DNA of 64,000 bases from Bolinopsis microptera (Eukaryota; Ctenophora; Tentaculata; Lobata; Bolinopsidae). The stretch covers positions 25,077,799-25,141,798 of the forward strand of contig NC_087072.1 in assembly GCF_026151205.1 (NCBI RefSeq). The letters are read 5' to 3'. Both the position numbers and the translations under genes were made by a program. Within the stretch, counting starts at the first letter, position 1, and each line of letters starts with the position of its first letter. Of this stretch, positions 1-64,000 are shown piece after piece. The notes beneath the pieces were generated by a model. It was not told where the DNA came from. It searched no databases and worked only from the letters and a program-made list of their open reading frames with translations.

Positions 1-316
1 GAACAGTTTAATTAAATAGAAATACTAAAATCTATATATACAACAAATACTTAATCAAACAAGCAACTGTAAGACAATTCAGATGCATCAAAAAGTCCAA
101 GACATAGGCAAGAGAGTGAACCATATAGCATTTCATCATCTTGCCAAACAAAATTCCAGAAATTAAAAGTAAACTCGACAGTATGCTCAAAGCTGTTAAA
201 TATTCTAGAGTTCAAATTATTACTTAAAAATTGATCGGAAAAACAAAAAACAGTAGTTTGAAATGAAACAGAAGTCACTTCACAAGCTATTGAGGGTAGG
301 TGGAACTCATTCCGTT

Positions 317-3300
317 TCAATCAAAGAAATCGTCTTCATCCTCCACTGGAGGAGACACTACAGCATCATCTTTTCTCGCACTAGATCTCGTCACCCGTCT
401 CTGTAAGTGATTTTAAGTTACAGATTAAACCCTGGTTTTCGTAATCTGGCTGCCGGTTTTTGTAATTTGGCTGCCGGTTTTTTAACAGCCCTTTTCTTGA
501 TAACTCTAACCGTCTGGCCTTCTGAATTTATGTACGTGCTTTGTATAGTGTCTGTCGGTGAATCTGTCTGTCTGGAAGCCTACGAATTAAATTTCAGGTA
601 GTTTTCATGTTTAAACTGTATATACTAATAATAATCATACATCATTGTAAAGTTCGAAATACTACTGATATAATATCATAACAATAACATTATTCTAACC
701 TGTTCCGCGGCTTGTCTCTTACTAGACTTCGACTGAAAATATTTTCTAATTATAGAGTGATAATGAAATGAAAAGAAACGTGCTACTGGTCCGTGTTAAA
801 GTGTTAATAAGGGCTTGTAATCACGATTACAGACACTACGCAAATGGGCTTTACGATTTTAAACAAAATACTTTTCAGAAACAGCTTTCTCAGAGTAACC
901 AGAAACTTATAGTCTATTTTCTGCAATTTTCGGATGCTTTCTAATGGCGATGAAAGAACTTTATCAGTGACAATTACCATCTAATGAGCTTTATTTCATG
1001 TTTTAACATGGTAGATTATATATAATCACAGCGGTATGCTTAATCGTAAATCGTGAGTGAAATGCGACGACTCAGGTGAAATTCACACCGCAATGTGCAA
1101 GTTACACCTACATTAAGGCACTCCAAAAGCTGTATTGATAGTCTGGATAATTGTCCTCTGACTCGATTGACCAAGTGGGAGAAGAACTATCAGCTGCCGG
1201 ATTATCCGGCCTAATCCGGTCAACTGACTGAATTACCACCGGATTTTTTTGGGAGGTGCTTGATAGTGCCGCATACCGTGAGTGAAGTTTATTAACTTTA
1301 GATTTTTGTTTATTGTTAGTTTTACCAGATGGAATCCTAGCGGGGAATATCTGAAAAGTGGTGTTAGCAGCCTTTTTACCTCCGTACAAGACTGCTCCGT
1401 TTCGAGATAAGATATCTAATAAGATAAATTCATATAGTGCTAATTATATGTAATGTTATTGTTTTATGCAGATTAAAGTTTTGATCGACTAATAATTGCT
1501 TAGCAACTTAATTCTACAACGCGTCTTTTTGTAACGCGCGTGATAAATAGCGATAGCGATGCAAAAGTGAATATACAATTTTACTACACGCGCTACGTGC
1601 AAGTCTGTAAATTTTGAACTAAAATGGAAGATGCATCAGGTCATTTCTCATTCACTGCGAATGCCACACAGGCAATCTTAACCAAGTCATAGTACACCTG
1701 TTGAAAGGCGAATGATACAACTTTTTAGTCTAAACGACATATTAAGCGATTCTCACCAGCTGACAAATAAATCATCTGCTCAACAACATAATAGATCACT
1801 GAGTACTGTAAGGGTTAACTCCCATGTCACATTTGGAAGTTTAGCACTGCTTTTCTCTTGTCCCATTTCATACTTTCACATTACCAATGTTATGGTAAAC
1901 GAATTGGATGTGCAGCACCCGTAAATTCGAAATGGTACTAATCGAATCAAACTTAGACTACACGCACGCGGTACTGGGGTGATGTTTTCAGTTGAGCAGT
2001 ACGTGTTTTTCAGCTTTACATCTAATTTATGCAGTAAAAGTGTACGATTGTGTTGAATTGTGTTAGAAATGAGAATGCGAGGTAATTAAAACATTGATGT
2101 GTTAATTACAATAACACATCCGTCATTTCTCATGATTAACACGAATGTGCACTGTTTGTATGATGTAAAAATAGATTAGATAATTAATAAGTGAGGATAA
2201 CAGATACACAAATAGAAACAATGTAGATCTGATGTGATTACTGGTGGATGTGGTGAAGCCGTTGTAAAATAATGTAGACAGTAAATAATAACGTGGCTAA
2301 AACAGTTTGCTTATTTTCATGACAAAACAATGACATGACAGAAAATGTTGATAGATCATTCATGTTTTTTATTTTGGTCCGTTGAAGGGTTTATTTGTTT
2401 CGCTTCTCAATGAAACATTTATCAAATTAATCTAACTACAATTTATTGATTAATTGGGCCAGATTTGTGTGATCATAGCTGTCTAATTGGACTGTTGACA
2501 GTAGATGATGGCATAATATTCAACTTTGGTGCTATGATTACACATCGAATTTTGCGATGTAAGCTCTGAAAGTTGCATTGTAGACGGCAATATTATTAAT
2601 AGCATGACCACATTATATGACTTTTAAATGTTTCATCAACGCATGTACAAAGAATTTGACTGATTGTCGAAATATTTGACACTTCCTAATGTTAGCTAAT
2701 GATGGAATTTGCGCAATTTACAATAATATCGTCTGACATTTGACAATTGACAGGTTATAATGCGGCTCAAGACAAAGTTTAATAATAATGAACTTAATTC
2801 TTGTGAATAATGATGACACATATACATTAACACACACGTGCAAGCCTCAAAGTTACTCATTTCTTTCTTCACTGGAAACGAACTACACGCAGATTGAAGC
2901 CGTATAATCTCAGGACTAATTAAGAAGCAGCATAGTGCAGCCGAGAAAAATTAACGCAGTTAGATAACTTAATTTCAGCTGCTATTACTCACTTACATGA
3001 TCACATTTACTGACAGCGTGATCTAAGCTTCATGTTGGTAATATCCTGCACTCCTACTATTATTATTATAGGCCTCACCTAATACTTTGTATTCGCACAT
3101 TGTTAGTCTCGGCGTATCGTCGACAAATGGACCATTTACAGACAAATATCATCTACTTTGTTTGAGATAACATTGAAAACATCATACTTAAGACAAAGGA
3201 AAATGAACAATGAACATGAACATTTCCTAGCGGCTAGCATTCAGCCACATTGAACTATAATTTGTCTCGGCTCATTGTTTTGTGGTACTCACTGCTAAAT

Positions 3301-6300
3301 AGAACTCATCATAATATGACAGTTATACATATTACACAAGCTAAACTGAGGTTAATCACTCAACAACCACAAGTAAATGTTAGACTGTGACTAGAATGTA
3401 ATAATGTATGTAGGGCTACATTCTATAAATTACCATTGTCCTGAGCCTACACCATTCAAACAATGGTTCAGGCCATGGGTACAACTGTAGAAGGGACTAA
3501 ATGGCCAATTTATGGCCCATTTCCAAGGTAATTATAGTCAAGGTTACCGTTACCAAGGGTAACGGTATAATATACTATTTCATTTCCTGCTATCTATACC
3601 TAGAATTTAAAGTTGAGTAGAAATAACTTATTATATAGTAGTTGCAGTGGTGCTACACCTGTACGGAATGTATAAGCAATGTTATGTGACATTTTATACA
3701 AGAGTGATGTATAAAGTTATCGAATCAGCAGAGAAAACTTTTAAATTTGCAATTACATGCTTCACATAACAATCTGTGTAGATGACTGCTGATTTAACAA
3801 TCTTTGCTAAAAAACTAAAACTTCAAAGAAGCACATCACTTTACAACATGCACAACACATTGAAAAATCCGAATTAAAGTTGTTTTTTAAGATTTCCAAT
3901 TTCCCCAATTTCTAACATTTCTTCATTTATTTCAGCACACAATCACTAAACATTATTATACAGTTTCTATACATGCATTATTGTACAGTTTCTATACATG
4001 CAGCCTGCACACATGAAAGTAGCCCCCGTGCTCTCACTCACTCGCTGTTGTGGTGTGGTAACTGCCACACTATGTCGACGTGGGGTCACACTCTTTTTCT
4101 AAAATATATTCCAGTCACGTGGCCCGTCTTTCTAGTACTGGCATGCCACGACCAACAAAATAAATTTAGCGAACTAGCTTTCACCACACTATGTCAACAG
4201 TAATTTAACTGAACGTTTTGTTAATTTTAAATTTACAATTTAAGTTTGCCAGAGAAATTATGAAATTATGTTTTGTAAATTTTAAATTTGTAATTTTTAC
4301 ATCCAACACGTACAATTTCTGAATTTTGCGAGTGTTCCTCATTTAAATATAAAACAACGACAACAATTCAAATGTAGTACAGGCTAATTAGGATACCGAT
4401 GTCTTAATTAAACTGCGGTCAGTAATGAGGTTGAATGGCAAATTAAATGCCCTAAATTTGCCCACTACCAATTATCTTGCTGGTTACTTGCTGGTTACTG
4501 CGGTTATTATTCTCAGAAGTAAGACTTCCTTCACACACTAGCACAGTCAGGTGTTACAACCAATCTGTGACATATCCCTCTCACCTTTCAACATTTCAAG
4601 TATAAAATTACAGGGACATTACCAAAATAAAAGTTCATTTTCTCTGTTCTATGCGGTTATAATACATGTCGTGTATAACAATGGCACTGATGTGTATGTA
4701 TAGTTATGTCCTGTGCCTCAAGAGGCTAATCAAGTAGCACTGGCTACACGTGGTTCAGTGAGATCATTATACTATATCCGCGTAGTCAAGAAAACAACAA
4801 TTTCAAGAAAACAAGTGGCCACAACAATAACCCGGTTCAGAGATATTGAAAGTGGCCAATTACTTCGTATTAGAATTGTGATGCTTCAGAAACATGGTTG
4901 CGCAAGATGTGCATTGTCAGGCTTAGAAAACCACACTCTTAAACCTAAATCAGAATATGAAGAGAAAAGGTATATTTTCAACTTTTTACTCACTCTGTAC
5001 CGAACGAAATTTCTCTGTAAAATTCCAAAATTTAATTCTGACTAATTTCTATTATTGAATAGTGAGTCTAACAACTATTTAATAAATAGCCAACTTAATT
5101 AATGGCTAGATTCATTATTATATTTCCTACCCTACGGACTATAACCACATTCAATAAAATACAATATTCGACATTTTTATCTCCTCTAAGAAAATCGGTA
5201 CAGTTATCAGTTCCATAAACAATTGATGTGGTTCTGCAACAAATCACGGACTGTGGTTATAACTCACCGAATTCTCAAGTTCATCATCTGGAGCATAATC
5301 AGGGTCAGATTGGACACCCTCGAGATACTGATCATCTAGAGGATCTCCCAGGGGATGTTGAATCTCGTCGATGGTGGGTGGTGGCATTGACTTGGGTCTG
5401 TTCCCACGGGACTTGTGGGCTCGTCTCCTTTGCCGCGCGGCGCTCTGTTGGATAAATCGTTAGAGTGAGATGACGGAATAAGGTAAATAATAATAATATA
5501 GTAATCAAAATGCCGAGTGTATTCTATAAGTTTCCTGGTATTTAGTCATTGAGGGTGGAGGTCAATGGAAACCTAATGCAATATAAATCGTTTCCTTTAC
5601 TTTTTGATGCATTTTTAATGGTGCATTTAAGTTTCTTGCGATCTGTCAACATATAGGCTCCCCTTTGAGGCGTCTCATTGTGCAAGAATGTTGGTATTTT
5701 TGTATAATGTACGTACCCTTGACATGAAGCCTAATTACCGGTTTGTTTTAACTCAATACGAAACCTTGTTTAGAATGCCTTACGAAAAGAATGTACGCAC
5801 AGTAAAAAGTTCGTAATACTGTAATAGAAATGTCAAAGTCTAAAGTGAAGTCATAATTTCTCCGCTGACTGCGAAAATCAGGTTTATTTTACGTGAGTTT
5901 GGGACATGGGGGGACGTTAAGAATGGTAACGTTGATGGCAACCATCACGAAACATTTTAACAGTATGTGTCAGGGAGGCAAGGTGAGTACCCGCTAAATA
6001 TTTGTCGGTTAAATCCCAAAGGAATTAAGCTGTGACTGCGATGACTTTCATAGCTTCAATAGCTTGCATATTTAGAAAATACCTTCGAAAGATTTTGCGA
6101 ACGTGGGAACCGAGAAGATCGAAATTAGAGATTGTTGGGGCATGATTATCAGTTCAATCTGACCAATACAGTGCGGAATTTTTGACTTATCAAACGGTAA
6201 ATTGGTCATACCAATTACTGGAATATCTCATGCCCTGAAATAAAAACCATGGCACATGCTGTTTTTGTACCCGGCTGTGTTGCTGATTATATGATTTGTA

Positions 6301-9063
6301 ATGCTAATGTAACCTGAGGCGGAGGTTCAAACTCCTCGTACTCTTGCAGCTCGAATACATTCTCGTCTGTATACTGTGAGTAGGGTTCAGCTGAGTTGGT
6401 GGTGGTGTGAGTGATGTGTTGTTGTGGTGATGTGATCACGTGTTGTGGGGCGCCCGTCATGTGATCCCCTGAGTACACCACGTTACTGGACAGCACGTGT
6501 ACAGGATTCCCGTTCTCATCCTCCAACACGATCTGTGGGGAAAAACCAACTTAAACACAAGGAAATATTTTGAATCCCATTATCTAAAACCTACTTGGTC
6601 AGGGTGAAGGTTATCCCCATCAACATCAGCTGAGAGCTCGACAAACTCATCGTCCATTTCGAACATCTGCGAATCCACTCTATAGAGTCTGCCGAACTGG
6701 TCATCTTGAGGGAACTGGGCGTTTTGAGGAGGAGCCGAACTGCGGCTCATTCTCTCTGATTCTCTGCCATCAGTTTGGACAGTGGGCCCGGTCTGTTTTA
6801 GCGATAATCGTAAGATTCGTAATTTGGGTTAAAAGTTATATATAACCAAAAACAGGGCCTGAAACTCTGTAACTCGACGCAGTGGTTTGGTTCTACAAAT
6901 TGTGGTAAGATTACAAAATATATCAGATGTCAGTTTGAAGTCATTAGAAGAGAGCACAATTGAATGAACTGTGCCCTGTGTCGGTCCTCAACATTTCTTA
7001 TTAAATTAAAACTTACTTAGTAAGGGTAAATTTTACAACAGGTCTGTGGTTAGCTGCAATGAAAATTGAATGTGCTCGGCAAGTTGGCCAGAGGCAACCC
7101 TATAGGTTGTAATCCTTGTAAGTTTACAGATTTACAGTGAGAATGATAGTAGGACTTGGATTACTTACATTATTTTGCATGTACTGTCGCTGCATCTGAT
7201 CGGCTATCATAACTTGTCCCTGCGGAGATTTACGCTAAAGGGATCAGTAACTTCAAGTTCACATCTAAATACTATTAAGTAATAACTAATAATGTTATTT
7301 AAGGCATTCAATCGAGGGAACAATTTCTTCCTTTTATGCACATGACCCATAACAAATCTCTGTCTGGCTAGAGAAGGATAATAACGTACGCGTACCCTGA
7401 ATACAGCTTCCATGAGGGTTCTACTAAAGTTCTGCATTGCGAGTCTGGCGTACTGGGAGGTGTAATCGTACCCTCGCTCCTTGATGTTGGCTATCGTCTT
7501 GTCTATTTTCTGAAAAATGTATGTTGCATTTTTACAACGATTGTTATGATAACAGCATCCTTTCATAGTGCCATTTATTATGACACGTGATTAAAAGATT
7601 AATTTTTAAGTTATAAATAACAAGTCTAAGCTTTTCTACTTCCAGAAGTTATTACGACTAGGAAGTGACAGAAACTAGTCATCACCCGCTTCACCTCAAG
7701 TTTACAAAGTATGTACAGAAGATATATTATATTGTTACCTCTTCATTTCGTCTCAGTGTGGGATGTAGCACTTTCTTGTAGAGATAAGTTGACCCCTGAG
7801 AAGATATGTACATCAACACCGTGTTATATAATAATATAATTTAGCTCCTCTGGCACGTGCCTGTTATATAATATCGACTATTCAAATTAACTAATAGACG
7901 CTAATCTGTAACTATGATAAATATTCTCCTTCCATCAACACAACACGACCGTTTAACGTTGGATAGTTGGTTGAGCAAGAGGAAAGATCACATAAAGAAT
8001 GCAGAACATATCAGCACGTCATTTCGTTAATAGGTCTCTGGTCTGCTAAGTTATATACAGGATTGCCCAGAATAGTACTAAAATTTCCAGTTTCTCCACT
8101 GCACTTTCAGGGAAAACTAAAAGTAAAGTGGAGAAAGTGAAACTTGGGTTGTTGTTGTGCAGTTAAAACTGTGAGCTGTGTTGAACAAGAGAAAACACTT
8201 ACCCTGGTTGCGGGGGAAACCAGCCAGATAATGAAGAGAGTTTTAAATAGATAATATCCCGGGAACCAAGATATGAAGATGTCAGTGAAGAGGGTGAGGG
8301 CGTTGAAGAACGCAAAGACAATCCAGTACATCATCCATTTCACCTGGTAGATTGGGAGAATGAGGGCAATGACTATAAATGGCATTGATCTAAAACATGG
8401 TACTAGGCAGTGTAGTGTTCCCAAAGCTGCTTTCAGTAAATTTACTTGCAAATTACATTCCACACGAATACTTGTATGATTGCCCTTTAATAATGCCCCT
8501 TTAAAACCAACTTAAATGTTAATTATAACTCACATATTCTCTGGTATTCTTAGTTTTTACAGCTTTGTAGGAGGAGTAGGCTGGGTAGAGAGTTCCAGCA
8601 GAAATGCTGAAGAAAGGAGAATACGAATGAACTTATGCAGATATAGTGATGATAATATTGCACAGCACATTAAAACAGGCAAGAAAATGTGAATTAAAGT
8701 GGATATAATTGAAAACGGTTAAATAATAAATAATAAATAAATTTTAACATTTATTACACGCTTCTACATTAAAATATACCCAACAAAGATGTACATTTAA
8801 GTCATTCAAGCGAGATAAATACCAAACATAAGAGTTGGGTGTGTGTTTGCGGATAGTTTCTTATTCAAAGAATCATTCACATATCATGTATGTCATTTTT
8901 CCTCCGCATGCTATTTTATACATAGCTAGGCTGTTGCATAGAACTTACAGCAAACTATTTCAAACCCCTTTACCCTAAAGTAAGCTGGCTCATTTAATCC
9001 GAACAATCCGAAACACAATAAAATATGTACTTACAGGACAAGGCCTCCAAATAGGTCAGACAT
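317..9063 (-). CDS. REEP: REEP1-4-type receptor expression-enhancing protein, nine coding exons
   Basis: Coding exons, in transcription order: 9063-9035, 8606-8534, 8343-8203, 7795-7739, 7509-7396, 7219-7169, 6792-6595, 6532-6314, 5444-5268, 400-317. The first nine are contiguous in frame and the last carries the stop; all junctions are GT-AG and phases agree, giving about 380 residues. The N-terminal 120 residues match the TB2/DP1/HVA22 domain: two hydrophobic hairpins, with the diagnostic stretches [24 protein letters not shown] and [17 protein letters not shown]1-4 proteins shape tubular ER and bind microtubules; that role is inferred from family membership. The tail (residues about 155-380) is acidic, rich in Q, S and P, and ends RRVTRSSAR then EDEDDFFD. 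Vertebrate REEP1-4 are about 200-257 residues, so this tail is unusually long. The start ATG at 9063 lies just before the first hairpin. The 4.87 kb last intron is the least certain part and may hide further exons. Confidence 0.88.
401..5267 (-). other. Large last intron of the REEP gene
   Basis: Intron bounded by GTGAGT (5267-5262) and TTACAG (406-401). Apart from the candidate exon at 1108-1350 I see only AT-rich unique sequence. A perfect 10-bp stem with a 3-nt loop lies at 3545-3567 (TACCGTTACC). A plus-strand 110-codon open frame at 4713-5045 has no ATG at its start and no recognisable motif, so it is not called as a gene. Confidence 0.6.
1108..1350 (-). CDS. Possible alternative terminal exon of the REEP gene
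   Basis: Inside the 4.87 kb last REEP intron. A phase-0 acceptor (CTTTTCAG, exon begins at 1350) opens an 80-codon frame to TAG at 1108, reading [10 protein letters not shown] near its start and [10 protein letters not shown] at its end. REEP exon 9 also ends in phase 0, so it could splice here or to 400-317, giving two different C termini. A GTAGGT donor-like site lies at the stop codon, but it leaves phase 2 and does not join the 317-400 exon in frame. Composition looks protein-like but I recognise no domain. It could be a chance frame. Confidence 0.3.
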   Translation of the reverse strand: MFPARIPSGKTNNKQKSKVNKLHSRYAALSSTSQKNPVVIQSVDRIRPDNPAADSSSPTWSIESEDNYPDYQYSFWSALM

Positions 9064-9865
9064 CTCTGCTACTCAACTGATTTCACATAAGCTACATCTG
9101 AAAACAAGTAATGAGTGATTACAGTTTAAATGGTATTTATAATGATGCTGTGAGGATATTCGAGACTGGTAAAACAGCTAGTTCAGGAAACTGTAGCCTG
9201 TAGGACCAAACATGGTATTCTTTTTGTTCTAATATGCATCATCAATATAATTGATATCAGAATCTAAATGAATACTCAAAGTCTTGAACTTGAAAAGGAA
9301 ATTTGATCAAGGTAGCTATAGTATAGATATGTAAGAAATGTTATTAGCAATGATCAATATAAAAATTACAGCTGAGGTTGTCTAATTTGTGAAAATTTAT
9401 AAAATCGATTAAGGTTTCTCATTTTCTACCTCACCCATCCCATTTATTTTTTTTATTTGAAAATTCAATTAATCATTATATATATAAATCAAGCGTTACA
9501 TTTCAGCCATGCAAAATTACAATGACATATTTTGATATACTAAATGATAAATGGTACTGCAATATAAGTTGCTTAATGTTTGGCCGGATGACAACTAACG
9601 AGAAAAATAAACTTGATTATATAATAATTAATTCGGCTGAACCAACACATAGCAAGAGCCACATTAACGTTGGGGCCATCTACCAAATTTGAATGACAAA
9701 CATTAACAAGAAATCAAACATATCATAAATAATTATAAGGATTTTGTTCATTACAATTCCGTCACAACTGATAAAGAAAAAAGAAAAGGACAAGCAGATA
9801 GGAAATTGGACGGACAGAATTGTAACCAACAAAAATAAATTTCTGAGACTCATAAGAGTGATGAG
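9064..9865. other. REEP upstream region merging into LINE 3' flank
   Basis: No gene seen. The first part is the 5' flank of REEP; from about 9600 to 9865 the minus strand continues the 3' untranslated part of the LINE. The LINE therefore sits within 1 kb upstream of the REEP start codon. Confidence 0.5.
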
Positions 9866-11200
9866 CTAATCTGGCCAGACTGTATCGGCAGCCCAGAGGT
9901 ACTTGATCAGTTTGGCCTTAAAAGTAGAAATCCGCTCTGACTGCCGGATACATACTGGTAGACTATTCCATTTCAGCATAGATCTATGAAAAAAGCTATT
10001 TCGGAAGGCATCCGAGCAGGGCACAGTGGTACTCATGTATGTTGAAGTATCCGACATATCAATTATTTGGGCATTGTGCCTAGTGTATCGGGTGCCCTCT
10101 GGACGGCATAGGACTATATATGTAGGGAGCGAAACTGGAATTATGCTATTCACTATTTTATAGAAGGTCATAAGATCGTTATAAATAAACTTCTGTTTAA
10201 CAGGGAGAATATTTAGTTTCTTTTGCTCTGTAGCAAGTTTATCGTCATTATAACTGGAGTAAGGTTCACCATTGATCCATTTAATAGCCCTCTTTTGGAT
10301 AGCAACAAACTGTTGAAGATGAGTTGCAGATTGAGGGGACCATATGACAGAACAATGTTCAAATATAGACCTAATTAACGCTAAATAGAACGATCTTTTC
10401 TGCCTTTTATCAGTAGTGAAATGACATGTTCTCTTAAGTAGTCCAAGTCTAGAGGTAGCTTTGGAAACAAGCGCTTTACATTGTGCACCCCAATTAAACC
10501 TGGAGTTTATTGCGACTCCTAAATCTGACTGAGAGGGCACAAAGTCAATATCACTTCCAGAAAGTTTATAAAAGAAGGTATTGAATGGCAAGTTATCCAG
10601 CACGTTTCTTTGCAGGGACACAGAGAGGGCTTTGCACTTTTGTGGGTGGAACTTCATTCGATTTCTCACTGACCAATCATATAATCTGTTGATGTCATTT
10701 TGGATTATGTGATGGTCAGGGTAACCAAGGATCTCCCTCCAAATTTTAGTGTCATCTGCATAAAGGGCGATATTGGTGCCTTCAGAGACACAGGAGAACA
10801 TGTCATTTATAAATATTACAAACAATAAAGGGCCAAGTATAGAACCTTGAGGGACACCAGACCGAACTGGTAGAGAAGAAGACGTTTGGCCTCCTATCAC
10901 TACTTGTTGTTGTCGCCCCTCAAGATAGGACTTAATAAATTTAAGCATTAGTCCATCGACATTAAAAATATTCTTTAATTTACTTAAAATGAGGTCATGC
11001 GAAACACTATCAAAGGCTTTCGCAAAATCAAAATATATTATATCAGTCCTGGACCTGTTATTCAATGCAAGTGCAAGAAACAATCATCACGAAAATCTAT
11101 GTCAATGCCATAATCGCTCTCTTGAGAAAACTGCTCATAAAAATATTCGTTAAAAAGGGCAGCTTGATCAGATGGATTGTATACTACATATTTCAGTAAA
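9866..11200 (-). mobile_element. Truncated non-LTR retrotransposon, reverse transcriptase fragment (jockey/CR1-like)
   Basis: The minus strand carries a 405-codon stop-free frame (11083-9866) typical of a LINE reverse transcriptase. It shows IIYFDFAKAFDSVSH, then SGVPQGSILGPLLF, then the catalytic YADD box (ALYADDTKIW), then the GLLKRTC and FEHC blocks of the thumb region, and a natural C terminus ending VWPD. Upstream, 11194-11080 encodes an earlier part of the same protein (NEYFYEQFSQESDYGIDIDF) but in another frame; the two pieces abut with roughly 100 or more residues of the N-terminal RT domain missing between them, an estimate from the usual family spacing. No endonuclease domain is present. 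The element is 5' truncated and internally deleted, hence dead, although the remaining frame is unbroken, which suggests it is young. Confidence 0.88.
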
Positions 11201-12142
11201 TCCTTTAATTATTATCCAGGTACATATAATGGAGAAGGGCCCAAATGGCAGCTCAATAAGTTCTTTGACATCTGTACAACAATAAGTTGCAACATACATG
11301 GGTAGATCGAGAACAGATTCAAATCATGTGAAACATCTCAATAAAACTGTGCAAATACGATTACAAAACATAGCATCAAGTTTAAATTTTTTTAACACAC
11401 ACTACAGTTATAGTTTATAATATATTTATTTATTAATATTTACACCACTTGGCGGTTCAGATTTCGGGACCTAAAGTTCTTATTCCTTCAACAAAGTTTC
11501 AATGGTATATCTCTATATCTTTTGTGGAAAGTTGTGTTAAAATTGATGACGTGGTGTCAGTAAAATGGCAACAGATATGTAATATATACTGTCTTGCTTA
11601 ATATATAGTAAGATGTAAAACTAACCCTCGATTAATCAGACCTCCTGGAAATTAAAAATTTACCGTTAAACGAACAATACAGTTATTTATGTCACAATAG
11701 TGCCACGTGATTGTGTCATAAATGAACGCTCTGCCCGCGATGGAAAAGAATAACAGAGCTTTTATCTCTCATTTTCATGTGGAATATGTTACATACAGCG
11801 AAAGCTTGGGAGATCACAACTAATTAGTATATATTGTCCTGCTTTATACATAGTAAGATTTTAAAACCTCCGAATTCGTCAAACACCAACTAAATTTGTT
11901 GTGATGAAGCACAAATAAGCACATTTCAACTTTAAACATATGATTCATCATTTTAAGTATAATCCCAGTGTGGTAAGACCCATTTCAACAGCGTGTATAT
12001 TTGATATTGATCAAATAAAAGCGCGCTAGCTGCTAGCATACTTGTATCATTTAATTTTAAATCAAATTTATTCGGATATATATTTATTGATTATGAATTG
12101 AAACATTGAATTGGTGATGAATAATGAAATTGTCTTTTCTCA
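11201..12142. other. No gene seen
   Basis: AT-rich non-coding sequence. Two similar stretches at about 11575-11615 and 11828-11858 both read as a tail of atatattgtcctgct type followed by a tagtaagat run, suggesting an old repeat. Confidence 0.4.
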
Positions 12143-12708
12143 TTAAAATGTAGCTGAGGCACCTGAAAGCAAGTAGACCGAAGTGACTATTCTCAGTAAA
12201 GGTGCATCAACTTCCCAGTGACGAAGGGCCCTGCTGACCCCGCTGTGCAGGGGGAGGGGGGGGGGCGCCGTCTTAGGGGGGCGCCAAATCGTCGTTTGAA
12301 TGTGGGAAAATTTCGAAAACTTAACTAGAGTACTAGCAAAACTGCGCATTTTGCTCTAAATCACTTTTTTAGAGATTTTACCGGCGTATCCTCTAAAATC
12401 GCCTAATTTTGTTCAATTAAAGGGAGGGGCACCAAAAGGGGAGGGGGCGCCAACAGGTGGGCGCCTTTTTCGGCGGGGGGCACCAACAGGCAACGTTACG
12501 CCACTGCAACTTCCCTGAGGAATAAAACGGCTTGTTGGGAGTGAAGGTACATAATGGCCAGATTCTGACTTATGGAGCTGCTGCTGAGCACATTATACCG
12601 TTTAAATTTAGAGCACAGTGTTTCAATCTGAAGCTGACTCAAATTTCGATGCACTAAGTCAGCCATTAGGATAATGCGATCCACGGTCCACCATGCCAAC
12701 AGCTGCAG
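12143..12708 (-). pseudogene. Open frame (possible terminal exon) interrupted by a hAT-type MITE
   Basis: Minus-strand frame after a CTGCAG acceptor at about 12709. It runs about 64 codons (LLAWWTVDRIILMADLVHR near its start) to position 12507, where a MITE begins. If the MITE and one target copy (12208-12506) are ignored, the frame continues without a break from 12207 to a stop at 12143 (ending LLSGASATF). With the MITE present the frame stops after three codons read from the element end (AVA, then TAA). The exact resumption of frame across the insertion suggests the frame was coding when the element arrived, but at about 86 codons it could also be chance. Product not recognised. Confidence 0.4.
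12216..12506. mobile_element. hAT-type MITE with 8-bp target site duplication
   Basis: Ends are CAGTGACG at left and CGCCACTG at right, imperfect 8-bp terminal inverted repeats of the CAGTGGCG type seen in hAT elements. The element is flanked by a perfect 8-bp duplication, CAACTTCC, at 12208-12215 and 12507-12514; 8 bp is the hAT target size. The interior is G-rich, with several GGGGCGCC blocks, and has no coding capacity. Confidence 0.85.
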
Positions 12709-12714
12709 GATCTA

Positions 12715-13413
12715 ACCATCACGTGAGATCAACAGATTACCTCATTTAACTGATAAGGTGATTGTTAATCAGCTGCACACTACCAAGTCAGCAGGCGATC
12801 AGACACCCAATCAGCACGTGGAACATTCAATAAATTGCACATTACATTGTGTGATACTTATGAGGGACCAGTAAACAAGCCGATTTCCTCTAAGTGTGAA
12901 TAATGCATATTTACCATGTAGCACGATAACGTCGAGCTGTATGTGGGCCTCCTGTGCATTACAAGAGTGTAAAAAGGACGAAAAATAGGTTATTTCTTAC
13001 TTAAAATGCATATAACTCCTAAAATACCGAATATTTTTTACGACATTTTTTTTTAAATTTCTTACAAGGGGGACCGTTATGTTCAGGTTTTAAAAATTTG
13101 AAAATATTTTCCTTTAACATATTTGAATCTTATGATATTATTACTAAAAGTTTCGTCTCAATGAGTTGATTACGATGCCATGATAATTATTTAACAGCAA
13201 CTGAAATGTTGAAAGTTCTAGACCAAAAACTACAAATTTGTGCGAAAAAAGCAGGCGCGGCAAACAAGCGCCGTACAGCATTTTTAGCGAAAATCGCTAC
13301 AGGGTGGAATTATTTCATTCACATTTTTAGACAACTTTCAGTACAAAATTTATCAAAATCGGAGGAAAAATTTGGTGCCAACTCATGGCAATTATTACGA
13401 AAACTATGTACAT
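12715..13413. other. No confident gene
   Basis: A 73-codon plus-strand frame at 13206-13427 and a 61-codon frame at 13385-13570 overlap the edge of the following repeat and show no domain. Treated as non-coding. Confidence 0.35.
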
Positions 13414-14244
13414 CTTGTCGGTCATAATTATCACGGACATTACTTTCACGGCTCATGACGTGCTGAAGACGTTAGTGCAAATAATTGTGTCCGCGAAAAT
13501 TAATAATGTCTGTAGCATTAATAAAAAGTCCGTTTACCTTACTATACTCGGGATTATTATAGCGGGTTAATTTTTGACGGATGTTACTCGTCTAAATTTC
13601 TTCGAAGTAGCGCGCGCGGCTTTTTTCTCGAAATGGCCCGACGGCACGAGCTACGAAGTAGCGCGCGCCGGGCCAGATCATTAACAATGGTCAAGTTAAT
13701 TTATGACTGGGAAAATCTCTAGATGGGTGAGATGCACTACTGTGCCGCGCCGAGCTGAGATGAATTGACATCGTCAGTTAATATTTTCATTAATTTTGGA
13801 TGCACTACTGGGCGCGGCGCGGCCCAGTAGTGCATCGAGCTACAATTCAATGTGTATCCCTACATGTGCGTAGATATGTCTTACCGATTACTATATTAGC
13901 TTATTAGTATACTACGCTTTGCTCTAACTAGAGCCCTTTCGCTTGCAGTAGCTGGTAGCGCGCGACCGCCGTGAAACAAGCGCGTCACGCAGTACGCGTA
14001 TACACATGGCTATGTGAATACTAAGCTAGGACAAATATAATCACTTGCACTCCTGTACTCAGTAGACAGTACTGAGTCCTGATCTGTCAATTCTAGAGTT
14101 CGAGAAAAAGGGCATTCAAAAATCACCAAAAATGTTTACAATATTTGGAAATTTTCAATTTTTAGGTGGTCATGAGCGTGGATACTAAAATAAAAGGAAT
14201 GATTATGTCCGTAAAAATGTGGTCCGTGATGATTAATTATGTCC
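13414..14244. mobile_element. GC-rich non-autonomous element with imperfect terminal inverted repeats
   Basis: Left end (from 13414) reads TCGGTCATAATTATCACGGAC; the reverse complement of the right end (to about 14244) reads TCGGACATAATTAATCATCACGGAC, an imperfect match of about 24 bp. The interior is unusually GC-rich for this window, with many GCGCGC blocks, and contains the 14-bp-stem hairpin at 13800-13835. No clear target duplication was found. The class is unknown. Confidence 0.4.
13800..13835. repeat. Perfect GC-rich hairpin
   Basis: ATGCACTACTGGGC at 13800-13813 is followed by an 8-nt loop (GCGGCGCG) and its exact complement at 13822-13835. The same ATGCACTACTG core recurs at about 13731 and 59506. 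Confidence 0.85.
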
Positions 14245-14376
14245 GATAAGGTTGAAGGTATAGCTGAATCGCTGATTCATGATAGTGCGTGCCAGATGTT
14301 ACTGGGCGGCGCTCAGCCTGTCATTCCGCCGAATCTTTATTCGTTTTATTTATGTTTCTATTATGTTTATGAACTG

Positions 14377-14492
14377 TCACCAAGATGTAAATCAGATCGA
14401 ACGAGAAATTAGATCGAACGAGAAATTAGATCGAACGGCGTCTCAATTCGATCTGATTTACATCTTGGTGACCGTTTACATCTTGGTGACAG
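14377..14492. repeat. Nested inverted repeat around a 17-bp tandem repeat
   Basis: A perfect 25-bp inverted repeat pairs 14377-14401 with 14447-14471 (core CACCAAGATGTAAATCAGAT). A further copy of the outer 19 bp at 14474-14492 can pair with 14374-14392 instead. The loop holds 17-bp tandem units beginning GATCGAACGAGAAATTA at 14395, 14412 and (partial) 14429. Confidence 0.85.
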
Positions 14493-14659
14493 TAATAGCC
14501 TGGCCGGGGGTCCCCAGGCCAGGTAAGCCAGATGAAAATCTCAAATACAAAATATGAAATATTGAATATTTTATATATTAACGGGTGATACTCGTAAAAT
14601 ATCTGTTCCATATATTGTACGGGCGAAATAGTTGGTCGCGCGCAGTGCGCCGCGCTTTT

Positions 14660-15900
14660 GGTGTTGACCATTGGTGGCAGGTACTTTTTGTCCTATTACG
14701 TCACGGCGCAGTACTGCACCCACACTACACACTCTCTCAGATCACAGTTTAAGTTAGAGATAAAACCTAGTTAGATCATCGATCAGTTAGTGATTAACAA
14801 AGAAAACAAAATATTGAAACAACGGATTATAATATATAATGTTTAACTTTCTAAATCCCGTGCACAGTGTAACATTATGAACTGGAATTGTCATCTTAAA
14901 TTCTTTGATCGGAGCAACATTTTGAAGATTAACTCAATCTTCAAGTTCAAGCGTTCGGCATCATTGTAGAGGATTTGTAGAAGAAAGTTTTGGCAGTAAC
15001 TGAAAGTAATTCATTTTAATTGATCAAAGAGGTTGAAACTCGGTTTATCAGATGGTTTGGGAGTTAAGACATGATGCAATACTGATTTAACTACAAAAAC
15101 TGTAAGCCATATAATTATATTCCAAAAATTCTAGTATGTCCTCACCTACTGTATGTTTTACAGTTTTAGGAGAAGGAGACCATAAAAATAGAGTATAGAT
15201 TATTCCCAGCAGTACATCATCTTCCAGAAATAACAAGGGCACGACATTCCGGGCTCCGGCACAGCAAAATGAGAGTCAGAGATTAGAGAAGAAAGAACAT
15301 TCTGAGTAAATTTGTCAGACGTCAGTATAGCCGTTTTCATGTCAGAGAGATCCTTCGGCGACTATCAGTATCACACAATGGCAGGTCAGTCCATCAGTAA
15401 CTGAAAATAAAACCCATTACGTCAGTGTTGCTATTAGGAGCAAATGTTTAGATACAAACTGGTGTTATCGGGAAGGTTGGTAAGATATAATCAGAACTCG
15501 GCTAATTAGATATTTGATTTCAAACAAGTCATTTTTAGGTTATACTATTCCGGGAACATTATGTATATTTTAAAGTCACTATTGTGACGGTACATTAGAA
15601 CTAGACAGAAACAAAGTGTGAAGGGCCTGAACGGAACCCCTCGGTTTCAGTATCGTATTTCTGTCGATAAATGGTTACATTTTTATGTACCATTTATCGA
15701 CCAAAATGGGCAATTTGTGCGTGTGCATAATAAGTGGAATATGATACGCCCGTGTGTAGTGTGGAACCTACAGCGTGTAAAGAAATGTGTGTAAAGTATG
15801 ATTATTTATAGATTACCGCAGCCTGCCGTAATAAAGTAATGACAAAGCAAGCGAACATGTACATCTCGTGATAACATTTCGGTCATGAAGTTGGAATATT
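14660..15900. other. No gene seen
   Basis: Unremarkable AT-rich sequence between the GC-rich repeat and the satellite. No frame, tandem repeat or splice-consistent exon set was recognised. Confidence 0.4.
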
Positions 15901-16062
15901 ACAACATCATATTATTTTAATTGCCCACTTCACTTGGAGAGAATTCAGGTACGTGTGCTAATAATTGTGTACATAATTCTGATAGGAACTTTAACGAAAA
16001 TATAATACAAAATTGGTCGCAAAATTGAATATGGGATACTAAGGAGGATTATTGGGACGAAA
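15901..16062 (+). repeat. Left flanking direct repeat of the satellite
   Basis: About 160 bp that recurs at 17560-17717 with few changes; shared blocks include ACTTGGAGAGAATTCAGGTA and ACTTTAACGAAAATATAATA. The two copies bracket the 325-bp array in the same orientation. Confidence 0.8.
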
Positions 16063-17425
16063 TTGGCACATTGGTTACATCGGTTCTAAACATGCAGTGA
16101 TTCCCAAACTTGGTTTGAGTGGTCCTAGGACCAATATTAACTCTTTCCGACCAATTTTGAACAATTTTGAGCACTTTGAGGATAATGTTCATGTTTGTTC
16201 ATTTCCGTTCATTCCATAAACATGGGTAATGTTATGCGACCTTTGATGGCTCATAGGCCTAGTTTTTAACTATATCCATCTTAGAAAACCGAATTGAGGC
16301 TTCCCAGCACTCAAATACAACCAATACTTCGATGTCCCCATGTTCCAAAAATTTGCAGATACTCGGGACGATTATTGGGACGAAATTGGCACATTGGTTA
16401 CATCGGTGCTAGACATGCAGTGATTCCCAAACTTGGTTTGAGTGGTCCTAGGACCAATATTAACTCTTTCCTACCAATTTTGAACAATTTTGAGCACTTT
16501 GAGGATAATGTTCATGTTTGTTCATTTCCGTTCATTCCATGAACATGGGTAATGTTATGCGACCTTTGATGGCTGCTAGGCCTAGTTTTTAACTATATCC
16601 ATCTTAGAAAACCGAATTGAGGCTTCCCAGCACTCAAATACAGCCAATACTTATTACTTCGATGTCCCCATGTTCCAAAAATCTGCAGATACTGATCGGG
16701 ACGATTATTGGGACAAAATTGGAACATTGGTTACATCGGTTCTAGACATGCAGTGATTCCCAAACTTGGTTTGAGTGGTCCTAGGACCAATATTAACTGT
16801 TTCCGACCAATTTTGAACAATTTTGAGCACTTTGAGGATAATGTTCATGTTTGTTCATTTCCGTTCATTCCATGAACATGGGTAATGTTATGTGACCTTT
16901 GATGGCTCCTAGGCCTAGTTTTTAACTATATCCATCTTACAAAACCGAATTGAGGCTTCCCAGCACTCAAATACAGCCAATACTTCGATGTCCCCATGTT
17001 CCAAAAATCTGCAGATACTGATCGGGACGATTATTGGGACAAAATTGGAACATTGGTTACATCGGTTCTAGACATGCAGTGATTCCCAAACTTGGTTTGA
17101 GTGGTCCTAGGACCAATATTTACTCTTTCCGACCAATTTTGAACAATTTTGAGCACTTTGAGGATAATGTTCATGTTTGTTCATTTCCGTTCATTCCATG
17201 AACATGGGTAATGTTATGCGACCTTTGATGGCTCCTAGGCCTAGTTTTTAACTATATCCATCTTAGAAAACCGAATTGAGGCTTCCCAGCACTCAAATAC
17301 AGCCAATACTTCGGAGTCCCCATGTTCCAAAAATCTGCAGATACTCGGGACAATTATTGGGACGAAATTGGCACATTGGTTACATCGGTGCTAGACATGC
17401 AGTGATTCCCAAACTTGGTTTGAGT
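16051..17425 (+). repeat. Satellite/minisatellite, about 325-bp units, four full copies plus a partial
   Basis: Unit starts, marked by ATTGGGACRAAATTGG, lie at 16051, 16374, 16707, 17033 and 17356, giving periods of 323, 333, 326 and 323 bp. Units are nearly identical apart from small indels near the start (GATACTGATCGGGACG against GATACTCGGGACG). Each full unit contains the perfect 14-bp palindrome TGGTCCTAGGACCA. The 82-codon and 64-codon frames at 16294 and 17276 are by-products of the repeat and are not called as genes. Confidence 0.92.
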
Positions 17426-17540
17426 AAAAGAAATCGCCTCAAACTTCCAATTGCTAAATTCAATTCTTAGTTAATGCAGTGTGAGCATTTATTATAGGGA
17501 GCGTTTACATATGAAATCAGCAATATTTTGGCAAATTTTA

Positions 17541-17559
17541 CCCCCCCCCCCCCCCCCCC
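17541..17559. repeat. Poly(C) run of 19
   Basis: Uninterrupted run of 19 C at the edge of the right flanking repeat. A second run of 19 C lies at 17766-17784. Confidence 0.95.
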
Positions 17560-17717
17560 ACAACAACATATTATTTTATTTGCCCACTTTACTTGGAGAG
17601 AATTCAGGTACGCGTGCTAATAATTGTGTACATAATTCTGATTGGAACTTTAACGAAAATATAATACAAAATTGGTCGCAAAATTGAATATGGGATACTT
17701 AGGAGGATTACTGGGAC
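17560..17717 (+). repeat. Right flanking direct repeat of the satellite
   Basis: Copy of 15901-16062 with minor substitutions, ending at GGGACAAAATT followed by a C-rich tract (17726-17784). Confidence 0.8.
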
Positions 17718-17784
17718 AAAATTCCCCCCCCCCCTGTCAGCAACTTTCAGCATTGAGCGACCCAACCCCCCCCCCCCCCCCCCC

Positions 17785-19196
17785 TAAAACCCCCTCCTCT
17801 CGTCAGCATTTCACAACCCCCTCGGCTGCTGACGTCATATGTTAACGTTCCCTTATAACGCTGTTATAATAGCGCATGAAATGCTAAGTGTAGAGTTTCA
17901 GTTATTACTATCAAGTCAGTTTAAGCGGGAAAATTTCGCCCACGTGCAGTGTACCGCTCCTCGCTACATGTTCAGTGTGCAGAAACAAATATCTCGCCAG
18001 ACATTGATACTTTAATCAATTATGTTATATTACAGTTGATAAAGGGTTATGTCTGTGTGTAGAAGTAAAATTACTTATATAGCCTATCACGCACATGACA
18101 CATCTCTAATCTCGTATTAACATTTTCCTTTAAAATGCTCGATCACATCACTTGCCACACAAAATTATGTAAAGATAAGGTAAAAAGCGGACACAATTTT
18201 TGTCAGAAAAACTTCGTACTTTGAAGTGGTTGTACAATGTACGGTACGTACTTTAAGCTGGGTACAGTACGTACTTCTCATCTTAGTTTAAGACATACTG
18301 GAATCATTTCAAAAGATCGATTATTTACGTACGCTTTATCACAGACACAGTATTAGTCATATTAGTAGGAATATATTGGCGGAGAAACATGCATTGTTTT
18401 GTTTAAACCAATTGAAAACCAAATTTATAGCTCCTATTTGCTGTCAATACCTCGCAGTGCCACTGCCCAGGGCGATTTAAAAGACCAAAAGGTATACATG
18501 TTTTTGTTGATACAGCGAGATATTCTCTAAAGGCCAGAAAGTGTAAATTTGTGTCTCAAAATTTAATCTGGTCATTATATGTGGTTGCGGCGGTATAGTT
18601 CAAAATCTGCAACAATATGGTCAAGATTGCTTGACTGATTTTGTAATCTAAAAGATTGTCATTTGCATCGATAATTTTATTAAATCATTATAATTTTACC
18701 GGATCTGACGAGAATTCTGTTTAGTTTGAACAGGATATTTGACCACTGCTTCCCTTGCAAACCACATCGTTGATTTGGGTACCGCTCTTGGTTCTGTTGA
18801 AAATCTTATCCTGCAAGTAGTTGACTTATAAGTCTACAAATTTGCACAGAAATAAAATAACCTATTTCAAAACCAAGTTGCATTCAAGTTAACAATAAAT
18901 GACATTAGAAAATGATCTCACGATTTAATTGAATTAGAAACTGAGTCTATTAAAAACATTCGAAAATTTCATCGAAACATATAATAGTAAACGACTAAAT
19001 TAGCACTGTCTTACTTAGAGGGGCATGCGAAAATTTTGATAAATTTACTTTGTGAGAATCTGTGATTATCTGAGATAACAAGATCAGAGTAGGCCACCCG
19101 GGTTTTATCCTTCGTGATCGTGATCCAGTTCTAGGGGAAGTGTTGTCCGTAAACGAGCTTCAGCGAAAAAGCAAAGGGGAGAATAACAGTATAACT
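17785..19196. other. No gene seen
   Basis: Non-coding by eye; an E-box (CACGTG) lies at 17941. No long frame on either strand. Confidence 0.4.
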
Positions 19197-19733
19197 CCTC
19201 TATCATATTCTAGTAAAATGCAGCAGTGCTAATTTGTTCGTCGTCTTCTGCAGGATGGTACTCTAGCGCTTTTCTAAAATCTGTCCGACTCTGCCCAAAC
19301 ACCTGGATAAATATATTGAATTCGTGAGATGTATCAATTTAATTACGTATATAAATAATTTAACGTATATAAATAATTTAACTTTAAGTTTACAATGACA
19401 CAAATGTATAACCTACCAACAGAAAAGAAGACAGAACCTTGATCGATGAGATAGTTAAAGTTAAGAAAGAGTGGTATTATAGCAAGGGCTTTTAATTCAC
19501 CTGTTGGATTTTTCTCTCCTCTATCATATTCTAGTCAAATGTAGCAGTGCTTATCATCAATAAATATGTTCACCATCTTCTGCAGGATGGTACCCTAGCG
19601 ATTTTCTAAAATCTGTCCGACTCTGCCCAGACACCTGGATAAATAAATTGAATTAGTGAGATGTATCAATTTAATTACGTTTAAATAATTGAACTTTTAG
19701 TTTACAATGACACAAATGTTTAACCTACCAACG
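19197..19733. repeat. Direct duplication of about 220 bp
   Basis: 19197-19420 and 19516-19733 share long blocks, for example CTGTCCGACTCTGCCCA and TTACAATGACACAAATGT. The duplication includes the candidate terminal exon of the small minus-strand gene described next. Confidence 0.85.
19210..19302 (-). CDS. Second copy of the candidate terminal exon
   Basis: The acceptor TTTATCCAG is identical to that of the 19634-19557 copy, with a 30-codon frame ending ISTAAFY and TAG. The exon 2 equivalent in this copy (about 19410-19425) has lost part of its sequence, so this exon would have to be spliced from the intact exon 2 at 19767-19729. Confidence 0.3.
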   Translation of the reverse strand: MFGQSRTDFRKALEYHPAEDDEQISTAAFY

Positions 19734-19838
19734 GGCAACGTCCAACAGAGAAGAAGACAGTTTTTACCTGTTGTAATATAAATTAAAAACTTATCAGTAG
19801 AAAATGATATTTAAAAATCACTTGCTTACATTCTCCAT
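19557..19838 (-). CDS. Candidate small gene with duplicated terminal exon
   Basis: Splice-consistent model, all junctions in phase 0: exon 1 at 19838-19830 (ATG GAG AAT, donor GTAAGC), exon 2 at 19767-19729 (VKTVFFSVGRCPL, donor GTAGGT), exon 3 at 19634-19557 (VSGQSRTDFRKSLGYHPAE, stop TGA). This gives about 41 residues. A second, more distal copy of exon 3 lies at 19302-19210 (VFGQSRTDFRKALEYHPAE, stop TAG) with a longer C terminus, and could be used alternatively to give about 46 residues. I do not recognise the peptide. Most differences between the two exon copies change the amino acid, so purifying selection is not evident. This may be a real micro-gene, a gene fragment, or chance. Confidence 0.35.
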
Positions 19839-19839
19839 T

Positions 19840-20289
19840 CTCCATAACGAAAACTTAACTCTCCTTGTTCTCGTTCAATGTTTACAGTACTTCATCTTGC
19901 ACTCGATCAGTCCTGGCTAACGAAATTTTGAAGAGTAATAGTTCATGATAATCTCACTGAGTTAAATATTTACCGTATTTATACCGCTAAAAGCACACAT
20001 TTTAAGGTAACTAAGCAACGACAAAAACCAGTAAAGAGGACTTATTTACACGGATACTAAATAATCAAGTACTAATTAACAGCAAATTTGTTTAAAATAT
20101 ATATTTTATTTTAAAAGGAGGTTATCATATATTTAAAGAGTGTACACCGTCAGATCATTTTTAGATTCATTTCATTTCAAGTCTGATTTAAACTAGTTAA
20201 CTAAGATATTTTAAGATGAAACTGTCCGGGGACCTGGAGACGATCAATTTAATTCCAAAATGGCGTGTTCAGTCAGCTAGCCAAAAACA
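19840..20289. other. No gene seen
   Basis: AT-rich spacer between the small candidate gene and the 430-bp tandem array. Confidence 0.35.
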
Positions 20290-22170
20290 TTATTCCCACT
20301 AGACTACAACTATGTCACGTCATTAATAGCCAATGATAATTGCACTTTCTACGGATTCGATTATACAATTATAACTTTACTTGGCTAGCAAATCACGTGA
20401 TGTTTCTTGGATTATCACCATGGTAACTGGGAGGTGTTCAAACTCAAAAGATTTACTTTACAAACTGAGGTCTCTGTTTTAATATCCATGTTCAATGGAT
20501 AATTGAAGCTTAAATAGAAGGTACGATAAAATGTACGATTTACACAAATGGGTTCTTGTTATTATAAGCAAATCGTTCAGTAAACACTGAGTGTAAACGG
20601 ATGTATGGGAATTGGGACACACCTTAGAAACACTTAATAGCTAATCGTAGTAGCCTTACATTTAATAACCGATATATAACTGGTGTCCCTCACGTTATTA
20701 TATCAGGTCTGTTACTATGGAAACGTCCGAGGGGCTAGTTAAAGAATTCAACTTGGAAATTTAGTCACAGTTCAATAAAAATTACTGCCACTAAAAGTAA
20801 AAGCCAATGATTAGTGTTCTCTACGCATTCAATTATAACAATTTACTTGGTTAGCAAATCGCGTGACATCTCTGGAATTATCACCATGGTAACTAGGAGG
20901 TGTTCAAACTCAAAAGATTTACTTTACAAACTCAAAAGATTTACTTTACAAACTGAGGTTTATGTTTTAATACACAAATGGGTTCTTGTTATTATAAGCA
21001 AATCGTTCAGTACACACTGAGTGTAAACGGATGTATGGGAATTGGGACACACCTTAGAAACACTTAATAGCTAATCGTAGTAGCCTTACATTTAATAACC
21101 GATATATAACTGGTGTCCCTCACGTTATTATATCAGGTCTGTTACTATGGAAACGTCCGAGGGGCTAGTTAAAGAATTCAACTTGGAAGTTTAGTCACAG
21201 TTCAATAAAAATTACTGCCACTAAAAGTAAAAGCCAATGATTAGTGTTCTCTACGCATTCAATTATAACAATTTACTTGGTTAGCAAATCGCGTGACATC
21301 TCTGGAATTATCACCATGGTAACTAGGAGGTGTTCAAACTCAAAAGATTTACTTTACAAACTCAAAAGATTTACTTTACAAACTGAGGTTTATGTTTTAA
21401 TACACAAATGGGTTCTTGTTATTATAAGCAAATCGTTCAGTACACACTGAGTGTAAACGGATGTATGGGAATTGGGACACACCTTAGAAACACTTAATAG
21501 CTAATCGTAGTAGCCTTACATTTAATAACCGATATATAACTGGTGTCCCTCACGTTATTATATCAGGTCTGTTACTATGGAAACGTCCGAGGGGCTAGTT
21601 AAAGAATTCAACTTGGAAATTTAGTCACAGTTCAATAAAAATTACTGCCACTAAAAGTAAAAGCCAATGATTAGTGTTCTCTACGCATTCAATTATAACA
21701 ATTTACTTGGTTAGCAAATCGCGTGATATCTCTGGAATTATCACCATGGTAACTAGGAGGTGTTCAAACTCAAAAGATTTACTTTACAAACTCAAAAGAT
21801 TTACTTTACAAACTGAGGTTTATGTTTTAATACACAAATGGGTTCTTGTTATTATAAGCAAATCGTTCAGTACACACTGAGTGTAAACGGATGTTTGGGA
21901 ATTGGGACACACCTTAGAAACACTTAATAACTTAACACATCAGCCTTATATTTAATAACCGATATATAACTGGTGTCCCTCACGTTATATCAGGTCTGTT
22001 ACTGTGGAATAACGTCCGAGGGGCAAGTTAAAGAATTCAACTTGGAAGTTTAGTCACAGTTCATTATTTGGTAAAATGAACAGGGACTCCATGTAATGCC
22101 GTTAATAAACATTACTGCCACTGGATTACAAGTGTGTCTCGTCATTTCTAGCCAATGATTTAGATTATTA
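20290..22170 (+). repeat. Tandem array, 430-bp units
   Basis: Three nearly identical units start at about 20804, 21234 and 21664 (exactly 430 bp apart), each beginning AGCCAATGATTAGTGTTCTC. A diverged unit precedes them (about 20330) and a broken one follows (about 22094-22170). Units 2-4 carry an internal 22-bp duplication (ACTCAAAAGATTTACTTTAC) that the first unit lacks, so it arose before the amplification. Differences between units 2-4 are a few single bases. The repeated 68-codon frame in each unit is preserved by identity and is not called as a gene. Confidence 0.93.
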
Positions 22171-22660
22171 TTATCATACGATATTTGGAGTACCTGCAGC
22201 ATAAGGAGAACTCGAAATTCTAGTCTTGAACATATAGTTCAAGGGATATAGTTATAGCAAAAACGATCGGGTTAGGTCGCATCAACAATGCCAATAGCAA
22301 AAATATGTTTGATCTTCAAAATTAATTGTACACTAAGGTAAGCGACAAAAACCTTCATTTACATTGGCATGCACCACAATATTCATTTGTTCATCTGCAT
22401 ATTATGCAGGTAGCAGCTTAATTATGGCCCACTGAATGACTTAACCGTAATATTGATTGATGATACACCGGTCAGATTGAATCTGGAAACAATCAAACAA
22501 ATGACATGCAACTCAGCAAGCGATCAAATTAAAGCTGGAAGTGAATAGAATCTGTTATCAAATGTTAAGCTTAATTGCAATGCGGTCATAGATAGCGAAC
22601 AAAACAACAGTGAATCGTTTATAAACTGCGTGAGGAAGTGAAGTTACAGAGCCAGACAAA
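22171..22660. other. No gene seen
   Basis: AT-rich spacer without recognised features. Confidence 0.35.
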
Positions 22661-22699
22661 ATTGATGAGCGCTCGATTTTATCACAGAATTTCGAACTG

Positions 22700-22967
22700 C
22701 AGAGTGATTTTACGCCGCGCATAGCTCACGTGACTCAATATAAGCTCTCCTATTGGCGCAAACGTCTCAGCCAATCAGCATCTACGGCACTTTTCTGCCG
22801 TAATTGAGTCGTATTTCTACCTACCAGGACCGTCGACGAGTCCAACTCGGCGCGCGTCCTGGTAGGTTGTAAACCTACAATTTATATATTATTTTTGTGA
22901 TACCGCGCGCGCGATTAATTGAGCGCTTCAGGCGCGCATTCTCTACAATTTCGGGTCCGCGCCTTCC
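22700..22967 (+). promoter_or_regulatory. Promoter-like GC-rich patch with E-box, CCAAT boxes and a hairpin
   Basis: In an AT-rich setting this patch has clustered CpG (GCCGCGC, GGCGCGCG, CCGCGCGCGCG), a TCACGTGA box (about 22728), an inverted CCAAT (ATTGG, about 22753) and a direct CCAATCA (about 22773). An 11-bp perfect inverted repeat, CCTACCAGGAC at 22820-22830 with its complement at 22856-22866, flanks a GC-rich loop. An ATG in fair context (CCATGG) follows at 22968. The promoter role is inference from composition. Confidence 0.35.
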
Positions 22968-23108
22968 ATGGATTCCAGACACAACTCTTCTCAGCAGACG
23001 TTTTCTAGTGTTGTGGATCTTTTAATTAAGTGTCGATATCTTTTCGGACCCCAAAAAAACATTGAATTAAATTTTAACATTATTAGTATTCGGGGACGAT
23101 TAAGCTAG
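22968..23108 (+). CDS. Possible first exon or short ORF downstream of the promoter-like patch
   Basis: ATG frame of 46 codons beginning MDSRHNSSQQTFSSVVDLL and ending at TAG 23106. It may be a first exon with its donor inside, or a chance frame. No domain is recognised and no matching downstream exon could be assigned. A further 66-codon ATG frame at 23685-23885 on the same strand (HHFAFDRQGNPAND in its middle) could belong to the same transcript, but no splice pair was established. Confidence 0.22.
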   Translation: MDSRHNSSQQTFSSVVDLLIKCRYLFGPQKNIELNFNIISIRGRLS

Positions 23109-24160
23109 TAACACTCTGAATATGATCATTAGTAAACACAAACATTCAATGTGGCTATTGCTATCGCCTATCACGTGTAAAAACAATCGCGTTCCAGTGC
23201 TTGATCTAATATATCTTGATTCTTGGATGTTCAATCAAGCCGTTATCTTAGGACATATTATATGGTAGGACTCGAGTGCATATAAATTCTTCCTATCCTT
23301 CATTCTGTTCAATTCAATAATTCGACCTTGTAATCCTTCAAACTTCCAACTTTCTCAATAGTTTGACGTACGACGAACTAGCTGAGTCATTAACAGCTTC
23401 AGTGATACTCCTCACTATTCTTAAGTCGTACTTTTATATAAATAGACTTCCGCGACAAAGGTTGCGCTGAAAATCTATATATTGACGAGGATTATGAAAA
23501 CTTGTGACAATATGTACGTAATATTTTCGCAGAACATAGCGACAGACAAATTCCCGGTGGCGATGAATTTTGTGACCAGGTCGTCAGTTATTGGTCCACA
23601 CGAACCGGAGGGTTAATAATTAATACTCAAGACCATCGTGGTGAAGTCTCAACTTGAGATCGGCATCGCCGCAACTGTCTTGCAATGTTCACTAATGTAT
23701 TGGTTTACATCGAGCATTTTGATTATCACGTGACCCATCACTTTGCCTTTGACCGACAAGGAAACCCAGCCAATGATTTACCAAATGTTGTATTCCGTCG
23801 GAGTGATGATCTGATATATCGCCCAGCCAACCAGCTGCCAACTCTCCATTCACGTGACTCTTCATTAATCGCAATTCAGTCGTGACTTCCTTAATTTTAT
23901 GTAATGAATTAATGGGTTTTCTTCAGAAAACGGTCACACACGACAAAATGCATTAGATCACGCTGCCACGATCCCGTCTTATTGAAATACAATGCATTTT
24001 TCAATCTTAACTCTGTGAAGTGTAAACCTCCAGTATCAAGCGCTCTTCATCTCTGCGCTAAATAATTAACCAGTCAGCAACAAGTTAAAGACAACGCCCT
24101 GATGCCCACTGAACACTTCCCAAGTCTCCTTGAGTACTTTCTAAATAATAAGACTTGTGA
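23109..24160. other. No confident gene
   Basis: Contains the 66-codon frame at 23685-23885, which is overlapped by an antisense frame, and several CACGTG boxes (about 23174, 23728, 23851). Nothing else seen. Confidence 0.35.
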
Positions 24161-24167
24161 GGTTTCC

Positions 24168-24189
24168 CTCTCTCTCTCTCTCTCTCTCT
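24168..24189. repeat. (TC)n microsatellite
   Basis: Eleven consecutive TC dinucleotides. Confidence 0.9.
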
Positions 24190-26105
24190 AGCTGTCCAAT
24201 TAATACAATACACCCAATACAACTTACCAGCTCTCAACGAAAACAAATATATACTGTTGAGAGGTGTAACCTGAGATATTATGATATGGCTTTTGAGATA
24301 GCAATGTTGATACCTTTTTGGCAAAAGAACCACCACTTTGTTGTTCACGTGATAGTTACTGGTACTAATCTGACAATTAAATATAGATTTAGCTAAAGAG
24401 TTAAACACTCTCAACCGCTCCTCAACTGACGGGAATCACGATAAGATTACTTTGTTGAGAGCCGCGTGACTGAAGTTTTATATTTAGAATCTAGTTCATG
24501 GTGGAAACCTTTCTGCATATTATATATAAACATTTCCTCAAACAGGGCACATGACAAAAAGTGGTATTTTGCAAAACATCCACCTGCTAGGCTGCAGTAC
24601 TTGACAAAGACTAAAGAGTTTCATAACGTTACTGATTACATATTATGTGCGCTGCAACAGATGTTACGTTACCCTCAGTAGCGAGTTTCCCAGGATTTGT
24701 GAGTAGTAAACCAGAGGGGTAACTCTCCGTGAACCGATACTCATTTTCAATTAAGGAGGTGGTTAGTCGGAAATTAACTGATGGTAATTGCACTGTAAGT
24801 TATTCGTCTAAGTCTAACACAAGCAACGTCTATGCTTTGAGAGTCTTAAATCACTCAGCCCGCAAAGCCACAATATGAAGATAAAGACCTACTTTTTGTC
24901 GGTTCGTGGGAAAATGGATGGAGCCACTTTGCTTTTTGGATACAAAAACAGATCTTACAAATTGGTTGCTTTGTACTCTGTAAATTAGTACAATGCTAGA
25001 GGTAACAATAGATCAATGATGGAGACCGCCACTGCATGATCTTAAGAAACATGACGTCTATATTTACTGTCACCAAACTTTATCATATTATTATGATCTC
25101 ACTGGCGGAGTGCAACTACAACAGTGAACTGTAGATATTGCCTAATTTAGCAGCAGGACAAACACGTCTGTCATCTACTTCTTACCTTTGGGAGTTTCTG
25201 AGTGTTTACAATATTAACTTATCTTTTGACATAAGACTAAGAGATCAAACTTGAACTTACTATTTTAGGTAATGATGATGACACAGCAGGGTAATGACAA
25301 GATGTTACACACAACTGTTGAGTATTACACACACTCAGCTGGCCCCTGTACAACCCCCGCTATGTACACTGGGTCCCCCGGAAGCATTAGAGGTGCCCCG
25401 TTTAACCGAATATACCACAGTAATTCTACCCTTGTTTACTGAGAGAGATCCAATAGTTCATGTCCAATAGTTCATGTCACCTCTATATTAAACATATAGC
25501 ACCCCGTACACAGAATATCCAGCACAAATATGACCTTATTTACGCATAGAGTATCAGCCCTGTACGTTTCATGTCTCTTTGTTGCTTATTGTACAATAAA
25601 AGGGCGTAACATAACAATGGGTAATGATAAGGTCTGAATTTGTTAACGTTAATTAATGCTCTGCTAAGGATATGAGTCTTGCAGCGGCACATGCTCACGT
25701 TTCAAACAATTCCTTCCCTCACAAAGGGAAAGTTGTATAGTTTTAAGTCTATGAGAGCTCCAATTACATAAACCAAGGATACTTTATGTCTCGCTATATA
25801 GTGTTTCTATTGTGGATACGACAATTCTTACATTTTCAAAACCATAATATATGTGGAGCATATTCTAGAACCATAACATGTGGAGCTCCAAAATTCCAGA
25901 CCATCATCACGTTCACGCGAAAAACACGGTATTCGAAGAGCCGGATTGACATGACTTGCCAACATTCCTGCGGATGGCTGTGTTGTCCTCAACATAGAAT
26001 ATACAATACATACACTTGATTTAACGCTGTGGTGCTGGTTGGACAATATAAGTTACTTTAAAAACCACAGCTGCTAGAAAGACTGGCATTTTATTACCTA
26101 CACTT
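24190..26105. other. No confident gene
   Basis: Short frames only (71 codons at 24466, 77 codons at 25786), without motifs or convincing splice partners. Confidence 0.35.
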
Positions 26106-26111
26106 AAAGTG

Positions 26112-26123
26112 TTGTGTGTGTGT

Positions 26124-26210
<87 letters not shown>

Positions 26211-26260
26211 TGTGTGTGGGTGTGTGGGTGGGTGGGTGGGTGGGTGCGTGCGTGCGTCCG

Positions 26261-26304
<44 letters not shown>

Positions 26305-26306
26305 TG
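26112..26306. repeat. Compound (TG)n / (GGTG)n / (CGTG)n microsatellite
   Basis: About 110 bp of TG dinucleotides, then GGTG tetranucleotides, then about 60 bp of CGTG tetranucleotides to 26306. The three blocks follow in order, consistent with stepwise replication slippage. Confidence 0.95.
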
Positions 26307-26654
26307 TAGCGGTGTTGTCAGTAGTTACCAGAAACATACACTCGAATATAGGCCCCAAATTCGTTAATTAATAATCACAGAAAATTACATCAAGTCATTT
26401 GCCACTACACACCAAGTGTACGTTACAGTGTACAATAACTACACCGTGCCACACTACGTGTAACGCACGTTATAACAGTGTATAACCAGTGTCCCTCAAT
26501 ACTCCCAACTTAGGATCAGAACATGGTACATTATAATATAATCCGCCATTACTTTGCTAATATAGATTGCTCGACCCCCGCATTTACATCACCTTTTCAT
26601 TGGACTCTACACTCTTATGTGGAGTGTCCAATTTTATTATATGCTTCTTTATTC

Positions 26655-26767
26655 GTGACTAACTATAGTCACTTGGAAGCAATCAAAGATATAAAGCCAT
26701 ACCTAATCTGAGTAATCTTTGTACATAAACGGTTTCATATCTTTGATTGCTCTCAAGTTAGTCACAT
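26655..26767. mobile_element. Small foldback (MITE-like) element
   Basis: Left arm GTGACTAAC then TTGGAAGCAATCAAAGATAT (26655-26693, interrupted by a 9-bp insert TATAGTCAC) matches the reverse complement of the right arm (about 26731-26767). The loop is about 40 bp. No target duplication was established. Confidence 0.55.
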
Positions 26768-26769
26768 AC

Positions 26770-27204
26770 TCAGTCAAATATTTTAACAATATTATATATT
26801 TTAGGTTAGAACCAAGGTTACGTTATTCAATCAGGCTATAATATTAAAGTGCAAAGACGTAACCTTAAATAGCTTAATCTCGACTGTCCGCGTATCATTA
26901 AAAATTGAATTATTTTAAAGCATCCATAGATCAGGAGCGAGGAACCATTTAGTAGCTATTAATCGCAAGTATGAATCGCGTCTGTGATGGCTTAAGATTA
27001 AAAATTAAAATGCCATTCCGCCCATATCTGAATAAATTACAGCGACATGCATGTTGACCACACTAAATAATTTGTAGGAGCAAAGTGTTTGTAAATATAT
27101 CAAATAGTGGTTAATTAATTTTCAGTGGAAAGATAAAATATAAATGACAGCTATATTCTATAAACTGTAGTAATGTAAAGCGAAATATTGTTCCCTGGTT
27201 TGTG
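26770..27204. other. No gene seen
   Basis: AT-rich spacer. Confidence 0.35.
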
Positions 27205-27212
27205 TAAGTTCC

Positions 27213-27252
27213 CAGTGGCGGAGGGGCGCCAACAGGCAACGTTACGCCACTG
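27213..27252. mobile_element. 40-bp remnant of the hAT-type MITE
   Basis: Begins CAGTGGCG and ends CGCCACTG, perfect 8-bp inverted repeats. The inner GGCGCCAACAGGCAACGTTA matches the right end of the 12216-12506 element. Flanks TAAGTTCC (27205-27212) and TAGGTTCC (27253-27260) agree at 7 of 8 bases, consistent with an aged 8-bp target duplication. It is therefore an internally deleted copy that was probably mobilised as such. Confidence 0.75.
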
Positions 27253-27260
27253 TAGGTTCC

Positions 27261-27838
27261 CGTGATATTATGTAGGCTCACAACTTAATAGAAGCTCATA
27301 AAGTTGTGATAAAGTTGTAATGTAACATGATGTAATTGAGCCTGGTGGTAACTGGTAGGGGATACCAACATTTAACAGTAATGTAAACTGTAAAGCTTCT
27401 TTTCTGATGTTTCGTTTCTTACGAAACCCATGACCTGTACAGTTATTGGATATTATAAGGAGAATTAAATAACCTCACACACACACCATCCTAGAAGACT
27501 GTACTACTCGTATGAGTAGTACAGTAGAATAATCCAACACACACACACAAAGAGAATCTACCATCCTAGAAGTATCACTCTTACCACTCACATGATCCCA
27601 ACAGAACCTACAATACTACGTTATATTACCTGTCTTAACAGAGCGACTGATTACTGATAGGCTATCATATATATTATACATACGATTGTTGTGAATTCGA
27701 TATACTATTTATAAACATGTTCATAAAATGATGAGTAATTATTCACTGATCTGTCCGTAGCAAGTACACAACAACAACACATTATCTCCAGGAGGATAAG
27801 GACTGACATCAAACTCTGTGTATCACAAGCATTACATA
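27261..27838. other. No gene seen
   Basis: AT-rich; short CA-rich stretches and a palindromic TACTACTCGTATGAGTAGTA at about 27501. Confidence 0.4.
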
Positions 27839-28180
27839 ACATTATAACACACTTGCAATCTTATATATCAGTATTATAACACACTTGCAATGTTATATAT
27901 CATTATTATAACACATTTGCAATGTTATATATTATTATTATAACACACTTGCAATGTTATATATTATTATTATAACACACTTGCAATGTTATATATCATT
28001 ATTATAACACACATGCAATGTTATATATCATTATTATAACACACTTGCAATGTTATATATCATTATTATAACACACTTGCAATGTTATATATCATTATTA
28101 TAACATACTTGCAATCTTATATATCAGTATTATAACACACTTGCAATGTTAAATAACATTATTATAACACACAAGTTGCA
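27839..28180 (+). repeat. 32-bp tandem array, about 11 copies
   Basis: Unit core ATTATAACACACTTGCAATG followed by TTATATATCATT, with scattered substitutions. Confidence 0.93.
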
Positions 28181-28282
28181 ATGTTATACGACACACACGC
28201 CAAGCGCGCGTGTCTCACAGATGCTGATTATTCATTATATATAGTGCGACAATAAATCAGGAGCTCTGTGATTATGGTGACA

Positions 28283-28375
28283 GGTCACGTGGTTGCCTTA
28301 TATGGTCACGTGAGGTCACGTGGTTGCCTTATATGGTCACGTGAGGTCACGTGGTTGCCTTATATGGTCACGTGA
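28283..28375 (+). repeat. 31-bp tandem array, three identical copies each with two CACGTG boxes
   Basis: Units at 28283-28313, 28314-28344 and 28345-28375. Each unit begins GGTCACGTGG and ends GGTCACGTGA, so six E-box palindromes lie within 93 bp. Confidence 0.95.
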
Positions 28376-28379
28376 TACC

Positions 28380-30110
28380 CTGACAATCCATCAGTATGAC
28401 GACAAATGAAGTGTGGAGAATCATTCGGTGAGCTCTCTATATTGTCGCTTTGCACTGTTGCAGAGCGTAGTATTCATCCCTTCTGGAGAGAGATACTAAA
28501 GATCTAAAATGTACAACTGTCAATGGTTCAATAATTACGACATCATTCCATTTCTGATGGATCCATTCTGACTCGTCCCCACACACCCTTGTGAAATTAC
28601 CTAAATATCGGAGCAAGCTCGGAGGGAACTCGTTTAAACCTCGTAGGACTAGTGAAATTAACTTATAACTATTATTTTTTAAACGTGGCTCGGACGTAAC
28701 CTAAACCGCCCATTTCACTCAACTTGAAGACTTGAAAGTTGAATTAACCCCGCCCATCTCCTAAGTGAAGCACGCTAAAATGTCTTACAATAGCTCATTA
28801 TATCACGTTATGTTTGTATGAAATATAATTCTAGTGAGCAGTACAGCGGGGACTCATAATGTTTAATATAAATGATACTACATGTAATACTTGAATATTA
28901 TGTTAATAAGAAGCATTATTGGTGCTCACCGAGCTCCTGTGCGTCAATTGATTATAAGTTCATAAAATGCAAGTTAAAAATAAAATACAAGTTGCTACGT
29001 CAAGAGAGAGCAACTCGGGTGAGTTAATCTTTCTGGTAGTGGAAGTTACAGACGCCACACGACACTGCTCCTTTTCATCAACCTCGTAACTAAGTCCAAA
29101 TATATTTGCTTTACTACCCGTTTATATTACGAGTAACCTGGTTCATTGCAGTTGTTCTGAAGTTACAGGTTCATCCTTAAGGAAGGAATTATGCTGTTTG
29201 AGCACCAACAGTCAAATATGTCTGAGAAGTGAGGTAATCCAGGTTTTAATACTTCAACTTCAAGTTAAACTCACAATCATTATAATTATCTGAGCACGGA
29301 AACTTGGGAATTGGTAGATGCGTTAAAAGGTTTGGTAAGGGAGGGTGAAGTAAATTAACCTGGCCTCCTATATTATACTTATATATCATATATCCGTATA
29401 TATACGGATATATTCTTTGTCCTTGAATTCCACTACGATGCTGCGTAAATTGTTTAACTTCAAAGGGAAAAGTCACGAGAGATGGCAACAGAATGCAGTA
29501 AAAAACACCTAGACTATAATGTATCCTGAAAATGTTAAATACTCTGTTAACGGTATTTTTACCTCATGTCTGTGGGCTGACATTTAGATGGGGCTTCAGC
29601 AGCTGATCTGCCAATGCAAGCAAATGGCAAAATTGCACCAAAATAATGGTTATATATTTTATAATGGTTTATATGGTTATCGACTGAATGATGAATACTA
29701 TTCCCTTACACTCACTGTGCATCCTTTGAAGTTCATTAAACTAATTATTTATATTATATATTATACTTGGAGGCAGAGTAAGCGCTAGGAAAACTTAATT
29801 TTGATGCCGTGTATCGATGCGAATTTAAATGCCGTTCATGTCCTAAATAAAAATGACAAACGTGTCCTGAATTTCTCACGTGTCACATGTACATTAAAGT
29901 GACTTTTTAAAGGGTATTTGATATTATAGCAACTTATGATATTAGTTCCATTGGAACAAGTAAGGTTTCTACTCTTTAGTCTTCATAAGGCTTCCAAATA
30001 GTTAAAAGGATCACTAAAAGGGTCAACCCTTTTAGTAACTACTAAAATTAGAAACATTTTTCTCCTTGATAATTTTAAGTGTTCAAACCGTCAGGCGTTA
30101 CCCTTTATAA
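28380..30110. other. No confident gene
   Basis: AT-rich. A near-perfect palindrome ATATATCCGTATATATACGG lies at about 29388-29412. An 80-codon minus-strand frame at 29246-29488 has no ATG start and no motif. Confidence 0.35.
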
Positions 30111-30506
30111 ATGGAACTGTTACTTGCAGCATTTAAGGTAAAATTAAAAAAGACTACTTCAACTGTTCGACCATACGTTCATTTTATAGAGCCTTCAATC
30201 CGTAAAACGTTCATTGACCCCTTAAATTTACAAGAATTTGTGCAAAGTTGCGTGAATTCATTCATTAAGTCATTTGAAACAATCAAAAAGCAGACATCTC
30301 ATCTTTACATCTCATCTATATCTCCCTACTTTGGAGGATTAAGTAAAATTGATGAAGTGCTCAAGAACAATTACTTCATGATTACCTTGACGTTTGCGTC
30401 AAGTTATAGTTCAATTAAATTAGCATTAGTGATTGTCTGGCAGCTTGCAGGAGGAATTCTAAGCGATTTAAAACACGACCTGGGCCCGTTTTACTTTGTA
30501 ATCTAA
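30111..30506 (+). CDS. Orphan open reading frame, 131 codons
   Basis: ATG-initiated single-exon frame reading MELLLAAFKVKLKKTTSTVR at its start and ending PFYFVI. It is the longest ATG frame in the window outside recognised elements. It has one hydrophobic stretch around residues 91-115 (FMITLTF to IVWQLAG) that could be a membrane segment. No family is recognised and no promoter or poly(A) signal was identified. It may be an uncharacterised gene, an exon, or chance. Confidence 0.28.
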   Translation: MELLLAAFKVKLKKTTSTVRPYVHFIEPSIRKTFIDPLNLQEFVQSCVNSFIKSFETIKKQTSHLYISSISPYFGGLSKIDEVLKNNYFMITLTFASSYSSIKLALVIVWQLAGGILSDLKHDLGPFYFVI

Positions 30507-32012
30507 TAAACGAGAATGTTGTGTACTTACATAAACTAATGCTGTGTGGTCCTGCTAAGAGACGCGATGAAAACAAACTTTAAACCGGTTTTTTGATGAT
30601 ATTATTTCTAACATGATGAGTCACACCAAGATGAGGATTTCGTACAACCCACAACAGAAACACAGAATCCTGCCCCTTTTCTAACCTGAATATCTAGCAC
30701 CATTTTCCTTTATTATTAACACACATCACACCAATCAATGTGGACGAGCAAAATGTAGCTGTACAAATACTTCCTCGATGAAGCATGGCAATATCAGATA
30801 TGGCGTATCTACACAGTACACTGTACACTGTACTCAACATTCGGAGTAAAGTGTGTGTTCTTCTACATGACAAACACAACGAGGTCAGACATTCACAGCT
30901 AAGTAGCGGGGACTGGGGAGTGGGACTCGGTAAATTGCCATTACTTTGTAATAATGTGGATCTATAAAAATGGACGCATTTTTATAATTATATGAGACGT
31001 TATCTCAGAAAAACTAAAACTGATGATTCGTGAGAATTACCAATAACGATGGCTGGATAGCAACATGAAGAACTACCACAAATACTACATATAATCATGC
31101 ATGTGCTGACTCCGCCCTTTAAATAGGACCCACTTTCACCCTTGGTAAGACTGTTGTTCTGTTAGCTGAATCACTCTGGCAATGCACCAACATCGATAAA
31201 GTTTAGATTGTGGAATTTGCCTGAATGCCATGCTTGAGGCACCGATGTTCCAGGGAGAGGCGGCATGTTTCAGGGAGAGCCGGCATGTTTCGGGTAAAAT
31301 AAGGCTTTAGAATCACCCAACCCGAAACATTCTGGCAAAGTTTCAATTATTCCAATAATGGAATTCCAGCTTGCTCATAGACAGGAAAAGGATGCAACAA
31401 ATATTCAATAAATTCATTCGCACTTCACACATGTTTAGCTATATACTTTTGGGTAGAATATAGATGGCACAGGTCTACCAAGTATTTAAGCTTCATTCAC
31501 GCTGTTCAAGCTGTCATTTCTTTTCAACTCTCATTAAAAACTCGACAAGTTAAACTATCGACCCCACGTAATAAGAACTTTTCATTAAACAAGAATGTTG
31601 TAAAACCTTGAGCTGTTACAAATATTTCTGAAGAAATTCTAATTCACCACACATCGTTATAATATGTATAAATATTAGCAATTCTGAAGAATCTGTTCTT
31701 AAATAATACTATGTGACGAAAACTCAAAGTCAGATTAAAGGTGATTGCTTCAAACACCAGACTGCATACTAAGGGGAATTATCTAGCTTGAAAGGTAGGA
31801 TATAGAATTATGAATATAAATCGTACTAAGTACTAAGTACTTCCAGCCAGATTATTGCAGAATACTTTCACATTTTATAAATCGTATCCGTGTGACTTAA
31901 AACCTGAAAAGATCATTCGCATTTAGTTGATACGACATCATGGTCCTCAAATAGCACACAGTAATAAATCATTGAAATATTACAACCATTTATAATGAAC
32001 TGTTCAGAGTAT
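30507..32012. other. No gene seen
   Basis: AT-rich with short frames only. A doubled CAGGGAGAGSCGGCATGTTTC block lies at about 31248-31290. Confidence 0.35.
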
Positions 32013-32016
32013 TTAA

Positions 32017-33211
32017 GGCCACAGGGGGGGGGGGAGGTCCGAGGTCGAAAAAACGTTTTTTGCCAGTTGGCAGACCACGTACTATCTGCCGCTTGCACAC
32101 CACCCTTAGCCCCCCAGAGCGCCTAGTTTGTCGTAAAATTGAGGTTAACTATCGCCTTTTAAATCAGTTAACCTCACAAATAACCAGTTCTTAACATTTT
32201 GTTGCTCTCATCACAAGTTAAACTTATCAATGGGTATCAATTGGCCATCCAATGTGAACAGAACTATTATATGTCCTTCATAGGTGCAGATTTCGTTTTG
32301 AGGTAAACTTTTAAGTTCCCGAGAAATTTTCTTAAGTTTGCTTTTTTTTCTCCTCGGGCACATTCGTATTGTGTAGGGTGTTTTAGGCTAAATTGAAAGT
32401 TTAATGAATTTACAAAAATGTATGGTTTGGCATAATCATTGCCTACAATCCTGACCTGAGTAATTTACCCCTTTGAGACTTTATTTTGGGTTGAAAATTA
32501 AGTTTATCGAGAGGAAGTGAAAAATCTCTGGTTCAAATTTGGATTTGAAGCCATGTTTAATTTTTTCTGTTGAGGTCAATTTTTTGCGCAGAAAGCGCTC
32601 GATTTTAGGGGAAAATATGAAATCTGCAGGGGTGATGTCCTTTATTTGTTGGAAAATTGGAAAAAACATATTTTCTCAGAATCAGTCTTTTGACTCTCCT
32701 GAACAATTTATTTACCACCTCAAAAACCTATCTTCTCCTAGAGTTTTTATCCATTTCACCTCAAATTTGGAACTTATGTTCCTGACATAAATTTAAAAGT
32801 TTGTTATGTAACGATTGTTGTAATTTTGCTCCTAACTCTTTTTATGAGGTTAACCATTTTAAATTTTGTAACCCGCACTCATTGTTAACCTCATATCTCA
32901 GATTTGGAGCAAGATATACCATAAATCGTTACATAACAAAAACTCAAAATACCTTGAGGAACATTGTTGCCAAGTTACAAGGTTCTAAGTCATAAACTGA
33001 AAAAGAAGATAGATTTTGAACACAATTTCATTTAAAGTTTTCATTTACAGTAGAATTACAGGTAAACCTCGAAATTCAACGCGCGATATCTTCAAATAGG
33101 AAACTTTGTTTTCGGTAAGGACAAAAGCATTTGAAAATTTAGATCGAGCTCTACAACATATCTCAAAATCTCAAAATTGACCTCGGACCCCCCCCCCCCC
33201 CCCCTGTGGCA
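32017..33211. mobile_element. TTAA-flanked element A, member of a GAGGTTAAC-rich repeat family
   Basis: Bounded by TTAA at 32013-32016 and 33212-33215. The left end reads GGCCACAGG plus a G run, then AGGTCCGAGGTC; the right end is its imperfect inverse (GACCTCGGA, C run, CTGTGGCA). GAGGTTAAC or its complement occurs at 32141, 32167, 32846 and 32884. An imperfect inverted repeat of about 58 bp pairs 32796-32852 with 32884-32945. It shares with element B the motif set and a subterminal GTAAACCTC / CGCGCGATATC stretch (33059-33095 here, 41220-41250 there, inverted). TTAA target use is characteristic of piggyBac-like elements, but no transposase is encoded, so the class is inference. Confidence 0.75.
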
Positions 33212-33942
33212 TTAAATTATAACAATTCTATAAACTCCATCAAATGCTTTTACGAGAGTTTCTGTACCACTTCAGCCTCAGCGAGACAATATATCTATAT
33301 CGGTAGTTGTCAAAAAGAGCTGCCTGTAAGTTTAACGCTCCTAATATAATGGAACAGTTTATGAGAGTCAACATCTATTTGTGGAAACTGAATATTAAGA
33401 GAGGTGCAATTCGCTTAAATTTAGAAATTGCAACGAACGGTCCTCATCACGATCCTATATCCTAAATCCTAGATATTATAGCCAATAATACCAGTGTTAC
33501 TAACTGCTTAACTGCTAAGACTAGGTGTGTTTCAGGAGATAAAGCACACGCGACCGCCTTATTGGGCCCAAAATTTACAACAATTTACCCCCATCAATGT
33601 TAAAATGTGTTATACTGTGGATATTGTTTAAAATTGGTTTAAAGACTTATTCAATTTGTCGCACTATGATTTGGAGAAGATTTATTCCTATAGGATGTAA
33701 TCAGTTAAATGGGTGTATGTACTTACATGATAGAGTATGTCACAGTGCAGTTTTGAGAGTTAAAACTGGTAGTTTTGTTTTGTCGGTCTGACATTTTATT
33801 TGTATCTTAGTATTTGGGCCTCTATATAATACAAAAAAGTGAGATGATGTGTAACAAGCCCTGGCCTCTGTAGCACACCTCTGCAGATTTCGTCGATTTC
33901 AGGTGCCGACAGGACCATAAAAATTAAAAGCAAACTTAAATT

Positions 33943-34183
33943 TTTTCCCCTAAAATCGAGCGCTTTCTGCGCAAAAAATTTACCTCAGCAGAAAAAATTA
34001 AACATGGCTTCAAATCCAAATTTGAACCAGAGATTTTTCACTTCCTCTTGATAAACTCAATTTTCAACCCAAAATAAAGTCTCAAAGGGGTAAATTACTC
34101 AGGTCAGGATTGTAGGCAATGATTATGCCAAACCATACATTTTTGTAAATTCATTAAACTTTCAATTTAGCCTAAAACACCCT
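33943..34183. repeat. Inverted partial copy of element A
   Basis: Reverse complement of 32375-32616 with few mismatches (for example CCCCTAAAATCGAGCGCTTT here). It forms inverted arms of about 240 bp separated by 1.3 kb. It lies outside element A, so it is a separate fragment of the same family. Confidence 0.88.
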
Positions 34184-34199
34184 ATTTCGCAAAATTTTT

Positions 34200-35800
34200 C
34201 CGGGGGGCTGCGCCTATGCTGTAGCATTCCTGCACATTCTGTAACATTGCTGCACTTAACTAACTTTAGTAACTTTTAAAAACTAACTTAAACTGTTTGT
34301 TGGCTGGTCTGAAGCTCGTTTCTGATCCAGGCCTCAACTCTCACTACTGTACTGTATAATATTATTGATAAAGTTAAATTATTTAATTCTCTAGTAACAT
34401 TAATTACCATTTCCTGTAGATCAAGTCACCATGTTCGGTTAACTTAATATTTTCTGAAATTATTAATTGACATGGCTGGTGGCAAATACGAGCCAGGTAT
34501 TTCTGGCAAGAGTCAAGACAGTCATGTTGGAAGATACACACTGTTCAGTGTTATAACTAATTACACAGTGTGTTCTGTCTAGTTAAATTAGCAGGCTTAC
34601 ACAATGAACACAGTTTAAAACGCTACTTTTAGCAGCACTACTGCTAAAATGTAACATATTATCACGGTGCTGCTGCCCCGTTAAGAGGATGTATTTTTAG
34701 ATATTGATACAGAGAACAGCTATTTAGTATTTATGTGTTTCATTAGTGGGATGGGAAGATGTTTCATAACCACAGAGGATTATGAATATGATTTTTAGTG
34801 GACTAGCAGGGTTACTACACTACTATAGTGTAAATTTAGCCGCAAATGGATTTAATATTTCCTGATAATTACCGTTTCTGCCGGAATCATTATGTGCTCC
34901 ATATATTATATTATAAGACTTTTTATCACGGATTAATTGACAATTATCACACTTCCCAATCCTGTGATATTGGTGTGTTTCTCTAATTGGGAAAATCACT
35001 GAGCTTTAGTCTCCGTGTTACTTACGAACTATTTTCTTGTAACTGGAAGACTGACAAAAGCGAAACAATGCACGTTACTGGTAGAGTAGCGTAATATGGA
35101 TCCAACTTTTGTTTCTACAGTTCTGGATGACTAGAAACTAAGAATCTACTCAGATAGGAATACTCGTGGGAATCTTCTGTAGAAAACAGTAACTACATTA
35201 GAGGCATGATCAATACCTGAGTATATGAGATTTTGATTCCGTGTTGCTAATCAGAGCTCAATATAAACTGCCCCACTCCAACACCCACATCTCTACATAC
35301 AGATCTTTATTTACAGATATCATTCTCTAAAACGAAAAAAGTTATTTCCCATTTTCAAATTCCTCAGATATTTTGCAGCTCCTAGTCGCCGACCGCACAT
35401 GATAGCATCATCACCTGGTCAAACTCCCTTATAACTATCTACAATTCTACTTTTAAATACTCCCAAAATTCTAGACCTCATCGAACTCTTCAGCAGTTCC
35501 ATCAAGTTCCCTCCAGTTCATTCTACTGCATATTATGAAACTTAACACTGTAGTAAACAAGTAATATAGACGGACGTGACCAGCATCAATACCGTCAAAT
35601 GTAGAATCACGGACAGACAATTCATCTACAAGTTGAGTTATACTACTATCAGATCTGATATTAGACTTATTGCTTCAGATAATAAACCATCGTGACTGTA
35701 AATCCACTTAAACACGATAAGTAACTAATAACCAGTCAAATTTGCGGGTTTAAATCGCTTAAATACCACGAATTGTCAGCCTCAAGACAAGGCTCCAGGC
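34200..35800. other. No gene seen
   Basis: AT-rich unique sequence without recognised features. Confidence 0.35.
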
Positions 35801-35804
35801 TCCA

Positions 35805-35999
35805 GTGGCTAAGCAGCTTAGTAAACAAGCCAGAACAATGTCCCCCACTTTAAATTACGTCACACCACTTATAATCTCACTTAGTCCTGGTAGTAAATCT
35901 GTAATAGATAGAAGATCAGTACGGGATCACATTGGTTTACTGTTAGGAGGGTTAGATACACTGCTGGTTAGACTACACAACGCAACATCGAAATGGTAG
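35805..35999 (+). CDS. Possible terminal exon, 64 codons
   Basis: Follows a GGCTCCAG acceptor-like site and is open to TAG at 35997, reading AKQLSKQARTMSP near its start and LLLGGLDTLLVRLHN near its end. Composition is protein-like, but no family or upstream exon could be assigned. Confidence 0.22.
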   Translation: MAKQLSKQARTMSPTLNYVTPLIISLSPGSKSVIDRRSVRDHIGLLLGGLDTLLVRLHNATSKW

Positions 36000-36155
36000 T
36001 TACTAAGCTATACATATTACAAGGAATTATGAAACCATCGTGAAATTAAAAAATATGGCCTCAAAAGTTTCTTAATTTAATAATCCTTTTAATCTAATTT
36101 TGCTCCTAACTTCCTAACTCCCTGCTTTATAATTTGTTCCCAAATTTGTTCGTCG

Positions 36156-36283
36156 TTATTGGGGGGGGGGGGGGGGGGGCTGACCATGTTAAAGTATATT
36201 ATTAAATACAGTAGGTTTTTTTCCCGATTTAGGGGCGTAGTGGGGATATTTTAATATTGTCAGCCCCCCCTCCCTAATTTCAT
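36156..36283. mobile_element. Small foldback unit with G19/C-rich arms
   Basis: ATTG then 19 G then CTGAC (36157-36184) is inverted as GTCAGCCCCCCCTCCCTAAT (about 36259-36281) around a loop of about 75 bp. It resembles the G-run ends of the TTAA elements but lacks the GGCCAGAG/GGCCACAG terminus. Confidence 0.4.
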
Positions 36284-36289
36284 GGTTCC

Positions 36290-37670
36290 TTGATACGAGG
36301 TTTTTTGACGACCTATTTTAACCTGTTTAAGCCATTTTTCATATTTTGATAATTGCTAAAATAACATATACCTGACAGTAAATATTTTTCTGGACGGCTA
36401 TTAGCTATCTGAGCAGCGGATCCAGGTCTGGAAGAATACAACATTCTGTAACCTGCGCTATCTGAGCAGCGGATCTCAGTCGATTATAATTATTATACAC
36501 AACAATATGGACGCATATTATACGGTAGAGCTGCATTCTAGTATTCAGTGGCTATTAGTCGAATATCCAGGTTGAAGATGAACAGGTCCGCCAATGGATA
36601 GCAGGTCATTTCTCAGAGAATGCTCTAATGTGATCACTGACCACTGTAAACACTGCATATTCTATCATGACTCAATATAGACCCAATATACCTTCTGCAG
36701 ACTGCAGCGCGTGGGGTCAGTGATCTTCTGTTAACCGACTCAAAAGCTCGCACACACCGACACAGGTTAATTCACTCCAAATTTGAATGATATTTTAGTA
36801 TCAGCATATTTCTATCGCTTCATACATTCTTTTAGGTCCAACTCGGACAAGGCAATAACGCGCCCTATTCAATCTTACAATTATAGGAATTGACTCGAAC
36901 GTTTTGTTTAGCCCACACTAAACAGTACACAAATATACGAGTCGGCATCGAATCGTAATCTAATAAACGCTACCATTTTTCGGTAGATAATATTATACTT
37001 CTGTGGAATCAGGATACGATCAGATTGAAAAATACTGACTTGCATGTGATGCCTCTCTATGTTTAGAAAGTAAGAATGTTAAACTTTAAGCTATATTTAA
37101 TATATATAATACTTTGTAACTTGAACTAATCACGTTTCTTGGCTGATGCATATTGCATGTACCATCTGGAACATGACCAGAACGTACCATCTAGAATATC
37201 CAACACTCACATAATAATGTACTAGTCTAGGTTTCGATTATTTGACATGAATGCAGGTTGGGTTTTATGGCACTTGGCAGTTGGCAGTCAAGAACCTTCC
37301 AACGGCAGAGAAAGGTAAGAATAAATTATATGATGCGTTCATATATTATATATATCAAGGTGTATTTAAATATAATACTATTTATAATACTATTTATGCT
37401 ATTTTCCCTCACAAAACTCCACCACCATGCCACTACTCCCTCCCCAACAGCATCTTACCTGACACACTATATAAAAATAGAAGCACACTGCAGACTGCTA
37501 CTCACACCACACAGAGCGGTCCAGCAGGTGAGGACTAAACGAGTGTGTGTGGGTGTGGGTGTTAGCCACTACTTTATGTGGGTGTTGGTGATCGGTGAAT
37601 CACCAGCCACTATATATATTATTATCTTAACACCTAAAGACATTGTTGGTCAACGATCTGCTGCACTCGT
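36290..37670. other. No confident gene
   Basis: A 153-codon open stretch at 37258-37719 overlaps a 95-codon frame in another register and runs into the 26-bp tandem array; its start is low in complexity and no domain is seen. Not called. Confidence 0.35.
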
Positions 37671-37674
37671 TATA

Positions 37675-37882
37675 CTGCCAGTTAAATATATAGAACACTG
37701 CTGCCAGTTAAATATATAGAACACTGCTGCCAGTTAAATATATAGAACACTGCTGCCAGTTAAATATATAGAACACTGCTGCCAGTTAAATATATAGAAC
37801 ACTGCTGCCAGTTAAATATATAGAACACTGCTGCCAGTTAAATATCTAGAACACTGCTGCCAGTTAAATATATAGAACACTG
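37675..37882 (+). repeat. 26-bp tandem array, eight copies
   Basis: Unit CTGCCAGTTAAATATATAGA followed by ACACTG, repeated about eight times with a single substitution in the seventh. Confidence 0.95.
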
Positions 37883-38909
37883 GTAGAAATAACACTACTA
37901 TTGTGCTGAATATTGTGCTCCTTTAACAATTCCCTGCCTTAGATTTAGATACCAGATCTTTATCTAAAATCTAAACTCTATGGTCAGAATTATTCTTTAT
38001 GGCACACTATTTAATTAAGTTCTGTTTTTAAAAAGAAAGCTATGCTTGTGTATTTTTAAGCTAAATGATCGTAAAATTTTACATCGAAGACAAGATCTAG
38101 ATAATATTATGATAAGCTCATTATATACAACGCCCTTAAACAACCCCAATCAAAGCAGATTTGGTAACCGTCTGCCCCATCAGCCGAGACTTCAAATATC
38201 CCATGAAATTTAGAAAACGTCATGAAATTAACAAGTATGGTCTCAAAACTTTGAGACCCGTCAAAGCAGATTATTCTGAACTTATTATCGTTTCCTTCAA
38301 CTGAGACTGATTGGCTCAACTAAAATGTTGATATCCGGGCTCATCACAATCCACGTGTGTTTGTGTTTTGTTGCGCACACTAGGATGTCAAGCACATATA
38401 ATATTCTGAAAAGGACGTATTTTAATACCTCAGTTTTGTTATTATTATACCGGTCACATTGGGTCCCTATCCTACAAAAAGGGTGTAATCTGTCCTCAAG
38501 TTTAAACCCTGCTGTTTTTAATGTTAATGTATTGGTACGAAAGTAGAAGCTAGAAGCAGATGACAGCAACAGTGCTGAGCCATGACCTATCTAATTTATC
38601 ATCTTACGAATATTGACAGTTGCTAAGTGCTCTAGAATTTAATATTATTTAAAGTTGCCAGGCCTTTAAACTGTGTGTATATAATACACACCTAGTATAA
38701 TAGACGCAGTTATATATCATAACAGTGGACATCAAGTCGGAGTCTAATTCACTAAAGCCTGTGACTAATACAGTAACTAATGTAAATATAGAGTTAGGAA
38801 GCTAGGCGTGAGCTCAACACAACTAGGTCACATCCAAATAAAGCCTAGTTTCAGATCTGTTCATACGTTTCAGATCTGTTCACACGTTTCTAATGTATTG
38901 TTTCAATTC

Positions 38910-38974
38910 CAACATTAACAACCAACATTAACAACCAACATTAACAATCAACATTAACAACCAACATTAACAAT
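38910..38974 (+). repeat. 13-bp tandem array, five copies
   Basis: Unit CAACATTAACAAY, alternating C and T in the last position. Confidence 0.93.
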
Positions 38975-38979
38975 CAACA

Positions 38980-41100
38980 GCTATTATATATATATTAAAT
39001 GCTATTGCTACTTTACATGTGCTGGTGATCAGATGACAGTATAATACCTCTACCCTAAGAGATGATATCATAGCAGATACTGTCACTCAAGTGATACCCC
39101 TCCTCTACCACAACACCACTCAGCCAGTACCGTGTTACAGGGAGCCAAGTGTAAACACAGGTAGTTTACAGGTTTCCACTACCATTTGTACACCACGTGA
39201 CATGTTATATAGCGACAGTTTAATAGTGTTTAGTGGTCAGTGATCTCATACAATAGAGGTAGAGGACCTACTGCTCACCAGTACGGAACACACAAGTTAA
39301 TACCGGTATATTGTACAAGTATAGAGTCCCAAAATAGACCGCCTCATTGTGGGGCTGTAGAAAGTTATAATATGTTTATCTTGTGTCCTATTGTTAGATA
39401 TAGTAACTTCTACTGGTTACTACTGGTAACTTCTACTGGTTAGTTGTTAGCAAGTACAATATAAATATTGCACGGTGAGAGCGTGTTGTGTTGGTTGGTT
39501 GGTTGGTAGGATAACACGGCAATTTTCTACAAAAAGAGTAAAAACTTTATCCGGGAGGAGGTAACATACAAGTGCTGCCAAGGTAAACACTTCAGTCGAC
39601 TGCTTCCCCCTAGAATAACCTAGATCACAATATAATAATTGTTGCGGATATTTTCAAAACATGGCGCGGAATACGGATGTAACACCACAACAGAATAGAG
39701 CTGCCCCTTCGTCACGATGACGTCATATTCAAGAAAGGGCAACTCCTAGTAACCACAATTTACACTCAGCACTCCCAGGAGCACTCAACACATCTCCCTT
39801 TATACTGATGACAGCATCTTTGTTCCGGTCAAACATAACATATCGATACTGTTACATCCTCTTTAAGGGCTCACGTTTTACACTCTCCCCAGTGTTTTCT
39901 ACATCCGTGTATAGCAAGGGTTCTACACACAATCTGTAAAAGCCTGCCACTAATTCATCCTTCATGCACTCTCCATTTCGTCTCAATTTCACCACACCAG
40001 TCGCCATGTCAATCCTGCTCGAACCTGCCTCAACGATCACGTCATGTCTTCACTGTAATCTTTGTCAGAAGATTATACAGTGGCAGTGTTAAAAACATGG
40101 TAAAGTGGAGACACAATTCTCTGCACCTGGTCTTCCTTTTTGAGAGGGAAGCAGCAAAATGTACGTGTTAAAAGTTAAATGTGCCTGTCAAAGAAACTTT
40201 TGAGGGGTATCATCATCTTCCGTGACGGCTATTATATTCTGATCGTCTTACTGGATGTCTACAAAGGACATGAAGAGAATGTGGTGATGTTAATTATGAC
40301 TTCAGATGTGCGTTAAGGGGGCAGGGGGGGGGGGTCTTAAGTTGACTCTAAAGTCAGATTATTTCAATATAATGTCATTACTGTAATTCAAATTTAATGG
40401 CCCTCTCCATGTGCCAATATTTAGATGTGATGATAAATGATAATGTTAGTTTACTGCTGCCAATTAATTAGTATCGGGAGAAGCAGGAAGCGTTGAAATA
40501 TTAGTTAAGAAAAGTTACATCTTTACGTTTTTCACATCTATATTAATTCTAATAGTTACATGAAGATTAATGAAGGGTGTTGCGTAATAATGCTCTACTT
40601 TAACATAACATACATACATATTATTACGTTGCTCATGTAAATGTAGGCACAATGTTTAGTGAGGGGTAGGGTTCTGTAAGATGGTGTAATCAGTAATAAT
40701 GTGTAAATGCGTCGTATGTGATTACTTATTACTCCAAATCGGATCCCAAAAGCCCCAAATTCGATCACGGATACGAAAATGAATGTATCAAATCCTGGCA
40801 GTAACTTAAGTGGTGAAACGAGCACCAACCACGTGACCACACTTTAATATAGTCTCATCTCGTTAGGGGTTTGATAGGGTGCCGGGTAATGTGATTGAAG
40901 TTTAGTGGTGCTTCAAAATACGATAACACCGAACGCACTTCATCAACAACGCACTAAAGATGATAAAGTACACGTATCACAGAAAGACAGTATAAAGTAT
41001 AACCCCAACCTTACCATCAGATGAGGTTCCGCAGAATTTAGAGCGATAATAACCTGAGATTAACCTGTTTAGATTCTATACCTGTATACCTGTACTGGTG
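38980..41100. other. No gene seen
   Basis: AT-rich spacer with short frames, a (TTGG)n stretch at about 39492-39508 and a short G run at about 40325. Confidence 0.35.
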
Positions 41101-41104
41101 TTAA

Positions 41105-42609
41105 GGCCAGAGGGGGGGGTAAATGGCACTTTTGTAGTTTTTGCATATTTGATAATAGCTACTGAAGACGAACAAAAAGAAAAAAACCGGATCAAAATCT
41201 GACCTTGCGCTTCTGAGATATCGCGCGCTCAATTTTGAGGTTTACCTGTAATTACATGTTAAACTGGAACTTTAAACGGCTGTAACTTTTTTGACCTTTC
41301 GATTCCTTAGTTGAGAAAACCGGCCAATCCCTGATCTTGAGGTTTGGTACAGTGGTTCCTTGGACAATTATCCTCACATCTGGTGCAGCGATTTTTTTTA
41401 TTTGACTCTGTTCTCAAATTATGAGGTTAACCAGGTCAAAAATTCGAAAAATTTAATTGGTTAACCTCATAATTCGAGAACTGAGTCAAATAAAAAAAAT
41501 CGCTGCACCAGATATCTAGATAGTTGTCCAAGGAACCACTGTACCAAATCTCAAGATCAGGGAGTGGCCAGTTTTCTCAACTAAGGAATCGAAAGGTCAA
41601 AAAATGTGTTTTGAGATAGATGCAATTTAGTGTTTTCAAAATTTTGAATATTCACTGGAATGTATCACAGTTCGTTAGTTAGGACTTTTTATACACTTAA
41701 TAACGTTTGCTTGATCAGACCTGGCCGTTCCCTAAATGATTTTAGCCACTTTCAGTAGTTAATGTCCTTGTATTGTAAAAAATGAGGTTAACCAAGACTT
41801 CCTGTAAACACTAACTGCTTAGAATTTGGTTGTTAACCTCGCTTTAGACCATATAATAGTGGGATTGGTTTATCAATATGTTATTATATATGTAGTAAAA
41901 CATTTGCACAGTATAACGATTAAGTTTTTGAGGTTAACATGTAATTGACTGGTCAGATATTCAAAAAATGAGAGGTTAACCTCATTTTTTAGCCATTTAC
42001 GGGTAAAATCTTCTACTAAAATATGGTCAGTTCAAATCACCTTTGTCACGTGATTATAGTTGTAGGCATTGTGATACCAATAGATACCTCACTTCGATAT
42101 TGTGGTACATTACATAAGTAAGAATCGTATGTATATTCCCTACGGTACCAAAATGTGATGGTTAACCTCATTTTTTAAATTTTCCCAAGATAAAAGAAAG
42201 TCAATCGACACGTCATCTATTTAGAAATGTGTATACCGTAAACTTACGATGCAAAATAGTAACTCTATCATTTGATCTATTCTCGCTATATCTAAAAGAC
42301 GAGGTTAACCTCATTTAATCACGTTTGGATATTACTTTTTCTGATAATTATGAACCTAAAATTTAGAGTTTACATTTGCTGACCGAAATAACAAAAAATT
42401 ATGGCGTGTAATAAAATATTAACCTCAATTTTATTAACCTCAATGTTGTATAGTCAATTTTGTGAAAATCGGTTAACCTCAATTATAAAATAAAGTTAAT
42501 CAGCTACAAATATGTGAATATCGGCAATGTTTTTGTCATTCAAAATTAAATCGATTTAGAAAATAATATTTTGGTAGAATTTTTTGACCCCTTACCCCCC
42601 CCTCTGGCC
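41105..42609. mobile_element. TTAA-flanked element B, 1.5 kb, with dense GAGGTTAACCTC motifs
   Basis: Flanked by TTAA at 41101-41104 and 42610-42613. The terminal inverted repeats are perfect over 18 bp: GGCCAGAGGGGGGGGTAA at the left, its complement at the right. GAGGTTAAC, its complement or TTAACCTC occurs at about 41423, 41459, 41784, 41832, 41930, 41972, 42161, 42301, 42419, 42434 and 42471; at 41972 and 42301 both half-sites join into the full 12-bp palindrome GAGGTTAACCTC. A 145-bp inverted repeat (41288-41432 with 41459-41603) lies near the left end. No transposase frame is present, so it is non-autonomous. piggyBac-like origin is inferred from the TTAA target only. Confidence 0.85.
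41288..41603. repeat. Long hairpin inside element B
   Basis: Arms 41288-41432 and 41459-41603, mostly complementary with a few mismatches (for example GGTTTGGTACAGTGGTTCC against its complement), with a 26-nt loop. The GAGGTTAACC motif sits at the loop end of both arms. Confidence 0.9.
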
Positions 42610-42613
42610 TTAA

Positions 42614-43345
42614 CATTATGGGTATGAGACGAATCTTTTAATTCATACGGTCATTTAATGAAATTTTAATAAACGTGGACTTAACCCCATATTGTGACAA
42701 ATACAACCAACACAATATCTCTCACCCGTAAAGATGGTCATAAAAGGTCAAAGTATTTATCTAAAGCCGGATATGTGCCATCTGCTATCTGTCATTACGT
42801 AAATCAATCACCCCAAAAGGGCAAAAGTATGTATAAGGCTTGAGAGACTCGCAATAACTTGTATCCTGATTCCTTAACGTTCTGCTCGAAAAAGGGTATG
42901 TTGAGAGCAAGATGTTATCTAAAGCCGGATGTGAAGCATTACGTAAAATCAGTCACCTTAAAATTCCATCTCGAAAATCTACTCAAAAGTCAGGAAGGTT
43001 CTTATATCCTGTCTGGATACGCCAAGGGCTGGGTCGACTCAAAATTAATCATATCTCGAAAGCTCTACTCCACCCTAATATTTCATATCAGAAGATAAAA
43101 GACTGACGTAACTTTATAATCACACACACTCAACACATCCGTCTCAATATAGGCTATCAGAGAGCGCTATCTTCTCCAGATCCGTGATAGTGAGACAGTG
43201 AATACCTTTTACTAAGCTGCTGCTGTCACAGGAAATTATAAAATAAACGCTTCATCTGCTAAAATTACAGTTTTATGAGTTCCTAATTCTTTGATGATCT
43301 CTGACACATTGATGCTACTCTAGGATAAAGTTACTCTCAGAGACG
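42614..43345. other. No confident gene
   Basis: Overlapping plus-strand frames of 79 and 64 codons at 42859-43106, without motifs. Confidence 0.35.
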
Positions 43346-43430
43346 GAGAGCTGCACTGTATGCTGTACTGTATGCTGCACTGTATGCTGTACTGTATAGC
43401 TGTACTGTATGCTGTATTGTATACTACACT
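43346..43430 (+). repeat. Degenerate TGYACTGTATGC short tandem repeat
   Basis: About seven imperfect copies of an 11-12-bp unit (CTGTACTGTATG). Confidence 0.85.
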
Positions 43431-44950
43431 GCATGTCAGTACTGCCTGGTCAGTTTAAGTGACCAAGCAAGTTATACAAAGTAAAGAATGGACACGTGCC
43501 ACAATGCCACAAATAATACAATCAGCATAATTGAAACACATTGCAATCTAGCACATATCATTCTAATACATGCTGAAACATAGCCTCACAATATAGCTTA
43601 GTAAGATCGGAATGGAGCATTGTTCACATTTGACCATTTAACATTTTAACTGTTCAAGGTACGTGACCTGTTTCACCCTCACTCAGTGACTGTGGGGGAT
43701 AATATGAAGATTTAAAAGTAGTTAGAGAAATGTGGCCTGATCTGTTGGTTTACTGTCTTATTGGATTGAACTCATTACTTGAGTCACTAGTTAGATTGAA
43801 GCTGAATGTTTTATAGTGGGTAGAAAGACAATAGCCAGCAGTTCACCAATGTTCACAAAGACATGCTAATCTAGGATATTTCGGATGCCTACAATACCAC
43901 TACTAATAACTGAGAGAATGTAGATAATCTCCTTCTTAGTTCTAACAATTGCCAAGTAGTACGCACACTCGTAATATAAGCAGTTCAGTACCTCTACAGT
44001 CTACACTACATTCGTCTTAAGGCACTAGAGAGGTCTCACTCCTCAGCCCTACCTCGTGTCACGTGACCCCTGACTCGGGGCACGTGACTCGTGTTACGAC
44101 CCGACACCTGGTTCGGGCCTGTTGGAGCACTGTACCAGGCAAGTCATGTCCCAACACAATTTTCCCAATCAAACCACTCAACTCCAATGTCGGGAATTAC
44201 CCTGGATCATTGGATCAAGTGTCAAGTTGTTCCAGAAACTTGTCATCTCAAGTGCCAAAACTGACGAGCCTAATTTAGTTTCATGACAATTCTCGCGAAC
44301 CGACTCACGACTCACGAGACAAACAAAGTAAATGAAGGAATATTAATACTTTCAATTTAAGTCTGTAAAAAATATACTCACTTTACATATCTGGATAACG
44401 GTCCTTCGCTATAATATAACACCCGTGCAAACAGTGGGGCACTATATACTCAGAAGCCAAGGTATTATAGTATTATAACACCCGTGTTTGAATCATTTTT
44501 CTGGGATATTATATATCCAAGAATAACCAAGAATACTAGAATAACCGAGAACTGTTATACGGTAAAGGAAGGGTTACTTCGTCTACCACGCAATTTATAT
44601 CACATAACTTTCAAATCCAAGCAGCGGCATGTTTAAGGTTTATTAAATTAAATCGCACGAAGTTTAAATTTGTTATCATCATAATATCACTGCTCAGGCT
44701 TAAATTTTAAATACTCTACCAAATGTTTAAAACCCAGTATTACCACTGCCCCCACTTTCTCGCTAGTGGCCTGATCCAACTTCACGTACACACACACACA
44801 CCACACAATGCGATACAGTTTGGATATTGTGACAGCTTCTTAGCTCATCATTCAATTTGCCATCTAAAAAGAGAAATGTTAGTGTAACAAGCGTAATTAA
44901 TTACTGTAAACATCCGTCGGAGGTGTAACATCACAACTAAATCAACTTAC
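43431..44950. other. No confident gene
   Basis: A 71-codon frame at 44063-44278 starts at GTG and overlaps two CACGTGAC boxes (44059, 44081). No domain on either strand. Confidence 0.3.
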
Positions 44951-44951
44951 A

Positions 44952-45101
44952 ATGAATCTGTGACGTCATATAATTGACACCGGATCAGGATATCCTGAAA
45001 AGGGAACTTACGTTGACAGTACAGCTGAGATTAGCATATCCGCCAATACGCACATCATGTAGCCCCAACACTATGAGGTCATGTTCTAATCCGGATGAAG
45101 A
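44952..45101 (-). CDS. Weak exon candidate(s)
   Basis: 45101-45012 is open in phase 0 between an AATGACAG acceptor and a GTAAGT donor, reading HDLIVLGLHDVRIGGYANLS in its middle. Directly after it, 44994-44952 is bounded by CCCTTTTCAG and another GTAAGT donor. The 17 nt between them (45011-44995) has donor and acceptor consensus at its two ends; removing it keeps the frame. The peptide is not recognised. Confidence 0.2.
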
Positions 45102-45436
45102 CTGTCATTTTGTTTTGAGATCAAGTCTCGTCTGGTATGGAGCACAGCAGCTTTCTTACACTTAACAAATTAACATTGTATTTATAGCCTGGCTGGTCGT
45201 GCAACAAAATAAACCAATTATCGCGTATCCAAATCATTAAAGTATATTTTTAGTGAACTAATGTACTGACTTGTTCGGTCTATTTTAGATGCTCTTGAAA
45301 ACATGGCTACGTTTGTGTTGCTACAAATTTTAAAATCATTCTAACCGTGCACAAGGCTCAGGTAACTTCAAACCGAAAATCGGGTGATTAGAGATATAAC
45401 TAAAGAGTAACGAGCTAGGGGAGGTTTGAAACAAGG

Positions 45437-45455
45437 CCCCCCCCCCCCCCCCCCC
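45437..45455. repeat. Poly(C) run of 19
   Basis: Uninterrupted C19 flanked by GAAACAAGG on the left and CGAAACAAG on the right, a short direct repeat. Confidence 0.95.
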
Positions 45456-45719
45456 TCGAAACAAGCAGCACTGACTCAATAATGTGATAATGTTTGCTGT
45501 TATGTGACTCCATAATACCATAATATGCTGTTCTGTTTAATTTTACGGTGGCTGAATGTTGTGGTACGTGGAAACTTCACATGGTCATATTTCAAAATAT
45601 ACTGAAAAGCACGGTCCGAAACTTGACAAATGACTGAGTAAATTCAATTTAATAACCTAAAAACTTAGGTGACGTCATAACTTAAGCATAACTGTAAAAC
45701 CTACGGATACAGTGTGCAG

Positions 45720-46013
45720 CGGAGACGATCTTTCCTTTTTGGGACGACAGCTCCCTCCTCCCCAACAGAAGACAAGACAGGCAGTAGAACTCCTACATCA
45801 CCTCCTGTGATGTCTGCAGCAGATTGCTTACTTCTTTACTTGAAGTGTATGGGATCTATGGACTATGACTTTAGTGTACTTTTCAATATCATATTTAAAT
45901 ACCGTTTATCAACAATTATCAAGTTTAATACTGAAATAAAATTGTTTAATGAAATAATCGAAGTGAAAGCTAATCTAAATTGCAAAATGTATCTAAATCC
46001 GTTCCCCAGTTGA
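45720..46013 (+). CDS. Weak exon candidate
   Basis: Open after a GTGTGCAG acceptor, reading RRRSFLFGTTAPSSPTEDK and then SRTPTSPPVMSAAD. The first 55 codons look protein-like, with an S/T/P-rich linker; the rest becomes AT-rich and may lie beyond a donor that I could not fix. A second protein-like frame on the same strand at about 46935-47186 (REMLSRLYNRVYQITTIRDD) could be a later exon. No family is recognised. Confidence 0.22.
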   Translation, partial: RRRSFLFGTTAPSSPTEDKTGSRTPTSPPVMSAADCLLLYLKCMGSMDYDFSVLFNIIFKYRLSTIIKFNTEIKLFNEIIEVKANLNCKMYLNPFPS

Positions 46014-46597
46014 AGTTCTCTAGCCGAACTTCAGTACGTGTCGTACTAGAGTCCGGGTAGAAGCGGATTCACATTTTAAAGAGTAGGGGTTTCTCTAGCG
46101 GTATTGCGTGCTCACGCCTCCCATTATGTCTTCTATCCCCACCAAATATTATCTTATTTACTCAAATGGCGCTTATTTAAATGTACTACTAAGAAGGAAC
46201 TCACATTGAGTAGGATAAGTTAACGGAAAAGCCCTTCTTTCAGTTTTTTTCAAACATTTATGTACAAAATTCTATATACACCTTAATTTTAAATTTGTCA
46301 TTCTTCGAACTTCAAAGGGAACGCTGTGTCTTCTAAACAGACGTGAAAGTAGCCGTTTTTCCGTGCTGTTAACGGAATACATACAGTATACACACGCTCA
46401 GTTACACTGTGTACTCTCACAAATCATAAAACTCGTGATTTTGTTTCTTTGACAAGTGGGACAGAAATACCTCATCACGTCACTGAGGGTGATCATGAGA
46501 ATGATTTGGTGTAATCAGTGATATGATCAGGGGTAATATTGGTGATCACGAGGATGCAGCTGTTTGGTGTTGTGTTCATGATAACCCAAGTACAAAG

Positions 46598-46680
46598 TGC
46601 CGTGCAAAATGCCGTGCAAGGTACCGTGCAAAGTGCCGCGCAAAGTGCCGTGCAAGGTACCGTGCAATGTACGGTACATT
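46598..46680 (+). repeat. 10-bp GTGCAARGTR/CC tandem repeat
   Basis: Eight or so imperfect copies of CCGTGCAAAG / TACCGTGCAAG. Confidence 0.85.
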
Positions 46681-47851
46681 CTGTCTCATAGTAATTGCTA
46701 CTATGCAAAACTCTAAAAATAATACTGCCCGCTCAAGTAACCACCTTGCTTGGTACGTACAGGTGTGCCAGACCCACCTTGCTCATGGGACAGTTCTCTG
46801 TTCTCCATTTAATCCCATGCACTGCATAATATATAAATATTTGGAGCAAACCACAATCGTAACGTTGTGTGCACGGCACGGCACGATCATTAAATCTAGT
46901 AAACACGCCGGTAATTACGCCACTCTCTTTGACATCTGACAAGAGTAATAGAGATCCCGTTTTGCGTCAATTTATGTACCAAAATACCCAATTTTTGCAT
47001 TATGACGTTATGCAGGAACCACTTGAATCTCGAGGAAGTTCCCCTCGATTGCCTGTCAAAAACTGTAGAGAGATGTTGTCGAGATTGTATAATCGTGTTT
47101 ACCAGATTACCACTATCAGAGATGATTATACGGTGGTCCGTGGTCCGTGGCACAACGAGTCACATGTTCCTTTATCGCCGGAATAATGTGCCATTAAGAC
47201 ATTGCGTTAGCGATACAACGGATGTGTACCTGATATTGGTAAGCGCTTACCCGCGGTAATGAACATGAGTCATATTTTAAATGTCTTTTCTTTTAAGCCG
47301 GCTCTCTTTTAACAGCTAAACTGAGCAAATAATATCTTGTGTAGCGAGTTAGTGAGTTTATATTATCAAGCCCATAATGCGTAATCACAAGTATTTCCCA
47401 CGTAGGATGTCCACTTGAAATTTAAAAGTGCATGATGCGAATGTAAGGGAAGTGGCGACCACCACTGTCCACTGATATAGTACCTCGTACTGATGTAGTA
47501 CCTCGTACTGTTCAAACGTGGCCCTTTGTAGATATGATACTCCGTACTGAGCAGGTATTTGTAGACAGCTTACAGACGAGAACCAGAGTGGTTATTCAGG
47601 GGCTAATCTCACTAGTCAGTAGTCAGTAGTCACTGTGTCAGCTATTATTTTAATTACTGAACTGGGCTGGACCTCATGAATACAACTCTTGAGTGCAAGA
47701 ATGGGAAGGCCACAGCAGCTCAGGTCGAATCACAGTATTTTCAAATAACCACCCAGTGTTCAAGCTCTATTCTCCTGCTGGAAGCTACGTGATGTCATCA
47801 TATTTTCCCAGATCAGGGAGAGTAAAGTCTAATCATGACCCTGTATTCTCC

Positions 47852-47930
47852 AAAATTACAGAATTTCTAAAATTACAGAATTTCTAAAATTACAGAATTT
47901 CTAAAATTACAGAATTTCTAAAATTCGGGC
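47852..47930 (+). repeat. 17-bp tandem array, about 4.7 copies
   Basis: Unit AAAATTACAGAATTTCT, identical between copies. Confidence 0.93.
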
Positions 47931-48570
47931 AGGTAATTCCTGGCAGAACAGGTCTTGAGCTGGGGAATGCGAGCCATTGGCAATGCTATAATTGAAGGAG
48001 AATTAGAGGAAGCTTTGCTGTAATCCGGCCGGCATACAACACAACAACTACATTGTAGTTGTAGAGCAGACGGGAGAAGTTCCGGCTACATATTGAATTA
48101 TACATGCAGTGTGGGTTACTTGTTGCAATGTACACTGTGCTAGCTTTGTATCGATCACACAATTTCAATTGCAACAATAATTACGCAGGAATTTACGGAA
48201 TTACAGACATATTTTCCAGTGTTGTTACCAATGATCAGAGTGGGTGTATTGTTAGATTTATAAATATTTATTATGTTTGAGCAAAAAACTGAATGATCTC
48301 ATCATCAAAATAAAGTAATAATATGTACATATTAAATCATCAAACTAGAGGAGAGGCAGACTCACCACCTATCTAATAATAAAGTACATTTACCGGGTCC
48401 TGGTTCCTGACAGCTAGTAATACCACGGGATACCAATAACAACATTCTAGCCTGGATCCGGAGGACCATGTTTGGGAATGTTACATGTAGCACCGACAGC
48501 TAATAAAAGTATGATGAGGAGGAGGAGAACATGTCTTGAGACTGTAGTAGGTGTGCCTGTGTTATATAAC
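47931..48570. other. No gene seen
   Basis: AT-rich spacer; short frames only. Confidence 0.35.
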
Positions 48571-48574
48571 TATA

Positions 48575-48862
48575 TTATATTATATAGCAAATGGAACTTG
48601 CAATGAAAGGGCCCGCCTTCTTTTCAACACCCAATATACAGCACATCTCCGACACAACACGTGAAATGTGCTGGAACCCCTTATTGTTTGGCGTCAGCAC
48701 AGTAATTGTGGGTGTGGGGGAGTGTAAACATTGTCTGATAATGAGCCAACTAGTGTGATCCTGTACCAGGCAACTCTCATGATGATAGCTCCTACTTGAA
48801 GTGTGTCGGCGCCCCACCGCTTGATCAACATGTCATATATGAGGACTAGGGAGTGAGAGAGA

Positions 48863-48900
<38 letters not shown>

Positions 48901-48972
48901 TTTAAGTCTTACCTCGTGACAGTTCAACAAGTGAGAGGTCGTCGACATGTTCAACATCTCCATAGTACGTAA
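48575..48972 (-). CDS. Weak three-exon gene candidate
   Basis: Exon a, about 48972-48913, reads YGDVEHVDDLSLVELSR and ends in phase 1 at a GTAAGA donor. Exon b, 48845-48796, starts after TCCCTAG and completes the codon, reading LIYDMLIKRWGADTLQ to a GTAGGA donor in phase 0. Exon c, 48670-48575, starts after GTTCCAG, reads HISRVVSEMCCILGVEKKAG and ends at TAA. Introns would be 67 and 125 bp, within the range of confident genes here. The first intron contains a (GA)n microsatellite. The 5' end is unresolved because it runs into a GT-rich tract. No family is recognised. Confidence 0.28.
48856..48894. repeat. (GA)n microsatellite
   Basis: About 18 GA dinucleotides with one interruption. Confidence 0.9.
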
Positions 48973-49635
48973 CACACACACACGTACAGTGTACACACAC
49001 ACACACACAGTGTATTGGAAGGTGTGTTGGAAGACTTTAAAGTAGTGTTGCAGTGGTAAAGTAGAACGTGACATGTGATTAGAGGACTGTTCAGTGACTA
49101 TCAACAAGAGACCACGTGATCAGGGACCACGTGATCAGCTCCTCCCTTTAGAGCTGGGATGTTGTGAGTGAACAGAGAGAGAGAGAGAGTTGTGAGAGTT
49201 GAGAGTACCACTTGGTTCTGTTGTAAAGGCTAAGGAACTTTAAACTTCCAACTTTGGAATCATGAACAATGTATTATTTTGATTTGCAACACTTAAAGTT
49301 TAAAAAGCTGATCAATGAGATACAATTTACGAAATAAGGAATTATAAAGCCATGATAATCCATGCATTAAAGTTAAATGGACCATTCAGGAATTTAAATT
49401 TTAATGAGGAATTTATATTATGTCTAATGTGGGAAGTTACAGCAATTCATGAATTAAATTAATTACTTAGGTTAAGTTAAATATATCTAATTGAAGAAAT
49501 TAAGAACTGTGTTTACTCATCCATTCTGAGTAGAATAGTCCAGAACACTTGAAATACAACACCACTCCGTGTGAGGTCCAGGATAAAAGTGTATACATGT
49601 TGTGTGATAATGGTATGGATAAAGTTGGCAAAGAT

Positions 49636-49975
49636 GCCCAAACTGTCTTCCCTACTCAAGTGCTAAACTTGGGCTGCTGAGCAACCAACAATGAAGAATG
49701 TATAATATATTATATAAATAGTGATTGCAGTATGATAATGAACTTCTATTATATTCTGTTCTATTCTAGAATCTACTGATCGTTGTCAGAATTGCCTGGA
49801 AACTGTCTTCACTTTCCCTACTCAAGTGCTAAACTTGGGCTGCTGAGCAACCAACAATGAAGAATGTATAACATATTATTATATTATTATATAAATAGTG
49901 ATTGCAGTAGGATAATGAACTTCTATTATATTCTGTTCTATTCTAGAATCTACTAATCGTTGTCAGAATTTACTG
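49636..49975 (+). repeat. Tandem duplication of about 165 bp
   Basis: CTACTCAAGTGCTAAACTTG and about 140 following bases occur at 49651 and again at 49818, with a small ATT-repeat length difference between copies. Confidence 0.9.
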
Positions 49976-52530
49976 AACATTGCCATAGGTGCTAGAAGAC
50001 TCTTTTCAAGGATTAAATTATCGTTGAAATTAAAACTGTTTGTCCCTCTTATAACCCTAATATTGGTTATTTCAGAAGCTATCATCCTCTGAAACACGTG
50101 ACCTCAACGTGTGGTTTATTATCACAGTGCTTTATTAATCTCATGATGCATGATATAACACAGGGCTCAGGGAATGTTTGCAGCAAGGTTTGGCAGTGAA
50201 TCAATCGCCCAAAATAGATACCCGCTGCTCAAAACAAAATTTGGAGTACAACTCTCGTACAAGTAATAAAAATTTGATACCGGGAATTTGAGACAAATAT
50301 GAAATATTTTCCATCAGTGTTATCGGTTGTTTTTTAGGACATAAAACATAATAATAATATGTGAAGGTTTTATTTATTTTCTTAGATTATAAAATATAAA
50401 GCATATAATGCCCATGATATTTGACAACCTGCTCTTCATTAACATTACAGGAGCATAACGATTTCATTATTTAAATATTAATCCACTAAATACTAGCGAC
50501 AAACTGCAATCTCCAGTTGCGTCAAATTTTAATGAATATATTCAAATTTTATAATTTGCTTTAAAAATATGACATGTACGTGCACTGTGCTTTTGCAGTG
50601 GATGTGAGCACACATGATCTGGCTTTGCAGCAAAGTCAATACATCTCCAGACGATGTGGTCCGCATGACTCCAGTATTGACTAACTAAATAACTAGATAA
50701 CTGACTGTCTGACGCCTCATGAAACATTTCGCTAGCAGTAGCAAGGAATTTCTTATTTTCTAAAAATGTCAGTGACAATGTCATTTGTGTGATGGATGCA
50801 TTTGAGAAAAAAACTTATTATATTACTGATGAGACGAGATGTCGAAGTTGGCGAAAGATTGGCTTAAAAAATGTCTTTTCTACGCATATCCTGTTATTGT
50901 TAACCAGTTCATTGACTGAAGAAAGATGGTTCCGTAAAAACGGCTCCATAGTAAAGGATGGTGAAGTAAGTGCCCATGACAGTGTGGTGTCTCACAATGA
51001 CTCTATTTGAGTAGTCTTACACTCACATGTATCATTATGCGATATTCACCAATATAATGCAGTGTTAGTCTGTGTATGGCATATTCATACAGATATTGCA
51101 TGAAATATAATATGTATTTCATTATTATGTCTTATTCATGTCAGTCAACCTTATCATTACTCCATAATATTTATACGCATGTGTGTGTGTTCATCTAAAG
51201 TCTAGACTTCGTATTACGTTATTTTTAAGTTTTAACTCGTTAAGCTATCAAAATCTGTTGAGGGATATAAATACACCATATTATGTTTGTAACAGTTAGC
51301 AAAAAATATACCATCCGATTTAGCAATGTAACGTATTACCTAATAACTCGTTTGTTCACACGGGAAAAATGTTACATTTAGTCCTCGTGCATTCGTCGAA
51401 TCTGACGTGGGATACTGGTTAAATTACGGTAGTAGAAAGTTAAGATTAAAAGTGAAACTAGATGATTCTTTATCGTTTATTAAGATCAAATTTTCCCTTG
51501 GGTAGCAACTACACATGTTATAATTAAATATAGAGTTCAAACACCGGTGGTAGAGGACTGGCTGATAGTTTAATATCACTGGCAGCACTCTCCGCCTTAT
51601 TAGACACATATCATGTTAAAAGTACTGGGAATTCTGGGAATTTCGGGAATCCTGCCAGCTTTTAAGAAGTCTTGAAGGGGAAATCATGCTCCACAGTGAT
51701 TAATCATTTGTACCATCTATTAATGGATATAATGTATAACACTTTAACAGTTTAACTTTTAACTTTTAACTCAGCATCAGTTAACATTGCCCGAGTTCTT
51801 TTAATTGAATATAAATTATATTTTGGAGTTAACACGTTAACATTAAGATTGCTTTCAACCAACAATCGCCTCATTGGACATATAAAACGACTTTAAAACA
51901 GAACATAATTAATCAGCAGGAAGCAACGCCTTGGCAACGAACAATTCTATTTCTGCACATAAAACAAGATGCTACTCATACGATACAGTGTGTTTATCTA
52001 GTGGAACCATCAGATACCGGATGTTACAAGATCAGATCCGACCCCATACAATTAATAATAGTCAATCAATTATAATCCTAAACTCGTTTATAAACCCCAT
52101 GATGATGTTACGATAATTCACTCTTCGCGTTCTCCATTATAATAATACATCGCATTATATATAAAAACAACTGAAAAACCAGGCGATCATGCCCTTAAAT
52201 TCTCCGATATAAGAGCTGCAAAAGTTGCTTGATATCAAACCACAATTTAGACATGCATCACTACTACTCCACACATGGTAAATTTTAACGTGCGATGTGT
52301 TCACGAATATATAGTATTATCTACTGTGGAGTATAGTCGCTTCTTAAATATAGAATCGGCAGCTTTAACCAAGTCACGTTGACAGACATATCAATTAAAC
52401 GCTTGCAAAATAACTTTAATATAAAGGCAAAATAAACAATTTATATATAGAAAATTATAACGACAATTAAATCCAGTGGTTTTGAAAAGGTCTTTCAATC
52501 CTTTTTTAGTAGTCTTCTCCTCTCGTATTA
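49976..52530. other. No confident gene
   Basis: AT-rich downstream region of the CK1 gene with short frames only (for example 73 codons at 50789 on the plus strand and 61 at 51424 on the minus strand), none with motifs. Confidence 0.35.
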
Positions 52531-52534
52531 TGTC

Positions 52535-52540
52535 TTTATT
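52535..52540 (-). terminator. Candidate poly(A) signal of the CK1 gene
   Basis: AATAAA on the minus strand, about 160 nt after the CK1 stop codon. Confidence 0.4.
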
Positions 52541-52696
52541 GTAATCAATCTCTTTAATCGGCGTGTGAACAACAAATACGCTTCGAACGAACTTTAGCAA
52601 AATAAATGTACATTTATACTGAAATAGCACCAGTTCCCAGGTAACAACACCTTGATCACGTGACTATTCAGCATAAATAAACACTGTAGTGACACA

Positions 52697-55600
52697 TCAG
52701 TGAGCTGTTCGTTTTAATCTGGCTTTCCAGTCGGAAAAGTTCCAGAAACGCAGTCTTGACTCGGTTCGGGTCTTGGTCGTGGGTTCTTCCTGGAGGGTAA
52801 CGAGGAGATAAGATAACAGGTAATGAGGTAATGAGGTGAGATTAACTTTTGTAGGGGTTCTTTTGATAGAAACTTGGGTATTTGCCAGTGCTACTGGTTA
52901 CACGGGGTATGTAAGTTACATTTGATTATAGTTAAAAATACTTTTTACAAAATTGTACATTCAAGTTTTAATTAAGCTATTTCTCAGATGATCTGTGTAG
53001 TAAACACTAAACATGACGTGTGTGTGTGAAGAGTGAGTTGTTATAGCGCCGCTAGTCGCAGATAGGAAGAATGTACAACAAAGAGAAATGTGAAGTATGT
53101 ATGCAATGTAAGTTTAAGTAGCCTGGTGGCCACTACTAGGTATTGATGTCTTGAACCAATAAAAACCTGTACTTAACCCTGTTTCCCCTGTTTTAGTGAG
53201 GTCTAATATTTGTGAAGCTTGTCTGGCTCATAAACCCAGGCATATATTGAGATTGGAATGTCCGTATATTTAATAGAAAAGTACAGTCTGCGGTCAAGCT
53301 ATTTTCTAGAGGCCTGACTTCAGAAATAGGGCGAAACCCTCAACGATGGTCGCTTTCATTTCTTTACCATGGCTCACTCCACGTGATGATGAGATCGTTG
53401 AGTCTAACTGCCTCTTTGGATTATGCTAACTTATCAATTTCCGGATACCCATATATACGGTGTAGAGGCTAATATCCATATTATGGAGGTTTTAATTAAA
53501 TTTCATCGGGATGTTATCTGAGACATTAAATAGTTCTTGGGAATTTGGATCATCCTTATCAAGTAGCACTGGGAATTTGAACTAATCTTAATTCTTATCA
53601 AATCGAGAAATTAGATATAATAATAAGACAGCTATAATTGGTGAACGTCTCTTCTTTTCTTATCGTGCCAAGTAGAGATTAACGATATTATCCGACAATA
53701 ATAAGTGATACTATTAATTAAAATCTCTCGAGGGAGGCACTGCTACTCTTATACTTTCACCAACATTTTAAATATTTATTTAATAAATAAAGTTGCCTCG
53801 ACGCGGATCGCTAATTGCACACAGATTTTGTTATATTATTACGAATTAAACTGTACGTGTGTATTCTCATTAAAGCAAGAGCCAAGAAACGGGACTGGTT
53901 GAGTACAACAGGACCAGTCTCAATTACATACACACCAACAATTACTAACTTATTACGAAATACTGATAGTATAATTTGTTGAGTCCAGGTCATGTCTCCA
54001 ATATAAATATTTTGGATCAAAACATTACACAACATAAAACTAACGACTTCAACTTAATGTACTTGTAATATTGTATATAATTAGTAATAAGTAATAGTAT
54101 ATTGTACTGCATAACTTACTGATGCAATGTGGCGTGTGTCCAGCGTAACTGGGGATCTGGGTGGGGTTGGTTTAGCTGATGTAGCAGCCTCTTCTCGGGG
54201 CGTGGGACTGGTGGCTCCAACTCCACTTTCTCTCTTTGTGGGAGATGTTACCACTTGTTGCTTGGAGTTGGGCACCCAGTCGTACACGTAGTCGAACATG
54301 AAATCGAAGTGTCGTAGCACCTGGTGGGTCATTAAGTGTTATTAACTAAGTGCTTTTAATTAAGTATTATTAATTAAGTGTTATTAATTAAGTGTTATTA
54401 ATTAAGTGTTATTAATTAAGTGTTATTAAGTGTTATTAACGGGAGAAAGACAAGGTTTATTGAATATAAATAATATATTTAAAATAAATCAATAAGGAAT
54501 ATAGTCCCCGTTATAATCTAATAATCAGGCAACACACTCTAATTAGCATGAACACTTTCATACAGAATAAGATATGGTCACGACTTATTGCAGACACGGA
54601 GGGTTCTCATATAACGGTTTAATTACGACAATTATCACAGAGAGTATTGTTCCCCCTCAGTCTCCTACAGACTTGTATTTTCGGAGTCGCTGTGGTATTT
54701 AAAATATTGTCGGAGCGATTCTAAATTTATTTTCATTAGACCAACTTATAATGTTTCATTATAATACCGTTGAATTTTATGTTAGTTCTACATATTTTGC
54801 AAACTACAGTTGTGAATTGGGATATTTCTATCGGGTTACAAAGATATTGCTAGTACACAGAATAAGATCTCAAAATAACTCCTATTTTCCACGAAATGCA
54901 TTTCCTTCGTGGACATTACCTCAATCTTTTAAAAAATTTGCAATTTGATACTTATATCCTTATAGTTTAAATGCCCGATAGTTACTAAAAATATATTCAA
55001 CTGAATTACTGCTTGCAAATTTAAACGACGACATAACTTATAAAACTACGCTCTGCAACAATTTACTAATTTTATCACCCTTCTTTGTCTGATTGCTGTA
55101 AAATCGTTTATTATTCGGCGCAAAGGCAGAGAGTTCACACGTCACAATAGATATTTTATACGATATCTTTTACAAGGCCAGTCAATCACCTGCCGTTATA
55201 ATATACGAGCCCTATTTGGAGGAAGACTTTTAAACGGGTGGGTGTAGATTTTTAAAGCATGCCAGGATATGGGGGTTGGGAATTTGTTATAGGGGGAGCC
55301 ACGTCAGCAAGTATTTAGTTGAACGTACTATCAAGCTGGCCTACTGAAGCACACCCGCGAAGAAGCTGTAATTATGAGTGCTATGAAACACTGGAGTAGA
55401 GTTACGTTTAGAGTTGGTAGAAGTTATGTTTTACTCACCGATCTTAACAAGTGGTGGAGGTACACATAGTTTGGAGTTTCTTCAAACTTCAACTTCTTTA
55501 CGTAGTTTAAAAATGCTTCAAATTCTTGGGGTACGTCCTGTGAGGAAATGTCGATAGATAAACGGAATTCTTGATAAGATAAGACAAATACAATAATAAA

Positions 55601-57402
55601 ATGTGGAAAGAAAAATGCAGCTAACTGAAATAGTATGGTAGTCGAAATAATCCTGGATCTCCTTTGAAACATTGGAGGTTCAGTACTGTTAGAAAATAAT
55701 GAAGTGCACATACCTTACAGAGCATCTGTGGCGTGTACTGCTTTTTCCTCTCGCAGATTTTCTCGTATTTTTGTTTCTTGTTGTTGGCACGGAGCCCCTG
55801 CCAAGGTAAACTGCCTTTGCTAAAGTATAACATCACGTACCCGAGCGACTCCAAATCGTCTCTCCGGCTGAAATACCGGTGATTAGTGTTTTGTCTGGAG
55901 CCAAGAATGGTATTTTTATCATTACAACTTGTTTGAATTCTACCGATAGGTTGAGACGGAAAGTATCGTATAACTCTAATCGGGTTACTTGATGATGCTG
56001 ACAAATGTATACATTTTTCTGAAAAAGAATGCACACTGCATTTCCCTCTCTGTTCAATGTAATGAAGAAATTATCTGAAAAAGAATGGACATAAATATGT
56101 CATACCTCTGTTCGATACCAATGTGAGCGTTAGTACTAGCATAACGGGCAGTTCCTGTCAGACTTTTACCGTCTCGATACGGAATGTGCGTTCGGTTTTT
56201 TCCCATTCTGTACTTTTTGGCAAGACCAAAATCTATCAGATAAACCTAAAATGTTCATGTTAATTAAAATGAAGCGGTTTCAATTTGAATTAGTGTGAAG
56301 ATAACGACATTCCACAATGTACTGGGTATTATATCAGCAGTTCTTTATTCAAATTTAAAATAATGGTAATAAATGAAGAACAGTTTAATGGTTGCGGGTT
56401 GCTTACCGTTTTGGCATTTTTGTCGAATCCCATGAGGAAGTTATCTGGTTTAATGTCTCGATGTAAGAAATTTTTGCTGTGAATATATTCAATGCGGGAA
56501 ACCATCTGATCAGCCAACATCACAGTCGTCTTGATACTGAGAACAAAAATTGTAATTATATTTTAACATGATTCAGTAATACTGAAAATTACATAAGTAC
56601 AACTTTATTGATTAAGTAGTTATCAAATATAGAATTTTAATCGAAGTCCGCTCTATTGCAGTTACCATAAATGGAAAGAATCTCAACCCACCACTGTAAG
56701 AATAATTAATATTCAGTTCTGTATTAATCATACGATAATTTGTTGGTAGCAGATGACAATGAGTTAAACTTCAGCTCCTATTAAATATTCACCTGAATTG
56801 TCTGCCACACATGTTAAATAGCTCCTCAAGGGAATGACCAAGAAGTTCAATAATAAGGACATTGTAGTTTCCTTCATGTCCATGCCATCTGATCGAGGGA
56901 ATACCCTTTCCACCAGACAAAGTGCGGTAGAGTCTGGCTTCAAAGTTAAGTTGTGGGTGTTTTGCGTTGGCAGCTTCTAATTTTGCTGCAAACTCCTGAA
57001 AGTTTAAACAAAGTTTAAAGTTTTGCATAATAATTGGAATATCAATACACCTAACAACCTGGTCCCTCACTATATATACTTTATGACAGTGAAGAAAAAA
57101 AACTTTATGACGGCAGGTATCACGGTTTTGGACTAAGAATCAATAATGCAGTGTCGTGTTCACTTGTGCACAAAACAATGAAAAACATCTGTAAGACTTC
57201 AATACTTGAAGACTTACAAATAGTATATTAGATGGTTATCATACATTTACACCAAGATATCCTTGAGTGTTTTAATATAGCTTACCTGTCCAGTCTTCAA
57301 ATCGATAGCAAGGTATATTTCTCCAAATGAGCCACTTCCAATTTTCTTGACCAAGCTGAACCTTCCAGCTGCTATAAAGGTACTGATCTCTCTTCCAGGC
57401 AT
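52697..57402 (-). CDS. CSNK1: Casein kinase 1 family Ser/Thr protein kinase, eight coding exons
   Basis: Exons in transcription order: 57402-57286, 56995-56793, 56536-56407, 56245-56106, 55867-55714, 55537-55439, 54320-54120, 52789-52697. All junctions are GT-AG and phases agree, giving about 378 residues. Visible kinase features: glycine loop [10 protein letters not shown] (about residue 21), catalytic lysine K44 (EFAAKLE), [12 protein letters not shown] with Asp134, DFG at 155-157 ([10 protein letters not shown]), and the CK1 signatures [21 protein letters not shown] and LPWQGL. The SIN motif that replaces APE in CK1 reads STN. CK1 enzymes phosphorylate primed or acidic Ser/Thr sites in Wnt, circadian and other pathways. 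The sequence is closest in style to the alpha/delta group but diverged. The tail (about 300-378) is S/T/P-rich and ends [16 protein letters not shown]; this last exon joins in phase but is weaker. If it is not used, the frame runs through the donor to a stop at 54081. Confidence 0.92.
54337..54436 (+). repeat. 14-bp TTATTAATTAAGTG tandem repeat
   Basis: Six to seven copies with slight variation, located in the last-but-one CK1 intron just outside exon 7. Confidence 0.9.
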
Positions 57403-58716
57403 AGTAAATTAGTGTGAATCCAAACTCTTATCTTGTCAGTTCATAATGGTTACTGTGAGGCTATGGTAAAACTTCAGTAAGTATTTGAAATATTTAGTGA
57501 TAAAATTATACCATTATAATAGTGACACAGGAATTTTTACAGGTACTAGTCATATTGATAGGAAGATGATAATTATCATTGATAAACTTTGATGTTATTG
57601 TACTTTAAAAATCATGCGAGATATTGGAACCTTAAAGTTTAACAAGATTTTTTTGATCCACAAATATATGTAGAACTAAAAACAAGGTTACATTCCTAGT
57701 TTTTCATCCTGTTTTCAATCCTGTTGGTGTTGAATATGGCTGTCAACCAGATCTGGAAAAAAACAAAAAGGCTAACTGCACAAAACAGTGCGAAACTGAA
57801 AGTTAACAACAGGAAAGATGCATCACATTTTAAGGTTGGAATCGGTTATAGCCTCACCATGACCGCTACCTGTACTAGATTTGGCAAATAGGGTCAGAAA
57901 GTGAAACACTGTGGTCAACTTCGTTTGGAAAAAGTGGACTTAAGCTTGGACAACCTCAAACATAATTGCAGATTCCAGCATGTATGACAGCAGTTATAGT
58001 GGCTACATAACCAGCTCGACAAAATGTTTTTGAAAGATTAAGGGCTCTGTTTAGGGTTATTATTATGGTTTCCAGTCTTGTTCATGTTGCGGCTGTTGAA
58101 TCTAGAAAATGGGTAACTACTTTTAACATAGATTTCATTGCAACTATTGAATTCTCTTTGATTTTTCACTGTTCTACTTGACCTCATCGTGCTAGTCCTC
58201 TGTTTCTCATGCTCAGAAAAACTATAAAATGGATTGTTAAACTGAAACTAAATGATAAGGCACTTAATTCGGAATCCATGCACTTGGAAATTAGGCAGTA
58301 TATTGTGATGTGTAACATCAGGACACACCTGAGCATGGATATAATGAGGAGTGTGCTAGTAGCAGTTAGAGGTGTACGTGGAAAGGCAAAGAAGGCATGG
58401 ACTGCCCCAATATCCAATGTCTCCTTCGACCTGATACCTGAGGAGAAGAGCTACGAGGGATAGATGATATCTATTGCTCAGGATTTACGATTGTGCTCTG
58501 CCAATTGCATCACTTGATTTAATTTATTGTATATATACTGTTTGACATTTCTTTCATTAATTTTTTTTTTTTAAAGGCAGTATATTGTTTCAATAAATTC
58601 ACCATGGTCACAGCTGTTTTGGTGTCCTTGATCTGGATTCGCTCATGAGGTAAACCAAAACTTTCGATTGAAAAAAGTAATAAGGGAATGGTAACCATTA
58701 GAGTTATCAAATTGCA
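57403..58716. other. CK1 upstream region, no confident gene
   Basis: An 84-codon plus-strand frame at 58209-58463 begins at a non-ATG start and reads MRSVLVAVRGVRGKAKKAW in its second half; it might be an exon, but no partner was found. Confidence 0.3.
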
Positions 58717-58766
58717 ACACAAATTGCAACACAAATTGCAACACAAATTGCAACACAAAATGCAAC
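58717..58766 (+). repeat. 12-bp tandem repeat, about four copies
   Basis: Unit AAATTGCAACAC. Confidence 0.93.
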
Positions 58767-59499
58767 ACAACAGTATTTGTGGAAATTTGTGGAAAATTGA
58801 TGTGGCGTGTTAGACTGCTCAATACTTCATGCTGATATAATAAACCACAAGTGAAAAATAACACTGGTGCATTACATTACAGGGGAAACTATTTCAAATG
58901 CTTTCAAAGGACAAATGTCCACAAATTTATTTTTTAAAAACCAAATGTCCACAAATTTATACTTAAGATAATTGGCCATGTCCTCCTTTACCGAAGATCG
59001 GTGCATGTACTACATCCGGACAAAAAGTCTAAATAAAAGCGTAATTCAACTCTACTTCTCTCTTAAGACAAAACGCAAAATGTATCTCGTGTCGAGGAAT
59101 CGTATAAAAAACTAGTAACAGACTGATCTGACTTTTCCGTTATATTGGCATGATCATTAAAAGGGAAAATTGCTTAAATTTGTTTTGGGTGAAGAATAGT
59201 GAATCTGTTAAAGATTTTGTTTATGAAACTGGAATCATTTATTTCAGTTAATGTTCCGTATAAAAAATAATATTTCCATTTCACAAGCGCAAAAACTTTA
59301 AATAAAACAAGCTGCAAGCGTGACCCAGTGGTGCATTTTGCCGATTTGAAAAAGTGATGGTTGCGGAAAGTATAATTGGATGTTCCGCGCGGCCCATTTC
59401 AATTAATTGACAGTGCATCGTGCGCTATTGGTTATAACTATATTTTATTTTATGCAATAAAGGCCTTTGCCAAATGCAAAAAGGGAAAAAATTGTAGCG

Positions 59500-60110
59500 C
59501 AATGCACTACTGGGTCGCGCCGCGCATTTTCTCGTATGCAAATCATCAGTGAAATGCGAAAGATTGACATCGTGAATCAAGGAAAAACAAATTTATCATT
59601 TATGTTAAATAAAAACTGGCTTTTTAAACAATTTTATAGCCATTTAACACTTTTGCAAACAAATTTAATTTTGAGCTTATATGAACAAAAATTTGTTTTT
59701 ATAAAAAAATTGAAGTTTTTTATGTTTAAATTAAATTATTTCGATATTTATTCACTCCGCGCGCATAATTGAACCGCGCATTGTAATTCAAGAAAACAAG
59801 AATTTTCAAGAAAACAACGATTTGCAACAACAATTATATCAAAAGTTTTTAAAATGTGGTGCACCACAAATACAATATTAATTAAAGTATGCATATTGCA
59901 TATTTGCCTTTTTACTCTAGCTCTGCTTGCTAGTTTATTGCTCGCTTTTAGCTGTTGACTGTTGATATGAGTGTTGATCTCCAGCTCTCCTTTACTGGGC
60001 CGCGCTCAGCCTGTCATTCCGCCTAATCTCTATTCGTTGTTTAACAACTCTAATGTTGTTTAACAACATTAAAGCCTGGGGTCCTCAGGTAAGCTCTCCT
60101 GTGTAAGAAA
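59500..60110. mobile_element. Second copy of the GC-rich repeat seen at 13.7-14.5 kb
   Basis: Shares, in the same order: ATGCACTACTGGGTCGCGCC (about 59506), ATTGACATCGT (about 59560), GCGCTCAGCCTGTCATTCCG (about 60003), and a GCCTGGGGTCC / CAGGTAAGC end (about 60074-60095). Between the last two blocks this copy carries a GTTGTTTAACAAC palindrome pair (60037-60070), where the 14-kb copy carries its CACCAAGATGTAAAT hairpin. No coding capacity was assigned; the 101-codon frame at 59467 lies across the repeat. Confidence 0.6.
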
Positions 60111-62253
60111 CTCGAAAAAAGCGTCGCGCAGCAATCAACACACTGCAAAGTTAAATTTGTGGCATTTATATTTGTGCTGAAAATATGATTGTGCGATATT
60201 CAAAACTCTATCTTCATGCTTGTAATAATTTCCCAATGAAAACAGTTAACATTGCATTTACAAGGGAACTTTTCAAAGCTTCAGACAAATGCCAGCGTTT
60301 TATTCTTTTAATTATGTACGAAGTTTATAAGAAGCATGCCCTATACAGTAAGTTTCCTGGGCATTCACAGTTGACAAGTCTACAGAAGTGCGTTTTGCAG
60401 TATCACTACTCTTAAAGAAACGCAAAATAGGTATCTACGTGTCGAGAACTTACGAACTGTAGATGTGATTTCTGTAAGCATCATTAACGCGAAAATAAGC
60501 TTAACACTTTTTTGGCCTGATGAATGTATGGTAGATTTATGACTGGAAACAAATTGTAAGCAATGTCGTAAAGTAATATTTCATTAAGCACTTTAAATAC
60601 AATAAGCGACCATGGTCTGCGATTGAAAATGGCATCAAGCACACTTGATGCTTGGTGATTTAATGTTACATGACCACCAAACGCTATATATTTTATGTGT
60701 AATATAAAATAATCACCTAGCCTGCATCCCATGTAAACACAATTCAAAACAGCAATCAAAACAGCGTGTACCAAATAAAATATTATTGGAAATTTAGCAA
60801 TTGAGTTTACTATTTTATATTTTGGGTGATTTTTAATCGAAATTCCGTGAACTGCATTATTTTTCCCAAACTTCTTGATCTTGCATGCACAGCTGCATGT
60901 AATGTGCAGGAATTTCCAACTAAAACATGTTAACATTGCATTTTAGTGGCCTCATTCTGCGACCGTACTAAAAGAGTTGTGAGACTTGTTCAAAGGCTCT
61001 CATGCAATGGCCAGCGTTTTTGTGCGATGGTGGTGCTGGGCAGATTGTGTACTTGAGTTGTGAGTAAAACAGTGCCTTGGAATACAGGTGTTTCACGTAG
61101 GGCAATCAGCGATGCATTATCAGAGTCTTGTTGAGTTGCAGAACGGTTTGCCAGTTTTGCCAGTTTTTACACTAACTACTAAGCCGATTAGCTGGCCACT
61201 ATCAGAGTAGGTGTATTGGAGGTCGTGAAAAGCCCACGGCGGCATGTTGCAGGTATTGGTTCTCTAGTAGAGCTATCCATATACCGCACAGGATGGAAGT
61301 AAGATTCTTTTATTGACACTAATGCTGACTCGCCACACAGTGCAATGCGGTCAGACATAGCTATGAGCCCTGGAAGAACCAGCAAACCTGACAAGGATTC
61401 TCACCCTGTAATGGAGGCCGTTGTCCAGGCCTTGAGGTATATGACCATCTATTATATTAGGGCACTGTTCATGTTCCTTGAAAAGGAGAGATCTTCTCAC
61501 AGAAAAAGAATTTTCAAACTGAAGGATGGGTATCTTCTAAACTAGGAGACTTTGAGGGTTTTATAGATTTAAATAACGAATAAATTAGCACGTCTGTATT
61601 ATCCTGCTTACTGGACTATGACTTGCTCTTAAATCGTTCACTATTTTCTTTCATTATCCCTGAGAGACAGAAGTGATTTGATACTTATACTGTACAATTA
61701 GAATTTTATCAGGATTAAGAAGTATCAGATCACACACAGCCCATGCACATGTGCATGGGATGGTTTTCTTGGTGCAATTACTCGCATCTTCTCCTTGAAT
61801 CTAAGTACTGATCTACAGATTACAGTGCTGTTAGTGCCTTTGACATAACTTTTGCAAAATAATCTTTTAAATGTGGAAACATTTTGTAAACCGTAACTAA
61901 AGTACTAGACAAATTTCATGTTTGCTTTTATTAAATTCCACCATCTTGTCCTCAGCAATGTCTCCCCTTAATGTATAACTCCCTTCATTACAAATGTACT
62001 GCTGATTGCACTTACTCTCTACATATGCCTCCCATCGTGTTCCTCCTATGACCAAGTTTCGCACCTTATTTTTTCCTCTCGATTTTTTCCTCTCACGTCT
62101 TTGCAATGTTCCTCTCCACTAAACTCCTCCCCTTGTTAACGCCAATGCTGTTCACTAATTATACAAGTATTTTATTCATCTCACCATGAGCCCCAACTTT
62201 GAATAACCTGCAAAACTAATTCCCTAAAACTTTAGGATTCAGAGGTTTGCATC
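60111..62253. other. No confident gene
   Basis: A 150-codon minus-strand frame at 60484-60936 starts with ATG but has no recognised domain. A block at about 60212-60300 (TTTCCCAATGAAAACAGTTA, TGCCAGCGTTTT) is echoed at about 60905-61020 (TTTCCAACTAAAACATGTTA, GGCCAGCGTTTT), indicating an old local duplication. A 66-codon frame at 61345 is uncalled. Confidence 0.3.
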
Positions 62254-63815
62254 ATGTCATTAGCATCGGGACACAAGGGGCGGCCTGGTTCAATCATGGA
62301 CAAGAAAATACATCAGAACCCAAGATATAGAGGTGTGAGCAGTCGAACAAATACTGGGTCTAGCTTGTCTAAATATAACCAAAAGGTTTGTGTAATTGTA
62401 TGCTATCTAGTAACTACAATATTTTATTTTTGATTGGCTTTTGTTTTTTAGCTTAAAATATTTTCTATAATATTTATAGTCATAGTAACCAAAGCTTGAG
62501 GTAGTTTGATTAATTTGAATACATTTCAGATGGACGATATTAAAAACAACTATAAGTTCAAACAAGGAGAGATATTCAAACGGATGAAGGTCTCTACTTT
62601 TGTTCAGCTTGTTATACAAGTAAGTTAAGATAGTAGTACTACTTAGTTCTATAGTTTACACTTTACAGTCACAATGTATGTGTAATAAGGGTTGTTCGAA
62701 AGTATGTTTTGATACTTCTTCACTTCATTAATATCATTTGATATACCTACATCAGGTGGGTTTTGTTAACTTTATAGGAATCACAATGCAATGAAACACC
62801 AGTAAGCACTAAGCAATTATCAAACCCCACAGACAACATTTTTGTGGTACATTCTGAAATAGAACACAATTAGTATATATTGTATCGACTATCATAAATA
62901 TATAAACCAAATATATAGCAATTCACAGGTTTCATTCAGAAATTGCAATTGATTTTTAGAGAAGGAACGTGCAATGTTTGGTTCAGAAGGGGTTAGGATT
63001 ATTCAAAACAACATTTTGTTGATATATAGTCAATTTTAGTTGCATCAATGTTCACTCAAACTATTGACAGGTAGAAAACTACATCCCAGAAGAACAAATT
63101 GGTCTCAGTCCCATACCTGACGATGATTCTCTTCCACCAACCCCCAGTCCAGATGAACCACCTTGCCACTGACAGAAGTTGTGATTCAAGATTTAGTGAC
63201 GTCATCAGAGGTATTGGAGAGTATGATGCTAGGAAACCTCAAGTTCCAGAAACTCTATGTGAAAAACCAGATAAACCTTATCTTCTGCTAGACGTGCGTA
63301 CAGAGGATGCTTATGATTTGTGTCACATAATTGGTGCTGTGAATTATCCAAGTGCTATGCTGTCCCGGGCTCAGAATTGTTTCACAAAAGAAATGTTGAA
63401 CTATATTAATAAAGATGGTAAAATAATAATAGTATATGATGAAGATGAGAAGTTGGCCCATATGTGTTCCACAACGATGATTGAGCGGGGAGTAGACAAC
63501 TTGTTTATGTTGTCGGGTGGACTTAAAGTATTGAGTTCAAAGTTCCCTGAAGGAATCATCAGAGGGCCTCTCCCCAAAGTTTGTCTTGTCGATGCTGACG
63601 GTCGACTGAAGAAACCTAAATCAAAGGTTACTCCAACACCAGCTTGTGAAAATATTGCTGGAAATGATTTTACAGAGTCTGACCTAGAAGTTTTAGAGGA
63701 TACTCTCGATAACCTCATGTTGAGTATGGCTGGTCCTTCAAGAATCGGAGGTATGAGCAGAGCTCAGAGCATGCTGTCCAACAAAAATGCTGCTCAAACC
63801 AAAAGTTGGAAATGA
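62254..63815 (+). CDS. CEP41: CEP41 (centrosomal protein of 41 kDa), rhodanese domain protein
   Basis: Exon 1 62254-62385 (start MSLASGHKGRPGSIMDKK, then QNPRYRG), exon 2 62530-62619 (FKRMKVSTFVQLVIQ), exon 3 to TGA at 63813. The order matches CEP41: the QNPRY motif, a Lys-rich coiled segment with the TF-QL-IQ motif, an acidic linker, a rhodanese domain (KPYLLLDVRTEDAYDLCHI to LFMLSGGLKVL) and a C terminus ending SWK. At the rhodanese active-site loop the sequence is IVYDEDEKLAH, without the catalytic Cys, as in known CEP41, so it is unlikely to be a sulfurtransferase. CEP41 acts at cilia and supports tubulin glutamylation; this is family knowledge. Exon 3 has a frame problem: with the natural acceptor at 63071 the frame (VENYIPEEQIGLSPIPDDD) stops at 63166 or so, and the rhodanese frame is offset by one base. 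Using an acceptor 19 nt downstream (exon from 63090) gives one unbroken frame of about 315 residues. Confidence 0.92.
62620..63070 (+). other. CEP41 intron 2
   Basis: Bounded by GTAAGT and TTGACAG (or CATCCCAG if the downstream acceptor is used). No other feature seen. Confidence 0.7.
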
Positions 63816-64000
63816 GTCACATTTTCTATCATCACTACGCTGGCTGTAGACTTACATAGATTTGATTAATTTATTTGTTTTTACTTACATGAAAGGTTGA
63901 ACAACGAACACTCGATATAGACTTAGCTATCGCACACAATTAACTTGTTCATCAAGTCAAGTAATATTTTAAAACTCAGAACAGTGAACCACCGAATTTC
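63816..64000 (+). other. CEP41 3' flank / untranslated region
   Basis: No canonical AATAAA is visible before the window ends. Confidence 0.5.

Follow-up and report, generated by a model that had tools for sequence, protein, structure and literature searches.

Two elements within the window (the whole 64,000-nucleotide stretch of Bolinopsis microptera DNA that was analysed), designated A and B, are TTAA-flanked, non-coding mobile elements. Both are probably MITE-like deletion derivatives of a Kolobok-type transposon, in which the repeated copies of GAGGTTAAC would act as cis-acting subterminal recognition sites. The features of element B are listed below; its two unlike ends are termed P and Q, other loci carry L numbers and contigs C numbers.

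41101-41104: TTAA target-site copy left of element B
41105-42609, forward strand: element B, 1505 bp, non-coding, P end left and Q end right
41105-41122, forward strand: terminal inverted repeat of the P end, GGCCAGAG plus a G-run plus TAA
41237-41245, forward strand: T-variant GAGGTTTAC, about 130 bp from the P end
41287-41604: 147-nt inverted repeat, arms 41287-41433 and 41458-41604, 93% complementary
41423-41431, forward strand: GAGGTTAAC, first of the P-end pair
41460-41468, reverse strand: GAGGTTAAC, reading GTTAACCTC, second of the P-end pair
41784-41792, forward strand: GAGGTTAAC
41832-41840, reverse strand: GAGGTTAAC
41930-41938, forward strand: GAGGTTAAC, Q-end array
41972-41983: 12-bp palindrome GAGGTTAACCTC, equal to two overlapping sites, Q-end array
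42161-42169, reverse strand: GAGGTTAAC, about 440 bp from the Q end, at the same place in L062
42301-42312: 12-bp palindrome GAGGTTAACCTC, about 300 bp from the Q end, at the same place in L062 and L064
42419-42426, reverse strand: 8-mer GAGGTTAA, reading TTAACCTC
42434-42441, reverse strand: 8-mer GAGGTTAA, reading TTAACCTC
42472-42480, reverse strand: GAGGTTAAC, 130 bp from the Q end, at the same place in L062
42592-42609, reverse strand: terminal inverted repeat of the Q end
42610-42613: TTAA target-site copy right of element B

Element A belongs to another subfamily, and its features are as follows.

32013-32016: TTAA target-site copy left of element A
32017-33211, forward strand: element A, 1195 bp, with GGCCACAG ends
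32141-32149, forward strand: GAGGTTAAC
32167-32175, reverse strand: GAGGTTAAC; the TTAA of the matching site in another A copy holds a nested A (L020)
roughly 32282-32634: stretch of about 350 bp peculiar to the window copy, the other 39 scored copies being unaligned over most of its length
32846-32854, forward strand: GAGGTTAAC, P-end pair
32884-32892, reverse strand: GAGGTTAAC, P-end pair
33062-33070, reverse strand: T-variant GAGGTTTAC, near the P end
33212-33215: TTAA target-site copy right of element A

The earlier note, made from the window alone, had described B as having perfect 18-bp inverted ends between TTAA sequences, with about eleven motif copies and two full palindromes, and A as having similar ends and flanks with four copies; this description was accurate. 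B ends in inverted repeats that are identical over 18 bases, and it contains 11 GAGGTTAAC over both strands, with palindromes at 41972 and 42301, together with two extra GAGGTTAA 8-mers. Element A carries 4 GAGGTTAAC, and its right end is altered (TGCC). No recognisable protein is encoded by either element, the longest stop-free runs being 53 codons in B and 89 codons in A. The inverted ends, the lack of coding capacity and the homogeneity of the copies are those of a MITE, although the 1.5 kb of B exceeds the typical MITE length. The P-end motif pair of B forms the centre of its 147-nt inverted repeat. Most of query positions 279-619 of window A do not align with the other 39 scored copies, so that this copy has about 350 bp extra, which represent either an insertion in this copy or a deletion in the amplified form.

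The genome-wide searches covered 264.65 Mb in 232 contigs, at least 13 of which are of chromosome size. The 18-bp terminus was matched 133 times when up to 2 mismatches were allowed, compared with 9 matches for its reversed form, and TTAA-flanked GGCCAGAG or GGCCACAG ends delimit many other copies. At least 39 copies of B besides the window copy, 95-99% identical and located on many contigs, were found among the best 40 of 437 candidates, and at least 39 further copies of A among the best 40 of 378; since the best 40 candidates were scored in each DNA search, these copy numbers are lower bounds. TTAA lies outside 74 of 78 termini (a count that includes overlapping loci), the others being TTAC (2), ATAA (1) and one end cut by the locus boundary. 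The termini read GGCC[A/T][G/C]A and then 5 to 40 consecutive G; this variation in length suggests slippage or assembly error.

Insertion with TTAA duplication is seen directly in one case. In L020 an A element is split by another A, with a left junction ending in AATCAGTTAA and a right junction beginning with TTAACCTC, while window A carries the unsplit AATCAGTTAACCTC, so that the two constitute a filled-site/empty-site pair. The family is thus one of mobile elements with TTAA targets, as the earlier note had supposed. The target in L020 was the TTAA inside a GTTAACCTC motif, a single case that is uninformative on preference.

The density of the motif was analysed in the window and in the genome, with the motif word read backwards (CAATTGGAG) as the chance control. 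The other 61.3 kb of the window contain no GAGGTTAAC, as had been noticed, and a single GAGGTTAA, at 3348. The control word is missing from both A and B, even with one mismatch included; elsewhere in the window, with one mismatch allowed, the motif occurred 12 times and the control 7 times. Throughout the genome, GAGGTTAACCTC was found 248 times versus 11 for its reversed word, and GAGGTTAAC 3584 times versus 1691. GAGGTTAAC is about 540-fold denser in B than in the genome on average, and the earlier statement that its density lies far above chance is therefore upheld.

Among the first 100 GAGGTTAAC sites listed, which span 6.9 Mb of C1, 58 fell into 12 clusters, where about 0.1 chance neighbours would be expected, and 42 were isolated, compared with 44.2 expected by chance. 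In these 6.9 Mb, the motif is no more frequent in host DNA than chance predicts, the excess lying in clusters, and an ordinary genome-wide motif is thereby ruled out. The first 50 distinct GAGGTTAACCTC places listed were tallied by hand: 34 form 17 pairs separated by about 320-330 bp, as in B, 15 are single, and one, the last listed, could not be paired. Nine of the single palindromes occur in relatives that are older or diverged and have one or more ends of this kind, five in an unrelated repeat and one alone. The unrelated repeat (L029, L030, L032, L034 and L036) carries one GAGGTTAACCTC palindrome and shares its flanks.

The isolated sites bear on a rival account, in which GAGGTTAAC is the site of a host transcription or chromatin factor recruited by the elements, for germline expression or nuclear positioning, for example, rather than a site for the transposase. 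As their number is that of chance, no sign of a host regulon using the word is seen there, and the conserved spacing from the termini also speaks against such a factor. On the other hand, the sites reach about 850 bp inside the elements, beyond the 35-120 bp of piggyBac and piggyBat ends in the available account (PMC11707139), and placozoan DNA transposons with a chromatin-loop motif in their terminal repeats have been reported (PMC12221973). On balance, we consider a host factor unlikely, while according it some weight. The ctenophore chromatin-loop motif was rejected as a candidate; in the available text of the same report it is GC-rich with two CpGs, unlike GAGGTTAAC (PMC12221973).

The sites are conserved and occupy fixed places. 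At the Q end, eight or nine sites are located about 130-850 bp inside; those of B lie at 130, 298/301, 441, 627/630 and 672 bp, and those of L062 at 131, 299/302, 442, 616 and 675 bp. At the P end, the T-variant GAGGTTTAC occurs about 130 bp inside in 12 of 12 aligned rows, which are not independent, several being from one subfamily. Counted from the P end, the members of an inverted GAGGTTAAC pair lie at 308-330 and 346-368 bp in A, B, L001, L018, L041, L043, L045, L060 and L062, and both are intact in 9 of the 12 rows. The exceptions are L047, which has neither member, L044, in which one is broken, and L038, whose aligned P-end site derives from the palindrome of the other end; they indicate that not every site is needed. 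In addition, the A copies L019 and L021 lack one member of the pair. The 683-bp elements L001 and L041 are TTAA-flanked and 97.5% identical to each other, and L001 is 97% self-complementary, comprising two P ends that share one pair. The Q array is thus not strictly needed for the spread of a copy.

The survival of the motif exceeds that of its surroundings. B and L062 share 72% identity overall, at which 7 of 11 motif 8-mers are intact when the palindrome that found the L062 subfamily is excluded (9 of 13 when it is included), versus 3.9% of background 8-mers, a value that is the same for all of them and for the 459 that were matched in composition (without CpG and of like G+C); the binomial p for the excess of 7 of 11 is about 4e-8. 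Several subfamilies were found via the palindrome, and L025-L039 were picked for holding it, so that high conservation in some copies is partly selected. Repeated motifs may be favoured by the gaps of an alignment, although alignment-free positions agree as well.

A further alternative holds that the sites have no function and reflect common descent, sampling or the scars of tiny nested TTAA insertions of the form GAGGTTAA[...]TTAACCTC. The pairs of GAGGTTAA and TTAACCTC do resemble a palindrome split at TTAA, and L020 provides a real insertion into a motif TTAA. However, the motif words outlast the background with the finding word excluded; the stretches enclosed by the two B and two A pairs vary in length (17, 28, 29 and 39 bp) and, as judged by eye, in sequence; and several sites, such as those at 41930, 42161 and 42472, are unpaired. 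Sites devoid of function therefore appear very unlikely.

The conserved distances and the survival of the 8-mers fit the behaviour of a set of protein-binding sites, one of the roles proposed for the array in the earlier note. Its other proposal, an amplified operator, is less likely, the sites being not tandem and found in fixed places across subfamilies; tandem amplification of the motif is ruled out by the uneven spacing and conserved positions. Non-coding copies retain the sites despite having no gene to regulate. The fixed distances kept in these gene-less copies and across several subfamilies are most simply explained if the sites are needed for transposition.

A search with the left part of the 2.8-kb relative L045 detected L060 and L062 (1.53 kb, ten sites each) and the longer L064. 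The latter starts with TTAAGGCCACAGG, followed by the Q-end array and about 2.8 kb of coding remnants, after which the array resumes; transposase-like remnants thus lie between arrays in this one relative. The second terminus (P end) of L064 was not found, similarity stopping at about 4300. L064 belongs to the "GGCCAC" subfamily, not to that of B, and L060 and L062 represent the same subfamily without the coding interior. In L045, positions about 2669-2900 are a separate young repeat with at least 34 other copies, 97-100% identical, which adjoins tandem-repeat-like open frames.

The interior of L064 includes a zinc-finger ORF piece and C-terminal transposase-like pieces. The finger piece matches Pfam zf-C2H2 with E=0.00025, below the curated cut-off, while the transposase-like fragments have no Pfam match, PF13843 included, the remnant being a fragment. 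These pieces, which contain ...NDSWCLYK... and ...NTNMNESFNSLLW..., are considered a putative transposase on visual inspection of their residues and setting. Kolobok transposases have a zinc finger between the second catalytic D and the catalytic E; read by eye as C..SWC...H...NES, the fragments place finger-like residues ahead of a candidate E, while no region with the D residues could be located; the C/DxxH signature given in the available text of the KolobokP paper (PMC9587614) was not seen by eye in the fragment. Close copies of the fragments number only two, both damaged: C5:18846730-18848160, within L064, and C5:13967434-13969018, which is 51% identical over the joined pieces and has no GAGGTTAA nearby within stretches L066-L068. 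Two distant homologues are located at C1:25319727 and C2:21450336. The earlier note had proposed looking for a full-length relative with a transposase; the arrays of L064 do flank transposase-like remnants, but these are damaged, and no intact autonomous copy or source gene was found in the genome, only damaged or distant fragments.

As judged from sequence features, the GG...CC ends and TTAA targets fit the Kolobok superfamily, for which TTAA duplications and 5'-RR...YY-3' ends are described (PMC9587614, PMC6004289): GG...CC is present at the TTAA-flanked ends listed, and the target-site duplication is TTAA. Since the fragment has no Pfam family, the Kolobok membership that we infer is drawn from the termini and target only. 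The Xenopus T2-MITE of this superfamily is, in the available descriptions, a non-autonomous TTAA MITE like A and B, although with AGGRR ends rather than GGCC[A/T][G/C]AG and a variable G-run. Long subterminal GAGGTTAAC arrays, as in A and B, are not mentioned in the available parts of the Kolobok descriptions (PMC9587614, PMC6004289).

KolobokP resembles A and B in its RR/YY ends, animal hosts and non-autonomous copies, but it is characterized, in the available text, by long terminal direct repeats (about 450 or 660 bp), a His-Me nuclease and duplications of 3-5 bp without strong target preference (PMC9587614), versus the TTAA duplications of the present family. No long direct repeats were found in A or B, and direct alignment of the two 400-bp ends of B was no better than inverted alignment. 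No His-Me nuclease was recognised by eye in the frames of at least 90-100 aa of L045 and L064, both damaged loci, and none of five L064 frames gave a Pfam nuclease match over the cut-off. A KolobokP element with direct-repeat ends and a homing nuclease is therefore unsupported. These results also concern the suggestion that GAGG-TTAA-CCTC is cut by an element-encoded, I-PpoI-like His-Me homing nuclease, leaving TTAA overhangs, with copies gained by induced recombination. I-PpoI does cut a semi-palindromic site with TTAA overhangs, and KolobokP has a relative of it, according to the available text (PMC9587614). Nevertheless, in addition to the lack of a recognised nuclease in these frames and of long direct repeats, many of the sites are single half-palindromes, and this suggestion is hardly credible.

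The TTAA target had led the earlier note to suggest piggyBac kinship, while remarking that the termini are unlike those described for piggyBac. The remark about the termini was correct, and the kinship is not supported. The TTAA target is shared with piggyBac, the genome contains 26 matches to the piggyBac transposase PF13843, open frames among them, and piggyBac ends likewise have palindromic subterminal sites, as far as they are described (PMC11707139). However, the ends of A and B are GG...CC, versus the CC[C/T] termini of piggyBac, and piggyBac copies of this genome begin with TTAA-CCCAT where an end was seen; two of their families start with TTAA-CCCATTAGG (3 copies) and TTAA-CCCATATAA (4 copies), with one end seen and clean boundaries. 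Moreover, GAGGTTAAC occurs at none of 12 piggyBac transposase loci, with about 1.5 kb examined on each side (one locus has a GAGGTTAA 8-mer), and no PF13843 match was obtained for the fragmentary transposase-like remnant that the arrays flank. A piggyBac partner is thus disfavoured, and it is highly improbable that A and B are MITEs that arose from piggyBac and have unusual ends. The piggyBac families that combine long open frames with CCCAT ends number at least two (L048-L057), and several of their copies are 97-99% identical and thus possibly young.

Under the favoured account, that of Kolobok-type derivatives with cis-acting sites, we infer the following scheme, including which protein binds, with what stoichiometry, in what order the complex assembles and how far each site is required. 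The element-encoded transposase, via its N-terminal zinc finger, or an accessory protein would occupy single sites in monomeric form, whereas inverted pairs and 12-bp palindromes would each take a dimer. Binding would gather the two unlike ends, P and Q, into a synapse; the transposase would then cut at the GGCC[A/T][G/C]AG-Gn termini, and the excised element would join a new TTAA with a 4-bp duplication. A more speculative proposal, to which we attach little credence, is that GAGG-TTAA-CCTC serves both as the docking site of the transposase and as its preferred landing site; if so, new insertions would favour the motif TTAA of existing copies, and the transposon would be self-homing, sparing host genes and producing nested arrays.

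Arrays of short transposase-binding motifs occur at both ends of hAT elements, Tol2 and Ac/Ds, and are kept in their non-autonomous derivatives; the binder is an N-terminal zinc finger, and these elements have 8-bp duplications and other termini. They resemble A and B in their end arrays, but the motif is unrelated. The piggyBac and piggyBat systems share the TTAA target and palindromic subterminal transposase sites, which are bound by paired zinc domains (PMC11707139). The available text describes only a few such sites, located in the outermost 120 bp or so (PMC11707139), versus up to about 850 bp in A and B; the piggyBac copies of this genome also differ in their CCCAT start and probably in their transposase. 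The coral CMITEs are, like A and B, TTAA MITEs, and have an unusually conserved interior, but they measure about 100 bp, have CC[C/T]T ends, are thought to be piggyBac-derived and have no motif array mentioned in the available text (PMC2872659).

No description of how Kolobok-type transposases recognise their ends is given in the available parts of PMC9587614 and PMC6004289. The A/B family was not recognised in the literature searched, which leaves out many journals and thus constitutes no proof of absence, and the matches listed for the letters of GAGGTTAAC included no transposon paper by title. The B family is young, with well-marked, position-conserved sites and two unlike ends, and its motif arrays are recognisable as cis-acting sites through their conservation in gene-less copies. 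The minimal natural versions (the 683-bp P/P palindromes and a 593-bp form) provide a ready substrate series for binding or transposition assays.

Other features were observed in the window and at another locus. In the window, a 405-aa open frame at 9866-11083 on the reverse strand looks by eye like a non-LTR reverse transcriptase, and two tandem arrays are located at 16035-17425 (326-bp unit, 4.3 copies) and 20541-22063 (430-bp unit, 3.5 copies). Within about 20 kb of a related element, L061 contains a 980-aa open frame (2998-5937, forward strand) whose start appears by eye to be P-loop GTPase-like.
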